Part shown: one piece after another, positions 1 through 64,000 of the stretch
Numbering within the stretch: position 1 is the stretch's first letter
Layout: every line of letters starts with the position of its first letter
Origin: Streptomyces sp. CB01201
GTDB lineage: Bacteria > Actinomycetota > Actinomycetes > Streptomycetales > Streptomycetaceae
Direction: 5' to 3'
Length of the DNA: 64,000 nt
Assembly (NCBI RefSeq): GCF_002803085.1
Contig: NZ_NNBJ01000008.1
Span: forward strand, 245,645 to 309,644
Notes under the pieces: model-generated
The model's database searches: none
The model's input: only the letters and a program-made list of their open reading frames with translations
What the model was told of the DNA's origin: nothing
Program-made: the position numbers and the translations under genes

Positions 1-551
1 ATGGAGACGCGGAACGTGCCGCAGCCCTTGCGGCCGGTCTTCAGGCCGCCCCCGTCGGCCGCCCCCTCGAAGACCAGCACCGCGCCGCAGGCCAGGGCAC
101 GTTCCTCGATCAGGGCCCGTGAGGCGTGGGATCCCACCTCTTCGTCGGCGGTCACCAGGATCTCCACACCCGACCGGTCCTCCAGGGCCGCGATGCCGTG
201 CACGGCCTGCACGAGACCGCCGAGCATGTCGAAGACCCCGGGGCCGGTGGCACGCCCGTCCTCGACCTTGAACGGGCGCCGCGCGAGCGTGCCGAGCGGG
301 AACACCGTGTCGTGGTGACCGAGGATCAGCACCTTCGGATCGCCACCACCGGACCACTGGACGTGCGGTCCGGCCGCGCTCTCGACGAGGACGGCCCGGC
401 CGGCAAGCCGGCTCTCGATGACGGCGGCGACGGTTTTGGCCGATGCGGCGAGAGCCTCGCGGTCGCGTGACGGCGACTCGACCTCGACGAGTGTCCTGAG
501 GTCCTCGATCATCGCGTCCACGCCCACCGGGACGGCCTTGTGCGTCGTCAT
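1..551 (-). CDS. M20 family metallopeptidase (C-terminus outside window)
   Basis: Zinc-dependent amidohydrolase or peptidase of the M20 (glutamate carboxypeptidase-like) family; only about 183 N-terminal residues are in the window and the frame is open to the left edge. The translation from the ATG at 551 shows the metal-binding GHHDTVFPLG motif near residue 78, a GPGVFDM motif near 105 that usually carries the bridging aspartate, and the catalytic-glutamate motif TADEEVGSH near 140. No signal peptide is seen, so it is probably cytoplasmic. M20 enzymes cleave C-terminal or acyl-amino-acid bonds, but the substrate cannot be told from this fragment. It is divergent from the next gene, with 275 bp between them that hold no clear gene. 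Confidence 0.85.
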   Translation of the reverse strand, partial: MTTHKAVPVGVDAMIEDLRTLVEVESPSRDREALAASAKTVAAVIESRLAGRAVLVESAAGPHVQWSGGGDPKVLILGHHDTVFPLGTLARRPFKVEDGRATGPGVFDMLGGLVQAVHGIAALEDRSGVEILVTADEEVGSHASRALIEERALACGAVLVFEGAADGGGLKTGRKGCGTFRVS

Positions 552-826
552 GCGGTCAGATTAATGGGTACCCGCGGGCCGCCTCCGCGGCAGGGCTCCG
601 GGGTCGCCTGTGCCACAGGCGTGCTGCCGGGCCCCGCCAGTGGCCCATCTGGCCGAGCTGTACGCCCCGACGGGAGCCGGCGCGTACAGCATGGTGGTCG
701 GGCGGAGACATCGGCGGCCGGAAAGCCGTGCGGAGCATGCCGACGGAGCCGCTCCCTGGGTACTCGCCCCAGTGGACCCCCACAACGGCGACGCCCCGCA
801 GGCGAACACGAGCGAAGGTGAGTGAA

Positions 827-1204
827 GTGACCGCACCCGAGGACGGAACCACACCCGAGAACCGGGCCGAGCCGGCCGGCGGGACGACGCTGATCGGCGT
901 CCGGTCCCCCAGTGACGTCGATCTGGCCCTCAAGTACCTCACCAACCGGTCGGACGCGCCGGCCCAGTTCGCGCTCGGCGTGGCCGCCGCCTACCGCTGG
1001 GCCATGGGCCGCGCGGACCAGGCACCCGTCACGGGGACGTCCGCCCGCCGGCCGCCGCCGGACCTGCGGCTGCTCACCGCCGAGGTGGACGCGGCCGTCG
1101 TCCAGCTGGACGACCCGACCACACAGGGGGGCGCCCGGGACTTCACCCGCGGTGTGCACGACGCCCTGACCTGGGTGTGCGGCTACAGCGAGACCAGGGT
1201 CTGA
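827..1204 (+). CDS. Conserved hypothetical protein, Streptomyces type
   Basis: Small acidic soluble protein of about 125 residues with no domain I can name. The middle part (DVDLALKYLTNRSDAP, then FALGVAAAYRWAMG) and the tail (TRGVHDALTWVCGYSETRV) look like a small helical fold. I chose the GTG at 827 because AAGGTGA lies about 4 bases upstream; an in-frame GTG at 818 would add three residues, and the open frame reaches back to 728 but that extra sequence looks non-coding. The gene ends 60 bp before the convergent AI-2E-type gene. Function unknown. Confidence 0.65.
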   Translation: MTAPEDGTTPENRAEPAGGTTLIGVRSPSDVDLALKYLTNRSDAPAQFALGVAAAYRWAMGRADQAPVTGTSARRPPPDLRLLTAEVDAAVVQLDDPTTQGGARDFTRGVHDALTWVCGYSETRV

Positions 1205-1264
1205 GGCCGCGTTCCGCGCCTCGCCGGCGCCGGCCCGGGACTCGGCCGCTCGGGGTCCGGCCGC

Positions 1265-2392
1265 TCAGGACGTGTCGGTCCGCGCGAAGACGTGCTCGTC
1301 CAGGATCAGACCGATCGCGACGGCGACCGGGATGGCGACCAGTGCCCCCACGATGCCGAGCAGTGCGCCGCCGAGCAGCACGCCCACCACGGTGACCAGG
1401 GGGTGGACGTCCACGGCGAACTTCATCACGCGCGGCACGATCAGGTAGTCCTCCGCGACCCGGAAGGCGACGTAGAACCCCGCCGTCGCCAGGGCCACCG
1501 GGAAGGACACCGACAGGGCAACCAGGCTCACGACCAGGCCGCCGATCGTGGTGCCCACGATGGGGATCAGGTCCATCAGCGCGATGAACACCCCGAGCGC
1601 GGCGGGATAGGGCACGCCGGTGACCACGCACCAGATGAAGGTGGCGAGCCCCGCGATCACCGAGGTGAGTACGTTGCCGAGCATGTAGCGGCCCACCCGG
1701 ATCAGGATCTCGTCGGTGACGTCTCGCGCGTGCGGACGTTTGCGGGCGGCGACGAACCGCAGGAAGAACCGCTTCAGGGACGGCAGGAACGCCATCACGT
1801 AGACCGTCACGACGATGACGACCGCGGCCGAGGTCACCGCCCCGACGACCACCCGCCCCGCACCCAGCAGACCCCCCGCGAGGCCCGCGGCCCCGCCGTT
1901 GGAGAACTGGTCCTTGGCCTTCTGCAGGACGTGGAAGCGGTCCTCGAACCTGCCGAGCACCGAATCGTGGTTCCGCAGCTGCTTCAGCCAGTCGGGCACC
2001 GCCTTGATCAGTGCGTTGACCTCGTCCGCGACCGGCGGCACGACCAGTGCGAGGAAACCCGCGAAGAGCGCGAGCAGCACGAGGAGGACCACGAGGACGG
2101 CCCAGCCGCGCCGCAGGCGGTGCCGGGTGAGCCAGGCGACGACCGGTTCGAGTGCGAGCGCGATGAACACGGCGAGGAGCAGCAGGGTCAGGAGGCTGCC
2201 GACCTCCAGGACGGTCTGCACGGTCAGCCACGCGAGGGTCGCGCCGAGGCCGAGGCCGAAGCCGCTGGAGATCCATGACCTGCCGAACGCGATCCGTGTT
2301 CCGCGAGGCCGCCCGCCGGGGTCCGCGGGTCCCCCCGAGGTCACGTCGGCCGGCTCGTGGTCGCCGTCGCGCTCAGGCGGCGGCGATGTCAT
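1265..2392 (-). CDS. AI-2E family transporter-like membrane protein
   Basis: Polytopic inner-membrane protein of about 375 residues, the usual length for the AI-2E/PerM (PF01594) family. After a hydrophilic 35-residue N-terminus rich in D, E and P there are strongly hydrophobic segments, for example around VGSLLTLLLLAVFIALAL and AVLVVLLVLLALFAGFLALV, then a long soluble loop and a cluster of C-terminal helices ending with the pattern LLGGALLGIVGALVAIP that is typical of the family. Members export small molecules or act as ion/proton antiporters; calling it an autoinducer-2 exporter would be a family label only. The ATG at 2392 has GGAGG five bases upstream; the longer frame to 2497 lacks such a site. 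Confidence 0.85.
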   Translation of the reverse strand: MTSPPPERDGDHEPADVTSGGPADPGGRPRGTRIAFGRSWISSGFGLGLGATLAWLTVQTVLEVGSLLTLLLLAVFIALALEPVVAWLTRHRLRRGWAVLVVLLVLLALFAGFLALVVPPVADEVNALIKAVPDWLKQLRNHDSVLGRFEDRFHVLQKAKDQFSNGGAAGLAGGLLGAGRVVVGAVTSAAVVIVVTVYVMAFLPSLKRFFLRFVAARKRPHARDVTDEILIRVGRYMLGNVLTSVIAGLATFIWCVVTGVPYPAALGVFIALMDLIPIVGTTIGGLVVSLVALSVSFPVALATAGFYVAFRVAEDYLIVPRVMKFAVDVHPLVTVVGVLLGGALLGIVGALVAIPVAVAIGLILDEHVFARTDTS

Positions 2393-2827
2393 CACGGCCT
2401 CCGGTCCCGGCCGGGGCGGGTGAGGCGCAGACGTACGACGGGTGCATCTGCCAGTACCTCTCTTCGAGGCCGGGACGGGGTCTTCGTACGCCGCCACCCC
2501 GGGTGGTGACCGCCCCGCGCGGCACTGCGCCGACGGGCGCCGGAACCGGGCTTTCCAGCTCCGACCCTAGCCAGGTATCCCGTCCCCGGCCTTGTATGCC
2601 GGTCCTGCGGGCCGCCATCCGGATGACGGGCACATGACGGGGCGGGCGATTGGCAGGGGGGATGCCGGGTACAGGTTCGCCGCCGACGGGTCGGTCACCA
2701 GGGGTGCTCGCCGGAGACGTCGACAGCGCGCCGTCGAGGGCGGGCCGGTCGGCGGTGCTTACATGAACGGGCCCGTCGGGACGGGCTGAACAGCCGATTG
2801 CGGCTCGGGCGTGGAGGGGATGCGGGG
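2393..2827. other. Divergent intergenic region, no gene recognised
   Basis: This 435-bp gap separates the AI-2E-type gene (leftward) from the Mrp-like operon (rightward), so it must hold two promoters. Open frames here are short, arginine/proline rich and look like shadows. I see no hairpin, operator or RNA element that I can name. Confidence 0.5.
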
Positions 2828-3004
2828 ATGGGTCGAACCGTGGCCGCCACCGGCGAAATCCTCGCGTGGTGGGTGCTCCTGACGGGCGGATGGCTCGTGC
2901 TGATCGGCACGGTCGATCCGCTGGAATGCTTCGTCGGGGCCGGGTCGGCCCTCCTGGCGGCGGTAGCCGCGCGGGCGGCGCGCCGGGCGATGGGCGAGCG
3001 GTGA
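2828..3004 (+). CDS. Very short MrpE/MnhE-like membrane protein
   Basis: A 58-residue protein with two hydrophobic stretches (AWWVLLTGGWLVLIG, then FVGAGSALLAAVAA) followed by ARRAMGER. The tryptophan/LLTG pattern resembles the first 45 residues of MrpE, a normally about 160-residue subunit of Mrp Na+/H+ antiporters, so this is either a minimal E-like subunit or a truncated one. The ATG at 2828 sits 9 bases after GGAGGGG. It is the first gene of a tightly coupled operon: its stop overlaps the GTG start of the next gene. The assignment rests mainly on position and the short motif. Confidence 0.6.
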   Translation: MGRTVAATGEILAWWVLLTGGWLVLIGTVDPLECFVGAGSALLAAVAARAARRAMGER

Positions 3005-3462
3005 CCGGCTGGCTCGTGGCGGCCTCGGTACTCCTTGCCGCCGGGTTCGGACCGACGGTGTGGGGCGTGGCCACCGGTCCCCTCGAACGCCGGGTGGTCG
3101 CCCAGAACTTCGGCACCTCGGTGGTCTGTCTGGTGATGCTGCTGCTCGCGCAGGCGTACGCCCGCCCGTCCTACGTGGATCTCGCGCTGGTGCTCGCCGT
3201 GCTCGGCCCGGCCGGCACGCTGGTCTACGCACGGCTGCTCGCCGAGGACCTCACGGACGATCCGCCGCACGCCCGGGTGCTCACGGCGGTGGCCGCTTCG
3301 GCGGCCGTGGTGGTCGTGGCGGCGATGTGCCTGGCCACCGGCGCGGGCCGGGCTACGGTGAAGCTCCTGCTGATCGGCGGGCTGCTCGTGGCAGGGAACG
3401 TGATCGCCTCCCGGGCGCTGGCGGGCGGCTTTCCCAAGGGAGCGGCGGCGAGCCGTGACTGA
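3001..3462 (+). CDS. MrpF-like subunit with an MrpG-like C-terminal extension
   Basis: A 153-residue membrane protein. Residues 1-80 match MrpF/PhaF: a hydrophobic segment, then GPLERRVVAQNFGTS and RPSYVDLALVLAVLG, the F-subunit pattern. MrpF is normally about 90 residues. The remaining 70 residues form two more hydrophobic segments, the last (VKLLLIGGLLVAGN followed by SRAL) recalling the end of MrpG, so I infer an F-G-like fusion; no separate mrpG is present. It starts with GTG at 3001 overlapping the previous stop, and its own stop overlaps the next start, so translation is probably coupled. Confidence 0.7.
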   Translation: MTGWLVAASVLLAAGFGPTVWGVATGPLERRVVAQNFGTSVVCLVMLLLAQAYARPSYVDLALVLAVLGPAGTLVYARLLAEDLTDDPPHARVLTAVAASAAVVVVAAMCLATGAGRATVKLLLIGGLLVAGNVIASRALAGGFPKGAAASRD

Positions 3463-3715
3463 TGTCCTGACCCTGATCTCGCTGCTGCTCGTCGCCGCCT
3501 CGGCGACCGCCGCCGTCGCGGCGCGCGACCCGTCCCGCCAGGCCCTGGTGCTCGCGGTGCTCGGCCTTGCCCTCGCGGTGCTCTTCACCGTCCTCCAGGC
3601 CCCCGACGTCGGCCTCTCCCAGCTCGCGGTGGGCTCGGCCCTCACGCCGCTGCTCATCCTGCTGTCCGTCCGCAAAGTACGGCGCCGGGGGCGGCGCGAG
3701 GACGGTGGGCGATGA
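3455..3715 (+). CDS. MbhD/DUF4040 domain subunit of Mrp/Mbh-type antiporter
   Basis: An 86-residue protein with two or three membrane segments matching the DUF4040 (hydrogenase subunit MbhD) domain; the diagnostic part is LQAPDVGLSQLAVGSALTPL around residues 47-66. In classical Mrp systems this domain is part of the C-terminal half of MrpA; here it is a stand-alone gene as in archaeal Mbh complexes. It starts with GTG at 3455, 8 bases inside the preceding gene, and its stop overlaps the ATG of the MnhB gene. Confidence 0.8.
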   Translation: MTDVLTLISLLLVAASATAAVAARDPSRQALVLAVLGLALAVLFTVLQAPDVGLSQLAVGSALTPLLILLSVRKVRRRGRREDGGR

Positions 3716-4467
3716 GCCGGCGGCTGCGCATGTGGGTCCTGGCCACGGGCGGATTCGGGGTGGCCGTGCTGCTCGTCGCCGCCTATGTGCGGCTGCCGCG
3801 CTTCGGCGGGGGCCCGCATCCCTACGGCGAGCGTGCCGTGGCGGCCGCGCTCTCGCGCCACACCGCCAACGTCATCTCGTCCGTCAACTTCGATCTGCGG
3901 GCCTTCGACACGCTGGGCGAGGAGAGCATCCTGTTCGGCGCGGTGCTCGGCACGGTGGTCCTGCTGCGCCAGACCCGCGACGAGCGCGAGGTGCCGCCCG
4001 CCCCGGCCCGGATCGCCCCCGCGGTACGCCGTTACGCGCGGATCATGCTGCCCCTCGCCCTGCTCTGCGGCCTGTATGTGATCGCGCACGGGCAGCTCAG
4101 CCCCGGCGGCGGGTTCCAGGGCGGGGTGGTCGTGGCGACCGCGCTGCACCTGCTGTACATCGGGGCGGACTACCGCGCCCTGGAACACATCCGGCCGGTC
4201 GGCCGGTACGAGGTCGGGGACGCGGTGGGCGAGGCGGCCTATGTCGTGGTCGGCGTCGCCGGACTGCTCGGCGGCTCCGCCTTCCTCGCCAACGTCCTGC
4301 CGCTCGGCACCTTCAACACGCTCGCCTCGGGCGGGACGGTGCCGCTGCTCAACGCGGCGGTCGGCATGGAGGTCGCCTGCGCGGTGGTCGTGCTGCTCGC
4401 CCGCTTCCTCGACCAGGCCGTCGAGATCGAGCAGGGGCCGACACGCAAGGAAGGGAAGCAGTCATGA
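3712..4467 (+). CDS. mnhB: MnhB-domain subunit fused to MbhE-like N-terminus
   Basis: A 251-residue membrane protein with two parts. Residues 45-90 contain the MbhE/MrpA-tail motif (NVISSVNFDLRAFDTLGEE), and residues about 108-240 are an MnhB domain with the hallmark HGQLSPGGGFQGG near 126-138. Mrp subunit B is part of the cation-translocating membrane arm. A fused E/B arrangement is common in actinobacterial and hydrogenase-type clusters. The ATG at 3712 overlaps the previous stop; the 3' end is followed by a 19-bp gap before mnhC. Confidence 0.85.
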   Translation: MSRRLRMWVLATGGFGVAVLLVAAYVRLPRFGGGPHPYGERAVAAALSRHTANVISSVNFDLRAFDTLGEESILFGAVLGTVVLLRQTRDEREVPPAPARIAPAVRRYARIMLPLALLCGLYVIAHGQLSPGGGFQGGVVVATALHLLYIGADYRALEHIRPVGRYEVGDAVGEAAYVVVGVAGLLGGSAFLANVLPLGTFNTLASGGTVPLLNAAVGMEVACAVVVLLARFLDQAVEIEQGPTRKEGKQS

Positions 4468-4486
4468 ACGGGGGCGTGGACCGACC

Positions 4487-4837
4487 ATGATGAACGCGGT
4501 TCCGTATCTGGTCGCCGGATACATCTTCCTCATCGGCTGCTACGGCCTGGCGACGAGCCGTCATCTGGTGCACGCCGTCGGTTGCCTGACGGTCTGTCAG
4601 TCGTCCACCTACGTTCTGCTGCTCGCGGTGGGATACCGGGACGGTGGCACCGCGCCGGTCTTCTCCGATGTGAAGCCGGGCGCACGGCCGTTGGTGGACC
4701 CGGTCGTCCAGGCTCTGGCGCTCACCGACGTCGTGGTCGGCGCCACGGTCACCGCGCTGCTGCTCGCCCTGGTGATACAGGTCGCCAAGCGGCACGGCAC
4801 GGTCAACCCCGACGAGCTCTCCGAGCTGCGCGGATGA
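4487..4837 (+). CDS. mnhC: NuoK-like subunit C of Mrp-type antiporter
   Basis: A 116-residue protein with three membrane segments, the size and topology of MrpC/NuoK. The family pattern is visible in [24 protein letters not shown] split around residues 6-28 and in [17 protein letters not shown] near residues 70-86 (DPLPQALVLTAIVI-like). NuoK-type subunits carry membrane glutamates for proton movement in complex I. Two consecutive ATG codons (4487, 4490) are possible starts. The stop overlaps the ATG of mnhD. Confidence 0.85.
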
Positions 4838-6582
4838 ACCAACTGCTTCCCCTGATCGTGGCCCTGCCCCTGCTCGGTGCCGCCGCCCTCGTGGCGGCCG
4901 GGCGGCGGCTGCCCCGCATCGTGGCCGAATCGGTGGGCTGCGCGATCGCGGCGGCCACGGCCGTGCTCACGATCGCGCTGCTGCTGAATTCCTCTCCGGA
5001 CGCCGTCGAGTGGGTCGGCGGTTGGCACCCCGTGGGCGGCGAGGGCGTGGGCATCGAACTGGTCGGGGACGGACCCGGCACGGGGCTTGCCGCGCTGGTG
5101 TCCGTCCTGGTCGTCGCCGTCCTGGTCTACTCTTGGCGCTACTTCGACGAGCCGCCGCGCCGGCACGCGGGCTCCTTCCCCGCGCTCGTGCTGCTCTTCC
5201 AGGCCGGCATGTGCGGCTTCGCGCTCACCGGCGACCTCTTCAACGCCTTCGTGTTCTTCGAGTTGATGAGCGTGGTGGCGTACGCCCTGACCGGCTACCG
5301 CGTGGAGGAGAAGAAGGCGGTCCAGGGCGCCCTCACCTTCGGCGTGCTCAACTCCCTCGGCGCGTACGCCACATTGACCGGCATCGTGCTCCTCTACGCG
5401 CGCACCGGCGAGCTCAACATGCACCGGATCGGGCAGCGGCTCGACGCGCAGGGCGGGCCCGATGCGCTGGTCCTCGCCGCCTTCGCCCTCGTTCTGACCG
5501 GCCTCCTGGTCAAGGCGGCGGCCCTGCCCTTCCACTTCTGGCTGCCGGACGCCCACGCGGTCGCCCCGACCCCGGTGTGCATGCTGCTCTCCGGAGTCAT
5601 GGTCGAACTCGGCCTGTACGGGGCGTGGCGGGTGTACACCACGGTGTTCGCCGGGCCGGGCGGGGTGCCCGCCCCCGACGCCGGACGCGCCTTCGTGGTG
5701 CTCGGCACCCTGGGCGCCCTGGTCGGCGCGCTGATGTGCTGGCAGCAGCGCCACATCAAACGCCTCCTTGCGTACTCGACGGTCGCGCACACCGGTCTCT
5801 TCCTGGTCGGCGTCGGCCTGATGAAGCCCGGGGCGACCGGCGGGGTGGCGCTCTACGTCCTCGGCCACGCGGGCGCGAAGGCCGCCCTGTTCGCCTGCAC
5901 CGGCATTCTGCTCGACCGGTACGGCAGCGTGGACGAACACGAACTGCATGGCCGGGCACGGGAGTTGCGGGTCGTGGGCACGCTGTTCCTGGTGGGTGCC
6001 CTGGCTCTGGCGGGGCTGCCGCCCTTCGCGACGGGGCTCGGCAAGTCGGCCACCGAGGAGGCGGGCGGCCCCGGCTTCACCGTCGTGTTCGTGGCCGTCT
6101 CGGCGGTCACCGCGGGCGCGGTGCTGCGGGTCGCCGCCCGGGTGTTCCTCGGGCTCGGGCCGCGGCCGGCCGACGGCCCGGGAGCGGAGACGGGTGGCGG
6201 GGGCGAGGAGCCCGAGACCCGGGGCCCGCTCGGCCGGGTCCCGGTCACGATGATCGCGGTCCCGGCGGCGCTGCTCGCCGGATCGCTCTGCGCGGGCCTG
6301 GTGCCGGGACTGGCGCGTGCGGTGGGCCTGGGCTTCGGCGCGCAAGCACAGCAGGTCCCGCACTGGACGCTCACCGGCCTGCTTCTGGGCGTGGCCTCGG
6401 CCGCCCTCGGCGCGGGGCTCGCCGGGGCGGCGATCCGGAGCCCATCGGGCCAGGAGCCGCACGCCTGGATGCAGCCACTGCGCCGACTGCACTCCGGGCA
6501 CATCGGCGACTACGTCGCCTGGCTCCTGGTGGGCACGGCCCTCCTGGGCGGCCTCGCCCTGCCGGGCATCCTGACCGTGTGA
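4834..6582 (+). CDS. mnhD: Complex I subunit 5/NuoN-type antiporter subunit (MnhD)
   Basis: A 582-residue proton-translocating membrane subunit (PF00361). It shows the conserved [17 protein letters not shown] segment with the membrane glutamate, the [18 protein letters not shown] motif with the channel lysine, and the [15 protein letters not shown] motif. The first 90 residues are hydrophobic with an extra loop; after residue about 440 there is a charged Gly/Glu insertion ([13 protein letters not shown]). It is the only large antiporter-type subunit in the operon, which has no NuoL-like MrpA. Ends just before a strong hairpin. Likely function: Na+ or K+/H+ antiport for pH and salt tolerance, by family. 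Confidence 0.9.
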
Positions 6583-6645
6583 CGGGCACTCAACTGGCCT
6601 ACCCGGTCGGGCGATCGACGGACGGCAGCGGCCCGGCGCACGCAG

Positions 6646-6680
6646 CGCGGCGGCTCCCTCGGGTCCGAGGAGCCGCCGCG
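6646..6680. terminator. Bidirectional terminator hairpin
   Basis: A perfect 12-bp GC stem (CGCGGCGGCTCC paired with GGAGCCGCCGCG) around an 11-base loop lies between the end of the Mrp-like operon (6582) and the end of the leftward DUF6381-like gene (6700). It can serve both strands. Confidence 0.75.
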
Positions 6681-6699
6681 ATACCGCCCGGCTTCGCCT

Positions 6700-6882
6700 T
6701 CACATGGGGTCGATGCCGGTGCTGTCGCCCTGCATCCTGCTCTGCTCCTGGAGCCTGCGGGCCTTGTCCTTCAGGCGCTGGCGCTCCGCCGGGTCGGAGG
6801 CACGCTCGGCCGCCTGCTCCAGTTGGTCCGCCTTCTCGCGCATCTGCTGGGCACGGGCGCGGAACTCGTCTGCGACGCTCAT
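6700..6882 (-). CDS. Small hydrophilic DUF6381-like protein
   Basis: A 60-residue, highly charged, helical protein: MSVADEFRARAQQMREKADQ, then a heptad-like run of AAERASDPAERQRLKDKARRL. This matches the small DUF6381-type proteins that are abundant in Streptomyces, whose function is unknown. The ATG at 6882 has AGGAG seven bases upstream; the longer frame to 6948 would add residues with no such site. The operon is monocistronic and ends in the shared hairpin. Confidence 0.75.
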   Translation of the reverse strand: MSVADEFRARAQQMREKADQLEQAAERASDPAERQRLKDKARRLQEQSRMQGDSTGIDPM

Positions 6883-7064
6883 GATCACTCCTGGACATGG
6901 GTGGGTTACGGATACCCCCAGGGAAACAGCGACCCGGGACCCCCGCATCCCGAACGGTCACACACAGTCAGCGAACGTTCGACGTGCTCGATGTACGGGG
7001 CCGGATGCCGGAAGTCGTCGGGATCTCGGTGTCAGGCCGGCCACCGAGGGGGTAGGCGCTTCAC

Positions 7065-7295
7065 ATGACCAGTTTCGCTGCTTCGCAGACACTCGCCTCG
7101 TCCTCCAGTACCTGGCTGTTCACCGGCGTGGGCGTCGTCATCGTCGCCGTGCTGATCGGGGCTTTCTGGTTCGGGAGCCGACGTACGGCCCGTAAGCCGA
7201 TGCCTCCCCAGGCGCCGCAGCCGGGCGCTGATTCCTGGCAGCCGCCCGAGGCCTCGCAGGGCCAGGAGCCCACGGATCCGGAGCATCGCGCCTAG
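7065..7295 (+). CDS. Small single-span membrane protein, DUF6479-like
   Basis: A 76-residue protein: a short Ser/Thr-rich N-terminus, one membrane segment (VGVVIVAVLIGAFWFGSRR at about residues 21-39), and a proline-rich acidic tail. This is the layout of DUF6479 proteins found in Streptomyces. Function unknown; probably a plasma-membrane protein with its tail in the cytoplasm. A GAGGGGG tract lies upstream of the ATG at 7065. Confidence 0.7.
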   Translation: MTSFAASQTLASSSSTWLFTGVGVVIVAVLIGAFWFGSRRTARKPMPPQAPQPGADSWQPPEASQGQEPTDPEHRA

Positions 7296-7466
7296 GGTCT
7301 CGGGGTCACCCACCCAGGCGTATTGAGGTCGCGTTCCGTGACGCTGCGCAGTGGACTGGCACCGGTCACGGCCCGCTCCCCAGCGGTGCCGCCCGCGTCC
7401 GACCAGTTGCCGTGCATCCCGGGCAGGCCGGGGTCGCGAAGGTCCGAGAAGGTGAGGAGAGACGTC

Positions 7467-7793
7467 ATGCCGGCAGGTTCGAGCCCCAAGCGGGAGCGGC
7501 AGTACGAGCACATCAAGGAGAGCGCGCAGGAGCGCGGCGCCTCGGCCGAGCGCGCCAAGGAGATCGCCGCGCGGACCGTGAACAAGGAACGCGCACGCTC
7601 GGGCGAGTCCAGGACGGCGAGCAGGACGTCGACGCAGGACAAGAAGTCGGCGTACCAGCGCGGCGGCGAGCGCTCGCACAGCGCTGCTCAGGGGCCGACG
7701 AAGGACCAGCTCTACGAAGAGGCGAAGAAGCGCAACATCGAGGGCCGCTCGTCGATGAACAAGCAGCAGTTGCGCAAGGCCCTCGGCCGCTGA
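7467..7793 (+). CDS. Small basic protein with Rho-N/SAP-like C-terminus
   Basis: A 108-residue, very basic protein, often labelled 'plasmid stabilization protein' in Streptomyces. Residues 1-45 (KRERQYEHIKESAQERGAS, then RAKEIAARTVNKERAR) match the family found in many actinobacteria; the C-terminal 35 residues (TKDQLYEEAKKRNIEGRSSM, then KQQLRKALGR) look like a Rho-N/SAP-type nucleic-acid-binding motif. Start ATG 7467 follows GGTGAGGAGA by about 6 bases. A role in binding DNA or RNA is inferred; there is no plasmid context here. Confidence 0.75.
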   Translation: MPAGSSPKRERQYEHIKESAQERGASAERAKEIAARTVNKERARSGESRTASRTSTQDKKSAYQRGGERSHSAAQGPTKDQLYEEAKKRNIEGRSSMNKQQLRKALGR

Positions 7794-7800
7794 TCCGCGC

Positions 7801-8673
7801 TCAGCCGCCCGCCTTCTGCGAGTGGGCGGCCCGGCCGGTCAGGTCGGCGAGCCGGAGCGGGCGGGCCGGCGGGTCGGGCAGCACGAGATGCCGGTCGGCG
7901 CGGCCGGCGGGGGTGACGTGGAGCAGCTCGCCGGGTTCCATCAGCCGCCAGTCGGGATGTTCGTCCATGCGCTCGCTGGCGACGACGGTCGCCGGCAGGT
8001 CGGCGAGGTCCCCCGAGTGGACGCGCAGCCGGCCGTCCCTGCCGCTGTGGTCCAGGTGCCGCGTCCCGTGCGGTCCACCCGCCTCGCGCTCCAGTACGTA
8101 CAGCTCATGCGTGTCGGGGTACCGCAGGGCCCACAGTTCGTCCGGGGTGGTGAGGATGAAGTTCAGCGCGTAGAGCGGGAGTTGGGCGGCGATCCAGCGC
8201 ACGGCGCGCTCGATACCGGCCCCGATGTCTCCGCCGGCGTCCCTGATCTCCCGGGTGATCAGCGCGAAGACCCGCTCGGAGTCCGTCTCCCCCCGCACCA
8301 GTGCCATGTCCGGCCCCAAGTGGGCTTCCAGGGAGGCCAGTTCCTCGACGACCCCGTTGTGCGCGAACAGCCGTCCCGCCTGTTCGAAGGGGTGGGTGTT
8401 GGAGGCGGTGAGGCCGCCGGTCGAGGCGAGGCGGATATGGGCGAGGAAGGTGGCCGAGCAGATCCGGCGGGCCTGACGGGCGAAGTCCCGGTCCTGGTAG
8501 GCGGCGTCCGGTGCCTTGCGCACCTCGGGCGTGCCGTCGGGGTCGAAGTAGCCCAGGCCCGTGCCGTCGGGATCGCGATGGCTCTGCGCCGCGAGGCTGT
8601 CGGGTGCTTCGAGCAGCCAGAAGGTGGCGCGGCTGCGGCGCGGGGCGCTGCTCAGCCCGAACAGTCGGCACAT
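7801..8673 (-). CDS. Class II glutamine amidotransferase
   Basis: A 290-residue protein beginning MCRLFGLSS, where Cys2 becomes the N-terminal nucleophile after removal of Met, as in Ntn-type glutaminases. It also shows AHIRLASTGGLTASNTHPF around residues 75-93 and FAHNGVVEEL near 99-108, both part of the glutaminase site. Length and layout fit the YafJ/EgtC-like group of stand-alone class II amidotransferases, so the partner synthetase is unknown. The ATG at 8673 is fixed by the need for the MCRLFG terminus; the frame upstream to 8748 is not coding. It ends 8 bp from the convergent gene at 7793. Confidence 0.88.
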   Translation of the reverse strand: MCRLFGLSSAPRRSRATFWLLEAPDSLAAQSHRDPDGTGLGYFDPDGTPEVRKAPDAAYQDRDFARQARRICSATFLAHIRLASTGGLTASNTHPFEQAGRLFAHNGVVEELASLEAHLGPDMALVRGETDSERVFALITREIRDAGGDIGAGIERAVRWIAAQLPLYALNFILTTPDELWALRYPDTHELYVLEREAGGPHGTRHLDHSGRDGRLRVHSGDLADLPATVVASERMDEHPDWRLMEPGELLHVTPAGRADRHLVLPDPPARPLRLADLTGRAAHSQKAGG

Positions 8674-8744
8674 CGCACGCCACCTCCAGGATCGGTTCCG
8701 GATCTGCCCCGCCCGGGGCATCGTGCCGCGCCGGGGGTGGGAGT

Positions 8745-8781
8745 GCAACGCGCGGGCGGTGGAAGCGCAACGCGCGGGCGG
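8745..8781. repeat. Short tandem duplication
   Basis: The 15-mer GCAACGCGCGGGCGG occurs at 8745 and again at 8767, a 22-bp period, in the gap between the VOC gene and the amidotransferase gene. It looks like a local slippage duplication; no function is implied. Confidence 0.6.
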
Positions 8782-8807
8782 GGCCGTGCCCCCGCCCCTC
8801 CTCTCCC

Positions 8808-9611
8808 CTAGCCCTTGCCGTTGAGGGTGAAGGCGGCGCCGTCGGGGTCACTGATGCGGGCCCAGGGGCCGGCGGGCGAGGTGCCTTCGGCCAGGACGGT
8901 GCCGCCCTGCGCGCGTGCCCTTTCGGCGTGCGCGTGCGGGTCGTCGACGGCGAAGTGCGTGTGCCAGTGCGGCCTGAGGTTGGGATCGGGGGCGGCCTCC
9001 ATGGCACCGGAGGTGAGCCGGGCGACGACCCGGCCGCCGTGCCGCAGCACGACCTCTTCGTGTTCGTACTGGACGTCGCAGCAGCCCGGCCGGCCGGAGG
9101 CCCAGTCGAGGACCTCGCCGTAGAAGATCGCCGCGTCGAACGCGTCCCGGGTGTGCAGCCGGGTCCAGGCCGGAGCGGAGTCGCGCCAGCTCTCCCAGTT
9201 GGAGACGAGCGGCCCCTGCCAGATCCCGAAGACCGCCCCGTCCCGGTCGGCGGCCAGCGCTCCCCGGCCCGTATACACCGCGACCGGGCCGACCGCGACC
9301 GTGGCACCGCGCTCGCGGATGCGGGCGACGGTGACATCGGCGTCCTCGACCGCGAAGTACGGGGTCCAGGCCACGGCGACCTGGAACGCCGACGCCAGCG
9401 CGGAGATGCCGGCGACCGGCGTCCCGTCCGCGAGCGCGACCCGGAATTCGTCGCCGAGTTTGACGGGCCCGAAGGTCCAGCCCATCACCTCGCCGTAGAA
9501 GTCGAGCGCCGCGTCCAGGTCGCGGGCCATCAGGCTCACCCAGCACGGGGCGCCGAACACCGGCGCACCGGAGCCGAGTCGGGTGGTGGAATCAGTTGAT
9601 GGGGGCGTCAC
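8808..9611 (-). CDS. VOC family protein with two glyoxalase-like domains
   Basis: A 267-residue protein of two tandem vicinal-oxygen-chelate domains (roughly residues 15-130 and 140-262). Domain 1 starts CWVSLMARDLDAALDFYGEV; domain 2 repeats the pattern with WTRLHTRDAFDAAIFYGEVL. The second domain ends with ARISDPDGAAFTLNGKG. The family covers lyases, dioxygenases and drug-binding proteins, so the substrate is unknown. I chose GTG 9611 (GAGGG six bases upstream) over the ATG at 9650, which has no ribosome site. Confidence 0.85.
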   Translation of the reverse strand: MTPPSTDSTTRLGSGAPVFGAPCWVSLMARDLDAALDFYGEVMGWTFGPVKLGDEFRVALADGTPVAGISALASAFQVAVAWTPYFAVEDADVTVARIRERGATVAVGPVAVYTGRGALAADRDGAVFGIWQGPLVSNWESWRDSAPAWTRLHTRDAFDAAIFYGEVLDWASGRPGCCDVQYEHEEVVLRHGGRVVARLTSGAMEAAPDPNLRPHWHTHFAVDDPHAHAERARAQGGTVLAEGTSPAGPWARISDPDGAAFTLNGKG

Positions 9612-9820
9612 GAAAGCCCTCGCTTCCAGAAGTTCCGGTGGGCCGGTCACAGGGCCGAGGCACCGGTCACAGACTCTTCCACTATCGCGCGGCGCGCGCG
9701 ACGATGCCCGCCGACCGCGGCACCACCGGCGTTTCGGGCCGCTCCCGCCGGGCCGCGGCGCCTCGTGTTGCGGATGCGGCCGTACGGGTCATGCTGGAGG
9801 AATCCGCGCTGTGCCCGACC

Positions 9821-9837
9821 GGCTACTTTTAGTAGCC
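9821..9837. promoter_or_regulatory. Perfect 7-3-7 palindrome upstream of ATPase gene
   Basis: GGCTACT-TTT-AGTAGCC is a perfect inverted repeat in an AT-richer patch 62 bp before the GTG of the gene at 9899. It could be an operator for a dimeric repressor or a small terminator-like hairpin; no T-tract follows. Confidence 0.35.
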
Positions 9838-9898
9838 CTCGCATGGCTGCGGACGTGGGAGTGGCCGGCGAGCCGCTCCCGCCGACAAGGGAGTCGCA

Positions 9899-10444
9899 GT
9901 GTTCACCATCGACAGTCCCCGCCAGTACACCCTCGGCCTCGACGCGACGCCGGCCCGCATACCCCAGGTCCGCCGCATCGTCGCCGCGCATCTTCGGCAC
10001 TGGCGGTTGGAGAGCGTCATCCAGCCCGTGAGCCTCGGCGTGACCGAGTTGCTCAGCAACGTCCACCGCCATACCCAGGGCGACCACGACTGCGTCCTGG
10101 AACTGCGCTGGGCCCGCGGACAGCTCACCGCGTCCGTCGCCGACGGCGATCCCCGGCTGCCCCGGCTGCACGGCCCCCGGCCGTTCGCCGAGCGCGGCCG
10201 CGGCCTGGCCCTGGTCGCCCACCTCAGCGACAGCTGGGGCACCCAGAACACACCCGGCGGCAAGGTCGTGTGGTTCACGCTGTCCGCCCAGCCGCAGGAG
10301 CTGCGCCCGCTGCGCGCACTGCCCCCGAGTCCCGTGCTCACCGCGGCGGCGAGCGTCCCCGCCCTGCCTCGGTTCGACACCCGGCCGCACGCCCGGGCCG
10401 AGCGGGCCGAGCCCGCCGACGTGCGGTGCCTCAGCGACGCCTGA
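9899..10444 (+). CDS. RsbW-like ATP-binding regulatory protein
   Basis: A 181-residue single-domain GHKL ATPase of the type annotated as anti-sigma regulatory factor in Streptomyces. The N box is seen as [12 protein letters not shown] (residues 48-59), the G1 region as [10 protein letters not shown] and the G2 region as [19 protein letters not shown] near residues 97-115. The last 50 residues are proline/alanine rich and probably disordered. Such proteins may phosphorylate anti-anti-sigma factors or bind sigma factors; no partner gene is adjacent. Start GTG at 9899. It is the type of switch protein opposed by SpoIIE phosphatases such as the one at 15802-17043, but that link is inference. Confidence 0.82.
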
Positions 10445-10562
10445 GGCACCGCCCCTGCTGGGACCGGCCTGCCGGAACGCGGTCTGCCGGAGCCCGATCC
10501 CGACGGCCCGTGAGCGTGTCGGGCACCGGGTACGAGTGGCCCGGAGCGGGTACTCACACCTC

Positions 10563-11657
10563 GTGATCACCATTGGGGTCGAGGAAGAGTATCTGCTGGT
10601 GGACCCGGACTCGGGTCTCCCCGTGCCGCTGTCCGACGAGGTGCGTACGGCCGCCGGACTCGAACCCATGGTGCAGGAGCGCGAAGTACAGCCCGAGCTG
10701 CTCCTGGCCCAGGTCGAGGTCGCCACGCCGGTCTGCACATCACTCGACGAGGTGGGCGGTCACCTGTTGCGCCTGCGGCACGCCGTGGGCTCCGCGGCGG
10801 AGCGGTACGGCTGCCGCCTCGCGACGACCGCGGCGGCCCCGCTGACCGGTTCCGCGCCCACCGAGGTGACCCATGAGCCGCGCTATCAGGATCTGCGGGC
10901 CCGCGCCCCGCAGTTGGTGGACGAGCAGTTCATCAACGGGATGCACGTCCATGTCGGCATGCCGGACCGGGAGGTTGCCGTGTCCGTCCTGAACCGGATC
11001 CGGCTCTGGCTGCCGACGCTGCTCGCCATGTCGGCCAACTCCCCCTTCTGGCAGGGCCGGGACACCGGTTTCGCGAGCTGGCGCACCCCGGTCTTCAGCC
11101 GCTGGCCGGTCTGCGGTCCGCCGCCCCGGTTCGACGGCTTGGAGGACTATGAGCGGCGCACCCGGGCCCTGGTCGAGTCCAAGGTCATCGCGGACACCGG
11201 CCAGCTCTACTGGCAGGCGCGGCTCTCCGAGCGCTACCCCACCCTCGAACTGCGGTGTCTGGACGTGCAGTTGAGGGCGGACGACGCCGTGATGTTCGCA
11301 GGAATCGTCCGGGCTCTCGCCGCCACCGCCGTACGCGAGCACAAGGCGGGCGAGCCCGAACCGCAGTGCGCGCCGGAGCTCTTGCAGGCCGCCGTCTGGC
11401 ATGCCGCCCGGCACGGCCTCGGCGGCACCCTGATCGACTCGGCGGGCCGCCCGCGCCCGGCCGGCGACACGCTGTGCCAGCTCACCCAGCACATCGCGCG
11501 GGACCTGGCGGAATCCGGCGACGAGCGCGAGGTCGGTTCGCTCATCCACCGGCTGCTGCGCCAGGGCAACGGCGCCGATCGCCAGCGCGAGGCGCTCGCC
11601 GAGGGCGGCTTCCCGTCCGTGATCGACCTCATCACGTCCGAGGCCACCGCCCCCTGA
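10563..11657 (+). CDS. YbdK-type carboxylate-amine ligase (glutamate-cysteine ligase family 2)
   Basis: ATP-dependent ligase of about 364 residues. Family motifs: [14 protein letters not shown] at the N-terminus, [18 protein letters not shown] near residues 124-141, [19 protein letters not shown] near 157-175, and [17 protein letters not shown] near 224-240. Weak GCL activity is known for E. coli YbdK; the true substrate is often unclear. The start is uncertain: GTG 10563 puts the conserved core right at the N-terminus and lies 6 bases after TACTCA, which could be a leaderless promoter, while GTG 10536 adds nine residues. Confidence 0.85.
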
Positions 11658-11717
11658 GCGCAGGGCCCGCACTAGGGCGGCGCCGGCGGCTGATGGTCCC
11701 AACCCGTCCGGCGCCTT

Positions 11718-11740
11718 CGTTCCTTCGTACGCAAGGAACG
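11718..11740 (+). terminator. Hairpin downstream of ligase gene
   Basis: CGTTCCTT and AAGGAACG form an 8-bp stem around a 7-base loop, 60 bp after the stop of the ligase gene. No long U-tract follows, as usual for Streptomyces. Confidence 0.5.
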
Positions 11741-11789
11741 CACTTCCGACTACCACGGGCGGCGGCCGGGAAACATCGGGTCACACCTG

Positions 11790-11823
11790 CGGCAGGCAGC
11801 CCGTCGGCTGCGGGTGCCTGCCG
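11790..11823 (-). terminator. Hairpin downstream of PfpI-like gene
   Basis: CGGCAGGCA and TGCCTGCCG pair over 9 bp, with an inner CCCG/CGGG pairing, directly after the stop of the leftward gene at 11830. Confidence 0.5.
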
Positions 11824-11829
11824 GAACCG

Positions 11830-12363
11830 TCACTTGCCGAACGCGTCGAGGAAGGCCGCACAGAACGCCTTCAGGTCGTCCGGCTTGCGGCTGGTGATCA
11901 GCGTGTTGGGGCCGCCGGTGCACACCTTGACCTGCTCGTCGACCCAGGTGCCGCCCGCGTTGGTGATGTCGGTGCGCAGGCTCGGCCAGGACGTGAGGGT
12001 GCGGCCGCGCAGCACGTCGGCCTCCACGAGCGTCCAGGGTGCGTGGCAGATGGCGGCCACCGGCTTGCCCTGCTCGAAGAAGCCCTTCGCGAACGCGACC
12101 GCGTCCTCGTCCAGGCGCAGCGCGTCCGGGTTCGCCACGCCGCCGGGCAGCACCAGAGCGTCGTAGTCGGCGGGGCCGGTGTCGCCGACCGTCCGGTCCA
12201 CCGGGAAGGTGTCGCCCTTGTCCAGGTGGTTGTAGGCCTGTACGCGCCCCGACTCGGTGGAGACCAGTTCGGCGGTGTGACCTGCGTCGGTCACGGCCTT
12301 CCAGGGTTCGGTCAGCTCGACCTGCTCGATGCCTTCGGTCGCCACGAGGAATGCCACCTTCAT
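11830..12363 (-). CDS. DJ-1/PfpI/YhbO-type protein
   Basis: A 177-residue single-domain class I glutamine-amidotransferase-like protein. The nucleophilic elbow AAICHAPWTLVEA (Cys near residue 104) and YDALVLPGGVANPDALR near residues 68-84 are typical of the PfpI/YhbO subgroup. Members act in stress defence, with reported protease, deglycase or chaperone activities that are debated. Length is normal for the family. ATG 12363 follows AGGGAG by 7 bases. Confidence 0.9.
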   Translation of the reverse strand: MKVAFLVATEGIEQVELTEPWKAVTDAGHTAELVSTESGRVQAYNHLDKGDTFPVDRTVGDTGPADYDALVLPGGVANPDALRLDEDAVAFAKGFFEQGKPVAAICHAPWTLVEADVLRGRTLTSWPSLRTDITNAGGTWVDEQVKVCTGGPNTLITSRKPDDLKAFCAAFLDAFGK

Positions 12364-12499
12364 GATGTCGCTCCCTTCTCAGTGCACCGCGCTGATCACG
12401 GTGCGGATCGATGAAATTCGTGCCATATCGGGTCGCTCCGCCCGTACCCCTGACCAGAGCAGCCACACTCCCCTGCGGCTGCCAACGCCGCGCCTCGGG

Positions 12500-13174
12500 T
12501 CAGTCCGTGCGTTCCAGCTGTGCGAAGACGCTGGTGTCCAGGTGCGAGAGCAGTTCGGCGGGGTCGCCGTACACGGCCTGGGCCCCGGCCTCTTCGAGGT
12601 CCGCGCGGGCGATTCCGCCGGCGAGCAGGGCGATGGCGCGTACGTCCGCCGAGCGGGCCGCCTTCATGTCCCAGACGGTGTCCCCCACGAACACCGCCTC
12701 CGAGGGATCGGCCCCGGCCAGTTCGAGGGCCCGGTGCACCGGGTCGGGTGCGGGCTTGCCCTCGCTCACATCATCGGCACTGGCCACGCCTTCGATGACG
12801 TCGTCGGCGTCGATGGCTCGACGCAGCGCCTTCAGCTCCGGCCCGCCCGCCGAGGTGGCCAGCACGATGCGCCAGCCCCTCGATGCCAGCACGCGCAGCA
12901 GCTCGCGGGCACCGTCCAGCGGGGGCAGCCGCTCGAAATAGGTGCCGTACAGGGCGGTGTGCGCCGCGGTCAGTTTCTCGTCCGCGTCCCGGTCGCGGTC
13001 CTCGCCGAGCAGCCGCCCGATGAGGTCGTCCGAGCCGAGGCCGATGGCCCGGTGGATGTCGTGCGTTCTCACCTCGTGCCCGGACTGCCGGAACGCCTCC
13101 CACCAGGTGACGACGTGCAGGTGGTTGGTGTCGACGAGGGTGCCGTCGACGTCGAACAGAGCCGCACGTGCCAT
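12500..13174 (-). CDS. HAD-superfamily phosphatase, phosphoglycolate phosphatase-like
   Basis: A 224-residue haloacid dehalogenase-type hydrolase. Motif I is FDVDGTLVDT at residues 7-16, motif II is VLATSAGG, the conserved lysine is in SEGKPAPDP, and motif IV is VFVGDTVWDMKAA near residues 166-178. A helical cap between motifs I and II fits subclass I, as in Gph. It probably dephosphorylates a small sugar phosphate; the substrate cannot be read from sequence. ATG 13174 has GAAAGG nine bases upstream. Confidence 0.85.
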   Translation of the reverse strand: MARAALFDVDGTLVDTNHLHVVTWWEAFRQSGHEVRTHDIHRAIGLGSDDLIGRLLGEDRDRDADEKLTAAHTALYGTYFERLPPLDGARELLRVLASRGWRIVLATSAGGPELKALRRAIDADDVIEGVASADDVSEGKPAPDPVHRALELAGADPSEAVFVGDTVWDMKAARSADVRAIALLAGGIARADLEEAGAQAVYGDPAELLSHLDTSVFAQLERTD

Positions 13175-13294
13175 GCGCTCACGCCTTTCGTTCCGCCACT
13201 GCCTGAAGTGCTGGTGCCTGAGGTGTGCCTGTGGTGCCCGTGTCGATCATGCCGCCGATCCCGGCCCCCGACATCTCGTGGCGGGACCGGCTGG

Positions 13295-13516
13295 TCACGC
13301 CGCGTGTCGGCGGCGTACGGCCGCACGTTCGTACGGCGCCTGAGCCTCCCCGTGCGCCGCGTGCTCCGTGGACGGCAGGTCCGGTACGGCGACCAGATGC
13401 CGCCTGGGTGGCTCCGTGCCGGATTCGCCCCCGCCGAGCAGGTACTCCTCGTACCGCCCGAGGGCGAGTACGGCGGCCAGCATGAAATGGGGCAGCAGAA
13501 CGGCTACGAGGACCAC
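13295..13516 (-). CDS. Small single-span membrane protein
   Basis: A 73-residue protein starting at GTG 13516, which has AAGGAG six bases upstream, a strong site that decides the start. It opens with a membrane segment (VLVAVLLPHFMLAAVLALG), followed by RYEEYLLGG and a hydrophilic tail rich in His, Ala and Arg. The hydrophobic helix followed by GRYEE is a layout I know from small uncharacterised Streptomyces proteins. It lies upstream of, and in the same direction as, the HAD gene (120 bp gap). Function unknown. Confidence 0.6.
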   Translation of the reverse strand: MVLVAVLLPHFMLAAVLALGRYEEYLLGGGESGTEPPRRHLVAVPDLPSTEHAAHGEAQAPYERAAVRRRHAA

Positions 13517-13740
13517 GACGACTCCTTGCGGGGATGACCGTGTCTGCCTGGTCGGGTTGCCCCGCCGGCACAGCCGAAACCTGCGGCCCGCAGATGCCCC
13601 GCCCGCGGGCCGGCCCTGCGCCCTTGCCTCCCTTGTCTCCCTTCCGACCCGCGTGGGCGCCACCGCCCCGGGTACCCGGGATGCCGACGGCCGGGTGAAG
13701 GCGGAGGTTTCGGTTGGAGCGGTTCGGCAAAGGGTGACAT

Positions 13741-14706
13741 ATGGTGCAAATCGGCTACACGATGATGACCGAGCAGGCGAATCCCCGCGCCCTGGTGGAG
13801 GGCGTGGTCGCGGCCGAGCGGGCCGGCTTCGACTTCTCCGTGACGTCCGACCACTACTTCCCGTGGCTGGAGTCCCAGGGGCACGCCCCCTACGCCTGGA
13901 GCGTGCTCGGCGCGGCGGCGCAGGCGACCAGCCGCATCCCGCTGATGACGTATGTGACGTGCCCGACGATCCGCTATCACCCGGCCGTCGTGGCGCAGAA
14001 GGCCGCGACGATGCAGTCGCTGTCCCAGGGGCGCTTCCGGCTCGGCCTCGGCTCCGGCGAGAACCTCAACGAGCATGTGACGGGCGGGGGTTGGCCCACC
14101 GCCACGGTGCGCCTCGACATGCTCGAAGAGGCCGTCGAGATCATCCGTGCGCTCTTCTCGGGCGAGACGGTCAACCACCAGGGCGCCTACTTCGACATCG
14201 CCGACGCCAGGCTGTGGGACCTGCCGGACGAGCTGCCGCCGATCGGCGTCGCGGTCTCGGGCGAGCGGTCCTGCTCCCTGGCGGGCCGGCTCGCGGATCT
14301 CGTCATCGCCACCGAGCCCAAGAAGGAACTGATCGACTCCTTCGACCGGCACGGCGGCCAAGGCAAGCCCCGCGTAGGGCAGTTGCCCATCTGCTACGAC
14401 CCTGACCGGGACGCGGCGATCGCCCGGGCGCACGACCAGTTCCGCTGGGCGTTCGCGGGCTGGCCGGTGAACTCGGAACTGCCGGGCCCCTCCGGCTTCG
14501 AGGGCGCCACCAGCTTCGTCACCCCGCAGGACGTGGCGGAAGGCATCCCGTGCGGCGACGACGTCGACCACTTCGTCGAGGCCGTACGCCCCTACGCCGA
14601 AGCGGGGTTCACGGAGATCGCCCTCATCCAGGTCGGCGGCGAGCACCAACTCCCCTTCATCGACTGGGCCGAGAAGAAGCTGCTGCCGGCCCTGCGTGAA
14701 CTCTGA
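13741..14706 (+). CDS. F420-dependent LLM-class oxidoreductase (G6PD-like family)
   Basis: A 321-residue TIM-barrel protein of the luciferase-like family using coenzyme F420. The N-terminal strand MVQIGYTMMTEQANP, the segment SDHYFPWLESQGHAPYAWS (residues 36-54), the LGSGENLNEHVTGGGWP motif near 104-120 and AVSGERSCSLAGRLADLVI match the F420 G6PD-related TIGR03557 group. A hydride transfer between a substrate alcohol or aldehyde and F420 is expected; no cofactor-biosynthesis gene is near. ATG 13741 follows AAAGGGTG. Confidence 0.88.
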   Translation: MVQIGYTMMTEQANPRALVEGVVAAERAGFDFSVTSDHYFPWLESQGHAPYAWSVLGAAAQATSRIPLMTYVTCPTIRYHPAVVAQKAATMQSLSQGRFRLGLGSGENLNEHVTGGGWPTATVRLDMLEEAVEIIRALFSGETVNHQGAYFDIADARLWDLPDELPPIGVAVSGERSCSLAGRLADLVIATEPKKELIDSFDRHGGQGKPRVGQLPICYDPDRDAAIARAHDQFRWAFAGWPVNSELPGPSGFEGATSFVTPQDVAEGIPCGDDVDHFVEAVRPYAEAGFTEIALIQVGGEHQLPFIDWAEKKLLPALREL

Positions 14707-14711
14707 ACGAG

Positions 14712-14870
14712 GTGTCGGACATCGACGCGGCCGAGCAGCAGGTGCCCGCCCTCGGCGCCACCGCGCTCGACCCCGACGACCGCGGCGGCGAACGCGGCTT
14801 CCGGGTCCGCGCGGACCCGGCGGGCCGCCCTTCCGCCCCTTTCCGCCCCTTCCACCTCTGCCGGGCCTGA
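14712..14870 (+). pseudogene. Remnant of a VOC (glyoxalase-like) C-terminal half-domain
   Basis: Reading from GTG 14712, 52 codons give a sequence that matches the end of single-domain VOC proteins: DIDAAEQQVPALGATAL, then GERGFRVRADPAGRP and FHLC. In intact relatives the last part reads FRV-ADPAGHPFCLC and about 80 further residues precede it; these are missing. The conserved tail is split by six extra in-frame residues caused by the tandem decamer TTCCGCCCCT at 14831 and 14841. It lies 5 bp after the LLM gene. I take it as a decayed gene, though translation of a short peptide is not excluded. Confidence 0.65.
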
Positions 14871-14954
14871 CCCGGTAGGCGTTCGCGGCCCGGAGCCGCC
14901 GGCCCGGCCGCCAGCGCCCCATCCCCCCACCGAGCGACAACCACGGAGAACAGC

Positions 14955-15350
14955 GTGAACGACTCAGCTTCCTCGACCTCCCCCGCGGCCGACGCGGCCG
15001 ACTCCCCCGACCTGGTGCACGTCATGCTCGGCGAATGCTCCGCGGCCGACGCGGACGCGGTCTTCGGCGTCCTCGCCGGCCATTTCGACTCCGACCGCGA
15101 CAACGACGTGCCCGGCCGCCGCGAGGGGCCCCGGCCCGCCACCTGGACCGGCAGCTTCCGTGCCGATCACGCTCCGGCCGAAATCGCCGGGGTCGTCCTC
15201 GCCGGGCCCGTCACCGCGGACCTCCAGGGCGGGCCCGTGGCAGTGGAACGGCTCCGCCACACCCTCGCCGCCGCCTTCTCGGCGGAGACGGTGGGCAGCG
15301 CGGCGGGCGACCAGGAGGTCGACCTCCAGCTCCGGCTGTCCAACGGATAG
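14955..15350 (+). CDS. Conserved hypothetical protein
   Basis: A 131-residue acidic soluble protein. After a Ser/Ala-rich start, residues 20-131 look folded: DLVHVMLGECSAADADAVFG, later GPVAVERLRHTLAAAFSAE and ending DQEVDLQLRLSNG. I do not recognise a family. GTG 14955 has GGAGA six bases upstream. The gene follows the VOC remnant and precedes a small membrane protein gene in the same direction (148 bp gap). Confidence 0.6.
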   Translation: MNDSASSTSPAADAADSPDLVHVMLGECSAADADAVFGVLAGHFDSDRDNDVPGRREGPRPATWTGSFRADHAPAEIAGVVLAGPVTADLQGGPVAVERLRHTLAAAFSAETVGSAAGDQEVDLQLRLSNG

Positions 15351-15498
15351 CGGGCCGCGGCAGCCGCGTTGTGCCACGGACACCGGGCGGGCGGACAGTC
15401 GGGACAGATTGGCCGTACGCGACCGGTCCCTTGTGGCGGGCTCGGAACTATTCTGGACAGCAGGAGCTGAAACCCCTTCTGCCAGATCGGAGGACATC

Positions 15499-15654
15499 AT
15501 GATCGTCCTCGGAATCATCCTGCTCGTCGTCGGCTTCGTGGCCGGCATCTCCATCCTGTGGACCATCGGCATCATTCTGCTGGTCGTCGGAGCCATCCTG
15601 TGGCTCCTCGGATCCGTCGGCCACGCGGTCGGCGGGCGGCGACACTACTGGTAG
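15499..15654 (+). CDS. Small membrane protein, DUF6131-like
   Basis: A 51-residue protein that is almost entirely two hydrophobic helices (MIVLGIILLVVGFVAGI, then WTIGIILLVVGAILWLLGSV) ending in VGGRRHYW. This matches DUF6131-type proteins of mycobacteria and streptomycetes. The ATG at 15499 has CGGAGGA 4-6 bases upstream. Function unknown; similar proteins are often stress induced, but no promoter motif is clear here. Confidence 0.75.
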   Translation: MIVLGIILLVVGFVAGISILWTIGIILLVVGAILWLLGSVGHAVGGRRHYW

Positions 15655-15666
15655 ACGGCGGCCGAG

Positions 15667-15694
15667 ACGGGCGCACTCCGCGGACTGCGCCCGT
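15667..15694. terminator. Hairpin between convergent genes
   Basis: ACGGGCGCA and TGCGCCCGT form a 9-bp stem (extendable with weaker pairs) around a 10-base loop, 12 bp after the stop at 15654 and 108 bp from the end of the convergent SpoIIE-type gene. Confidence 0.6.
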
Positions 15695-15801
15695 TCCGGT
15701 CTGTCGTACGCGCGCGCTTCCCGGGCCGTGCCCCTGACGGGTACGACGCGGGGAGTGCGGCTCCGACAGTTGTCGGGCCGGATCTCACGCGGCCGTCGGT
15801 C

Positions 15802-17043
15802 TCAGAGAGCGACGACGATCAGAGCCGTGTCATCGGTGGCTCCCCCGGTCGGGACGAGGTCCCCGAGGACCGCGTCCGCCAGGGCTTCGGGGTCGGCTCC
15901 GTGGTGGCGGGCGAGCGAGCCCGCGAGTCGGCGCAGTCCGGTGTCGATGTCCTCGTGTCTGCGCTCGACCAGCCCGTCGGTATAGAGGACGAGCGCCGAG
16001 CCTTCGGTGAAGGCCGTCGTCGCCTCCGGACGCGCGACGTGCTCGGGGCGGGCGCCAAGGGGCGGATCGGTCGCGCCGTCCAGGAATTCCACACGGCCGT
16101 CCTCGTGCACGAGCGCCGCGGGCAGATGGCCGGCGCTGCTGTAGCCGAGGGTGTTCCCGTTCCAGTCGACGACGGCGAGGAACGCGGTGGCGGACTCCGC
16201 GCCCGCCACCGACCGGGCGTACAGGCCGAGGACCTCCAGCGCCTGGCCGGGCCCGTCGGCGACCCGGGACGCCGCGCTCAGGGCGCTGCGCAGCTGCCCC
16301 ATCACGCCGGCCGCGGCGAGGCCGTGTCCCACGACGTCACCGACGGCGACCGCGAGCCGGCCTCCGGGCAGCTCGGCCAGGTCGTACCAGTCACCGCACA
16401 CGTTCAGTGCTCCGACGGCGGGCAGATAGCGTACGGCGGCACGACGTTCCCCGAGCGGCCCGGGCGCGGGCAGCATCGCGGCCTGGAGGGAGAGCGCCAC
16501 CTCGTGTTCGCGGGCGTGCGCTCGGCGCAGTTGCTCATTGAGCTCTTGCAGCTCCCTGGCCCGGCTGTACAGCTCGGCCTCCAGAACCCTGGCCCGGTCC
16601 TCGTCGGGCGCGCCCGCTCGGCCCCGCGCGCGGGCGCGGATGAGTTCGGTGACCTCCTCGACCCGGTGCAGGAGCAGGACCACGTTGCCGTCCCGGTCGA
16701 ACACGGGCGTGTTCACCGGGCTCCAGTAGCGCTCCTCCCACACTCCGGGGCGGGCCGGGTCCTCGACGTCGTAGCGCTGAAGGGCCATGGCATCGCGTTC
16801 CCCGGTGGCCGCCACCCGGCGCAGTGACGCCTCCAGGTTGCGCATGCCGTTGGCGTCGGGGTCACCGGGGTTGTCGGGGAAGGCGTCGAAGAGGTAGCGG
16901 CCGACGAGATCCTCGCGACGGCGCCGGGTCGTGCTCAGGAACACGTCGTTGAGGTCGGCGTACACGAGGTCGGTCGTGAGCAGCGCCACCGGGGCGGGCA
17001 GCGCTCGGAAGACCGCCTCGAAGTCGATGCCGGACCCGTTCAC
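15802..17043 (-). CDS. PAS-domain SpoIIE-type serine phosphatase
   Basis: A 413-residue signalling phosphatase. Residues 1-125 are a PAS domain (FEAVFRALPAPVALLTTDLV, later VFDRDGNVVLLLHRVEEVT), then a coiled-coil-like linker (about 140-175), then a PP2C/SpoIIE domain (180-413) with metal-binding signatures NVCGDWYD, VAVGDVVGHGLAAAG, LYTDGLVERR and TDDTALIVVAL. These enzymes dephosphorylate anti-anti-sigma factors and so switch on stress or developmental sigma factors. I start at GTG 17043 (AGGTG six bases upstream); the ATG at 17163 lies inside a terminator hairpin and is unlikely to be translated. Confidence 0.85.
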   Translation of the reverse strand: MNGSGIDFEAVFRALPAPVALLTTDLVYADLNDVFLSTTRRRREDLVGRYLFDAFPDNPGDPDANGMRNLEASLRRVAATGERDAMALQRYDVEDPARPGVWEERYWSPVNTPVFDRDGNVVLLLHRVEEVTELIRARARGRAGAPDEDRARVLEAELYSRARELQELNEQLRRAHAREHEVALSLQAAMLPAPGPLGERRAAVRYLPAVGALNVCGDWYDLAELPGGRLAVAVGDVVGHGLAAAGVMGQLRSALSAASRVADGPGQALEVLGLYARSVAGAESATAFLAVVDWNGNTLGYSSAGHLPAALVHEDGRVEFLDGATDPPLGARPEHVARPEATTAFTEGSALVLYTDGLVERRHEDIDTGLRRLAGSLARHHGADPEALADAVLGDLVPTGGATDDTALIVVAL

Positions 17044-17138
17044 AGATTGCACCTGCCCACGTGACGCCTCTTCGGTCTCGCGCTCTTCACGATAGGCGGC
17101 ATCGCCGGGACGGGCCCGCCGGGCGGCGCCGTATGCCG

Positions 17139-17175
17139 GAGGGCGGCCGGATGCGCTCGGCATCCGGCCGCCCTC
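17139..17175 (-). terminator. Strong terminator after GAPDH gene
   Basis: A perfect 16-bp stem (17139-17154 with 17160-17175, core GGGCGGCCGGATGC) around a 5-base loop, 22 bp downstream of the GAPDH stop on the leftward strand. It also insulates the SpoIIE-type gene. Confidence 0.8.
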
Positions 17176-17196
17176 GGAGTCAGCGGGCGGGCGCGG

Positions 17197-18642
17197 TCAG
17201 AGGACCGGCACCGGATAGGTCGGGTACTCGACCCCCGAGACGTGCTGGACGACCCGGATGACCTGGCAGGAGTAGCCGAACTCGTTGTCGTACCAGAGGT
17301 AGAGGATCGCGTTGTCGCCGTCGACCTTGGTCGGGCCCGCGTCGATGATCGAGGCGTGCCGCGAGCCGATGAAGTCGCTGGAGACCGCGTCGGGCGCCGT
17401 GGTGAAGTCGATCTGGCGCCGCAGCGGCGAGGTGAGGGAGACGTTGCGGAGGTGGTCGAGGACCTCCTCGCGGGTGGTCTCGCGTCCGAGCCGCAGGCTG
17501 AGGATGGCGATCGAGACGTCCGGCACCGGGACCCGGATCGAGCTGCCGGTGATCGGGGCCTTCAGGTCCGGCAGCGCCTTGGCGACGGCGGAGGCGGCGC
17601 CGGTCTCGGTGATGACCATGTTCAGCGGCGCGGAGCGGCCGCGGCGGTCGGAGCTGTGGTAGTTGTCCAGCAGGTTCTGGTCGTTGGTGAACGAGTGGAC
17701 GGTCTCCACGTGGCCGCGCAGGACGCCGTACTCGTCGGCCATCGCCTTGAGCGGCGGCACGATCGCGTTGGTGGTGCAGGACGCGCAGGACAGGATCTGC
17801 TCGTCCGGCTTGATGGTGTCGTGGTTGACGCCGTGCACGATGTTGGGCACGTCGCCCTTGCCGGGCGCGGTCAGGACCACCTTGTCGACACCGGGGCGCA
17901 GGTGCTTGGAGAGGCCCTCGCGGTCCCGCCACTTGCCGGTGTTGTCGATCAGGATGGCGTTCTTGATCCCGTACGCCGTGTAGTCGACCTCGGACGGGTC
18001 GCCCGCGTAGATCACCTTGATCTCGTTGCCGTTGGCGATGATCGTGCTGTTCGCCTCGTCGACGGTGATCGTGCCCTGGAACTGGCCGTGGATGGAGTCA
18101 CGGCGCAGCAGCGACGCGCGCTTGACGATGTCCTGCTCGCCGCCCTGGCGGACCACGATGGCCCGCAGGCGCAGCCCGTTGCCCGAGCCCGCCTTCTCGA
18201 TGAGCAGCCGCGCGACGAGCCGCCCGATGCGGCCGAAGCCGTAGAGGACGACGTCGCGCGGCTCACGGCGCTCGATCTTGTTCTCACCGGTGGCGCCGAT
18301 GACGGCGCCCGCGGTGAACTCCGCGACCGACAGACCGCGGTCGTCCGCCTTGTACATCGCGGCGAGCATGCCGATGTCGATCTGCGAGGGGCCGAGATCG
18401 AGGGTGGTCAGAGCCTGGAGGAAGGGGAGCGTCTCGGTGACCGAGAGCTCCTCCCCGGCTATCTGGCGGGCGAATCGGTGGGTCTTCAGAAGACTGACCA
18501 CCGACTTGTTCACCAAGGAGCGGCTGTGCAGCAGGACCGTGACGTCCCGCTCGCGGTGCAGCTTCCCGATGATGGGGATCATCGACTCCGCGATCTCCTC
18601 GCGGTTCTTCCAGTTGGTGAACGAGTCGTCATTGACAGTCAC
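17197..18642 (-). CDS. gap: Glyceraldehyde-3-phosphate dehydrogenase, long form
   Basis: A 481-residue GAPDH with a 130-residue N-terminal extension that the usual 335-residue enzyme lacks. The NAD-binding motif YGFGRIGRLVARLL is at about 134-147, the catalytic cysteine is Cys289 in CASCTTNAIVPPLKAM, and the sugar-phosphate region contains SDRRGRSAPLNMVITE. Long GAPDHs of this type occur in Streptomyces besides the standard gap gene and may serve gluconeogenic or NADP-linked roles; that is family knowledge, not proof. The start is GTG 18642, overlapped by a tiny upstream reading frame. Confidence 0.92.
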   Translation of the reverse strand: MTVNDDSFTNWKNREEIAESMIPIIGKLHRERDVTVLLHSRSLVNKSVVSLLKTHRFARQIAGEELSVTETLPFLQALTTLDLGPSQIDIGMLAAMYKADDRGLSVAEFTAGAVIGATGENKIERREPRDVVLYGFGRIGRLVARLLIEKAGSGNGLRLRAIVVRQGGEQDIVKRASLLRRDSIHGQFQGTITVDEANSTIIANGNEIKVIYAGDPSEVDYTAYGIKNAILIDNTGKWRDREGLSKHLRPGVDKVVLTAPGKGDVPNIVHGVNHDTIKPDEQILSCASCTTNAIVPPLKAMADEYGVLRGHVETVHSFTNDQNLLDNYHSSDRRGRSAPLNMVITETGAASAVAKALPDLKAPITGSSIRVPVPDVSIAILSLRLGRETTREEVLDHLRNVSLTSPLRRQIDFTTAPDAVSSDFIGSRHASIIDAGPTKVDGDNAILYLWYDNEFGYSCQVIRVVQHVSGVEYPTYPVPVL

Positions 18643-18658
18643 AGGTTCATCTTTCGAG

Positions 18659-18704
18659 CTAGGCGGCGCTCATATGCTAACCCCCTCCGATTTTGATCGT
18701 TCAA
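18659..18704 (-). promoter_or_regulatory. Leader or promoter of the GAPDH gene with mini-ORF
   Basis: Two readings compete. (1) GGAGGGGG at 18681-18688 sits 7 bases before ATG 18673, which opens a four-codon ORF (M-S-A-A-stop) ending at 18659; a second ORF (ATG AAC CTG TGA, 18650-18639) overlaps the GTG of gap. (2) TTGAAC (18699-18704) and TAGCAT (18674-18679) could be -35/-10 boxes with a long 19-bp spacer; then the SD would not be transcribed. Confidence 0.35.
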
Positions 18705-18741
18705 GTGGTGCCCGCCGCCTGCCCGCCGCCTGAACGCCGCC

Positions 18742-20949
18742 TCAGCCGATGGACCAGCGCTGCAAGGCCGATCCGGTGTCCGGCTGCTGGGTGACGAGTG
18801 CCCCGTCGGACGCGGACGCGGTGGTGAGCAGCAGTCCGCTGGACTGGGACCGCACGGTGTATCCGCCGCCGGTCGCCGCGGTGACGGCCCAGCGCTGGTT
18901 GGCGCCGCCGGTGCACGTCCACTGGATCACCTTGGCGCCGGCCGCCGTGGAGCTGCCGGTCACGTCGACGCACAGCTTCGACTCACCGTTCGCGATCTGG
19001 TAGCTGCCGTCGGACTGCCGGGTGAGCGTCCAGCTCTGGTTGGGGCCGCCGTTGGGGCTCCAGGTGATGAGCTGGGTGCCCGGGGTCGTCGAGTGGTCGG
19101 GGTCGTCGAGGGACTTGCCCGAGGCCGCCAGGGTGTGGGGGCCGTCGAGCGGGCCGCCCGGCGCGGAGCCGGCCGGGGTCAGGGTGAGCGTCTGCTCGGC
19201 CGCGCTGCGGGCGCCGCCGACCGCGCTGCCCGTGGTGTCCGTCCAACTGCGGGTCGGGGTGGTCTCGGCGGAGCGGCCGGACGCCGAGGACATCCCGAGC
19301 ACCAGGCCGCTGTAGCGGTTGACCAGACGGTAGGAGCCGGTGGAGGTCACGGGAACGACGAACCACTGCTGCCCGACCGCGGACCCGCCCGTCCCGGCGG
19401 CGGCGACCGTCGGCTTGGCGCCCCAGGCACGCCCCGCCTTGGAGGTGGACGGCACGCCGAGGAACTGTCCGGTGGAGGCGTTGGCGATGCGGTACGAGCC
19501 GTCGCCGTTCGCGGTGAACACCCAGGATTCCAGGGCCGATCCGGTGGACGCGGCAGCTGAGGTGGTGGCCGTGCTCCCGGCGGTCTGGGCGAGGACACGG
19601 CCGTCGCCGTTGGCGATCCGGTAGGACTTGCTCCCGTCGACCGGTGGTACGGCGGGCGTCGACGAACCGATCGTGACGTCCACGTACTCGCCGTCGGCGC
19701 CGCCCTGGCAGTCGATGGAGCAGTAGGAGCGGAAGGTCTTGCCGACGATGGTGGAGTTGGTGCGGTTCGCGCCGTCCAGGAACCAGCGGTACCAGGAGTT
19801 GTTGGTGTAGCCGCCGGTGTCACCGATCAGGTGCCACTTCTGGCTCGCCAGGTCGTCGGTGGCGTAGAAGCGCTGCGGCGCCGTCCCGTTGACGGCCTCG
19901 GGCTCGCCGATGTAGAGGCCGAGGTAGGCGTTGTACGTGATGTTCATGACGAACAGCGGTGATTTGGTGGGGAGTTGGCCCGCAGCGATCTGCTGGCTCA
20001 CGGTGCCCGCGTTGGCGGGGCTGTAGTCTCCGGCAACTGGCGTGTATCCACTGGCACTTGAGCCGTCGACGGGGACCATGTTGCTCTCCAGCCCGCCGAC
20101 GCCCGGCTGCGACCAGTGGCCGTCGTACCACTTCTGCCAGGAGCCACGCGCCATCTTCGAGGAGATCGGCGCCCGTGCCACATGGGCGAGGCTGTCCTCC
20201 CAGTTGCCGCCCTTCGCGACGATCCGCGAGCCGTAGTACATGTAGAAGTAGCCGGAGGCGGTGTCGACGAACAGCCGCTGGTCGCCGTCGCCGTAGGAGT
20301 AGGTCTCGTGCGGGAACTGCGTCGTGTCACCGCGCTTGGTGCTGTACGGCGAGGTGATGGCGTGGTCCTTGATGGTCCAGGTGCGGCCCTGGTCCCTGGA
20401 GACCGCGTAGTCGATCGCGTCGAAGTGGATGCCGTCGCCGAAGGGCGCCGGGGTGAACTCGTTGTGCACCAGGCCGTACCAGTCGCCGGTGTCGGGGTCG
20501 ACCCACATCCCGGACAGATCGCAGTAGTTCTTCTGCGAGTAGCCCGCGTTGCCGACGGCGTAGCTGGCCTCGACGCCGGTCGGGCTGTTGTTGCAGCGCC
20601 ATGTGGTGTCGTTGTTCTTGTCGTTGGCGTTGGCCGGGTTCACCGCGTCACTGATGGCGCTCGACCGCGTGGCGCTGTCCATGTCGGTACCGGTGAAGAA
20701 GTCCCAGTACCGGGGGTCCTTCGCGCCGTACAGGGCGGCCGACTGCTGGAAGTAGAAGGTGCCGTCCTTGTCGACGTACGTCGAGGCGGGGGTGTCCGTC
20801 GGGTGCGTGTACGGCACCGGCGTGCCGACGCCGATCGTATAGGTGGCGGCGGGCGTCGCGGCCGCGGCGGAGGGCGCTACGGCGGCGGCGACTGCCAGAG
20901 CCGCGGCGCCCACGGCCGCGGCGACTGCTCTGAGGGTGGGGGAGGACAC
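18742..20949 (-). CDS. Secreted ricin-type lectin-domain protein
   Basis: A 735-residue exported protein. Residues 1-35 form a signal peptide (LRAVAAAVGAAALAVAAAVA, cleaved near SAAAA). Residues 40-430 look like a beta-propeller of the sialidase or DUF4185 kind, with WVDPDTGDWYGLVHNEF, SRDQGRTWTIKDHA and LFVDTASGYFYMYYGSR. Residues 445-735 hold two ricin B-type beta-trefoils with QxW-type ends (for example NGGPNQSWTLTRQSDGSYQI and GGANQRWAVT). It probably binds or cuts an outside glycan; no catalytic residues can be assigned. GTG 20949 has a perfect AAGGAG five bases upstream. Confidence 0.8.
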   Translation of the reverse strand: MSSPTLRAVAAAVGAAALAVAAAVAPSAAAATPAATYTIGVGTPVPYTHPTDTPASTYVDKDGTFYFQQSAALYGAKDPRYWDFFTGTDMDSATRSSAISDAVNPANANDKNNDTTWRCNNSPTGVEASYAVGNAGYSQKNYCDLSGMWVDPDTGDWYGLVHNEFTPAPFGDGIHFDAIDYAVSRDQGRTWTIKDHAITSPYSTKRGDTTQFPHETYSYGDGDQRLFVDTASGYFYMYYGSRIVAKGGNWEDSLAHVARAPISSKMARGSWQKWYDGHWSQPGVGGLESNMVPVDGSSASGYTPVAGDYSPANAGTVSQQIAAGQLPTKSPLFVMNITYNAYLGLYIGEPEAVNGTAPQRFYATDDLASQKWHLIGDTGGYTNNSWYRWFLDGANRTNSTIVGKTFRSYCSIDCQGGADGEYVDVTIGSSTPAVPPVDGSKSYRIANGDGRVLAQTAGSTATTSAAASTGSALESWVFTANGDGSYRIANASTGQFLGVPSTSKAGRAWGAKPTVAAAGTGGSAVGQQWFVVPVTSTGSYRLVNRYSGLVLGMSSASGRSAETTPTRSWTDTTGSAVGGARSAAEQTLTLTPAGSAPGGPLDGPHTLAASGKSLDDPDHSTTPGTQLITWSPNGGPNQSWTLTRQSDGSYQIANGESKLCVDVTGSSTAAGAKVIQWTCTGGANQRWAVTAATGGGYTVRSQSSGLLLTTASASDGALVTQQPDTGSALQRWSIG

Positions 20950-21406
20950 GGGCACTCCTTCGGGTGGAGCCCACGGACGTGGGGTGCGCGGCGCTCGCCG
21001 GCACGACGGCCGACCGCGTGGTGGGCAGTCTGTGCACCCCGTGCGGCACCGTCCACGGACATCCGTCGGCCGGGCTTGGACTTTTGTGCCGGCCCGGGGA
21101 CGGCCAGGCGCACGGTGAGGACCGCCCCGATCTCTTGCGCATATGCCAGATGCATACCCGCACCAAGGGGGCGGGAATGCGCCATCGAAAACTGACTCGG
21201 AGCCAATGAATAAGCGCGCGGCCGGGCCCTTCCCCAATGGGCACGGAAGCAGATATTCCGGGCGGTGAGTTTCGATGTGCCTAAAGGATGAGTAAGGTGT
21301 GGGTCGCTGTCGGTGAACCTGCGTAAGCGCTCAGGCTCCGGCGGAATTCCGCATGGCTGGAATTCGTAGGGCGCAGGGTGTGGTCTGCGGGGACGGGGAG
21401 AGGATC
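20950..21406. other. Divergent intergenic region, promoters only
   Basis: A 457-bp gap between the lectin gene (leftward) and the gene at 21407 (rightward). It contains an AT-richer patch around 21120-21310 which is where promoters are expected. No ORF here has a credible start and codon bias, and no named regulatory motif stands out. Confidence 0.5.
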
Positions 21407-22363
21407 GTGGCTGCCGGCTCGTTCGAGGGACACTACGTGTGGCATCCGGCGGCCGACGATCGCGAACTGGCCCGGGCCTGCACGGATGTGCGCGCCGGCC
21501 GGTATCTGGGCGCCCACAACGTGCTCCAGGAGGCGCGTGGGGACTGGGAGTTGAGGGCCCACCGCTCCCTGGTCCTGGCGTCCGAGGCGGCCGATTCCGA
21601 CCTCGCCGAACGCTGGATGGCGGAGGAACCCGGCCCGGAGGCGGCCCTGTTGGGGGCGCGCGTGGCGATGATCCGCGCGCTGCGCATGGCCGACGCGGGC
21701 GACTCGCGGGCCGACACCCTGCTGCGTATAGCACAGGCGGCGTGCGTGCGGGCGGCGCGACTGCTGCCCCAGGATCCCACCCCCTGGGTCGCCCAACTCG
21801 CCCTGGCCCGTATCGATGGACCGCGCGATCCCGCCCCCCGGGGACTGCTGACGGCGCCCGCGGGCCCCTGGCAGATGTTCTCGCACGTGCTGCGGCTCGA
21901 TCCCTGGCACCGCGAGGCCCACCACCGGTTCCTCGCCTGCTTCTTCACCCGCTACGGCGGCTCGGCGAGCGCGCGGTGGGACGTCGCCTCGTTCCTCAGC
22001 CACCGGGCGCCCGCCACCTCCGCGCTGCGCCTGCTCCCGCTGGTCGCGCTCGTGGAGGACTACGACCCGAAGGCCCTGCTCGCGGATCACACCTGGCAGC
22101 AGCCGCAATGGGCCACGACCACCCTGGGCATTTACCACAACTGGTTTCCCCACGCGGCGAGTTACCGGTTCACGCCGGTTCTCGATCTTGCCTATCTGGC
22201 GCACGCCCTGTTCATGGCGAAGCGCGAATTCGAAGCACGGGAAGTCCTCACGGCCATGGGCCCCTACGCCTCGCGCATGCCCTGGAGCGTGTTCGGCGAT
22301 CCCGGGGAACAGCTGACGAGGGCCAGGCGCTCCTGCGGCCTGCCGACCCCCGCGCCGGCCTGA
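21407..22363 (+). CDS. Conserved hypothetical protein, tetratricopeptide-like helical
   Basis: A 318-residue soluble protein, mostly alpha-helical and rich in Ala, Arg and Trp. Helical pairs such as GRYLGAHNVLQEARGDWELR and LLGARVAMIRALRMADAGD, followed by DTLLRIAQAACVRAARLLPQ and MFSHVLRLDPWHREAHHRFL, resemble TPR-like repeats. No family I can name. GTG 21407 follows GGGGAGAGG by a few bases; the ATG at 21353 has no such site. It lies 71 bp upstream of an APC permease gene in the same direction, so the two may be co-transcribed. Confidence 0.7.
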   Translation: MAAGSFEGHYVWHPAADDRELARACTDVRAGRYLGAHNVLQEARGDWELRAHRSLVLASEAADSDLAERWMAEEPGPEAALLGARVAMIRALRMADAGDSRADTLLRIAQAACVRAARLLPQDPTPWVAQLALARIDGPRDPAPRGLLTAPAGPWQMFSHVLRLDPWHREAHHRFLACFFTRYGGSASARWDVASFLSHRAPATSALRLLPLVALVEDYDPKALLADHTWQQPQWATTTLGIYHNWFPHAASYRFTPVLDLAYLAHALFMAKREFEAREVLTAMGPYASRMPWSVFGDPGEQLTRARRSCGLPTPAPA

Positions 22364-22434
22364 CCACCACCGGGCGACCACGGCCCGACCGCGAGACCCA
22401 CGCGTCTTTTCACCCCCGAGGAAAGGTTGCCACT

Positions 22435-23973
22435 GTGTCCGAGCAGAAGTCCCGTACCCGCCCACCCGGCCAAGGCCGCGAATCATCCGTGGCATTGGAC
22501 GACGATGCCACGCTGCATGCCATGGGATATCCCAGGAAACTCACCCGGAGATTCCACGCCTTCGACAATTTCGCCATATCCTTCACCATCATCAACATAA
22601 TCTCGGGAATTTTCTCCGCCTTCGGTTTCGGAATGGGTGCCGGCGGTCCCCGGATTCTTGTCTTCGGCTGGATCGGCGTCTCCGTCATGGTGCTGTTCGT
22701 GGGCGCCGCGATGGGTGAAATCGCCTCCGCCTACCCGACCAGCGGCGCCCTGTACTTCTCCGCCGGCAAGCTCGCCAAGCGGCACCGCGGCGCCTGGTCC
22801 TGGTACACGGGATGGCTGAACTTCGTCGGTCAGGTCGGCGGAACGGCCGCGACCAACTACGCCGCGGCCACCTTCATCCAGGCGTTCATCACGATGCAGT
22901 GGCCGTCCTACGAGGGCACCCCCCAGGAGACCGTCGGCATCGCCACGGCGATCCTGCTGCTCCAGGCGCTCGCCAACACCTACACCGTGCAGCTGGTCGC
23001 CGTGGTCAACCGGATCTCCGTGTGGTGGCTCCTGATCGGCATGGTGGTGATCGTCGTGGCGCTCACCGTGAAGCCCTCCTCGCACCAGCCCGTCTCGTTC
23101 GCGACCCACTTCGTCAACAGCACCGGCTTCGACAACGGCCTGTACGCCGCGATGCTCGGCCTGCTGGTCACGAGCTGGACCTTCACCGGCTTCGACGGCA
23201 GCTTCCACATGTCCGAGGAGACGGTCCAGGCCACCGTCAACACACCCAAGGGCATCATGCGCGCGATCATCTACTCGGCCCTCGCCGGGCTCGTCCTGAT
23301 GCTCGCCCTGGTGTACGCGATCCGGGACTACGCGGCCGAGATCGGCGCGGCGGCCCCGCCCGTGCAGATCCTCGTCGACGCGCTCGGCATGGGCACCGCC
23401 AAGCTGCTCCTGCTGATCGTCATCGGCGCCATGCTCTTCTGCGGACTGGCCAACATGACCAGCAACACCCGGCAGATCTTCGCCTTCTCGCGCGACGGGG
23501 CGATGCCCGGCTCGCGCTGGTGGCACTCGGTTTCGCTGCGTACCCGCACCCCCGTGAAGGCCGTGTGGCTCGCCGCGGCCTGTGCGCTCGTGCTGATCAT
23601 TCCGGGCTGGTGGTCGCACACCGCCTTCACCGCCATCGTCAGCGTCAACGTGGTGGGCCTGTACCTGGCGTACGGCGTGCCCATCTTCCTGCGGCTGCGC
23701 CTGAACGACTTCCAGCCCGGCCCGTGGAACCTGGGCCGCTGGGGCAGGCCCGTCGCGGCGATCGCCGTCATCTGGATCGTGCTCAGCAGCGTGCTGTTCA
23801 TGCTGCCGCAGGTCTCCCCCATCACCGTCGACTCGTTCAACTACGCGCCGATCGCGCTGGGCGTGGTGCTGCTCATCGCCACGGTCTGGTGGTTCGCCAC
23901 GGCCCGTCGGCGCTTCCAGGGGCCGGTCAGCTACGGCAGCCCCGACGAGGTGGCCGCGATGGACCTCATCTGA
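22435..23973 (+). CDS. APC-family amino acid permease
   Basis: A 512-residue inner-membrane transporter with 12 predicted helices. The start of helix 1 reads FAISFTIINIISGIFSAFGF followed by GMGAGGP, matching the unwound-helix substrate site of the amino acid-polyamine-choline superfamily; ASAYPTSGALYFSAGKLA after helix 2 and TGFDGSFHMSEETVQATVN near residue 255 are typical of the GABA/choline-type (BAT1/UGA4-like) subgroup. Substrate is probably an amino acid or amine. GTG 22435 follows GAAAGG by about 6 bases. Confidence 0.85.
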   Translation: MSEQKSRTRPPGQGRESSVALDDDATLHAMGYPRKLTRRFHAFDNFAISFTIINIISGIFSAFGFGMGAGGPRILVFGWIGVSVMVLFVGAAMGEIASAYPTSGALYFSAGKLAKRHRGAWSWYTGWLNFVGQVGGTAATNYAAATFIQAFITMQWPSYEGTPQETVGIATAILLLQALANTYTVQLVAVVNRISVWWLLIGMVVIVVALTVKPSSHQPVSFATHFVNSTGFDNGLYAAMLGLLVTSWTFTGFDGSFHMSEETVQATVNTPKGIMRAIIYSALAGLVLMLALVYAIRDYAAEIGAAAPPVQILVDALGMGTAKLLLLIVIGAMLFCGLANMTSNTRQIFAFSRDGAMPGSRWWHSVSLRTRTPVKAVWLAAACALVLIIPGWWSHTAFTAIVSVNVVGLYLAYGVPIFLRLRLNDFQPGPWNLGRWGRPVAAIAVIWIVLSSVLFMLPQVSPITVDSFNYAPIALGVVLLIATVWWFATARRRFQGPVSYGSPDEVAAMDLI

Positions 23974-24020
23974 TGCCTTGCAACCCGCCCGCAACCCCGG
24001 GCATGGTGAGCTGAGGCCGC

Positions 24021-24063
24021 CGGACCGCGCGGCACGGCCCGTCGGGGGCCGCCGCGCGGTCCG
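24021..24063 (+). terminator. Terminator after permease gene
   Basis: CGGACCGCGCGGC (24021-24033) pairs over 13 bp with GCCGCGCGGTCCG (24051-24063), with further pairing in the loop, 48 bp after the permease stop. Confidence 0.7.
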
Positions 24064-24078
24064 CGGGAGCGAGGAGTC

Positions 24079-24480
24079 ATGACGCCCGCAGACCGCCCGG
24101 ACCGGGCCGGACCCAGTAAGGCCGGGACCGACGAGCCCGCGAGTACCGTTGAACTGACGCCTGCCGCAGCCGAGTTGATACGCATGCTGCGCTTGGCGCA
24201 CGGTCCCCTGATGTTCCACCAGTCGGGCGGCTGCTGCGACGGCAGCGCCCCCATGTGCTATCCGGCGGGCGAGTTCCGCACCGGTGGCTCCGACGTCCTG
24301 CTCGCCTCCCTCGCGGTGGCCGGCGTCGAGGAGAGCGTGCCGTTCTGGATGTCGACGAGCCAGTACGAGCTGTGGCGGCACACCCGGCTGATCGTCGACG
24401 TGGTGGAGGGCCGCGGCAGCGGGTTCTCCCTCGAAGCGCCGGAAGGGGTGCGGTTCCTCATCCGGTCGCGACTGGTCTGA
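24079..24480 (+). CDS. DUF779 family protein
   Basis: A 133-residue protein of the DUF779 family. After a 20-residue disordered N-terminus comes ELTPAAAELIRMLRLAHGPL, then the Cys-rich motif HQSGGCCDGSAPMCY near residues 46-60, then WMSTSQYELWRHTRLIVDVV near 93-112. The cysteines may bind metal. DUF779 genes are often next to aldehyde dehydrogenase genes; none is near here, so the gene is an orphan member. ATG 24079 is preceded by GGGAGCGAGGAG. Confidence 0.85.
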   Translation: MTPADRPDRAGPSKAGTDEPASTVELTPAAAELIRMLRLAHGPLMFHQSGGCCDGSAPMCYPAGEFRTGGSDVLLASLAVAGVEESVPFWMSTSQYELWRHTRLIVDVVEGRGSGFSLEAPEGVRFLIRSRLV

Positions 24481-24499
24481 GCCCGCCGCCGCTCGCTCC

Positions 24500-26071
24500 T
24501 CAGCCCCGGTCGTGCACGGCCACGATGCCGTTGAACACGCCGATGTAGGCGGTGCCGTCCGGGCCGATGGTGATCGGCGCCCAGTTGTTGTCGTAGCCGG
24601 GGCCGGTGCCGGTGAGCTTCTTCCAGCGGGTGGCTCCCGTCCGGAAGTCGACGGCGGTCAGGTACCAGGCGTCGATGCCGAGCGCGTTGGGCTCCTTCTC
24701 GTAGAAGTACACGAGCCCGTTGGCGGTGGACAGCTTCGGCACGACGGAGGGCGAGCGCACCGCGCTCTGCCACACCGTGTCGCAGCCGCTGCCGTCGGCG
24801 CGCACGTCGATCCGGGTGGCGCCGCCGACCACACTGCGGCCGAAGGTCAGCGACGTCAGGTTCTGATAGCCGTAGTTGTTCTCGACGACGAGGCTGTTGC
24901 CCCAGCTGATCAGGGAGTTGTCGGTGGTCGACTGCCCCGGGCCGAAGACGGGGATCCGGCACACCTCACGCCGCCCGTCGGGCACGTCGTCGCCGCGCCG
25001 GTAGACGACGACGTTCATCCGGTCGTCCGCATTGTCGGTGATCGCCACATAGCCGTCGCCGAACAGATCGGGCGTGGTACCCGAACCCTGGTTAACGGAA
25101 CCGGGCTTGGTGCCGGTACCCCGGTCATAGGTCTGGCGCCACCGCACGACCGGGGTACCGTCCGCGGCGGCCCGGAAGCTGTAGAGGGCGTGGTCGGAGA
25201 CGATGGAGACACCGTCCTCGGCCACCGAGAAGGAGTTCTGGATCTCCTCGCCGGCCAGTTGGACCGAGCGGATCGCCCCGGTCGCCGGGTCGACGGTGCC
25301 GACGCGGCCGAGCCGGGTGACCCACCAGATGCGGCCCTGCCAGTCCGGCATCACCGAGGTCACCGGGTCGCAGGTGCCGCTGGGGTAGAGGTTGGTCCAG
25401 CTGACGCAGTCGTGCGGAACCACCCCGCTCAGGTCCCAGTCGTCGTCGACGGCGAAGGACCAACTGCCGTCCGCCGCCTGGTGGTGCGCGATCCGCAGAA
25501 TGTGGTGGCGGGAATCGGCGAGGACCACCCGGTCCTGGTTGTCGAGATAGAAGTAGGCCCCGCCCGAGGTGTCCTTGAAGATCTTCTCGAAGTCGAGCCG
25601 GGTGATCGCCTCCACGGTGGAGGAACGCTGCGGCAGCTGGTACTCGGCGAGGGTGGCCAGGCTGTGCGGATCGAGCAGCTTCAGCTTGAAGCCCTGGAAG
25701 GTGCCGCACACGGTGAGGAGCCGGCCCGCCGCGTCGAAGGTGGCGGTGGCGCACTCGCCGCCCAGCGGCGCTATCTGCTCGCTGGTGACCTGCGGGTCAC
25801 GGCCGAGCGGCCCGGAGTACGGGTGGGTGCCGCTCCCCCAGGAGTCGCCGTGCATCCCGTTGCGGCCGTTGGCCGCCATGAACGGGTTCTGGGCGGGGGC
25901 CTGCGCGGGGACCGGCTGGGCGGTCGCCGGGGCACCCTCGTACTGGCTGACCAGACGGTGGCCGGGGGCCTTGGGTATCTCGGCGGCCCGGACGCCGGCC
26001 GGGCCCACGAGGGTGCTCGCGGTGACGGCGAGCGTCAGGGCGAGTGCGCGGGCGAGCGCTCTGCGGGACAT
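24500..26071 (-). CDS. Secreted beta-propeller (PQQ/BamB-like) protein
   Basis: A 523-residue exported protein. Residues 1-30 are a signal peptide (RALARALALTLAVTASTLV, cleaved near VRAA). The rest is a repetitive beta-propeller: VTRLGRVGTVDPATGAIRS, then AVDFRTGATRWKKLTGTG and ITIGPDGTAYIGVFNGIVAV, the look of PQQ-like/YncE repeats. There is no membrane anchor or cofactor motif. It probably acts outside the cell as a binding or scaffolding protein; the ligand is unknown. ATG 26071 has AAGGAG four bases upstream. Confidence 0.8.
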   Translation of the reverse strand: MSRRALARALALTLAVTASTLVGPAGVRAAEIPKAPGHRLVSQYEGAPATAQPVPAQAPAQNPFMAANGRNGMHGDSWGSGTHPYSGPLGRDPQVTSEQIAPLGGECATATFDAAGRLLTVCGTFQGFKLKLLDPHSLATLAEYQLPQRSSTVEAITRLDFEKIFKDTSGGAYFYLDNQDRVVLADSRHHILRIAHHQAADGSWSFAVDDDWDLSGVVPHDCVSWTNLYPSGTCDPVTSVMPDWQGRIWWVTRLGRVGTVDPATGAIRSVQLAGEEIQNSFSVAEDGVSIVSDHALYSFRAAADGTPVVRWRQTYDRGTGTKPGSVNQGSGTTPDLFGDGYVAITDNADDRMNVVVYRRGDDVPDGRREVCRIPVFGPGQSTTDNSLISWGNSLVVENNYGYQNLTSLTFGRSVVGGATRIDVRADGSGCDTVWQSAVRSPSVVPKLSTANGLVYFYEKEPNALGIDAWYLTAVDFRTGATRWKKLTGTGPGYDNNWAPITIGPDGTAYIGVFNGIVAVHDRG

Positions 26072-26220
26072 GCGGCTCCTTGGTGTGCGTACGTACGACA
26101 GTCGTCGCGCCGCCACCGGACGTTAGGGGTCACCGCTTGAAGTGTCCATGGAAGGTGAGGCTGTTTCATGTTCGCTTCATGCGGACGCAACACAGGCTCG
26201 CCGCAGCCCCGTTGGGCCCG

Positions 26221-27396
26221 TCACCCCGCGAGTCGGCGCTCCAGCGGGGTACGGAAGCTCGGTTTGATGCGCACCTCGGCGAAGAAGGCGGCGATCCGGG
26301 CCGCCTCGCCGTCGATGGCGGCGCGCGCCTCGCGTCCCACCCCGTCAGCCGTCAGGAGTTCCGTGACGATCTCGCCGTCGCTCCGCTGGGCCCACCCGCC
26401 CACGATGCGCCCGTCGCACCACACACTGGGCCCGATGTTGCCGTTGGTGTCGAACAGTTCGGCCTTGTGGCCGACGTCGAAGTACCAGTCGCGGTCGCGC
26501 CAGCCCATCGGCGTGGGGTCGAGCGCGGGGAGCAGCGCCACCCAGGGTTCGGACTCGGCGGGGGCTTCGAGGTGGGCGGGCAGCGCATGGCCGGGGCCGT
26601 GGTCGAGGTCGACCTCCACCGCTTCGGTGCGGGCCAGCGCCTTGCGGGTGTCGGTGAGCGTCCAACCCGTCCACCACTTGACATCCTCGGTGGTGGACGG
26701 GCCGAAGGCCGCCAGGTATCGCGCCGCAAGATGCGCCTTGGCCTCCTCCAGCGGCAGCTCGGGGTGCGGTTCGGCGGGAATCCAGCGGTACTGGCTGGAG
26801 GCCCAGCTGCCCAGCGGGCGGCCGCGCCGGATGCGGCCCTCGGCGGCCATCACCCCGAGGAAGCGGCTGGTGATGCGCGGCCGGGCCTCGTACGGCTTGC
26901 CCTCGGCCTGGACGATCTTCGACTTCAAGTCCGGTACGGCATCGGCCAGTTGGGCCGCCGTCGCCTCCCCGTGCTCGTCCAGCGCGGCCAGGACCGCCGT
27001 CTCGGTCTCGGCGAACCAGCCCTCGTCGAAGCCGAGCTGCTGCTGGATGTCCCTGGCCAGGTTCCGGCGCTCGCGCGCGGCCACGGCACGGGCCGTCGAG
27101 GCGTCCACGACGGGGGCCAGCTCGCGCGGCACCACGAACATCGTGCGCCGCATGCAGAGCATCCGCACCAGCGTGCGGTCCTCGTACAGCGCGCGTTCCA
27201 GGTCCGCCACGGACGGATCCTTGAGGCGGGCCGCGACGGAGAGGTACACGGACGCGGGGTCGGTGGCGTGCAGCGCGAGCACCGCCTCGGCGACGGCCTC
27301 CGAGGTGCTCGCGCGGGCGGCCGGGGAGAGCAGGTGGCGGGCGCCGAGGCGGGCACGCCGCTGCGCGTCGGTGATCTTCGGGCGGGCCTGAGTCAT
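26221..27396 (-). CDS. Winged-helix (HTH_42) protein, AlkZ/YcaQ-like
   Basis: A 391-residue protein of the HTH_42 family, made of tandem winged helices. Members include AlkZ and E. coli YcaQ, DNA glycosylases that unhook alkylated bases and crosslinks. Near residue 40 the motif position where AlkZ has QxQ and YcaQ has QxD reads LALHATDPASVYLSVAARL, i.e. HAT, so activity may differ. Other anchors are LVRMLCMRRTMFVVP (residues 76-90) and LPALDPTPMGWRDRDWYF near 290-307. The ATG at 27396 overlaps the stop of the tiny membrane-protein gene upstream. Confidence 0.82.
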   Translation of the reverse strand: MTQARPKITDAQRRARLGARHLLSPAARASTSEAVAEAVLALHATDPASVYLSVAARLKDPSVADLERALYEDRTLVRMLCMRRTMFVVPRELAPVVDASTARAVAARERRNLARDIQQQLGFDEGWFAETETAVLAALDEHGEATAAQLADAVPDLKSKIVQAEGKPYEARPRITSRFLGVMAAEGRIRRGRPLGSWASSQYRWIPAEPHPELPLEEAKAHLAARYLAAFGPSTTEDVKWWTGWTLTDTRKALARTEAVEVDLDHGPGHALPAHLEAPAESEPWVALLPALDPTPMGWRDRDWYFDVGHKAELFDTNGNIGPSVWCDGRIVGGWAQRSDGEIVTELLTADGVGREARAAIDGEAARIAAFFAEVRIKPSFRTPLERRLAG

Positions 27397-27587
27397 GGTT
27401 TGAGGCTACCGACCACGCCCGCGGTCGCGTTGAGCCCGTCCTGAATGGTGGCCGCCATGCTCGTTCCGGCCAGGAAGAAGCCGAGCAGGGCACAGACGAC
27501 GGCGTGCGAGAGCTTGAGCCCGCCGCTCCTGAGGAAGATCACCGCGAGGACCACGAGCAACAGGACCACCGAGATGGAAACAGCCAT
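27393..27587 (-). CDS. Small two-span membrane protein
   Basis: A 64-residue membrane protein: MAVSISVVLLLVVLAVIFLR, then SGGLKLSHAVVCALLGFFLA, then a short tail. It resembles small membrane proteins found widely in Streptomyces, where the GLKxSHAVVC-LLGFFLAGTS pattern recurs and which often sit in mobile or conjugative contexts; there are no other mobile genes here. The ATG at 27587 has GGAGG six bases upstream; its stop overlaps the AlkZ-like start (ATGA), so translation is coupled. Confidence 0.7.
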   Translation of the reverse strand: MAVSISVVLLLVVLAVIFLRSGGLKLSHAVVCALLGFFLAGTSMAATIQDGLNATAGVVGSLKP

Positions 27588-27789
27588 GACGAGCCTCCTC
27601 CGCCGCGCCGGATTCGCGGCATTCGGGCGACAGTGTGGCGGAGGGGGCGCCGCCGACCGGCTCAAGACATGTCCGCCGTACGGGTGTTGACTGCGCGTGA
27701 CCCCGTTACCCGGTGTGAGCACTCCGGTGCAGGCCCACGCCCCTGCGCACGCGCCCCTCGCGCCCGGCACCGCCGACGACTGGAGCCGC

Positions 27790-28449
27790 TCAAGCCGCCG
27801 AGGGGGCCGCCCAGCTCACCGTGCGGTCGCACCAGCGGTCGAGGAGCACCTGGTCGTGGCCGACGGCCAGCAGGGACGCCTTGGTCTCGCGGCGGTATGC
27901 CTCGACCGCCGCCACCAGCGCGGCCGTGGTCGAAGCGTCCAGCATGGCGGTCATCTCGTCACAGATCAGCAGTCGGGGGCGGAGTACCAACGCCCGCGCC
28001 AGACAGGCGCGTTGGAGCTGTCCGTCGCTGACCTCATGGGCGCCCCGGGTCAACAGGTCACCGCCGAGGCCCACCGCGTGGGCGAGTTCGTCGACCCGTT
28101 CACGGATCTCGATGCGGCGCCCGGTCGCCTTGAGCGGCTCGGCGATCAGGTCGCGCAGCCTGAGCCTCGGGTCGGCGGAGAGGCGGGGCGACTGGAAGAC
28201 GACGCCCACGGTGGTGCGCAGGGCGCGCGGCGCGCGGTGGCGGTAGTCGTGGACGGTGGTGCCGTCGAGGACGACGGTTCCGGCGTCGGGCCGGTGCAGC
28301 AGGGCGGCGACCCGGGCGAGGGTGGACTTGCCGCAGCCGCTGGGACCGAGCAGGCCGACCGCCTCGCCGCGGGCCACGGCCAGGCTCACGTCCTGCACGA
28401 CGGGCCTGCCCCGCTCGTAGCCGGCGGTGATGTTGCTGAGCTCAAGCAC
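27790..28449 (-). CDS. nikE: Nickel/peptide ABC transporter ATPase, NikE-like
   Basis: A 219-residue ATPase, last gene of the operon. Walker A is GPSGCGKST near residue 35; the Q loop is VFQSPRLSADPRLRL; the signature is EVSDGQLQRACLARAL and Walker B is LLICDEMTAMLD. Unlike its partner NikD it has no C-terminal oligopeptide domain, which is usual for the shorter NikE/DppF-like member. The start GTG 28449 lies 8 bases inside the end of nikD, so the two are coupled. Assignment to nickel follows the operon and the Nur box upstream. Confidence 0.8.
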   Translation of the reverse strand: MLELSNITAGYERGRPVVQDVSLAVARGEAVGLLGPSGCGKSTLARVAALLHRPDAGTVVLDGTTVHDYRHRAPRALRTTVGVVFQSPRLSADPRLRLRDLIAEPLKATGRRIEIRERVDELAHAVGLGGDLLTRGAHEVSDGQLQRACLARALVLRPRLLICDEMTAMLDASTTAALVAAVEAYRRETKASLLAVGHDQVLLDRWCDRTVSWAAPSAA

Positions 28450-29437
28450 GGCTGGGGTCCTCCGCAGGGGCGTGGTGGCAGGCGGTCCGGCCGTCGAACC
28501 GCGGCCGGGTGCCGCAGAGCGCGTCGGCCCGCTCGCAGCGAGGTGCGAAAGCACACCCCGCCGGGAGCTTCCCCAACTCCGGTGGCATACCCGGAATCGG
28601 CCTGAAGGAACGTTCCGGCAGGGCATCGAGCAGACCACGAGCGTACGGGTGCCGGGGACCCGGCTCACCGAAGAACCTGGTGGCGTCGGCGATTTCGACG
28701 ATACGGCCGGCGTACATCACGGCGACCCGGTCCGCGATCCGGGCGGCCGCCGCCAGGTCGTGCGTGATCATCAGCAGCGCCCGTCCCTCGTCGACGGTGC
28801 GGCGCAGTTCGTCGGCCGTGCGCTCGACCAGGGCCCGGTCCAGGCCGGTCGTCGGTTCGTCGGCGAGCAGCAGGGGCGCGTCGCCCACCAGGGCGAGCGC
28901 GGTCGCGGCGCGCTGCGCGAGGCCGCCGGACAGCTCGTGCGGATAGCGGTCGAGGTGGTCGGCGGGAAAGGCCGCCCGCTCGGCCGCGGCTCGCGTCGCG
29001 AGCCTGAGGCCCTTGCGCGGGACGGCCGCCAACTCCCTGACGGTTTCCGCCAGTTGACTGTGGACCGTGCGCACGGGAGTGAGGTGTGCGGCCGGGCTCT
29101 GGGGTACGAGCCCGATGCGCCGGCCCCGTATCGCGCGGGCCAGCGACCGCTCGTCGGCGGTGAGCAGGTCCGTGCCGTCGTCGAGGAGCGCGGCCCCCTC
29201 CACGTCCGCGTTGGCGGGCAGCAGTCCGAGCAGTGCGGAGGCGAGGACCGACTTTCCGCAGCCGCTTTCGCCGACGAGGGCGAGGCACTCGCCCGCCGCC
29301 AGGTCGAAGGTGGTGTCGGCGACGGCGGCGACGTGCCCGCCGTCCCGCATCCGGAAGCGTACGGAGAGGTTCCGCATGGACAGCGCGGGTGAGGCCGCTC
29401 CGGGGTTGGCCCGGTCCGACCTGGCTCGGGCGGTCAC
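28442..29437 (-). CDS. nikD: Nickel/peptide ABC transporter ATPase, NikD-like
   Basis: A 331-residue ATPase of the OppD/DppD/NikD family. Walker A is GESGCGKS near residue 60; the signature region is YPHELSGGLAQRAATALALV, Walker B is LLLADEPTTGLD, and the H-loop is MITHDLAAAARIADRV. Residues after 270 include the family's C-terminal oligopeptide domain, with cysteines in AGCAFAPRCERADALCGTRP. The start GTG 29437 overlaps the nikC stop (GTGA). Confidence 0.85.
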   Translation of the reverse strand: MTARARSDRANPGAASPALSMRNLSVRFRMRDGGHVAAVADTTFDLAAGECLALVGESGCGKSVLASALLGLLPANADVEGAALLDDGTDLLTADERSLARAIRGRRIGLVPQSPAAHLTPVRTVHSQLAETVRELAAVPRKGLRLATRAAAERAAFPADHLDRYPHELSGGLAQRAATALALVGDAPLLLADEPTTGLDRALVERTADELRRTVDEGRALLMITHDLAAAARIADRVAVMYAGRIVEIADATRFFGEPGPRHPYARGLLDALPERSFRPIPGMPPELGKLPAGCAFAPRCERADALCGTRPRFDGRTACHHAPAEDPSRA

Positions 29438-30300
29438 AGCGCCAGCTCCGATCGTCGGCGGGGGCTGAGCCGTTCGCGCCAGGCTCCGGCCAGGCCCGCG
29501 ATGGCGAGAGTGGGAGCGATCAGGAGGAGGCCGGGGAACAGGGTGGGCCACCAGTCCCCCGCGAGCAGCGAGCCGCGCGCGCTCTGCACGAGGTTGCCGA
29601 GGCTCGCCTGGTGGGCGGGCAGACCGAGGCCGAGGAAGGACAGGGCGGACTCGTGCCACATGGCGTGCGGCACCATGAGAACCGCGGCCAGGGCGGCTTG
29701 CGGCACCACACCGGGCAGCAGATGGCGCACCGCCACCCGCCACCGCGAGGCTCCGCCCGAGATCGCCGCGTCGATGAAGGGCCGGGAGCGCAGCGACAGG
29801 ATCTCGGAGCGGACGATTCGGGCGGTGGACAGCCAGTGGGTCAGCGCGACCGACACCACGACCGGCCAGACGCCGGGGCGGAACATCGCCACCACGAAGA
29901 TTCCGAGCAGCAGATGCGGCACCGACGAGAAGGTGTCCACGAGCCGCATGAGGACCCGGTCGGTCCAGCCGCCGAACGCCCCGGCGAGCGCGCCCACGGC
30001 GGTGCCGATCAGCGTGGCGGCGAGGGCCGCGACGACCCCGACCATCAGCGAGACCCGCAGCCCGTACACACAGCGGAGCAGCAGATCGCGCCCCACGTCG
30101 TCGGTGCCGAACGGGTGTGACCAGGAAGGGGGTTGGAGCCTGCGGGCCAGGTCCACGGCCTGCTCGTCGAGCTGGACGAGCGGCGGCACCAGGACGACCG
30201 CGAGGACCACGGCCGCCAGGACGGCGGCCGAAGTGCCCACCCGCACGGTTCGGGTCGACCGGCCCGGGCGGATCGCACGATCGGGGCGAATGTCAGCCAT
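29434..30300 (-). CDS. nikC: Nickel/peptide ABC permease, NikC-like
   Basis: A 288-residue permease of the DppC/NikC type: about six membrane segments and the signature EILSLRSRPFIDAAISGGAS and ESALSFLGLGLPAHQASLGN, both usual in this subfamily, plus the N-terminal LQPPSWSHPFGTDDVGRD. It forms the channel with NikB. The ATG at 30300 lies just inside the end of nikB, giving an overlap of 8 bases. Confidence 0.85.
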   Translation of the reverse strand: MADIRPDRAIRPGRSTRTVRVGTSAAVLAAVVLAVVLVPPLVQLDEQAVDLARRLQPPSWSHPFGTDDVGRDLLLRCVYGLRVSLMVGVVAALAATLIGTAVGALAGAFGGWTDRVLMRLVDTFSSVPHLLLGIFVVAMFRPGVWPVVVSVALTHWLSTARIVRSEILSLRSRPFIDAAISGGASRWRVAVRHLLPGVVPQAALAAVLMVPHAMWHESALSFLGLGLPAHQASLGNLVQSARGSLLAGDWWPTLFPGLLLIAPTLAIAGLAGAWRERLSPRRRSELAL

Positions 30301-31258
30301 CGAATCCCACCCTGGGGTCGGCGAGTCCGTACAGGAGGTCGGAGACCAGGTTGCCGAGGAGCACGGCGGCGGTCGCGAGCACCGTGAGGGCGGCGAGCAG
30401 CGGGAAGTCGACGGAGGTCGCGGCCTGCACGGTGGCGGCGGCGATGCCGGGCCAGCTGAACACCGTCTCGACGAGCAGCGCACCGGTGATCAGCTCGGGC
30501 ACCCGGGAGCCGATCAGGGTCAGCACGGGGAGCATCCCGGAGCGCAGGGCGTGCCCGGTCAGAACGGTGTGCTCGGCGAGTCCGCGCGCCCGCGCCCCGC
30601 GCACCGGGTCCTCCGCGAGTGCGTCGCCGACGCCTTGGCGTACGTACAGGAAGAACCAGGGCAGTTGGGAGAGGCCGAGCACGGCGGCCGGCAGCACGAG
30701 GTGGCTCAGGACCTGGCCGGCGGTGACCGTGTCGCTCGCGGTGTCGGTGAGGCCGCCGGAGGGCAGCACGTCCAGCTTGAGGGCGAAGAGCCAGATGGCG
30801 AGCAGCCCGAGCCAGAAGGCGGGGGCGGCTTCTAGGCTGTAGGCGGCGGAGCTGACGGAGCGGTCGAGCAGGCCGCCGCGACGGCGTGCGGCGAGCACGC
30901 CGAGGGCGGTGCCGAGCAGGATCGCGAGGACGAACGCCGTCGCGGCGAGCAGCGCCGACCAGCCGACGCGCTCGGCGATCACGTCGGCGACCGGCTGGCG
31001 CAGCACGCCGGAGTCGCCGAGGTCGCCGGTGAGGGCCGAGGTCATCCAGTCCCACCAGCGGTGCACAAGGGGCTGGTCCACGCCGAGGTTGGCGCGCAGC
31101 TGGTCCAGGTCCGCCTGGGACGCGGTGAGTCCGGCGGTACCGGCGTACGCCTTGACGGGGTCGAAGGGGGAGGCGGCGGCAACCGCGAAGACGCCGAAGG
31201 TGACGGCGAGCAGGACGGGGACGGCGGACAGGATCCGCCGTCCCGTCATGCGGGCCAT
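30293..31258 (-). CDS. nikB: Nickel/peptide ABC permease, NikB-like
   Basis: A 321-residue DppB/NikB permease with the typical N-terminal helix (RILSAVPVLLAVTFGVFAVA), the long external loop to about residue 100, then YVRQGVGDALAEDPVRGARA (EAA-like loop) and GALLVETVFSWPGIAAATVQ. It lies 23 bp after nikA and overlaps nikC. ATG 31258 (M-A-R-M-T); a second Met three codons later is also possible. Confidence 0.85.
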   Translation of the reverse strand: MARMTGRRILSAVPVLLAVTFGVFAVAAASPFDPVKAYAGTAGLTASQADLDQLRANLGVDQPLVHRWWDWMTSALTGDLGDSGVLRQPVADVIAERVGWSALLAATAFVLAILLGTALGVLAARRRGGLLDRSVSSAAYSLEAAPAFWLGLLAIWLFALKLDVLPSGGLTDTASDTVTAGQVLSHLVLPAAVLGLSQLPWFFLYVRQGVGDALAEDPVRGARARGLAEHTVLTGHALRSGMLPVLTLIGSRVPELITGALLVETVFSWPGIAAATVQAATSVDFPLLAALTVLATAAVLLGNLVSDLLYGLADPRVGFDG

Positions 31259-31281
31259 CGCCCCCCACGGGAGGCGGCGGC

Positions 31282-32877
31282 TCACTTCTTCGGCGCCCAC
31301 TTCTCGACGTTCCACCAGGGACCGGAGGCGAGTCCGTGATCGTGCGGTTCGACCTGGGTGGACAGACCCTCCCAGGTGTCGTTGACGACGTAGAGGTGGT
31401 CGACGTGGGTGAGGAAGGTGTAGCCGGGGTTCTTCGCGAGTTCGCGCTGGACGGTGTCGTACGCGGCCTTGCGGACGGTCCGGTCGCCGCTGCGCCGGCC
31501 CTCGTCGAGGGCCTGGTCGACGGTGGGGTTGGCGTAGGAGGCCATGTTGTTGAAGCCGTCGCCCGCGAGCGAGGACTTGAGCAGGTTGTACTGGTCGAAG
31601 TCGGGGTCGCCCGGGGAGCCGCCGCCGGCGAGGACCGCGTCCTGCTTCATCCGGGGCTCGATGACCTCCCAGGTGCCGGACTGGGTGGTGACGGCGATGC
31701 CCGCCTTCTTGGCGTCGGAGGCGAACGCCAGGGCGTGGTCCTGGCGGAGCTTGTCGCCCGAGAGGTACCAGAGCGGGAAGGCGGCCCTGACGCCGTCCTT
31801 CTCGCGGATCCCGTCGGCGCCCGGCTTCCAGCCCGCGCCGTCCAGCAGCCGCTTGGCCCGGTCGAGGTCGTGGGCGCGCTCGGTGCCGGCCGCGAACCAC
31901 TCGCTGCCGGTCGGCACGGGTCCGTAGGCGGGCTTGCCCGCGCCTTCCAGGATGCGGTCGACCATGGCCCCGCGGTCCACCGCGAGGTCGAGCGCCTGGC
32001 GCACGGCCTTGTCGCCGGCGACCTTGTTGCCGGTGGGCAGGGTGACGTTGCGGTAGTCGTACGTCTTGGCCGTGTACGTCTTCTTGCCCTTGTCGCCCTT
32101 GAAGGTCTTGGCGAGGTTCGGCGGCAGGATCGCGCCGTCGAGGTCGCCGGCGCGCAGCCGGGTGGCGCGGATGTCGTCGTCCTTGATGACGGCCATGGTG
32201 AACTTCTTCACCGCGGGGGCGCCGCCCCAGTACGTGGGGTTCGCCGTGAAGGTGATCTTCTCGCCCTTCGACCACTTGGCGAGGGTGTACGGCCCGGTGC
32301 CGACGGGGGCGCCGGAGAAGGCCCCCGAGTTGACGTCCTGCGGCGCCGCCACGTGTTCGGGGACCACGGGCAGCACGGTCCGCTCGGCGAACGGGGCGTA
32401 GGGGTACTTGAGGGTGAAGACCACCGTGTCGTCGCCCTTGGCCGCGACGGACTTCACCGCGTCGAGCTCGCCCTTCGACGGGTTGTTGGTCTTCGGGTCG
32501 AGGATCTTGGTGTAGGTGAAGACGACGTCCTTGGCCGAGAACGGCTTGCCGTCGCTGAACTTCACACCCTGGCGCAGCTTGTACGTGTACGTCAGCCGGT
32601 CGGCACTCACGTCCGGCAGCGCGGTGGCGAGCGCGGGCTTCAGCTTCATGTCGGCGTCGAAGGCGAGGAGGCCGTCGAACAGCTTGGAGTTGCCGTCCTT
32701 GCCGTAGCCGAGCAGCGGGCTGAGCGTCTCGGGCTCGTGGGCGATGCCGACGACGGCGGAGTCCTTCTTCCCGCTCCCGCCCGATCCGCCACCCGGATTC
32801 GAGCAGGCACCGGCGCCCACGGCCAGCGCTCCGGCCAGCACGGCGGCGGCCGTGGCACGTATGGAACGGGCGGTCAT
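31282..32877 (-). CDS. nikA: Nickel/peptide ABC substrate-binding lipoprotein, NikA-like
   Basis: A 531-residue lipoprotein of the SBP_bac_5 family. Signal peptide with lipobox AVGAGACS (cysteine near residue 25), then a Gly/Ser linker and VVGIAHEPETLSPLLGYGKD. The family also binds peptides; the nickel role is inferred from the matching gene order nikABCDE, known in S. coelicolor under control of Nur, and the Nur-like box upstream. ATG 32877 is chosen: AAGGGG is 10 bases upstream; a GTG at 32886 is too close to it. Confidence 0.82.
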   Translation of the reverse strand: MTARSIRATAAAVLAGALAVGAGACSNPGGGSGGSGKKDSAVVGIAHEPETLSPLLGYGKDGNSKLFDGLLAFDADMKLKPALATALPDVSADRLTYTYKLRQGVKFSDGKPFSAKDVVFTYTKILDPKTNNPSKGELDAVKSVAAKGDDTVVFTLKYPYAPFAERTVLPVVPEHVAAPQDVNSGAFSGAPVGTGPYTLAKWSKGEKITFTANPTYWGGAPAVKKFTMAVIKDDDIRATRLRAGDLDGAILPPNLAKTFKGDKGKKTYTAKTYDYRNVTLPTGNKVAGDKAVRQALDLAVDRGAMVDRILEGAGKPAYGPVPTGSEWFAAGTERAHDLDRAKRLLDGAGWKPGADGIREKDGVRAAFPLWYLSGDKLRQDHALAFASDAKKAGIAVTTQSGTWEVIEPRMKQDAVLAGGGSPGDPDFDQYNLLKSSLAGDGFNNMASYANPTVDQALDEGRRSGDRTVRKAAYDTVQRELAKNPGYTFLTHVDHLYVVNDTWEGLSTQVEPHDHGLASGPWWNVEKWAPKK

Positions 32878-32910
32878 GCGGCCCACACCCCTTGCTGAAG
32901 ATCAACTGCT

Positions 32911-32929
32911 ATTGCGAACAAATCGCAAT
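32911..32929 (-). promoter_or_regulatory. Nur-box-like operator upstream of nikA
   Basis: ATTGCGA-ACAAA-TCGCAAT is a perfect 7-5-7 inverted repeat 34 bp before the nikA start. It fits the Streptomyces Nur consensus tTGCaa-N5-ttGCAA, keeping TTGC and GCAA and the 5-base gap, with C/G changes only in the inner positions. Nur is a nickel-dependent Fur-family repressor. The operator would lie in the promoter/leader of the whole nikABCDE operon. Confidence 0.65.
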
Positions 32930-32936
32930 TAAACCT

Positions 32937-33116
32937 CTACGTAAAGGGCTGGTCAAAAGCGGATGGCCCCGGTCCGCGCGAGGTGCGGACCGGGGCCGGA
33001 GGGAACGGAGATGATGCAGGCTGTTCGCCGGTCGCGCCGTCGAGCGCCTCGCGGAGCAGATCGGCGCCGAGCAGGGCGAGGCCCGGGGTCGGCGCGGTGC
33101 GCCGGTGCTCGCTCAT
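32937..33116 (-). CDS. Doubtful short ORF
   Basis: From ATG 33116, 59 codons read MSEHRRTAPTPGLALLGADL and LREALDGATG, with good GC3 in the first half. The second half runs through the terminator-like hairpin at 32965-32997 and loses codon bias, and the ribosome site is poor. Possibly a small actinobacterial protein with no known family, or non-coding. Low confidence. Confidence 0.25.
   Translation of the reverse strand: MSEHRRTAPTPGLALLGADLLREALDGATGEQPASSPFPPAPVRTSRGPGPSAFDQPFT
32965..32997 (-). terminator. Terminator of the acyl-CoA dehydrogenase operon
   Basis: GGCCCCGGTCCGC pairs over 13 bp with GCGGACCGGGGCC around a 7-base loop. It lies downstream of the leftward gene ending at 33191 and upstream of the nikA promoter, thus insulating the two. 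Confidence 0.7.
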
Positions 33117-33190
33117 CGGTCGATCCTGTCCGGCACACCGCGGGGTCCGGCGTTCCCGCCCGCGGGGTGGACAGGAACGCCGGCTCGCGG

Positions 33191-34291
33191 TCAGGGGGCC
33201 GGCAGCTCGACCAGCTCGGCGATGGCGGCCCGGTGTTCACCGGCCGAACCGAGTGCGATCTGGGCCGACTTGGCCCGCTTCAGATAGAGATGGGCCGGGT
33301 GCTCCCACGTCATCCCGATGCCACCGTGCAGCTGCACGCACTCCTCGGCGGCGTGCACCGCGACCCGGGCGCAGTACGCCTGGGCGACCGCTGCCGCGAG
33401 CGGCGTCTCGGGGCTGCCGGTCGCGAGCGCGTCGGCGGCGTTGCGGGCCGCGGCCCGCGCCGAGACGACTTCCAGCCAGAGCTGCGCCATTCGGTGCTTG
33501 AGCGCCTGGAAGGAGCCGACCGGCCGGTTGAACTGCTTGCGCTCACGGGTGTACGCCACCGTCTCGGTCAGACACCACTCGGCGACCCCGAGCTGCTCGG
33601 AGGCCAGCAGCCCGGCCCCGGCGAGCAGCCCCCGGCGCACCGCGGCGAGCGTGGCGTCCGGCCCGGCGAGCAGGGCGCCGGGCAGGCCGTCGAGGGTGAC
33701 GGCGGCGAGCGGGCGGGTCAGGTCGAGCGGGGTGAGGGGGACGATCGCGGCCTCGGCCGCGTCGACGGCGTACAGCCCCGCGCCCGTCGGTACGAGCAGC
33801 ACATCGGCGGTGGCCGCGTCCGCGACCGCGGAGACGGTCCCGGTCAGCGTCCCGGGCAGCCGTACCCCGTGCGGGCCCGCCGAGAACGGCACGACGAGGG
33901 CGGCGGTCCGGTGCCCGGACGCCAACTCCCGCACCAGGGACGTTACTTCACCCTTCCCGTCACCCAGCGCGAGGAGGGTCTCGGTGGCGATGACGGCGCT
34001 GGTGAGGAACGGGACCGGGGCCACCGAGCGGCCGATCTCCTCCAGGACCACGGCGGCCTCGCGGTGCGAGGCGCCCTGCCCGCCGAGTTTCTCGGGCACG
34101 AGCAGCCCGGCGAGCTCCATGCCCGCGCCGAGCGCACGCCACAACTCCGGGTCGCAGGGCGTGTCCGACTCGGCACGCGCCAGGGCTGCCGGGGTGTCGG
34201 TGCGGTCGGTGAGCAGGGAGCGCACGGCCGCCCTGAGGTCGTCCTCGGCCTCGGAGTACAGCAGGTCCGGGGTGGCTTGTTCGGCGGTCAT
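33191..34291 (-). CDS. Acyl-CoA dehydrogenase family protein (subunit-like 1)
   Basis: A 366-residue flavoprotein of the ACAD family, third in the operon. LLVPEKLGGQGASHREAAVV near residues 62-80 and YTRERKQFNRPVGSFQALKH near 228-247 are family motifs, but the usual catalytic Glu loop is not obvious: LHGGIGMTWEHPAHLYLKR fills the C-terminal position. In actinobacteria such genes often pair with a second ACAD to form heteromeric enzymes acting on unusual (for example steroid side-chain) acyl-CoAs; here the partner is the overlapping gene upstream. ATG 34291 overlaps its stop by 4 bases. Confidence 0.85.
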   Translation of the reverse strand: MTAEQATPDLLYSEAEDDLRAAVRSLLTDRTDTPAALARAESDTPCDPELWRALGAGMELAGLLVPEKLGGQGASHREAAVVLEEIGRSVAPVPFLTSAVIATETLLALGDGKGEVTSLVRELASGHRTAALVVPFSAGPHGVRLPGTLTGTVSAVADAATADVLLVPTGAGLYAVDAAEAAIVPLTPLDLTRPLAAVTLDGLPGALLAGPDATLAAVRRGLLAGAGLLASEQLGVAEWCLTETVAYTRERKQFNRPVGSFQALKHRMAQLWLEVVSARAAARNAADALATGSPETPLAAAVAQAYCARVAVHAAEECVQLHGGIGMTWEHPAHLYLKRAKSAQIALGSAGEHRAAIAELVELPAP

Positions 34292-35469
34292 CGGGCCAGG
34301 TCCTTCCAGGCGACGTCCTTGTCGTTGCGCGGCTCGGCGGGCAGGCCCAGGACGCGTTCGGCGACGATGTTGAGGAGCACTTCGCTCGTGCCGCCCTCGA
34401 TGGAGTTGCCCTTCGAGCGCAGGTAGCGGTACCCGGCGTCACGGCCGGTGAAGTCGACGAGTTCGGGCCGACGCATGGTCCAGTCCGAGTACAACAGGCC
34501 TTCCTGGCCCAGGAGTTCGACCTCCAGACCGCTGATCTCCTGGTTGAGCCGGGCGAAGGCCAGCTTCATGCCGGACCCCTCGGGCCCGGGCTGGCCCGCG
34601 ACGAGCTGCTGGCGCAGACGTTCGCCGGTGAGCCGGGCGACCTCGGCCTCCACCCACAGGGCGAGCAGCCGCTGGTGCAGATCGTGGGTGCGCAGTTCGG
34701 GCCGCTCCCGCCAGGCGCGGGCGACCGGGCCGATCATGCCGCCCTCGCGCGGGATGCGCATGCCGCCGATGGAGACCCGCTCATTCATCAGGGTGGTCTG
34801 GGCGACCTTCCAGCCCGCGCCGACCTCGCCGAGCCGGTGGGCGTCGGGGATGCGCACCCCGGTGAGGAACACCTCGTTGAACTCGGCCTCACCGGTGATC
34901 TGCCGCAGCGGCCTGACCTCGACGCCGGGGTCGGTCATGTCGCAGATGAAGTAGCTGATGCCCTGGTGCTTGGGCAGGGCGGGGTCGGTGCGGGCGATGA
35001 GGATGGCCCAGCGGGCGAGATGGGCGCTGGAGGTCCACACCTTCTGCCCGTCGACCACCCAGTCGTCCCCGTCGCGCACCGCGCGGGTGCCGAGCGCGGC
35101 GAGGTCGGAGCCCGCGCCGGGCTCGCTGAACAGCTGGCACCAGACCTCCTCGCCCACCCACAGGGGCCGCAGGAAACGCCGCTTCTGCTCCTCGGTGCCG
35201 TACTTGAGGACGGTCGGTGCGGCCATGCCGAGGCCGATGCCGATCCGGCGGGGGTCGTTGTCGGGCGCCCCGGCGGCGGCGAGTTCGGCGTCCACGACGG
35301 CCTGGAGCGAGCGCGGCACATCGAGGCCGCCGAGGCCCGCCGGATAGTGCACCCAGGCGAGCCCGGCGTCGAAGCGGGCCTTGAGGAAGTCAAGGGGTTC
35401 CGTCGTGGCGGGCGGGTACTCGGCGAGCAACTCCCGTGTACGCGTGCGCAGTTCGGCGGCGTCGGTCAT
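34288..35469 (-). CDS. Acyl-CoA dehydrogenase family protein (subunit-like 2)
   Basis: A 393-residue ACAD. Typical parts: LPLDF-like start then AWVHYPAGLGGLDVPRSLQ, the FAD-binding CQLFSEPGAGSDLAALGT near residues 112-129, VDGQKVWTSSAHLARWAIL, the MNERVSIGG segment and the C-terminal GNSIEGGTSEVLLNIVAERV. The last part carries the flavin contacts and, in many members, the region next to the active site. Likely oxidises an acyl-CoA together with the neighbouring ACAD; substrate unknown. ATG 35469 overlaps the quinone-reductase-like stop. Confidence 0.87.
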   Translation of the reverse strand: MTDAAELRTRTRELLAEYPPATTEPLDFLKARFDAGLAWVHYPAGLGGLDVPRSLQAVVDAELAAAGAPDNDPRRIGIGLGMAAPTVLKYGTEEQKRRFLRPLWVGEEVWCQLFSEPGAGSDLAALGTRAVRDGDDWVVDGQKVWTSSAHLARWAILIARTDPALPKHQGISYFICDMTDPGVEVRPLRQITGEAEFNEVFLTGVRIPDAHRLGEVGAGWKVAQTTLMNERVSIGGMRIPREGGMIGPVARAWRERPELRTHDLHQRLLALWVEAEVARLTGERLRQQLVAGQPGPEGSGMKLAFARLNQEISGLEVELLGQEGLLYSDWTMRRPELVDFTGRDAGYRYLRSKGNSIEGGTSEVLLNIVAERVLGLPAEPRNDKDVAWKDLAR

Positions 35470-36434
35470 CGGGTGGCTCCGTCCGGGAGGACGACCACAC
35501 GGCCGGTGGTCGTGCCGTCGGCGACGCGCTGCACGGCGGCCGCGGCGTCCTTGAGCGGGACCCGCTCGCTGATGAGCGGCTTGATCGCGCCCTCGGCGGC
35601 GAGCCGGGTGAGCTGCTCGTGGCAGCGCGCGATCGAGGCCGGGTCCTTCTGCGCGTACAGGCCCCAGTGCAGTCCGACGATCGAGTAGTTCTTCACCAGG
35701 GCGTGGTTGAGCGCGGGCGCCGGAACGGATCCGCTCGCGAAGCCGACGATCACGATCCGCCCCTCGAAGGCGACGCACTTCGCGGACTTGGCGTAGGCGT
35801 CACCGCCGACCGGGTCGTAGATGACATCGGCGCCCCGCCCGCCGGTGGCCTCCTTCACGGCGGCCACGATGTCGTCGGTGCGCCGGTCGATGACCAGGTC
35901 GCAGCCCAACTCTCTTGCCACCGCGGCCTTTTGCTGTCCACCGACGACACCGATGACGCGGGCACCGGCGGCCTTGCCGAGCTGGACCGCCGCGCTGCCC
36001 ACTCCCCCGGCGGCGGCGTGCACCAGCAGTGTCTCGCCTTCCTGGAGGTGCGCCCTGCGGTGCAGTCCGAAGAAACCGGTCTGATAGCCGATGTGCAGGG
36101 CTGCGGCCTCGGCGTCGTCGAGCGCCTCGGGCGCGGGCAGCAGGGCCGCCTCGTCGGCGACGACGTACTCGGCCAGGCCGCCGTGCGGCAGCGCGGGGTT
36201 GGCGATCACCCGGCGGCCGTCCTCGGTCTCGCCGCAGATCTCCACGCCGGGAGTGAACGGCAGCGGCGGCCTGATCTGGTACTGGCCCCGGCAGAGCAGC
36301 GCGTCCGGGAAGTTGATGTTGGCGGCCCGCACCCTCAGCAGCAGCCGGCCCGGGCCCGGCTCGGGCCGGTCGACCTCGTCGAGCCGCATCACCTCGCCCG
36401 GCTCGCCGTTCTCGTGCACTCGCCATGCCTGCAT
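35466..36434 (-). CDS. Zinc-free MDR-type NADPH:quinone oxidoreductase-like protein
   Basis: A 322-residue medium-chain reductase. MQAWRVHENGEPGEVMRLDE starts it; the substrate-site NFPDALLCRGQYQIRPPLPF and the NADPH-binding loop LLVHAAAGGVGSAAVQLGKA near residues 136-155 are typical of the QOR-like group, which lacks zinc ligands. First gene of the operon with two acyl-CoA dehydrogenases, so it may reduce an enoyl-CoA or quinone in the same route. ATG 36434 has GGAGG six bases upstream. Confidence 0.85.
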   Translation of the reverse strand: MQAWRVHENGEPGEVMRLDEVDRPEPGPGRLLLRVRAANINFPDALLCRGQYQIRPPLPFTPGVEICGETEDGRRVIANPALPHGGLAEYVVADEAALLPAPEALDDAEAAALHIGYQTGFFGLHRRAHLQEGETLLVHAAAGGVGSAAVQLGKAAGARVIGVVGGQQKAAVARELGCDLVIDRRTDDIVAAVKEATGGRGADVIYDPVGGDAYAKSAKCVAFEGRIVIVGFASGSVPAPALNHALVKNYSIVGLHWGLYAQKDPASIARCHEQLTRLAAEGAIKPLISERVPLKDAAAAVQRVADGTTTGRVVVLPDGATR

Positions 36435-36471
36435 TCGGGGCCTCCACACGCCGGGCGCGATACGGCTGCGT

Positions 36472-36505
36472 ACCGCTGAGTACGTTCGCACCGCTGAGTA
36501 CGTTC
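36472..36505. repeat. Direct repeat of ACCGCTGAGTACGTTC
   Basis: The 16-mer ACCGCTGAGTACGTTC occurs twice, at 36472 and 36490, with an 18-bp period, between the quinone-reductase-like gene and the TetR-type palindrome. It may be a regulator site or a leader duplication. Confidence 0.6.
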
Positions 36506-36523
36506 CACTGCTCTCGGCATACT

Positions 36524-36535
36524 AAGCGGTCGCTT
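36524..36535. promoter_or_regulatory. TetR-type palindromic operator
   Basis: AAGCG-GT-CGCTT is a perfect palindrome in the divergent promoter between the leftward operon (start 36434) and the rightward SDR gene (36641). In actinobacteria, TetR regulators of acyl-CoA dehydrogenase genes often bind AGCG/CGCT sites; on the leftward strand it directly precedes TAGTAT, a possible -10 box. No tetR gene is in the flanking 5 kb. Confidence 0.5.
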
Positions 36536-36640
36536 GCCGCCGACGAAAGGGCTCGCCCGATCCGGCCCGGCCCGGGCGCGACACCGAATCCCTCGGACGC
36601 GGCCATGGTGGTTTGCGATGGCAGCCGGTACAGATACGCC

Positions 36641-37555
36641 ATGGATGCCGCCGCACCACCGCCACGGCCCCCGCACCCCGGGCTCCCCGCGCCTCCCCCG
36701 CTCGGCGCGTGCGCGCTGCCGCCCGGTACCTACGACGGCAGTGTCGTCCTGGTCACCGGGGGCGGGTCGGGGCTCGGCAAGGCGCTGGCCGCCGAGTTCG
36801 CGCGGCTCGGCGCCGACCTCGTCATCGTGAGCCGCTCGGCGGACCGGCTGAAGGCCGCGCAGGAAGAGCTGGCCGGGCTCGGCGGGCAGGTCGTGACCGC
36901 GGTGTGCGACATCAGGGAGCCGGAGCGGATCGCCGAGGTCTTCGACGCGGCCGAGTCCGCGCTGGGGCCGCCGTCCGTCCTGGTCAACAACGCGGCCGCC
37001 AACTTCCCTTCGCCCGCGGAGGACTTGTCGCCGAACGCCTGGCGCGCGGTCCTCGACATCACGCTGAGCGGCACGTGGTTCATGACCCGCGAGTTCGGCC
37101 GTCGGCATCTGGCGGCCGGTACGCCCGGCTCGGTGATCAACATCGGCGCCTCCTACGCCTGGACCGGCGGACCCGGCCATGCGCACTCCGCGGCGGCCAA
37201 GGCCGGCGTGCGCAACCTCGTCGAGACCCTGGCCGTGGAGTGGGGCCCGTACGGCATCCAGGTCAACGGTCTGGTGCCCGGCCTGATGCCGCACCCGGAT
37301 CTGCCCGAGTCGATCCGACGGGGTCTCGACCGGGCCGCCGACGAGGGCGAACTGGCCCTGCGGCAGCCAGCGTTGAGGGTCGGGCTGCCACGCGAACTCG
37401 GCTGGGCGGCCACCTTCCTCGCCTCCCCCTACGCCCGTTTCATCAGCGGTCACACCCTGGTGGTGGACGGGGCGAACTGGCAGCGGCGCGCCCTGGTGAC
37501 GCCGCCGGTGCTCAGCGTCCGCGAGCAGCTCGGCCGCGGGCCGTTCGGGGAGTGA
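36641..37555 (+). CDS. SDR-family 2,4-dienoyl-CoA reductase-like protein
   Basis: A 304-residue short-chain reductase. The Rossmann motif VVLVTGGGSGLGKALAAEFA is near residues 34-53; NNAAANF follows. At the active site, where most SDRs have YxxxK, the sequence reads HSAAAKAGVRNLVETLAVEW, so Tyr is replaced by Ser and Lys is kept, as in 2,4-dienoyl-CoA reductases. This suits the surrounding acyl-CoA genes. The start is unclear: ATG 36641 seems best; ATG 36605 would add 12 residues. Confidence 0.82.
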   Translation: MDAAAPPPRPPHPGLPAPPPLGACALPPGTYDGSVVLVTGGGSGLGKALAAEFARLGADLVIVSRSADRLKAAQEELAGLGGQVVTAVCDIREPERIAEVFDAAESALGPPSVLVNNAAANFPSPAEDLSPNAWRAVLDITLSGTWFMTREFGRRHLAAGTPGSVINIGASYAWTGGPGHAHSAAAKAGVRNLVETLAVEWGPYGIQVNGLVPGLMPHPDLPESIRRGLDRAADEGELALRQPALRVGLPRELGWAATFLASPYARFISGHTLVVDGANWQRRALVTPPVLSVREQLGRGPFGE

Positions 37556-37567
37556 CCCGGCCGCCGC

Positions 37568-38404
37568 TCACTTCCCCTCGAAGGCCGCAGGCCGCCGCCC
37601 GGCCTTGGCGGAGTAGCCCTCGCGGGCGTCCTCGGAGGTGAGCGTGAGGGCCGCCGCCAGCGCCGTACGGTCCAGAGCCTCGGCCAGGCCCGCGTCGGCG
37701 AAGGCGTCGATGCTCCGCTTGACGGCGCGGACCGCGAGGGGTGCGTTGCCCGCGATCTCCCCCGCGATCTCCATGGCGGTCGCCTCCAACTCACCTCCGT
37801 TCAACACCTGTTGGACTATTCCGATGCGTTCGGCGGTGGAGGCGTCGATGCGACGGCCGGTCAGCGCGAGGAGTTTGGCCCAGCCGGCGCCCGCGTCGCG
37901 GGCGATGCGCAGATCGCCGCCCGCGTCGACGGCCACCCCGATGCCGGTCTCCGGAAGGGCGAACACGGCGTCGTCGGCGGCGATCCGGATGTCGGCCATC
38001 AGAGCCAGCTCGAAGCCGAAGCCGAGGCAGTAGCCCTGGACCGCGGCGACGACGGGCTGGGGAAGGCGTGCGAAGGCCGCGAAGCGCTCATGGACCCAGC
38101 GGATGCCCTCGTAGTAGCGATGGGTGCGTTCGGCCGGCGAGCGTCCGGTGATCGCTCCGCCCGGGGCGGTGACGTCGATCCCGGCGCAGAAGGCGCGGCC
38201 CTCGGCACGGAGCAGCACGACCCTGATCGACTCGTCGAAGCGGATCCGGTCGGCGAGCAGCCCCAGTTGCCGACTGGCCTCCCAGCTCCATCCGTTCAGC
38301 TTGTCGGGCCGGCACAGGGTGAGGACGCCGATCCCCGTATCCGTGACATCGAGCCGGATCCGCTCCTCGCCCTCGGCGACCCGCCGGTCCAGGGTGTCGA
38401 TCAA
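37568..38404 (-). CDS. Enoyl-CoA hydratase/isomerase family protein
   Basis: A 278-residue crotonase-fold protein. CoA-oxyanion motifs: GRAFCAGIDVTAPGG (residues 68-82) and VVAAVQGYCLGFGFELALMA near residues 118-137, with the oxyanion glycine; the next segment, ALPETGIGVAVDAGGDLRIA, has Glu where hydratases usually place a catalytic acid. Substrate unknown; probably beta-oxidation-type. The start is TTG 38404, after AAGGGG about 8 bases upstream. It is 12 bp from the convergent SDR stop. Confidence 0.85.
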   Translation of the reverse strand: MIDTLDRRVAEGEERIRLDVTDTGIGVLTLCRPDKLNGWSWEASRQLGLLADRIRFDESIRVVLLRAEGRAFCAGIDVTAPGGAITGRSPAERTHRYYEGIRWVHERFAAFARLPQPVVAAVQGYCLGFGFELALMADIRIAADDAVFALPETGIGVAVDAGGDLRIARDAGAGWAKLLALTGRRIDASTAERIGIVQQVLNGGELEATAMEIAGEIAGNAPLAVRAVKRSIDAFADAGLAEALDRTALAAALTLTSEDAREGYSAKAGRRPAAFEGK

Positions 38405-38580
38405 CGCTCTGCCCCTTCCCTATGCTGACCAGCCGTCAGGTCCGTCGAGACTAGACGCTGTCCGCCGGATCGACCAGATACGGTCCGACCGCCTTCAACC
38501 CAGCGCCGACGGGGGCCCCTTGCGGTGATCGACGATCCCGGCCGCCGTACGGCCTCCGTGCAGAATGGAGCACCGCCGCC

Positions 38581-39066
38581 GTGAACAGCGCCCCCTCCCG
38601 CGTCCCCGATCTGTCGGACCGCCCGTACCGCCTCGTCGTCGAGCGCGAGATGCGGGCGGATCCGCACGCCATCTACCGTGCGTGGACGGAGCGGTTCGAC
38701 CTCTGGTTCGCGGCTCCCGGATCGGTCGCGATGACGCCCCGCGTCAACATGCCGTTCTTCTTCGAGACTGAATACGCGCCGGAGCCCGGCATGCCCACGA
38801 TTCGCGCCCCGCACTACGGCCGGTTCCTGCGCCTGGAATCCGACCGGCTGGTCGAACTCACCTGGGTAACCGGCCGCGGAGGCACGGCGGGGGCGGAGAC
38901 GGTGGTCACCGTCGAGCTCACACCGCGCGCCGCGGGGACGCTCCTGAGGCTCACTCAGGCGGGGTTCTACGACGAGACCGCCCGCGCGGCCACCGAAGCG
39001 GCCTGGAGAGACCTGGTACTACCGCATCAGGACGAGATCCTCGCCGGCCCGGCGGACACCGACTGA
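38581..39066 (+). CDS. SRPBCC (AHSA1-like) domain protein
   Basis: A 161-residue protein with a START/SRPBCC hydrophobic-cavity fold: LVVEREMRADPHAIYRAWTE near the N-terminus, FETEYAPEPG, HYGRFLRLESDRLVELTWVT near 78-98, and LLRLTQAGFYDETARAATEA near 121-140. AHSA1-like members are small binding or polyketide-related proteins of unknown role in bacteria. GTG 38581 follows ATGGAGC at moderate spacing. Confidence 0.8.
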   Translation: MNSAPSRVPDLSDRPYRLVVEREMRADPHAIYRAWTERFDLWFAAPGSVAMTPRVNMPFFFETEYAPEPGMPTIRAPHYGRFLRLESDRLVELTWVTGRGGTAGAETVVTVELTPRAAGTLLRLTQAGFYDETARAATEAAWRDLVLPHQDEILAGPADTD

Positions 39067-39157
39067 GGGACCTTTATGTGCCACACGCCCCTGACGCGGT
39101 GCCGTCCGGCGGGACGGGTGAGGCTCGGGCCCGGGTTTGGGCAAGCCCTTGCTCTTC

Positions 39158-39190
39158 GTTGGGCGCGTGTTCACCGGTTGACTCCACCGC
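39158..39190 (+). promoter_or_regulatory. Putative PHO box upstream of phospholipase-type gene
   Basis: Three 11-bp units, starting at 39158 (GTTGGGC), 39169 (GTTCACC) and 39180 (GACTCCA), with the middle one matching the PhoP unit consensus GTTCACC. The outer units are weaker. Phospholipase C-type genes are known PhoP targets in actinobacteria. Confidence 0.4.
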
Positions 39191-39266
39191 CCCACACCGA
39201 ACGAGGCCAGACTGACTGGCAGGTCCACGTCACTGGTCTCAACCGACAGCTCTGGAAGGGGCGTTC

Positions 39267-40694
39267 ATGGCCGAGTTGACACGACGCAGACTGCTTGGAT
39301 CGGCGGCCGGGGCGATCGGTGGTGCGGCGGCCCTCAGTCTGCTGCCGCCCAGCGTCCAGAAGGCCGTCGCCGCGGGGCCGCCCCGCGGCGGCTCACTGCG
39401 GGACATCAAGCACGTCGTCATGCTGATGCAGGAGAACCGTTCGTTCGACCACTACTTCGGCACGCTCTCGGGTGTGCGGGGGTTCAGCGATCCCCATGCC
39501 CTCAAACTGCCCAACGGGCGTTCGGTGTTCTACCAGCCCGACTCGGTGAACCCGCGCGGCTATCTGCTGCCGTTCCACCTGGACACGCGCAGCACGAGCG
39601 CGCAGGCCATCCCGTCCACGAGCCACGCCTGGTCGGTCCAGCACCAGGCCTGGAACGGCGGCAAGATGGACCAGTGGCTGCCCGCCCACCGCAAGGCGGA
39701 CGGCGCCAACGGGCCCTATGTCATGGGCTATTACACCCGTGAGGACATCCCGTTCCAGTTCGCGCTCGCGGAGACCTTCACGATCTGCGACAACTACTAC
39801 AGCTCGGTCTTCGGCCCCACCTGGCCCAACCGGCTGTACTGGATGACGGGCAGCATCGACCCCGGCGGCACCAAGGGCGGCCCGGTGCTCAACAACACCG
39901 CGCCCAAGCCGTACCGCTGGACGACGTACGCCGAGCGGCTCCAGGCCGCCGGGATCAGCTGGAAGGTCTACCAGCAGGACGACGACTACGGCTGCAACCT
40001 CCTTGAGCAGTTCCAGAGCTTCCGCGACGCCAAGCCGGGGTCCGCCCTGTACGAGCGCGGGGTGCGCCCGCAGCCCGTGGGCACCTTCGAGGACGATGCC
40101 GCTGCCGACCGGCTTCCGGCGGTCTCCTGGATCATGCCGACGAGCTACCAGTCGGAGCACCCGGACTATCTGCCGGCCGCCGGGGCCGACTTCGTGGCCC
40201 AGAAGATCGAGGCGATCGCGTCCAACCCGAAGGTGTGGGCGAAGACCGCGTTCATCCTCAACTACGACGAGAACGACGGCCTGTTCGACCATGTGGCCCC
40301 GCCGACTCCGAAGGCGGGCACCGCGGACGAGTTCGTCGGCGGGCTGCCCATCGGCGGCGGATTCCGGGTCCCGGCGATCATCGTGTCGCCGTGGACCGTG
40401 GGCGGCTGGGTGGCGAGCGAGGCCTTCGACCACACGTCCGCGCTGCGGTTCCTCGAACACTTCACCGGCGTCAAGGAGCCCAACATCAGCCAGTGGCGGC
40501 GCCGCACCTTCGGCGACCTGACGTCGGCGTTCCGGTTCAACAGCGGGCAGCCCAGGCCTCCTAGGCTGCCGGACGACACGGCGGAGCAACTGGCCGAGGC
40601 CAAGCGTGAGGTGGCGACGCTGCCGAAGCCGAAGCTGCCCGGTGCCGACCAGTCCTTCCCCAAGCAGGAACGCGGCCACCGGCCGCACGTGTAG
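39267..40694 (+). CDS. Tat-exported phospholipase C-type phosphoesterase
   Basis: A 475-residue protein. Tat signal RRRLLGSAAGAIGGAAALSL (residues 6-26), then a phosphoesterase (PF04185) domain: HVVMLMQENRSFDHYFGTL near residues 49-67, TICDNYYSSVFGPTWPNRLY near 172-191, VSWIMPTSYQSEHPD and LNYDENDGLFDHVAPPTP near 331-348, the metal-binding regions of the phospholipase C/acid phosphatase group. It probably cleaves a phospholipid or phosphodiester outside the cell. ATG 39267 has GGAAGGGG five bases upstream. Confidence 0.88.
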   Translation: MAELTRRRLLGSAAGAIGGAAALSLLPPSVQKAVAAGPPRGGSLRDIKHVVMLMQENRSFDHYFGTLSGVRGFSDPHALKLPNGRSVFYQPDSVNPRGYLLPFHLDTRSTSAQAIPSTSHAWSVQHQAWNGGKMDQWLPAHRKADGANGPYVMGYYTREDIPFQFALAETFTICDNYYSSVFGPTWPNRLYWMTGSIDPGGTKGGPVLNNTAPKPYRWTTYAERLQAAGISWKVYQQDDDYGCNLLEQFQSFRDAKPGSALYERGVRPQPVGTFEDDAAADRLPAVSWIMPTSYQSEHPDYLPAAGADFVAQKIEAIASNPKVWAKTAFILNYDENDGLFDHVAPPTPKAGTADEFVGGLPIGGGFRVPAIIVSPWTVGGWVASEAFDHTSALRFLEHFTGVKEPNISQWRRRTFGDLTSAFRFNSGQPRPPRLPDDTAEQLAEAKREVATLPKPKLPGADQSFPKQERGHRPHV

Positions 40695-40725
40695 CTCTCT
40701 CTGCGGGCGGAACCTCCAGCGCCTC

Positions 40726-40744
40726 CTGGGGGCTCCGCCCCCAG
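40726..40744 (+). terminator. Terminator hairpin within a Streptomyces intergenic repeat
   Basis: CTGGGGGC and GCCCCCAG form an 8-bp stem with a 3-base loop, 31 bp after the phosphoesterase stop. Confidence 0.65.
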
Positions 40745-40860
40745 ACCCCCGTGCGCGCCTGAAGGGCGCTCGTCCTCAAACGCCGGACGGGCTGAAACAC
40801 CCGATGCGGGCCGACGCCAGTGCCGCCCAGGGGCGCGGGGAACTGTGCGAGAAGCGACCA
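40726..40860. repeat. Copy of a repeat element common between Streptomyces genes
   Basis: The parts are a GGGGGCTCCGCCCCC hairpin, CGTCCTCAAACGCCGGACG with GGGCTG after it, and GGGGCGCGGGGAACTGTGCG near 40831. I know these three from many Streptomyces intergenic regions, in the same order. It is not a gene or transposon. Confidence 0.6.
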
Positions 40861-40889
40861 CCGTCCGCGGGTGGGAGCAGAGTCCGCAC

Positions 40890-41495
40890 TCAGGACGTCG
40901 GGCTCGGCGACGGGGTCGGGGATCCCGAACGGCGTTGCGGGAGAAGAGCCTTGCAGACCTGGAGGGCCGACGCCGACTTGGGGTCCGCCGTGTTGAGGCC
41001 GCGCAGGCCGCCACCTCCCGCACCCGGCGACGCCGAGGGCAGAACGACCCCGTGATCCTTGAGGCAACTGGTGAACGCCTTCATCGCGGTGCTGTTCGCG
41101 CCGCTCCCGCCCCGCCCGTTGAACTGCGGCCGCTCGCTCGCACAGGCCTGTACGGCCTGGCGCTGGGCCGGGTCCGCCGAGGCCCCGCCGCCGAAGCCGC
41201 CGAACCCGCCGCCGCCCCCGCCAGGGCGCCGGCCCGCCCCCGTGGGCCGCCCGCTGCCGCTCGGGCGCGGCGCCATCGTGACGCCGTGCTGGGCCAGGCA
41301 CTGGCGGTAGGCATCCATGCCCTTGGCGGTGGCGGACGCGGACGCCGTGGGCTTCGCCTGGGCGCTGCTGCTCGCGCCCGAGGACGAGCAGGCCGCGAGC
41401 AGCAGGCCGCACGCCGCGACGGCGGCGGCGGACACCGCGGCCCGTGCCGCGACGGCGGCGCGCGCGGTGGCGGGCCTGCGCTTGGTCCAGGTCAT
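40890..41495 (-). CDS. Secreted lipoprotein with two Cys/His-Gly repeats
   Basis: A 201-residue lipoprotein: signal peptide with lipobox LLAACS near residues 31-36, a Ser/Ala linker, then two related helices, MDAYRQCLAQHGVTMAP (near 60) and MKAFTSCLKDHGVVLP (near 140), each with Cys and HG, joined by a glycine-rich GGGGGGFGGFGGG run and a third pair of cysteines (AVQACASE and LQVCKALL). The C-terminus is Ser/Pro rich. Divergent from the adaptor-ABC-two-component operon at 41773, sharing its regulatory region. ATG 41495 has GAGGAGA eight bases upstream. Function unknown, perhaps a partner or sensor for the exporter. Confidence 0.78.
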   Translation of the reverse strand: MTWTKRRPATARAAVAARAAVSAAAVAACGLLLAACSSSGASSSAQAKPTASASATAKGMDAYRQCLAQHGVTMAPRPSGSGRPTGAGRRPGGGGGGFGGFGGGASADPAQRQAVQACASERPQFNGRGGSGANSTAMKAFTSCLKDHGVVLPSASPGAGGGGLRGLNTADPKSASALQVCKALLPQRRSGSPTPSPSPTS

Positions 41496-41602
41496 GTCCG
41501 GTGTCTCCTCGGTACGTTGGGCGGGCGAAGGCCTCGCTGATGTGTACGCCGTCGGCGACCCATGACTGAACCGCACGAGGGTGGGCGCCTCCGGGGGAAG
41601 GG

Positions 41603-41618
41603 CTGGGAGTTCCCTGGG
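41603..41618 (-). promoter_or_regulatory. 11-bp-phased CTGGG half-sites facing lipoprotein gene
   Basis: CTGGGAGTTCCCTGGG holds two CTGGG units 11 bp apart and is a perfect reverse complement of 41711-41726. It lies 108 bp upstream of the lipoprotein start. Two-turn direct repeats fit an OmpR-family response regulator. Confidence 0.5.
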
Positions 41619-41710
41619 CGCCGGGGTCCACTTGGGGCCCTCGGGGCGCGCGGGGTGGTGCGATACGTACCGTCACGTCCGCCATGCGAAGTTTCACCCG
41701 CATACGCGTT

Positions 41711-41737
41711 CCCAGGGAACTCCCAGAAAGCTCCCAG
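41711..41737 (+). promoter_or_regulatory. Three 11-bp-phased CCCAG half-sites before exporter operon
   Basis: CCCAG begins at 41711, 41722 and 41733, each 11 bp apart, ending 36 bp before the ATG of the adaptor. This is the spacing of direct-repeat sites for OmpR/PhoB-type regulators, and a regulator of that class is encoded by the same operon at 45887. Confidence 0.55.
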
Positions 41738-41772
41738 GGGTTCCAAAGTGCGGGCGGCCAGGATCCGCCGTC

Positions 41773-43143
41773 ATGAAGGTGCTCCCACGACGGCGCAGAG
41801 CCGTCCTGATCAACTCGGTGCTCGGTGTGGCCGTCCTGGCCGGTGCGGGCGGCGCCTACGCCGCGGTGACCAGCCATGACAGCACGCCCGCGCGGACCGG
41901 TGAGAAGACCGTCACGGTCACCAAGGGCACGGTCCTCGCCACCGTGTCCGGCTCCGGGGCACTGGCCTCGCCGAGCGACGCGGGGGTGAACTTCACCACC
42001 GGCGGCAAGCTCACCGAGGTCGACGTCAAGCCGGGCGACAAGGTCTCCCGGGGCCAGGTCCTCGGCAAGGTCGACGCGACCGCGGCCAGGGAGACTCTGG
42101 CTCAGGACGAGGCGACCCTGACGGCCGCGCAGGCCAACCTCACCAAAGCGCAGGAGGGACAGGCCAGTTCGAGCACGACGAGCGGTTCCGCCGGCGGCTC
42201 CTCGACGCGCGGCGGCACCAACGCCGCGCCCGCCCCCGCCGCGACCCCGACGGTCGACCCCGCGCAGCTCGCCCAGGCCGAGGCCCAGCTCACCCAGGCG
42301 CAGAACGCGGTGGACGCCGCCCAGCGCGCGGTGGACGGCACCACCCTGACCGCCCCGGTCGCCGGGACGGTCGCGTCCGTGTCGGCGAAGACGGGCGACA
42401 CCGTCAGCGGCACCGGCGGCAACGGCACGAGCGGAGGCAGCGGGGGTTCGGGAGGCGGCTCCAACTCGGCTTCCAGCAGCACGAGTTCGGCCTCCTCCTC
42501 AAGTTTGTCCGGGTTCGTGGTGCTCACCAACCCGTCCGGCATGCAGGTCACCGCCAACTTCTCCGAGGCCGACGCGCTCAAGGTGAAGCCCGGGCAGGCG
42601 GCGACCGTCACCCTCAACGCCGAGTCCGACAAGGTCCTCAACGCCAAGGTCGTTTCGGTGAGTTCACTGCCCGTGAGCAGCGGCTCGGGGTCGGGCGGAG
42701 GCGGGGGCGGCAACAGCGGCTCCGGGAGCGCGGTGCAGTACGCGGCCACCCTCGCCATCACCAGCCCCACCACCGATCTGCGCACCGGCCTGAGCGCGAG
42801 CATCCAGGTCGTCACGGGCGAGGCCTCAGGCGCCCTTTCGGTGCCGACCGGCGCGGTGACCGGCACCGGCGCCAACCGGACGGTGACCGTGGTCAAGGCG
42901 GACGGCACCACGGAGCGCACCCCGGTCACGGTGGGCCTGGAGGGCGACAGCTCCGACCAGATTCTCAGTGGGCTCAGCGAGGGCGAGAAGGTCCAGTTGG
43001 CCAGTGTCTCCGCGACCGGCCAGGGCGGGTTCCCGAGCGGCGCCTTCCCCGGCGGCTTCGGCGGCGGCGCCGCCGGACGCACCCGCGGGGGTGCCACGGG
43101 CGGCGGCGCTCGCGTCGGCGGCGGCGGGGGTGGCCGCGGATGA
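41773..43143 (+). CDS. Membrane-fusion-type adaptor (HlyD/MacA-like) of ABC exporter
   Basis: A 456-residue protein with one N-terminal membrane helix (AVLINSVLGVAVLAGAGGAY), a biotinyl-lipoyl half-motif SGSGALASPSD and GGKLTEVDVKPGDKVSRGQV (residues 70-100), a helical stretch ALTAAQANLTKAQ-like around 105-130, a low-complexity Ser/Gly/Ala part, a second lipoyl half TLTAPVAGTVASVSAKTGDT near 190-210, and a beta-barrel. The helical hairpin is short and is interrupted by the low-complexity part. The last 40 residues are glycine rich. It is an extracytoplasmic adaptor to the MacB-type pump next door. ATG 41773 has AGGATC about 8 bases upstream. Confidence 0.85.
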   Translation: MKVLPRRRRAVLINSVLGVAVLAGAGGAYAAVTSHDSTPARTGEKTVTVTKGTVLATVSGSGALASPSDAGVNFTTGGKLTEVDVKPGDKVSRGQVLGKVDATAARETLAQDEATLTAAQANLTKAQEGQASSSTTSGSAGGSSTRGGTNAAPAPAATPTVDPAQLAQAEAQLTQAQNAVDAAQRAVDGTTLTAPVAGTVASVSAKTGDTVSGTGGNGTSGGSGGSGGGSNSASSSTSSASSSSLSGFVVLTNPSGMQVTANFSEADALKVKPGQAATVTLNAESDKVLNAKVVSVSSLPVSSGSGSGGGGGGNSGSGSAVQYAATLAITSPTTDLRTGLSASIQVVTGEASGALSVPTGAVTGTGANRTVTVVKADGTTERTPVTVGLEGDSSDQILSGLSEGEKVQLASVSATGQGGFPSGAFPGGFGGGAAGRTRGGATGGGARVGGGGGGRG

Positions 43144-43991
43144 CGCCGCTCCGGTGGTCGCGCAGGACCGCCGCACTGCCCGAATCCGCGCCCGAGAAGG
43201 GGCCCTGGGCCCCGGCGCCGGTGATCGAGGTGCGCTCGCTGATCAAGACCTACGGCCACGGCGACGCCGCCGTGCACGCGCTCAGCGGGCCCGTGGACCC
43301 GGTGAGCGGTGCGGCCCTCGGGGTCGAACTGGTCGTCCAGCAGGGCGACTTCGTGGCCGTGATGGGGAGTTCGGGCTCCGGCAAGTCGACCCTGATGAAC
43401 ATCCTGGGCTGCCTCGACGTGCCGACCTCGGGGCGGTACCTGCTCGACGGCATCCATGTCGGCGGCCTCGACGAACGCCAGCTTTCGCTGGTGCGCAACC
43501 GCAAGATCGGCTTCGTGTTCCAGTCGTTCAACCTGGTGCCGCGCACCCCGGCCCTCGCCCAGGTGGAACTGCCGCTGGCGTACGCGGGGGTCAAGCCGGC
43601 CGAGCGGCGCCGGCGGGCCGAGGCCGCACTGACCCTGGTGGGCCTCGCCGACCGGATGGACCACCGGCCCAACGAGCTCTCCGGCGGCCAGCAGCAGCGC
43701 GTGGCCGTGGCCCGTGCCCTGGTCACCGCGCCCGCGATGCTGCTCGCGGACGAGCCCACCGGAAACCTCGACAGCCACAGCACCGAGGAGGTGCTCGCGG
43801 TCGTGGACCGGCTGAACGCGGCGGGCCGCACCGTCGTCCTGATCACCCACGAGGACGAGGTGGCCCGGCACGCCAAGCGGGTGGTCCGCCTGGTCGACGG
43901 AAGGATCGTCGACGATGTGCGCCAGGCCCCCGTGGACGGACCGCCGCCCGCGATGCGCGACGACGCGTCCCTGGTCGGAGGCGGCCGGTGA
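43140..43991 (+). CDS. MacB/LolD-type ABC ATPase
   Basis: A 283-residue ATPase. Walker A is MGSSGSGKSTLMNILGCLD near residues 78-96, Q loop KIGFVFQSFNLVP, signature ELSGGQQQRVAVARAL, Walker B AMLLADEPTGNLD, H-loop VVLITHEDEVARHAKRV. An N-terminal extension of about 28 residues precedes the domain, and residues 45-65 carry a short insertion (SGPVDPVSGAALGVEL) not usual in LolD-type ATPases. ATG overlap with the adaptor stop (43140-43143) indicates coupling. Confidence 0.88.
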   Translation: MTPLRWSRRTAALPESAPEKGPWAPAPVIEVRSLIKTYGHGDAAVHALSGPVDPVSGAALGVELVVQQGDFVAVMGSSGSGKSTLMNILGCLDVPTSGRYLLDGIHVGGLDERQLSLVRNRKIGFVFQSFNLVPRTPALAQVELPLAYAGVKPAERRRRAEAALTLVGLADRMDHRPNELSGGQQQRVAVARALVTAPAMLLADEPTGNLDSHSTEEVLAVVDRLNAAGRTVVLITHEDEVARHAKRVVRLVDGRIVDDVRQAPVDGPPPAMRDDASLVGGGR

Positions 43992-45199
43992 GCCTGTTCC
44001 AGACGCTGCGCTTCGCCTTCGGCGGCCTCGCGGCGAACAAGGTGCGCTCGGCCCTCACGATGCTCGGGGTGCTGATCGGCGTGGCCGCGGTCATCGTGCT
44101 CCTGGCCGTGGGCAACGGCTCCTCGCAGGCCGTGAAGGACTCGATCGAGAAGCTCGGCACCAACGCGCTCACGGTGTCCTCGGGCGGCGGCTTCGGCGGC
44201 TCGCGCTCGGCGACCGCCACCAAGCCGCTGACCGTGGACGACGCCCGCGCGCTCGCCGACCCGGCGTCCGCCCCGCACATCGAGTCGGTCGCCCCGGAGA
44301 CCACCACCTCGCAGACCGCCCTGTACCAGGGCACCTCGCACACGGTCAGCCAGGTCGTCGGCACCTACCCGGCGTACTTCAAGGCGTCCAACAGCAAGGT
44401 CACCAAGGGCGACTACTTCAGCGACGACGACGTACTCGGCGCGCGCAAGGTGGCCGTGATCGGCTCGACCACGGCCACCGATGTGTTCGGCACCGCGGAC
44501 CCGGTCGGCAGGAAGATGACGCTCGGGGGCACGCCGTTCACGGTGGTCGGGGTGCTCGCCACCAAGGGCGGCACCGGGTTCCAGGACCCGGACGACGTCG
44601 TGGTCGCACCGCTGCCGACCGTGCAGAACGCCTTCACCGGGTTCGGTTCGCTCGGCCAGATCCTCGTCGAGGCCAAGTCGGCCGACGCCACCACACAGGC
44701 GCAGGACGAGATCACCACGGTGCTGATGGGGCGGCACGGCATCAAGGACCCGACCGCGCTCGACTTCCGGGTCAGCAGTCAGGCCTCCCTGCTCACCACC
44801 CAGGCGGACACCAACAAGACGTTCACGGTGCTGCTGGGCGCGGTGGCGGCGATCTCGCTGCTCGTCGGCGGGATCGGCATCACCAACATCATGCTGGTGA
44901 CGGTGACCGAGCGGACCCGGGAGATCGGCATCCGCAAGGCGATCGGAGCGCCGCGCGGTGTCATCCTCGGGCAGTTCCTCGCCGAGTCGACCCTGCTCTC
45001 GCTGATCGGCGGCGGGCTGGGCGTCGCGGCGGGTCTGATCGGCTCGCACTTCACGATCGTCGGCATCAAGCCGGTGATCATCCCCGAATCGGTCGTCGGA
45101 GCCTTCGCGATCGCGGTGGCCATCGGGCTGTTCTTCGGCGGCTATCCCGCCAACCGGGCCGCGAGCCTGCGGCCCATCGAAGCGCTGCGGCACGAATGA
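43988..45199 (+). CDS. MacB-type ABC permease
   Basis: A 403-residue permease with the FtsX/MacB layout: helix 1 SALTMLGVLIGVAAVIVLL near residues 22-40, a large extracytoplasmic domain (about 45-275), and three C-terminal helices starting with VLLGAVAAISLLVGGIGITN, then VTVTERTREIGIRKAIGAPR and the tail PANRAASLRPIEALRHE. Such mechanotransmission-type transporters move peptides, lipids or antibiotics out. GTG 43988 overlaps the stop of the ATPase. Confidence 0.88.
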   Translation: MSLFQTLRFAFGGLAANKVRSALTMLGVLIGVAAVIVLLAVGNGSSQAVKDSIEKLGTNALTVSSGGGFGGSRSATATKPLTVDDARALADPASAPHIESVAPETTTSQTALYQGTSHTVSQVVGTYPAYFKASNSKVTKGDYFSDDDVLGARKVAVIGSTTATDVFGTADPVGRKMTLGGTPFTVVGVLATKGGTGFQDPDDVVVAPLPTVQNAFTGFGSLGQILVEAKSADATTQAQDEITTVLMGRHGIKDPTALDFRVSSQASLLTTQADTNKTFTVLLGAVAAISLLVGGIGITNIMLVTVTERTREIGIRKAIGAPRGVILGQFLAESTLLSLIGGGLGVAAGLIGSHFTIVGIKPVIIPESVVGAFAIAVAIGLFFGGYPANRAASLRPIEALRHE

Positions 45200-45846
45200 A
45201 CCCCATGTACGGACAGGGAGAGGACATGTTCGGCAACGCCGAGATCTTGGAGAACGCCGGCCCCGCGCGCGCCGGCGATCCGGAGGACATCCTCGCCGAG
45301 CCACCGGACGCCCGGGACATCTCGGCCGAGCTCAACGCGCCACCGAGGCCTCAACTGCCATGGCTGACAATGCTGTTGTCCGGTGGTCTGGTGGCGGGCC
45401 TGGCGTTCACCGGGGGCGCGCTGGTGGAGAAGAACCAGAACCAGGGGTCGTCCTCGGCACAGCGCACCCCGGCCACGGCAGCCCGAGGCGGCACCGCGGG
45501 GAGCGCCCAGCGCCAGGGCTTCGGCGCCGGGCAAGGCGGCCAGAGCGGCCAGAGCGGCCAACGCCAGGGTGCCGGTGCGGGCCCGGGCGCGGCGGGTGGA
45601 CTGACCATCGGTACGGTGAAGCTCGTCGACGGCAGCACCATCTACGTCACCGACACCCAGGGCAACGTCGTCAAGGTCACCACGGCCGGCAGCACCCAGG
45701 TCACCGAGGCCAGGAGCGGCAAGGTGTCCGATCTGCAACCGGGCCAGACGGTGACCGTGCGCGGCAGCCAGAACGCCTCCGGGGACGTCGCGGCGACCAC
45801 CGTCACCCAGGGCGGCGCGAGCGGTTTCGGCGGGGGCCGGGGCTGA
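45196..45846 (+). CDS. Membrane-anchored Gly/Gln-rich protein with OB-like C-terminus
   Basis: A 216-residue protein with a cytoplasmic acidic N-terminus, one membrane helix (WLTMLLSGGLVAGLAFTGGA, residues 56-75), a low-complexity Gln/Gly linker, and a beta-rich domain (residues 135-205) starting IGTVKLVDGSTIYVTDTQGN and ending GQTVTVRGSQ, of the DUF5666 sort. The C-terminus GFGGGRG mirrors the Gly-rich ends of the adaptor. Overlaps the permease stop by 4 bases, so it is probably a subunit of the same exporter assembly. Confidence 0.75.
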   Translation: MNPMYGQGEDMFGNAEILENAGPARAGDPEDILAEPPDARDISAELNAPPRPQLPWLTMLLSGGLVAGLAFTGGALVEKNQNQGSSSAQRTPATAARGGTAGSAQRQGFGAGQGGQSGQSGQRQGAGAGPGAAGGLTIGTVKLVDGSTIYVTDTQGNVVKVTTAGSTQVTEARSGKVSDLQPGQTVTVRGSQNASGDVAATTVTQGGASGFGGGRG

Positions 45847-45886
45847 CCGCACCCCCACCGCCCACGCCGGTACAAGGAGGAACCCG

Positions 45887-46621
45887 ATGGCCCCGACGGA
45901 CGCGGCCGTGCCCGAGGCGAGCCTGCTCGTCGTCGACGACGAGCCCAACATCCGGGAGCTGCTCTCGGCTTCGCTGCGCTTCGTCGGCTTCAAGGTCGTC
46001 TCGGCGGCCACCGGGGCCGACGCGCTGGCGGCCGTCGCCAAGGAACGTCCCGACCTGGTGGTGCTCGATGTGATGCTGCCCGACATGACGGGCTTCGCCG
46101 TGGTGCGCAGGCTCCGCGAGGAGCCAGGCGCGGGACCGGGCCCGGACCATCTGCCGGTGCTCTTCCTCACCGCGAAGGACGGCGTCGACGACAAGATCAG
46201 CGGACTGACGGCGGGCGGCGACGACTACGTCACCAAGCCGTTCAGCCTGGAGGAGCTGATCGCCCGCATCCGTGCGATCCTGCGCCGCACCGGCGGCCCG
46301 AGCGGCGAGGGCCGTCTGGTGGCGGGCGACCTGGAACTCGACCCGGTGGGCCACCAGGTGCTGCGTGGCGGGCGGCCGGTCTCGCTCTCCCCCACCGAGT
46401 TCAAGCTGCTCGCCTATCTGATGGCCAACGCCGACCGGGTCGTGTCCAAGCCGCAGATCCTCGACCACGTGTGGGCGTACGACTTCGGCGGGGACCTCAG
46501 CATCGTCGAGTCGTACATCTCGTACGTGCGCCGCAAGGTGGACTCGGGTGCGGACGGGGCGCCCAAGCTCATCCACACCGTGCGCGGCATCGGCTATGTG
46601 CTGCGCCGGCCGCAGTCCTGA
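45887..46621 (+). CDS. OmpR-family response regulator
   Basis: A 244-residue response regulator. Receiver: LLVVDDEPNIRELLSASLRF, the phospho-acceptor aspartate in DLVVLDVMLPDMTGFA (near residue 60), and the lysine in GDDYVTKPFSLEEL; winged-helix effector: LSPTEFKLLAYLMANADRVVSK, split here as LSPTEFKLLAYLMANA, and VRRKVDSGADGAPKLIHTVR, then GIGYVLRRP. AAGGAGG is 7 bases upstream of the ATG. The operon position and the 11-bp-phased sites at 41603-41618 and 41711-41737 suggest that it controls the exporter. Confidence 0.92.
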   Translation: MAPTDAAVPEASLLVVDDEPNIRELLSASLRFVGFKVVSAATGADALAAVAKERPDLVVLDVMLPDMTGFAVVRRLREEPGAGPGPDHLPVLFLTAKDGVDDKISGLTAGGDDYVTKPFSLEELIARIRAILRRTGGPSGEGRLVAGDLELDPVGHQVLRGGRPVSLSPTEFKLLAYLMANADRVVSKPQILDHVWAYDFGGDLSIVESYISYVRRKVDSGADGAPKLIHTVRGIGYVLRRPQS

Positions 46622-46633
46622 GGTGTCCGGCCG

Positions 46634-48130
46634 ATGCTGAGGTACCTCCGGGCGCGGCTGGGCCGGCTGCCGCGCCGCTTCGCCGCGCTGTCGCTGCGCT
46701 CGCGGCTCGTGCTGCTCTCCATGGCCCTGGTGGCGCTCGGGCTCACGGTCAGCGACACCGTCGTGCTCAGCTCCGTGCGCGGCCAGTTGGTGCAGCGGGT
46801 GGACCAGCAGCTGAACCGGTTCGGGGACTCGGTGGCCCACCGGGTCGGTGTCGAGGGCACCCCCGCGTCAAGGGGCGGCCGGACGGGGGGCGGCCGGGCC
46901 TGGCTGCCCAGTCAGTACGTCCTCGCGTTCGCCGCCGACGACGGGAAGGTCACCGAGCAGTTCCGCCAGCCGGTCGCGGCGGCCGACCCGCGACCCACCT
47001 GGCCCGTGATGGACGCGGCGGCGCTCCGGGCCCACCTCGGCAAGCCTTTCGAGGTGCCCAGCGATCACGGGGGCGGCAGCTGGCGGATGCTGATCGTGCC
47101 GGTGGACAGCGGCGACCCGGCGCTGCCCGCCGGGGTGATCGTGGCGGCGCCGCTTGAGGAGGTCTCCTCCACGGTCGACCATCTGGCCACGGCCTTCCAG
47201 CTCATCGGGGTCGTCGTCGCGCTGCTCCTCGGGGTGGCGGGCTGGTTCGCGGTACGGGCCGGCCTCCGTCCGTTGCGCCGCATCGAGGCGACGGCGGCGG
47301 AGATCGCGGCCGGCCGGCCGCTCTCGCACCGGATGCCGGACGCCTCTCCGCACACCGAGGCCGGGCGGCTCACCAGCGCGCTCAACGGGATGCTCGCCCA
47401 GCTCGAATCGGCGTTCGCGGCGCGCGCCGAGTCGGAGGGGCAGATGCGCCGCTTCGTCGCGGACGCCAGCCACGAGCTGCGCACCCCGCTGGCCGGGATC
47501 CGCGGCTTCGCCGAGCTGTACCGGATGGGCGCGCTCCCCGACGAGGCGGATGTGAAGCGCACCATGGCCCGCATCGAGAGCGAGGCGGTACGGCTCGGCG
47601 GCCTGGTCGAGGATCTGCTCACCCTGGTCCGCATGGACGAGCAGCGCCCGCTCCAGCTCGCCCCGATGGATCTGCGCACCCTCGCGGTGGACGCCCTGCA
47701 CGACACCCGGGCCCTGGATCCGACCCGCGAGGTCACCCTGACCGGGCCCGGCGGGGCGGGCGGGCCCGGTCCCGCCCCGGTGCTCGGCGACGAGGCGCGG
47801 CTGCGCCAGGTGGTCGCGAACCTCGTCGGCAACGCCGTCGCGCACACGCCGTCGGGAACCGCGGTACGGATCGGAGTGGGCGCGACCGGGGGCCACTGCC
47901 TCATCGAGGTCGCCGACACGGGCCCGGGTCTGGCGCCCGAGCAGGCGGCCCGCGTCTTCGAGCGCTTCTACCGTGTGGACGCCTCGCGCAGCCGGCAGAC
48001 CGGGGGCGGCGCGGGCCTGGGCCTCGCCATCGCCTCGGCCCTGGTGCAGGCCCATCACGGGCAGGTGGAGCTGGTGACCGCGCCCGGCGAGGGCGCGGTG
48101 TTCCGGGTAGTGCTGCCCACCGTGGCCTGA
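46634..48130 (+). CDS. HAMP-domain sensor histidine kinase
   Basis: A 498-residue kinase with two membrane helices (about 32-55 and 188-210) around a 130-residue external sensor, then a HAMP domain (about 210-262). The kinase core has the H box VADASHELRTPLAGIRG (near residue 280), N box NLVGNAVAHTPSG, G1 VADTGPGL, F box FERFYRVDASRS and G2 GGGAGLGLAIA. It follows the response regulator by 12 bp. The sensed signal is unknown; candidates are the exporter substrate or cell-envelope stress. Confidence 0.92.
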   Translation: MLRYLRARLGRLPRRFAALSLRSRLVLLSMALVALGLTVSDTVVLSSVRGQLVQRVDQQLNRFGDSVAHRVGVEGTPASRGGRTGGGRAWLPSQYVLAFAADDGKVTEQFRQPVAAADPRPTWPVMDAAALRAHLGKPFEVPSDHGGGSWRMLIVPVDSGDPALPAGVIVAAPLEEVSSTVDHLATAFQLIGVVVALLLGVAGWFAVRAGLRPLRRIEATAAEIAAGRPLSHRMPDASPHTEAGRLTSALNGMLAQLESAFAARAESEGQMRRFVADASHELRTPLAGIRGFAELYRMGALPDEADVKRTMARIESEAVRLGGLVEDLLTLVRMDEQRPLQLAPMDLRTLAVDALHDTRALDPTREVTLTGPGGAGGPGPAPVLGDEARLRQVVANLVGNAVAHTPSGTAVRIGVGATGGHCLIEVADTGPGLAPEQAARVFERFYRVDASRSRQTGGGAGLGLAIASALVQAHHGQVELVTAPGEGAVFRVVLPTVA

Positions 48131-48216
48131 ACGGGCGGCCGGACGAGGAGGCGGGGGGGACCGGCACCGGCCCACTCCCCCGGACCGGTCCGAGTGCGGG
48201 CGGGGCCAAGGACTCC

Positions 48217-48222
48217 TAGCGT
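48217..48222 (+). promoter_or_regulatory. Possible leaderless promoter (-10 TAGCGT)
   Basis: TAGCGT is exactly 6 bases before ATG 48229, and no ribosome site precedes the ATG. This spacing is typical of leaderless transcripts in actinobacteria. The -35 region is not clear. Confidence 0.4.
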
Positions 48223-48228
48223 GGGTTC

Positions 48229-49389
48229 ATGATCCGGTTCGAGCAGGTCAGCAAGGTCTACCCGGACGGCACGCGTGCCGTCGACGACCTGTCCTTCGAG
48301 GTCGCGGAGGGCGAACTGGTCACCCTGGTCGGACCGTCCGGCTGCGGCAAGACGACCACGATGATGATGGTGAACCGGCTCATCGAGCCCACCTCGGGCC
48401 GCATCCTGGTCGACGGGGAGGACATCGCCACGCTGGACCCGGTGAAGCTGCGCCGCCGGATCGGCTACGTCATCCAGCAGGTCGGCCTCTTCCCGCACCG
48501 CACGATCCTCGACAACACCGCGACGGTCCCGGCGCTGGTCGGCTGGAAGCGGGCGAAGGCCCGGGCACGGGCGGCCGAGCTGCTCGACCTGGTGGGGCTC
48601 GACCCGTCGACGTACGGGACGCGCTACCCCGCCCAGCTCTCGGGCGGCCAGCGCCAACGGGTGGGCGTGGCAAGGGCGTTGGCGGCGGACCCGCCGGTGC
48701 TTCTGATGGACGAGCCGTTCGGTGCGGTCGACCCGGTGGTGCGCGAGCGCCTCCAGAACGAGTTCCTGAGCCTTCAGGCGACCGTGCGCAAGACGGTCCT
48801 GCTGGTCACCCATGACATCGAGGAGGCCGTCCGGATGGGTGACCGCATGGCGGTGTACGGCTCGGGGCGCATCGAGCAGTTCGACACTCCGGCGTCGGTC
48901 CTGGGCGCGCCCGCCACCGCCTATGTGGCCCAATTCGTGGGCGCGGACCGGGGGTTGAAGCGCCTGTCGGTCACGACGGTGGAGCCGGACGACCTGGAGC
49001 AGCCGCCGGTCGTGCGGCTCGACGAGCCCGCGGCGGTGGCCGCCGCCCGGCTGCGCGGCGAGGACGCGCGCTGGGCGGTGGTGCTCAACGAGGGCGGCGA
49101 ACTGCACGGCTGGGTCGCCACCGACGAGCTGTCCCTGGCGGGGGCGGGTTCGGTGGCGGACCTGGCCCGGCGCATGGAGGCGTGGGTGCCGGTCGGGGCG
49201 CCGCTCAAGCAGGCGTTCAGCGAGATGCTCCAGTACGACGCGGGCTGGGTCGCCGTGGTGGACGGCGCCCGTTTCCTCGGCGTCCTGACCCCCGCGAAGC
49301 TGCACGAGGCGCTGCGCCGCTCGGTGGACGCGGACGCGCTGGGCGTGGAGCGGACCGAGGTCGACTTCGACTCGATCGCGGACGCGTGA
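48229..49389 (+). CDS. OpuCA-type ATPase of compatible-solute ABC importer
   Basis: A 386-residue ATPase of the OpuCA/ProV family. Walker A is GPSGCGKTTTMMMVNRLIE near residue 35-53, Q loop IGYVIQQVGLFPH, signature QLSGGQRQRVGVARALAADP, Walker B LLMDEPFGAVDP, H-loop LLVTHDIEEAVRMGDRM. The last 130 residues contain CBS-like segments (WAVVLNEGGELHGWVATDEL, AGWVAVVDGARFLGVLTPAK) that usually sense ionic strength. Its permeases and binding protein lie on the other strand at 50245-52531. Confidence 0.87.
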   Translation: MIRFEQVSKVYPDGTRAVDDLSFEVAEGELVTLVGPSGCGKTTTMMMVNRLIEPTSGRILVDGEDIATLDPVKLRRRIGYVIQQVGLFPHRTILDNTATVPALVGWKRAKARARAAELLDLVGLDPSTYGTRYPAQLSGGQRQRVGVARALAADPPVLLMDEPFGAVDPVVRERLQNEFLSLQATVRKTVLLVTHDIEEAVRMGDRMAVYGSGRIEQFDTPASVLGAPATAYVAQFVGADRGLKRLSVTTVEPDDLEQPPVVRLDEPAAVAAARLRGEDARWAVVLNEGGELHGWVATDELSLAGAGSVADLARRMEAWVPVGAPLKQAFSEMLQYDAGWVAVVDGARFLGVLTPAKLHEALRRSVDADALGVERTEVDFDSIADA

Positions 49390-49534
49390 GCGCCGTACCA
49401 CGCCGCCGACGCCAACTCGCCTCAGCATGAGCAAAGTTGGGCCCGCCCGCCCCTTACGTTCCACGGGACGCGTGGTTACCATCCGGTAGCCCTCGTACGG
49501 GGCATTCCCGCACCCCACCCCCGCTGGAGCCGCC

Positions 49535-50227
49535 ATGCGCCTCGCACCCGCCGCCGCCGCGCTCGCTCTGCTCGCCGGCACGATCGCCCTCGCCCCCACG
49601 GCCACCGCCGCCCAGCCGGCCCCGGCGGCCGCCGCTCCCGTCCCCGTCGTCTTCGTGCACGGCCGCAATGCCGATCCCGGTGTCTGGGGCACCATGAAGG
49701 ACCGCTTCCAGCAGGCCGGCTACCCCGCGGGCGACCTCTTCGCGTGGGGCTACGACTCCAGCCGCTCGACCAACGAGGTTTTGGCCGGCCAGTTCGCCGC
49801 GTACGTCGACTCCGTGCGCGCCCAGACCGGCTCCGCGCAGGTCGACATCGTCGCGCACAGCCAGGGCAGCCTGCCCACCCGCTGGTACGTGAAGTTCGGC
49901 GGCGGCACCAACGTGGTGCGGCACTGGGTGTCCCTCGGCGGGCCCAACCACGGGACGAACCTGGCCTGGGCCTGTGCGATCTGGGACCAGGGCTGCCGGG
50001 ACATGACTCCGAACTCGTACGTGGAGAGCCATCTTGCGAGCGGCAGCGAGACCCCCGGCCCGACGAAGTACGCCACGTTCTGGTCGGACTGCGACGAGTT
50101 CATCCTGCCCAACAGCAGTGTCCCGCTGTCCGGCGCGGTCAACACCGACGCCGGCTGCCTCGCCCACAACGATCTCCTGACCGACGCGCCCACCGCTCAG
50201 GGAGTACTCAACTTCCTGAAGCGGTAG
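49535..50227 (+). CDS. Secreted lipase (Lipase_2 family)
   Basis: A 230-residue exported alpha/beta hydrolase. Signal peptide (residues 1-27: LAPAAAALALLAGTIALAP), then VPVVFVHGRNADPGVWGTMK (oxyanion region near residues 36-55), the nucleophile elbow VDIVAHSQGSLPTRW with Ser near residue 110, and the His candidate in CLAHNDLL near 210. This is the class 2/Lipase_2 (PF01674) family, which acts on short to medium acyl esters. It sits between the two halves of the OpuC-type importer, convergent with the binding-protein gene. Confidence 0.87.
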   Translation: MRLAPAAAALALLAGTIALAPTATAAQPAPAAAAPVPVVFVHGRNADPGVWGTMKDRFQQAGYPAGDLFAWGYDSSRSTNEVLAGQFAAYVDSVRAQTGSAQVDIVAHSQGSLPTRWYVKFGGGTNVVRHWVSLGGPNHGTNLAWACAIWDQGCRDMTPNSYVESHLASGSETPGPTKYATFWSDCDEFILPNSSVPLSGAVNTDAGCLAHNDLLTDAPTAQGVLNFLKR

Positions 50228-50244
50228 GCCGGTTGGACGCGGCG

Positions 50245-51183
50245 TCAGATCAGGTGCTTGGACTTGAGGTAGTTCTTCGCCACGTCCTCGGGCAGCCGGC
50301 GCCAGCTGTCGACCTGTTCGTTGAGGGAGGCGAGGTCGGCCGTGGTGAGCACCGTGTTGAGCCGGCCGAGCGCTCCCGTCACGCCCGCGCTGCCGGCCCG
50401 TGAGCGGTTGACCACCGGCACGATGTAGTCCGCGTTCTGGAGGTGCTTGTCGTCGGCGAGCAGCACCAGGCCGAACTGTCCGAGCGTGGCGTCCGTCGTG
50501 GTGGTCAGGACCATCTGGTCCTGACCGCTCTGGACGGCCTGCTTCGCCGGGGTGGTGCCGACGCCCTTGGGGTCGACGGCCGTCACATCGATCCCGTACA
50601 CCCTTTTCAACCCCGGTTCGCAATAAGGGCGTTGAACGCATTCGTCGCCCGCCGCGAGCCGGACCGGAAGCCTGGCCGCACCCAGGTCGCTCAGCGTCTT
50701 CAGCCGGTGTTCGCGCGCGTAGGACTCGGCGACGGCGAACGCGTTCTGGTCCACCGCCCTGCCCGGGTCCAGGACGGTCAGACCGCGCGGGGTGGCCAGG
50801 GCGCGCAGGGCCGTCATCGTGCGGTTCAGGTCGGGCGAGCCGACGGGCTTGGCGTCGGCGCCGTGCGCCTTGGCGTTGAGCCAGTCCGCGAAGGTGGCCG
50901 CGTACTCCGCCACGACGTCGATCTGGCCGCTCTCCAGGGCGGGTTCGTAGATCTCCCGGTTGGTGACCGAGAGGATCTTCGTGTGGTAGCCGGCCCTGTC
51001 GAGCAGCTGCGCGTACATCTGGGCGAGCAGGTCGCTCTCGGTGAATCCGGCGGAGCCGATCGTCAGGTGCTTGTTGTCGCCGGGCGGCGCGGTGACCGCG
51101 CCCTGCTTCTCCAGGCTCGGCCCGGTGGTGCAGGCGGTGAGCACCGTCAGCGCGAGGGCGGCGAGCAGCAGGCGCGGCCTCAT
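50245..51183 (-). CDS. OpuCC-type glycine betaine/choline-binding lipoprotein
   Basis: A 312-residue lipoprotein with lipobox ALTVLTACTTG (cysteine near residue 18) and an OpuAC/QAT-type binding fold: LTIGSAGFTESDLLAQMYAQ (near 40-59), YEPALESGQIDVVAEYAAT near residues 84-102, and LATPRGLTVLDPGRAVDQNA. The fold binds quaternary amines such as glycine betaine or choline. Third gene of the leftward unit; starts with ATG overlapping the stop of the permease. Confidence 0.87.
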   Translation of the reverse strand: MRPRLLLAALALTVLTACTTGPSLEKQGAVTAPPGDNKHLTIGSAGFTESDLLAQMYAQLLDRAGYHTKILSVTNREIYEPALESGQIDVVAEYAATFADWLNAKAHGADAKPVGSPDLNRTMTALRALATPRGLTVLDPGRAVDQNAFAVAESYAREHRLKTLSDLGAARLPVRLAAGDECVQRPYCEPGLKRVYGIDVTAVDPKGVGTTPAKQAVQSGQDQMVLTTTTDATLGQFGLVLLADDKHLQNADYIVPVVNRSRAGSAGVTGALGRLNTVLTTADLASLNEQVDSWRRLPEDVAKNYLKSKHLI

Positions 51184-51854
51184 CCGAAACCGCCCTTCGC
51201 CCACTGCGGCGCGAAGCGCTGGACCAGTTCGAAGACGCCTTCCACGACGAGCGCGAAGGCCGCCACCAGGACGGCCCCGGCGACGACTTGGGGCGTCGAG
51301 GCGAGGTTGAACCCGGCGGTGATGATCCGGCCGAGCCCGCCGCCGCCCGCCAGGGCCGCGAGCGTGGCGGTCGCGACCAGCTGGACGGCGGCGATGCGCA
51401 CCCCGGTGAGGATCAGCGGCAGGGCGAGCGGGAGCTCGACGCGGAACAGGAGCTGGCGCCCGGTCATGCCCATGCCCCGGGCCGCGCGCACCACGTCCCG
51501 GTCTACCTCGCGCATGCCGACATAGGCGTTGGTCAGCAGCGGGGGCACGGCGAAGAGGATCAGCGCGATGATGGTCGGCCACTCGCCGTACTTGCCGATC
51601 GGGGTCAGCAGGAGCAGGACGAGGACGGCGAAGGTGGGCACCGCGCGGCCGACGTTGGAGATGTTGACGGCGAGGGTGCCGCCCTTGCCGAGGTGGCCGA
51701 GGACGAGTGCGACGGGCAATGCGATGAGGCAGCTCAGCAAGAGGCACAGGGCGGTGAGCCACAGGTGCTGGCCGAGCCGGTTCCAGATCCCGTTCTCGCC
51801 CGACCAGTGGGCCGCCGAGGTGAGCCACGACCAGGTGTCGGAGAGCGTGTTCAT
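51180..51854 (-). CDS. OpuCB/OpuCD-type permease
   Basis: A 224-residue permease with about five helices: LCLLLSCLIALPVALVLGHL near residues 36-55, TFAVLVLLLLTPIGKYGEWP, the EAA-like loop GMREVDRDVVRAARGMGMTG, and ATLAALAGGGGLGRIITAGF. It pairs with the upstream permease as the two membrane subunits, and overlaps both neighbours by 4 bases. Confidence 0.86.
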   Translation of the reverse strand: MNTLSDTWSWLTSAAHWSGENGIWNRLGQHLWLTALCLLLSCLIALPVALVLGHLGKGGTLAVNISNVGRAVPTFAVLVLLLLTPIGKYGEWPTIIALILFAVPPLLTNAYVGMREVDRDVVRAARGMGMTGRQLLFRVELPLALPLILTGVRIAAVQLVATATLAALAGGGGLGRIITAGFNLASTPQVVAGAVLVAAFALVVEGVFELVQRFAPQWAKGGFG

Positions 51855-52531
51855 GAGGCCACCGCCCGCGTCCAGGGGGTCAGCAGGCGCTGGATGCCGA
51901 GCAGCAGCAGGTCCGCGGCGACGGCGATCACCACGCACAGTACGGAGGCGGTGAGCACCTGGGCCTTGAAGTAGGTGTTCATCCCGGCGTAGATCAGATT
52001 GCCGAGTCCGCCGTACCCGACGATCGCGCCGACCGTCACCAGGGAGACCGCGGAGACCGTGGCGATCCGCAGACCGGCCATGGCGGCCGGGACCGCGAGG
52101 GGGAGTTCGACCGCCAGGAGCAGACGCACCGGCCCGTACCCCATGCCGCGGGCAGCCTGCCGGGTGTCCTCCGGTACGGCCCGCAGCCCGGCCAGGATGT
52201 TCCGCACGAGCAGGGTCAGCGAGTACAGGACAAGACCGGCGATGACGATCGACGCGGAGAGCCCGTACACCGGCAGGAGCAGCGAGAACATGGCGAGCGA
52301 GGGAATCGTGTAGAGGATCGTCGTGACGCCGAGCACCGGAGCCGCCGCCCAGCGCCAGCGGCGGGCGGCGACGGCCAGCGGTACGGCGATGACCAGTCCG
52401 ATCGCCACGGAGACCGCGGTGAGCTGGAGGTGCTGGACGACCGCGTCCCACAGGATCTGGCTACGGCTCGACAGATAGGCGCCGCAGATCCACTCATTGC
52501 GCGCGAGGCAGTCGTCGGGGGGCGCGGTCAC
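51851..52531 (-). CDS. OpuCB/OpuCD-type permease
   Basis: A 226-residue permease, first gene of the leftward unit. TAVSVAIGLVIAVPLAVAAR (near residues 36-56), TTILYTIPSLAMFSLLLPVY, loop GLRAVPEDTRQAARGMGYGP, and TVGAIVGYGGLGNLIYAGMN are family features. I start at GTG 52531 because the coding pattern begins there (TAPPDDCLARNEWICGAYL); frame upstream is not coding-like. No strong ribosome site is visible. Confidence 0.82.
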   Translation of the reverse strand: MTAPPDDCLARNEWICGAYLSSRSQILWDAVVQHLQLTAVSVAIGLVIAVPLAVAARRWRWAAAPVLGVTTILYTIPSLAMFSLLLPVYGLSASIVIAGLVLYSLTLLVRNILAGLRAVPEDTRQAARGMGYGPVRLLLAVELPLAVPAAMAGLRIATVSAVSLVTVGAIVGYGGLGNLIYAGMNTYFKAQVLTASVLCVVIAVAADLLLLGIQRLLTPWTRAVAS

Positions 52532-52700
52532 CCGTTCATTGGAGCCCGCCGCCCCGCCCGGCCGCGCGTCCTGGTGGGCTGTTCGGGGGCAGACGTTGGG
52601 ACAGCGGGGCGTCAAGGGGGCCCGGCAACGTCGGACGGCCGCCCCTGTGTCCCGGGCCGGCGGGCCCGGTACACCTGGGGGCGGCCCGGACCCGCGCGTC

Positions 52701-55700
52701 TCACAGCCCGGCGTCGCAGCAGCCGTCGCGGCGCAGCAGCCGGCCCACCTCCAGCCAGTCCTCGGACCTCGCCGCGGGGTGGCGCTCGTGCGGCTGGAAC
52801 GCGGACACCAGGTCGGCGGTCCGGTACGGGACACCGCCCCTGAGCACGCCCGTGGTGCGCACCAGGGAGTCGAAGTCATGGAACGGGTCGCCGTCGACCA
52901 GGGTGAGGTCGGCGAGCTTGCCGTGCTCGACCGTGCCGAGTTCCTTGTCGAGCCCGAAGAGCCGGGCGGGGTGGACGGTCGCGGTGCGGAGCGTCGCGGC
53001 CGGTGAGAGGCCGCCGAGGTGCAGGGCGCGCAGTCCCAGATGGAGCGAGAGTCCGACGGGCACGAGCGGCTGGTCCGTGCCGAGGGCGAGCAGGCCGCCG
53101 CCGTCGATCACGCGGCGGTACACATCGGTCTCCGTGCGCAGCGTGGCGAGCTGGGCCGCCGTGGGCGCCGTGCCCGCCGACTGCCGTACGGCCGCCGAGT
53201 CCCACGGTGGCATCACGGTGGTGACCCGGGGGTCGTCGGCGAGGGCCGGGTCCGCGCCCAGCAGCGGCGCCGAGGTGAACGGCGTCACGATGAGCGCGAA
53301 GTTGATGCCGTGCGCCGTGTAGATCTCGATGACGTCCTCGTAGGCGTGCCCGGTCGCGGAGGTCGCGTGGCCGAACTCGGCACGCTGGGTTGCCAGCAGA
53401 TGGGTCGTCAGGTCCTGTCCGACCTGGACGCCCGGTGAGAGCAAGTGGCTGCCCGAGCGCACGCCGAGCCGTTCGTGGGCGAACCGTGCGGCCTCTGTCA
53501 TCAGCCAACTGGGCGCCCGCACATAGGTTTTGACGAAGTCCCAGTCGAGGGCGGCACCGCGTTCGAGGGAACGCTTGAGGCCTGCCTCGGTGCGGTGGGC
53601 GCGGCCCATGCTGTAGGCGACGCGGGCGCCGTCGAGCAGTTCGCCGGTGGTGAGCAGCCGCGGCCCGGCCAACTGGCCGGTGGCCACGGCCTCGCGGATG
53701 CGGGCCTGTTCGTAGGCGAAGCCGCCGAGCGACACGGCGGTGGTGATGCCGTAGGTGAGCTGGCCGACCGTCTGACGGCCGCCGTAGGTGCTCTGCCACG
53801 GGTGGGTGTGGGTGTCCCAGAGCCCGGGCAGCACGGTCTGTCCGGAGGCGTCGACAACCCTCTGCGCCCCGCGCCTGCGGTGGGGTTCGACGGCGGCGAT
53901 ACGGCCCGCGCGCACCACGATGTCGACGTCCTCGCGCACCGATTCGCCCGTGCCGTCCCAGAGCCGGCCGGCGTGCACCACCGTGTCGGCGGGCGCCGGC
54001 CGGCGCTGGTCGAGCGGTACGCGCACGGTCCGCGCGCCGCCGCCGTCGACGCCGATGAGCCGCAGCCGCGCGCCGGAGAGGTAGAGCAGCGTCCTGGAGT
54101 CGCCGGACCAGGACGGGTGGTCGGCCGGCTCGGTGGTGAGGGTGCGCGGCGCGCCCTGAGGGGTGCCGTCGGGTGCGACGGGCAGGACACACAGCGCGGA
54201 TTCGACGACGACCGCCATCCAGCGCCCGTCGGGCGACCACACGGGGCCGGAGTCGTAGCGGTCGGCAATGGAGACGTGCGGGGCCACGGCGTGCAGACGG
54301 TCGGCGCCGGTGGTGGTGTCGACGACCCGGATGACGTTGTAGCCCTCGCGGAACCGCAGGTTGAGCCGGTTGCGGTCGCACAGGGCGAGATGGCGGCCGT
54401 CGGGTGACCAGCTGGGCCGTCCCGGCAGCCCGCCGGCGCCGAGCGCCGACACCAGGACGCGGTCGGTACCGCTCGCGAGGTCCCGCACGACGAGCCGCCC
54501 CGACATGTCGATCGAGGCGAGCCGCCTGCCGTCGGGCGAGAGCGCCGGATGCACCCGGCCGCCGGTCGCGAGCGCGCTCTCTGTGCCGTCGGCGAGATTG
54601 CGGCGGTAGATGCCGAACAGACCGTCCCGGTCGTCGGCGTACAGGAGCGAGCGCCCGTCGCGCGCCCAGACCGGCCCGAGCAGATAGCGCGTGGCCGACG
54701 ACTGGCGCAGCCGCTCGGGCGGCCTGGATCCCGAAGTGTCCGCGATCCAGAGCGAGTTGAGGGCGGCGAAGGCGATCTTCCGGCCGTCGGGCGACAGCGC
54801 GGGCAGATGGATGCCGCGCACCGGACGGACCCGCTCCTCGCCGAGGTCGTACGCCTTGACCTGATAGCGCGGCCGGTCGACGGGGAGCGCTCCCTCGAAC
54901 GGGATCCGCTCGGGCTCGGCCGGCTCGTCCGGGCGCACCAGGGTGAACGTGCCGTCCACGGTGAGCAGCAGCGCGCCGTCATGCGTCCAGCGCGGGGGCA
55001 TCGGCGCGATGTCCCCGGCGACGGGGACGGGTTTGCCGTCGACGACCAGGGCACATGAGGCGTTGGGCGCGGGGGTGGTGCGCAGGTAGGCGAGGCGGTG
55101 GCCGTCGGGTGCCAGGGCCGGTGTCATGACCTGGGCGTTCTCGGTCTCGGTGTGCTCGATCGTGACCGCGCCCGTGCCCTGGGCGGGGACGGCGGCGACG
55201 GTCCTGGCGTCCACGCCGAGCCCGAACGGCGTGGTGACGGCCTTGGCCCGGACGAACAGGATCCGCTTGCCGTCGGGTGACCAGGTCGGGTCGAAGTCCT
55301 CGAACGGGCCGTCCTGGAGCGGGCCGTCCTGGCCGGAAAGCCCGGTGAGACGGGTCAACCGGCCGGTGGGCAGGTCGAGTACGTGGATGCGGTAGGGGCT
55401 GCCGGCCACCGGGTCGCCGCCGCGCTCGGAGGAGAAGGCGATGCGCGTGCCGTCGGGCGACCAGGCGGGGCCGCGGTCGTCCCACGGGCCTTCGGTGCGT
55501 CGGCGCAGCTCGGATCCGTCGGGCCGCATGGTCCAGATGTGGTAGCCGCCGCCCTGGTACGCGCTGAACGCGATGAGCTCCCCGTCGGGGGCGTGCACGG
55601 GCCGGGTGGGTTCGAGCCCGGCCGGGGTGAGCGGCTCGGCCTTGCCGCCGGCGCGGGGCAGGGACCACAGGACGTCCTGGATCTCGGCGATCAGGTGGTC

Positions 55701-55889
55701 CCCCGCGGGTGAGAGGCTCGCGGCTCCGTTGGTGGCGGCCGTGAAGGACAGGGAGAGCCCGGTGCGCGGCGCGGCCAGGGCCGGGGCGGGCACGACGCCG
55801 ACGGCGGTGACGGCCCCGGCGACGCCCGCGGCGGCGAGGAGTTGGCGGCGGGAGAGGGAGAGGGGAGTGGGGGTGTGGTCACGGTCCAT
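52701..55889 (-). CDS. Tat-exported TolB-like propeller/amidohydrolase fusion
   Basis: A 1062-residue protein with a Tat signal (LSRRQLLAAAGVAGAVTAVG, residues 12-31), then a series of WD40/PD40-type propeller repeats to about residue 640 (for example DRGPAWSPDGTRIAFSSERG and VHPALSPDGRRLASIDMSGR), then an amidohydrolase domain from about residue 650 with VLPGLWDTHTHPW near 690 (metal-binding HxH), GSHLLSPG and ALGTDQPLVPVG. The fusion is known in actinobacteria and proteobacteria, with unknown substrates, perhaps peptides or cyclic amides. Leftward gene; ends with a Cys-containing tail (RRDGCCDAGL). Confidence 0.86.
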   Translation of the reverse strand: MDRDHTPTPLSLSRRQLLAAAGVAGAVTAVGVVPAPALAAPRTGLSLSFTAATNGAASLSPAGDHLIAEIQDVLWSLPRAGGKAEPLTPAGLEPTRPVHAPDGELIAFSAYQGGGYHIWTMRPDGSELRRRTEGPWDDRGPAWSPDGTRIAFSSERGGDPVAGSPYRIHVLDLPTGRLTRLTGLSGQDGPLQDGPFEDFDPTWSPDGKRILFVRAKAVTTPFGLGVDARTVAAVPAQGTGAVTIEHTETENAQVMTPALAPDGHRLAYLRTTPAPNASCALVVDGKPVPVAGDIAPMPPRWTHDGALLLTVDGTFTLVRPDEPAEPERIPFEGALPVDRPRYQVKAYDLGEERVRPVRGIHLPALSPDGRKIAFAALNSLWIADTSGSRPPERLRQSSATRYLLGPVWARDGRSLLYADDRDGLFGIYRRNLADGTESALATGGRVHPALSPDGRRLASIDMSGRLVVRDLASGTDRVLVSALGAGGLPGRPSWSPDGRHLALCDRNRLNLRFREGYNVIRVVDTTTGADRLHAVAPHVSIADRYDSGPVWSPDGRWMAVVVESALCVLPVAPDGTPQGAPRTLTTEPADHPSWSGDSRTLLYLSGARLRLIGVDGGGARTVRVPLDQRRPAPADTVVHAGRLWDGTGESVREDVDIVVRAGRIAAVEPHRRRGAQRVVDASGQTVLPGLWDTHTHPWQSTYGGRQTVGQLTYGITTAVSLGGFAYEQARIREAVATGQLAGPRLLTTGELLDGARVAYSMGRAHRTEAGLKRSLERGAALDWDFVKTYVRAPSWLMTEAARFAHERLGVRSGSHLLSPGVQVGQDLTTHLLATQRAEFGHATSATGHAYEDVIEIYTAHGINFALIVTPFTSAPLLGADPALADDPRVTTVMPPWDSAAVRQSAGTAPTAAQLATLRTETDVYRRVIDGGGLLALGTDQPLVPVGLSLHLGLRALHLGGLSPAATLRTATVHPARLFGLDKELGTVEHGKLADLTLVDGDPFHDFDSLVRTTGVLRGGVPYRTADLVSAFQPHERHPAARSEDWLEVGRLLRRDGCCDAGL

Positions 55890-56085
55890 GACAGAGCACG
55901 CTGGCGCACCGCGCGGCGCAGGGGCAACACCGCCATTCCCGCCAAACGGGTACGCCCGTCGCCAACCTCCCTGTGGGTCAGTCCTCTTGGGCAGACGCTC
56001 CTACGTGGCGGACGGGTCGGTCCTCCCCCGCCGCTCGACGCACCCGCCGAGCGGGGGGAGGTGGCTGCGCTCGGCGGCGCGGCCC

Positions 56086-56466
56086 TTACTGGGGCTTGAA
56101 GGAGCGGATCTGGTAACTGCCCTGGAGGTTGCCGCCCTTGCCGGACTCGGTGGATCCGACGCGTGCGTTGTAGTTGGTCTGGGTGTAGTACTGCACGCGG
56201 TGCCCGGTCTTGTTCCACACCGACAGGACCTTCTTGCCCTGCTGGATGAAGGAACAGTTGTCCGCGGTGTTGGCCAGCTTGGACTGCGACCACTGGCAGC
56301 GGGTTCCCGAGCCGTTCCAGCCGCTGTAGATGCAGAAGTATCCGGACGTGCAGTTGTAGGCCGCCGCGCGGGCGGGTGCCGCGGGGGCCGCGGTCGCGGT
56401 CGGGACGACGCCCAGGGCGGCGACCACGGCTACGGAGGCGACGGCGAACGAGTGGATACGACGCAT
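56086..56466 (-). CDS. Secreted peptidase inhibitor I36-like protein
   Basis: A 126-residue protein: signal peptide (FAVASVAVVAALGVVPTATA), then a small domain with four cysteines, the start NCTSGYFCIYSGWNGSGTRC at residues 38-57 matching the I36 (SMI) family, and CSFIQQGKKVLSVWNKTGH near 69-88. I36 members inhibit metalloproteases; others are crystallin-like. ATG 56466 has AGAGGTG eight bases upstream. Confidence 0.82.
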   Translation of the reverse strand: MRRIHSFAVASVAVVAALGVVPTATAAPAAPARAAAYNCTSGYFCIYSGWNGSGTRCQWSQSKLANTADNCSFIQQGKKVLSVWNKTGHRVQYYTQTNYNARVGSTESGKGGNLQGSYQIRSFKPQ

Positions 56467-56859
56467 GGGAAGAACACCTCTTTCTCGTCGGCGGTCCCCC
56501 GGTCCGGGCCTCGCGGGCCGGCCGCGGAGGATCGCGTGGGCGCGGGAAGGCCGGGACGAACGGCCCGCCGATGCGGCCGCCGATGGGCCCGCCCCGCGAA
56601 AACACCGCCCAGTATTTCGTCGCGCCCGGGCCGCCAGCAGGGCATTTCACGCCGTCCGGGCCGGTGCGGGGGCAGACGGGCGCGCACTCCGGTGGTGCGC
56701 CGGTGCCCACTCCGCTCGCCCCGCGACCGTTCGTTGGGGCGGACGGGTGATATCCGGTGCCGTGCACGGCGGGGCGCGTGCGCGGCGCCTCGCGGACATG
56801 AAAGGGAGTCCCCCAGAGATCCAATTTGTATGACAATCATTCGAGCCAGAGGAACGCAT
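56467..56859. other. Divergent intergenic region with AT-rich Zur-like patch
   Basis: A 393-bp gap between the I36 gene (leftward) and the surface-protein gene (rightward). No ORF with a good start. Near its right end TGACAATCATTCGAG (56831-56845) shares 10 of 15 positions with the actinobacterial Zur consensus, a weak resemblance. Confidence 0.4.
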
Positions 56860-57474
56860 ATGCCTGCCCCAGCTCTTCACGCCCTGACCGCCGTGCCCGC
56901 GCTCCGCAGTCCGCGCACGCGCGTCGCCGCCCTCGCGGCGCTCACCGCCGCGGGAACCATCCTGTCGGGCGCGCCCACGGCCTTCGCCGCCCCCGGCGAC
57001 AACGGCGACGTCAAGATCCACGCGATGGGTACGCAGTTCACGGACCAGCGCAACGAGCCCAAGGTCTGCGGCTTCTACCTGGACGCCTTCAACTTCGACA
57101 CCGTCCAGAGCGTCACGTATCAGATCAGCACCCAGCCCGCCAGAGCGGGCGGCGCCTCGCTGTCCGGCACCCTCCAACTCGCCACCGGCACCGGCCACTC
57201 CGCGCCCCTGACGCTGCCCGACGGGCAGTACAAGCTCGTCTGGAACATCGTCGGCGGCAAGGGCGCGGGCAAGCAGAAGGTCTTCGACGTCGCGTGCAAG
57301 ACGGCCGCCGGCAGCCGCGTGGCACCGCACGGCGGCGTGCCCGCGGGCGGCGGCGGTCTCGCCGAGACCGCCGGTGTCCCGCAGGCCGGTGCGGTGGCCG
57401 GCGTGGGGCTCGTCTCGGTCGCCGGGGTGCTCTACATCCGCCGCCTGCGCCGCCGCCCCGATGGCGCAGCGTAG
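56860..57474 (+). CDS. Surface-anchored secreted protein (sortase substrate candidate)
   Basis: A 204-residue exported protein. Signal peptide in the first 42 residues (VAALAALTAAGTILSGAPTA), a small beta-rich domain with two cysteines (VCGFYLDAFNFD near 66-77 and VFDVACKTA), a Gly/Ala linker, and a C-terminal sorting-like signal: LAETAG, then hydrophobic AGAVAGVGLVSVAGVLYI and RRLRRR. The LAETA differs from the LAXTG box by an A in place of G. ATG 56860 has AGAGGA about 7 bases upstream; ATG 56830 is less well placed. The sortase gene overlaps its end by 14 bp. Confidence 0.8.
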   Translation: MPAPALHALTAVPALRSPRTRVAALAALTAAGTILSGAPTAFAAPGDNGDVKIHAMGTQFTDQRNEPKVCGFYLDAFNFDTVQSVTYQISTQPARAGGASLSGTLQLATGTGHSAPLTLPDGQYKLVWNIVGGKGAGKQKVFDVACKTAAGSRVAPHGGVPAGGGGLAETAGVPQAGAVAGVGLVSVAGVLYIRRLRRRPDGAA

Positions 57475-58186
57475 CGGCGCCCCCCTCACCCGGCGCCGGA
57501 CGCGCGCCTACCGCCTGACGCGGACGGCCGCGCTGACGCTGTCCCTGGTGGTGGGCGGCGTCTGGTGGGCGCAGGACGACGAGGGCACGGTGCCGGCGGC
57601 GGCCGGGCCCCACGACGGCGGGGTTGCGGTGGCGTCCGCCGGCGACAGCCGGGGACCGGCCGCCACACGTTCGCCGGCGCCGGCCGCGCTGCCGCCGTCC
57701 CCCGCGGTGTCGCTGACGGTTCCGCACCTCGGCATCGAGGCCCCGGTCGTCCCCCTGGGCCTGGACGCCGAGCGCCGCCTCACCACCCCGCCCGTGGACG
57801 ACGCCAAGGTCGTGGGCTGGTACCAAGGCGGCCCGTCCCCGGGCGAATCGGGGACGGCCGTCGCCGTCGGGCACCGCGACACCAGGACCGGGCCCGCCGT
57901 CTTCGCCGCGCTGCGGACGCTGCGCCCCGGCCGCACGATCGAGGCGCGCCGCGCGGACGGCAGGATCGCCGTGTACACGGTGGACAAGGTCACGACGTAC
58001 GAGAAGGCGCACTTCCCCGACCAGGAGGTCTACGGATCGACGGGCCGGCCGGAGCTGCGCGTGATCACCTGCGGTGGCCGGTTCAGCACGCAGACGGGGT
58101 ACGAGAGCAACCTCGTCGTCTTCGCCCATCTCACCCAGGTCCGCGCCTTCCCGAACCACCCGGCCCGTCGGGGCGGCCGGGCCTAG
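57461..58186 (+). CDS. Class F sortase
   Basis: A 241-residue transpeptidase with an N-terminal membrane anchor (AALTLSLVVGGVWWA near residues 22-36), a disordered linker, and a sortase domain: TVPHLGIEAPVVPLGLDA, the catalytic histidine in AVAVGHRDTRTGPAVF (near 138-150), and the catalytic Cys in LRVITCGGRFS followed by an arginine. Class F enzymes occur in Actinobacteria and attach surface proteins. It overlaps the surface-protein gene by 14 bp, suggesting this substrate pair. Confidence 0.88.
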   Translation: MAQRSGAPLTRRRTRAYRLTRTAALTLSLVVGGVWWAQDDEGTVPAAAGPHDGGVAVASAGDSRGPAATRSPAPAALPPSPAVSLTVPHLGIEAPVVPLGLDAERRLTTPPVDDAKVVGWYQGGPSPGESGTAVAVGHRDTRTGPAVFAALRTLRPGRTIEARRADGRIAVYTVDKVTTYEKAHFPDQEVYGSTGRPELRVITCGGRFSTQTGYESNLVVFAHLTQVRAFPNHPARRGGRA

Positions 58187-58304
58187 GGCCTGTCCGGCGG
58201 GCCTTGTGCGGGACGCGTGGCCCCCAGCGGGACACCAGTAGCGGGACGGCCGAAGTGCCGCATCTTTTCCGGCCACGGCTCTAGGAACCTCAGGTCCGTC
58301 TCGC

Positions 58305-58310
58305 TACCCT
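58305..58310 (+). promoter_or_regulatory. Possible leaderless promoter (-10 TACCCT)
   Basis: TACCCT sits 6 bases before ATG 58317, with no ribosome site in between, as for leaderless genes. A clear -35 box is not seen. Confidence 0.4.
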
Positions 58311-58316
58311 CCGCGC

Positions 58317-59399
58317 ATGATTTCCACGGTTGTCTGGGGCACCGGCAATGTCGGGCGTGCGGCGATACGCGCCGTCGAGGCCCATCCCGCGCTGGAACTC
58401 TCGGCGGTACTCGTCCACGACCCCGCCAAGGTGGGCCGCGACGCCGCTCAACTCGCAGGTATGGACGGCAGGTCGGGGATCGCCGCGACCGACGACATCG
58501 CGGCCGTCCTCGCCTCGGGGCCCCGCGCGGTGGTGTACGCCGCCTCCGGCGACATCCGGCCCGACGAGGCCCTCGCCGACGTCACTCGCGCGATCCGGGC
58601 CGGGGCCGTGGTCGTCACCCCCGCCCTGTATCCGCTGTACGACCACCGCAGCGCGCCGCCCGAGTTCCGGGACCCGGTGCTCGCCGCGGTCGCCGCGGGC
58701 GGCGGATCGCTGTTCGTCTCGGGCGTGGACCCGGGCTGGGGCAACGACGTCCTGCCCCTGCTGATCAGCGGCCTCGGCTCTACGGTGGACGCGATCCGCT
58801 GCCAGGAGGTCTTCGACTACTCCACCTACGACCAGGAGGAGTCGGTCCGCCACCTGATCGGCATGGGACATCCGATGGACTACGCGCCCCTGATGCTCGC
58901 ACCGTCCATTCCGACCATGGTGTGGGGTGGCCAACTCCGGCTCATGGCAAGGGCATTGGGCGTCGAGCTCGACGACATCCGGGAGACCCTGGAGCGCCGC
59001 GCGCTGGACGCCACCGTCGACACCCGCACGATGGGCACCTTCGAGGCGGGCACGCAGGGTGCCGTCCGGTTCGAGGTGCAGGGCATCGTCGAGGGCGAAC
59101 CACGCATCGTCATCGAGCACATCACCCGCATCCACCCCTCCTGCGCCCCGGACTGGCCGGCGCCGCCCGACGGCGGCGACGGGGCGCACCGCGTCGTGAT
59201 CGAGGGGCGCCCGCGCATCGAGGTCACCGTCGAGGCGACCGACGAGGGCGAGAACCGCTCGGCGGGCGGCAACGCCACCGCGATGGGCCGTCTGGTGAAC
59301 GCCATCGACTGGCTGGCCGAGGCGGAGCCCGGGCTCTACGACGCGCTCGACGTCCCACTGCGCCCGGCAGTCGGCAGGCTCGGAAGGAAGCAACGATGA
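58317..59399 (+). CDS. DapB-like NAD(P)-dependent dehydrogenase
   Basis: A 360-residue dehydrogenase with an N-terminal Rossmann fold (VVWGTGNVGRAAIRAVEAHP) related to dihydrodipicolinate reductase, and a C-terminal domain with VFDYSTYDQEESVRHLIGMG near 163-182. The family (2,4-diaminopentanoate dehydrogenase-like) has several uncharacterised actinobacterial members acting on amines, ketones or lipids. It overlaps the AhpD-like gene by 4 bases and converges on the cholesterol oxidase gene. Confidence 0.82.
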   Translation: MISTVVWGTGNVGRAAIRAVEAHPALELSAVLVHDPAKVGRDAAQLAGMDGRSGIAATDDIAAVLASGPRAVVYAASGDIRPDEALADVTRAIRAGAVVVTPALYPLYDHRSAPPEFRDPVLAAVAAGGGSLFVSGVDPGWGNDVLPLLISGLGSTVDAIRCQEVFDYSTYDQEESVRHLIGMGHPMDYAPLMLAPSIPTMVWGGQLRLMARALGVELDDIRETLERRALDATVDTRTMGTFEAGTQGAVRFEVQGIVEGEPRIVIEHITRIHPSCAPDWPAPPDGGDGAHRVVIEGRPRIEVTVEATDEGENRSAGGNATAMGRLVNAIDWLAEAEPGLYDALDVPLRPAVGRLGRKQR

Positions 59400-59878
59400 T
59401 GAGGATCGACATCCCCGAGGGCCAGGAGCCCATCGGGTACGTGTGGGGCGACATGGTCCCCGGCATCGGCATGGCCGCCGCGAACTTCTCCCTGTCCGTG
59501 TACGCCCACACCACCCTGGGGCTGCGGGAGTTCGAGGCGGCCCGGCTGCGCATCGCACAGATCAACGGCTGCCAGTTCTGCCTGGACTGGCGCACCGACC
59601 GGGACGGCGAGAAGGTCGAGGAGGGCTTCGCCGAGGCGGTCTCCGAGTGGCGCACCACCGACGCCTTCGACGACCGCACCCGGCTCGCCGCCGAGTACGC
59701 CGAGCGGTACGCGGTGGACCACCATGGGCTCGACGACGAGTTCTGGGCGCGGATGACCGCGCACTACAGCCAGGTGGAGATCGTGGAGCTGAGCATGAGT
59801 CTCGGCTCGTGGCTGGCGTTCGGCCGGCTCAACCACGTGCTCGGCCTCGACTCCGTGTGCGTCCTTCCGACGCACTGA
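59396..59878 (+). CDS. Carboxymuconolactone decarboxylase/AhpD-like protein
   Basis: A 160-residue helical protein of the CMD family. The redox motif is NGCQFCLDWR near residues 58-67 (CxxC), followed by EFWARMTAHYSQVEIVELSM and GSWLAFGRLNHVLGL. AhpD-like proteins of this type reduce peroxides, while other CMD members are decarboxylases; the CxxC suggests redox. It overlaps the DapB-like gene and probably acts with it. Two adjacent ATGs (59396, 59399). Confidence 0.82.
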   Translation: MMRIDIPEGQEPIGYVWGDMVPGIGMAAANFSLSVYAHTTLGLREFEAARLRIAQINGCQFCLDWRTDRDGEKVEEGFAEAVSEWRTTDAFDDRTRLAAEYAERYAVDHHGLDDEFWARMTAHYSQVEIVELSMSLGSWLAFGRLNHVLGLDSVCVLPTH

Positions 59879-59880
59879 AA

Positions 59881-59910
59881 CGGGGCCGCCCGCTGTCCCG
59901 GGCGGCCCCG
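59881..59910. terminator. Bidirectional terminator hairpin
   Basis: A perfect 12-bp stem (CGGGGCCGCCCG paired with CGGGCGGCCCCG) around a 6-base loop, between the convergent AhpD-like and cholesterol oxidase genes. Confidence 0.8.
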
Positions 59911-59920
59911 CGTTCTGCCG

Positions 59921-62762
<2,842 letters not shown>

Positions 62763-62860
62763 CTGGACTTGTTCCTTTCCCGTACGCCGGACGGACGTTG
62801 CCCCCGTCCGGCCACAGGAAGGTTACGACGCGCCGCAGCCGGCGGGCCGCAGGCCTCGTC

Positions 62861-63940
62861 TCACAGGCCGTGCCGCCGGTGGCCGAGGACCACCTCGGCC
62901 ACCGCGCGCTCCGACTCGGCGGAGAAGGGCGCTCCGGCGAGCGTCGCCCGACGGGCCTCGACGGCCGCGCGAGTCTCCTCCGCGATCAGGTCGGCGTTGA
63001 TCGCGGCCCCGGCCCGCACTCCGGCGGCCGCGGCCGCGACGACCTGGTCGGTCGGGCTCGCCACGTTCCCGGCCACCCACACTCCGGGCACCGCGGTGGC
63101 ACCGGTCGGGTCGGCGGCGATGTGGGCGCCGATGACGGTGCCGCCCATCTCCAGATCGGTGGGCTCGATCCCGAGCGAGGAGAGCACGCCCACCCTGGGC
63201 GTCAACTGACCTGCCACCACCAGCACCTGACGGCCAATCAGCGTTCCGTCGACAAGTCGCACGCCCGTCAGACGTCGGTCGCGCGCCGCCAGGCCGACGA
63301 CCTCCCCGGCGACGACGCGCACGCCCCGGGCAGCCAGCTCCTCATGGCTCCGCTCGTCCAACTCGTCCAGAGTGTGCCGGAAGAGCGTGACGTCGTCGCT
63401 CCACTGCCGCCACAGCAGGGCCTGGTGCACGGCGAGCGGGCCGGTGCCGAGCACGCCGATGGCCCGGTCCCGCACCTCCCAGCCGTGGCAGTAGGGACAG
63501 TGCAGTACGTCGGTGCCCCACAGCTCCGCGAGCCCCGGGAGATCGGGGAGTTCATCGACGAGGCCGGTGGTGACCAGGAGCCTGCGGGCCCGTACTTCGG
63601 TGGCGTCGGCGAGGGTGACGCGGAAGGCCTCGCCCTCGCGCTGGGCGGCGACGGCAGTGCCGGCCCTCAACTCGACGCCGTAGCCGAGCACTTCGGCCCT
63701 GCCCGCGGCAAGGAGCTCGCCGGGCGGGGTGCCCTCGTGGCCCAGGTATGCGTGGACCGCGGCGGCCGGGGCGTTGCGCGGCTCCCCCGCGTCGATCACC
63801 AGGACCGAACGCCGGGCCCGGCCCAGGGTGAGCGCGCCGCTCAGCCCCGCGGCACCGCCGCCGATCACCACGGCGTCGTGGATCCCCGGCAGGTCGCCTT
63901 CGGGAGTGCTGTTCATGGTGTGTTCCGTTCGCTCGCTCAT
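62861..63940 (-). CDS. Thioredoxin-reductase-like FAD/NAD(P) oxidoreductase
   Basis: A 359-residue flavoprotein. FAD-binding DAVVIGGGAAGLSGALTLGR (residues 18-37); the redox pair is CPYCHGWEVRDRAIGVLGTG near 143-162 (CxxC), and the second dinucleotide fold follows; the C-terminal VPGVWVAGNVASPTDQVV is the FAD-contact end. It lacks the length of large TrxR and resembles small stand-alone enzymes of unknown substrate in actinobacteria. ATG 63940 has a perfect GGAGGTG six bases upstream, fixing the start. Confidence 0.87.
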   Translation of the reverse strand: MSERTEHTMNSTPEGDLPGIHDAVVIGGGAAGLSGALTLGRARRSVLVIDAGEPRNAPAAAVHAYLGHEGTPPGELLAAGRAEVLGYGVELRAGTAVAAQREGEAFRVTLADATEVRARRLLVTTGLVDELPDLPGLAELWGTDVLHCPYCHGWEVRDRAIGVLGTGPLAVHQALLWRQWSDDVTLFRHTLDELDERSHEELAARGVRVVAGEVVGLAARDRRLTGVRLVDGTLIGRQVLVVAGQLTPRVGVLSSLGIEPTDLEMGGTVIGAHIAADPTGATAVPGVWVAGNVASPTDQVVAAAAAGVRAGAAINADLIAEETRAAVEARRATLAGAPFSAESERAVAEVVLGHRRHGL

Positions 63941-63985
63941 GTGCGACACCTCCAATGCCGCGATGCTGCGCCCGGTGCTGCCCGA

Positions 63986-63991
63986 TTGACA
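63986..63991 (+). promoter_or_regulatory. -35-like TTGACA at the window edge
   Basis: TTGACA followed by an A-rich patch reads rightward, out of the window, and would be divergent from the flavoprotein gene. Its -10 box lies outside the window. Confidence 0.3.
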
Positions 63992-64000
63992 AAACTTCTT

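Follow-up and report, generated by a model that had tools for sequence, protein, structure and literature searches.

The question raised by this locus is why two sets of phased half-sites lie in mirror image in the intergenic DNA (41496-41772) between a divergent putative lipoprotein gene and an exporter-like operon, and what binds them. Here the window is the whole stretch of DNA that was analysed, 64,000 nucleotides of Streptomyces sp. CB01201, and positions are those of the window. The first-pass annotation had described three CCCAG at 11-bp steps towards the adaptor operon, two CTGGG at the same step towards the lipoprotein gene, and a perfect 16-bp inverted repeat formed by the two sets. 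All three were recovered: CCCAG starts at 41711, 41722 and 41733, CTGGG starts at 41603 and 41614, and the 16-nt arms 41603-41618 and 41711-41726 are 100% complementary and 92 nt apart. The right array (41710-41737, forward strand) consists of three TCCCAG half-sites at 41710-41715, 41721-41726 and 41732-41737. The left array (41592-41619, reverse strand) consists of GCCCAG (41614-41619), TCCCAG (41603-41608) and a degenerate third half-site, CCCCCG (41592-41597), which was identified through comparison with relatives. A linker of 90 bp (41620-41709, no strand) separates the arrays, and the half-site consensus was refined to (C)TCCCAG.

In order to estimate how often such arrangements arise by chance, we made 20,000 shuffled versions of 41505-41772 that preserve its dinucleotides. 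No shuffle contained three CCCAG at 11-bp steps, and a chance origin of the triple was rejected; two CCCAG appeared in 6 shuffles and two CTGGG in 41. The perfect 16-bp inverted repeat arose in 214 of the 20,000, so the repeat alone is roughly a 1% event in GC-rich DNA and the phased arrays are the improbable part. Across the 8.76-Mb genome the pair CCCAG-N6-CCCAG is not enriched (42 occurrences versus 62 for the reversed control). The overlapping CCCAG triple occurs at a single place, which is this one, and exact TCCCAG-N5-TCCCAG occurs twice, both times at the right array's locus. A larger regulon in this genome was considered and dropped, with 37 sites at one mismatch or fewer compared to 32 for the reversed control and thus no clear enrichment. 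A known structured RNA was likewise rejected, Rfam giving no match at the gathering threshold across 36000-50000.

The adaptor most likely starts at the ATG at 41773 and the lipoprotein at the ATG at 41495. The operon, on the forward strand, begins with a periplasmic-adaptor-type protein of the RND_mfp, MacA-like kind (41773-43143; TIGR01730, 121.5 bits, cutoff 94.9). It continues with a MacB/LolD-like ABC ATPase (43140-43991; PF00005, the NCBIfam matches, among those listed, lying under their cutoffs), a MacB-type permease with MacB_PCD and FtsX domains (43988-45199), a putative membrane protein that matches DUF5666 weakly (45196-45846; 26.3 bits against a cutoff of 27), an OmpR-family response regulator (45887-46621) and a sensor histidine kinase with HAMP, HisKA and HATPase_c domains (46634-48130). 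With the starts chosen, neighbouring genes overlap or are 12-40 bp apart. The NCBIfam equivalog cutoffs for MacAB were missed (92 of 342 for MacA, and 235.5 for the ATPase and 232 for the permease of 966 for MacB, a model of the fused protein, while ATPase and permease are split here), and we name the exporter proteins MacB-like only. The tripartite organization resembles MacAB-type exporters in having an adaptor, a MacB_PCD/FtsX permease and a MacB-like ATPase, and differs from them in the split ATPase and permease, the DUF5666-like protein and the two-component pair within the operon. The divergent putative lipoprotein (40890-41495, reverse strand, 201 aa) is an open reading frame with AGGAG upstream and a lipobox-like LAAC, and gave no match in Pfam or NCBIfam; it carries repeated CL..HGV cysteine/histidine motifs. 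Near it lies a phosphoesterase-family gene (39267-40694; PF04185, 380 bits), whose product is possibly a secreted phospholipase C-like enzyme.

Loss of the sites from related genomes with the same operon had been named beforehand as a finding that would speak against the annotation; the arrays are retained in relatives carrying the operon, in nearly all loci examined within the same bacterial family. A search of 394 genomes of the family found the permease in 129, belonging to 10 of 17 genera; upstream regions were fetched for part of these 129, and an adaptor search gave 54 loci from named genomes. Altogether 136 loci were entered, 132 with an alignable adaptor start, and 107 of the upstreams were distinct (L081, L083, L166 and L215, in which no adaptor start was found, and 25 duplicates were left out, and L084 was not entered). 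Four loci lacking a permease match (L062, L067, L070, L075) were dropped, so that 103 of the 107 stand in a quick FastTree tree. Both arms scored at least 9 of 12 in 95 of these 103; the weak-arm rows (L082, L168, L176, L177, L187, L197, L198, L199) were left out of phase scoring. Half-site columns rank with the best conserved of this region in 58 lipoprotein-type loci; in the right array the values are 0.90-1.0 for the first two half-sites and 0.79-0.98 for the third. No array was seen in the more distant Catenulispora relatives L081 and L082. Three genomes of genus g3 (G165, G191, G207) have two nearby copies of the exporter locus each (L165/L198, L173/L197, L186/L199), and the copy adjoining hisC has a weak left array.

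The 11-bp spacing had been read as that of OmpR-type regulators, with the gene at 45887 as the candidate. Its product proved to be an OmpR/PhoB-family protein of the same operon whose best solved relative, M. tuberculosis PhoP (288 bits), uses the same register, and the interpretation of the arrays as OmpR-type sites appears well supported. As in PhoP-type operators, the arrays are direct repeats in 11-bp register (three and two exact CCCAG cores), and the putative cognate regulator has both a receiver domain (PF00072 Response_reg) and a winged-helix domain (PF00486 Trans_reg_C). According to the accessible part of PMC4832192, PhoP forms a tandem dimer on TCACAGC-N4-TCACAGC, with 7-bp motifs and a strict 4-bp spacer, binds DNA of three and four motifs more tightly than DNA of two, and contacts A6 of the half-site through water by N212. 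Of the six base-contacting residues reported there, E215, S216, Y217 and Y220 are identical in the regulator, V213 is I, a conservative change, and N212 is S. The half-site here is TCCCAG, unlike the TCACAG of PhoP, and the base that differs is A6. The available portions of PMC4832192 and PMC3413638 describe for PhoP no pair of mirror-image arrays in kept phase such as the one found here.

On these grounds we consider it highly probable that the operon-encoded regulator is the ligand of both arrays. Another regulator could bind them and leave this one a bystander, as three matches to the regulator at E<=1e-60 in the window's genome mean that close paralogues exist. We regard this as very improbable in view of the match to PhoP in register and half-site, of the four identical residues, and also of the distribution of the motif: a strict triple pattern occurs in 27 of the 129 permease-bearing genomes versus 4 of the 265 others (Fisher test), a pattern that the window's own array fails, its first half-site being preceded by T. 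Judged by coordinates, 4 of the 27 have the strict triple at a place other than the locus, and in G230, one of the four permease-less genomes, the sequence resembles the locus array. Related arrays also accompany 7 of the first 18 paralogous regulator loci taken from Streptomyces (L020, L021, L023-L027; L020 and L025 encode an MMPL transporter), which again argues against a bystander. The other 11 (L013-L019, L022, L028-L030) gave no convincing array, with a single one-mismatch pair at the far end of L013 and weak mirrored pairs (19 of 24) in L017 and L028; L242-L244 gave none either, and L241 and L028 are one and the same place.

A hexamer resembling a -10 element stands at equal columns on both sides, 49-54 counted from the first half-site, with the consensus cAGGAT to the right and TTCAGT to the left in the 58 lipoprotein-type loci, and the key positions of the right hexamer are highly conserved (A 0.97, T 0.98). 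In the window these are CAGGAT at 41759-41764 (forward strand) and TTCAGT at 41565-41570 (reverse strand). We infer that they are the -10 elements of the adaptor-operon and lipoprotein promoters, respectively. CAGGAT ends 8 nt before the ATG, so the adaptor mRNA would probably be leaderless; the AGGA within it may alternatively be read as a Shine-Dalgarno sequence. The gap from the end of the third half-site to the box is 21 nt on both sides, which suggests that the regulator stands in for a -35 element. The phosphorylated regulator would occupy the three (C)TCCCAG half-sites of each array in head-to-tail order, in 11-bp register, and replace the -35 element at both promoters. It would thereby activate the adaptor-exporter-regulator-kinase operon, giving positive feedback, and the lipoprotein gene as a second, divergent promoter. 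Such activation is, in our judgement, probable.

The distance between the arrays bears on whether they act together. If oligomers on both arrays touched each other, or a common partner, over about 6-12 helical turns, probably in a small loop, the linker would be expected to gain or lose whole turns and seldom fractions. The left-to-right distance modulo 11 is 7-10 in 90 of the 95 scored loci, so the sites are mostly kept at separations that differ by whole turns; the remaining five give 0, 1 or 5, and have strong arms (L044, L046, L053 (110), L063 (111), L225 (115)). L198 and L199, left out of the scoring for a weak arm, also gave off-phase best pairs. Among the 63 strong-arm loci the most frequent distances are 107 (19 loci), 118 (13) and 96 (8), and the others are 85, 97, 98, 106, 108-111, 115, 119, 129 and 130. 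A left -10-like element was recognisable in 50 of the 63, which form the anchored set, and in every one of the 50 it stands 38 bp from the left array. The right array lies 44-46 bp from the ATG in 48 of 50, and 34 and 35 bp in the other two, where another pair scored best. With both modules rigid in this way, the length differences sit in the linker, which measures 68, 79, 80, 89-91, 93, 94, 98, 101, 102, 112 or 113 bp. A shift of register inside the arrays that mimics insertions or deletions is ruled out in the anchored loci by these constant distances, though it may still act in the Kitasatospora-type loci, which lack the left -10-like element.

Reconstruction along the tree for 49 anchored loci gave 13 linker changes, seven of them of at least 5 bp (+10, +11, -22, +12, -22, +13, +11). 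In this strictest set none of the seven deviates by more than 2 bp from a multiple of 11, and a periodicity this strong arose in 84 of 20,000 random sets. A looser set of 59 loci gave 19 changes, ten of them large (+23, +12, +11, -22, +11, +12, -22, -10, -9, -9); all ten lie no more than 2 bp from a multiple of 11, and one random set in 20,000 reached this periodicity, although some steps, including part of the apparent -9 steps in Kitasatospora-type loci, may be register choice. The strength of the periodicity thus depends on the set and is weaker in the strict one; observed and random values were scored on one common grid. The 5' leader of the lipoprotein gene served as a control, with starts set by pattern, which adds noise (one outlier at 434 bp). 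On 39 anchored loci it gave 30 changes, 22 of them large, without periodicity (R 0.17 at 11 bp), and on 43 loci, of which four lack strong arms, 34 changes, 25 of them large (R 0.44). Restricted to the 39 control loci, the linker reconstruction gave ten changes (+2, +8, -22, +12, +1, -3, -3, -1, -4, -13). The large ones are +8, -22, +12 and -13, one of the four being 3 bp off, which indicates that the reconstruction is sensitive to the rows entered; the change list depends on tree and rows, and related sequences are not independent.

The linker length thus appears to evolve mostly by whole helical turns, which suggests that proteins bound at both sets touch. The complex across both arrays would probably be a small DNA loop. 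The same arrangement could also consist of two independent PhoP-type operators, one per promoter and without contact, the 11-bp steps then reflecting mutational bias or constraints that have nothing to do with a complex. Each module is self-complete in having an array and a -10-like element, off-phase loci exist, the change list varies with the rows entered, and the hisC-adjacent loci L197-L199 have a weak left arm. On the same loci, however, the leader takes up insertions and deletions freely without periodicity. The linker also offers no phased half-sites for slippage to use: a continuous run of half-sites through it was rejected, the score showing no rise at 11-bp offsets. We hold independent operators to be a serious possibility and still the less probable one, also in view of the Kitasatospora-type and paralogous loci described below.

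Kitasatospora-type loci are the 33 loci closest to reference L057. The left array is kept in all 33, with 11-12 of 12 matches. A lipobox search, which misses some true lipoprotein cases elsewhere, found a divergent lipoprotein-like ORF in one of them; in 19, the same strand carries hisC, whose end lies 258-361 bp upstream. No column exceeds 0.58 in these 33 loci where an outward -10 would stand (columns 49-54 beyond the left array). That the left array persists where no outward -10 is conserved favours its having a role at the adaptor promoter and argues against independent operators. Counter to such a role, L197-L199, which adjoin hisC in another genus, have a left arm of only 8 of 12, while L062, also adjoining hisC, keeps both arrays. 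The same loci bear on a third explanation, in which the phase is needed for coupling of the promoters by two RNA polymerases or by the torsion of divergent transcription, without contact between regulators. The lipoprotein-type loci would suit it, having two promoter-like modules of the same architecture facing apart. The 33 loci without a conserved outward -10 nevertheless keep the linker within a few bp (78-82 in the register used), although these loci are also closer kin, and we consider coupling of this kind improbable. Absence of the regulator from Kitasatospora was rejected: it was not seen in many of the fetched stretches, yet all 14 genomes that were searched encode it (76-80% identity). 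Coordinates suggest a position 11-20 kb downstream for L054, L057, L059 and L061, where we take the contig to be the same. A conserved near-palindrome, GTTCGGCCAAC, lies just inside the left array of Kitasatospora-type loci such as L057, and is perhaps the site of a second regulator.

The phase recurs in the paralogous loci, which is a further argument against independent operators. A mirrored arm is present in 17 of the 19 paralogous loci scanned (uncorrected shuffle p<=0.05), L248 and L259 showing no significant one and L251 being too short for the scan. Their array distances are 62, 73, 74, 83, 85, 86, 87 or 94 bp, that is, 6-10 modulo 11. No random set in 20,000 was as periodic when all 17 distances were entered, a value that overstates the case because the loci are related, and 118 of 20,000 were when the eight distinct values were used.

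For contact between the arrays itself we see an even chance, and the whole explanation, with the arrays as operators of the operon's regulator, two activated promoters and contact across the arrays, is in our view somewhat more probable than its negation. A broader form is tentative and falls slightly short of an even chance: a PhoP-like group of actinobacterial regulators may use paired mirror-image arrays that have to lie on one face of the helix, with oligomers joining over about 60-130 bp and making a single switch of two divergent promoters or, in Kitasatospora, of one promoter and a distant operator.

Descriptions of OmpR/PhoB regulators mostly give one short direct-repeat site per promoter. 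At ompF of E. coli, OmpR uses proximal sites and a distal F4 site, and a loop has been proposed; an OmpR-family regulator with proximal and distal sites is also what we propose here. A precedent for a loop that depends on the face of the helix is ThnR, a LysR-type activator of the divergent promoters PB and PC with sites on one helix face. In the accessible part of PMC4834489, its joint complex was broken by insertions of 4 and 6 bp and allowed by insertions of 11 and 33 bp, cooperation survived mutation of a -10 box, and PB lost cooperative expression even with whole-turn insertions. The present system likewise has two putative divergent promoters, with sites that would lie on one helix face; it differs from what is described there in that ThnR is of LysR type with a 55-bp spacing, whereas here the regulator is of the OmpR family and natural variation takes the place of experiment. 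This variation, in 107 distinct upstreams and separately in the paralogous loci, points to contact between distant inverted arrays. If this is true, evolution has repeatedly performed the whole-turn insertion experiment. The loci provide a ready series of separations, from about 6 to 12 turns, for probing dependence on helical phase, and they tie a concrete half-site to a putative regulator in an exporter system. Our literature searches for the motif or the system returned nothing usable and no account of the control of this exporter system.

Two further observations concern the motif elsewhere. TCCCAG pairs in Actinacidiphila-like genomes were rejected as a regulon and not counted; seven stretches were read, and some adjoin integrase-like ORFs. 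Recurrent AGTCCCAG-N5-TCCCAG-like repeats (L264:2717, L264:5460, L268:2985, L262:2770, L265:3132), some of them adjoining integrase-like ORFs, are possibly ends or attachment sites of mobile elements. A core paralogue of the regulator has TCTCAG-N5-TCACAG near its own gene start in both genomes looked at (L239:5282, L240:5820), possibly an autoregulatory PhoP-like site.
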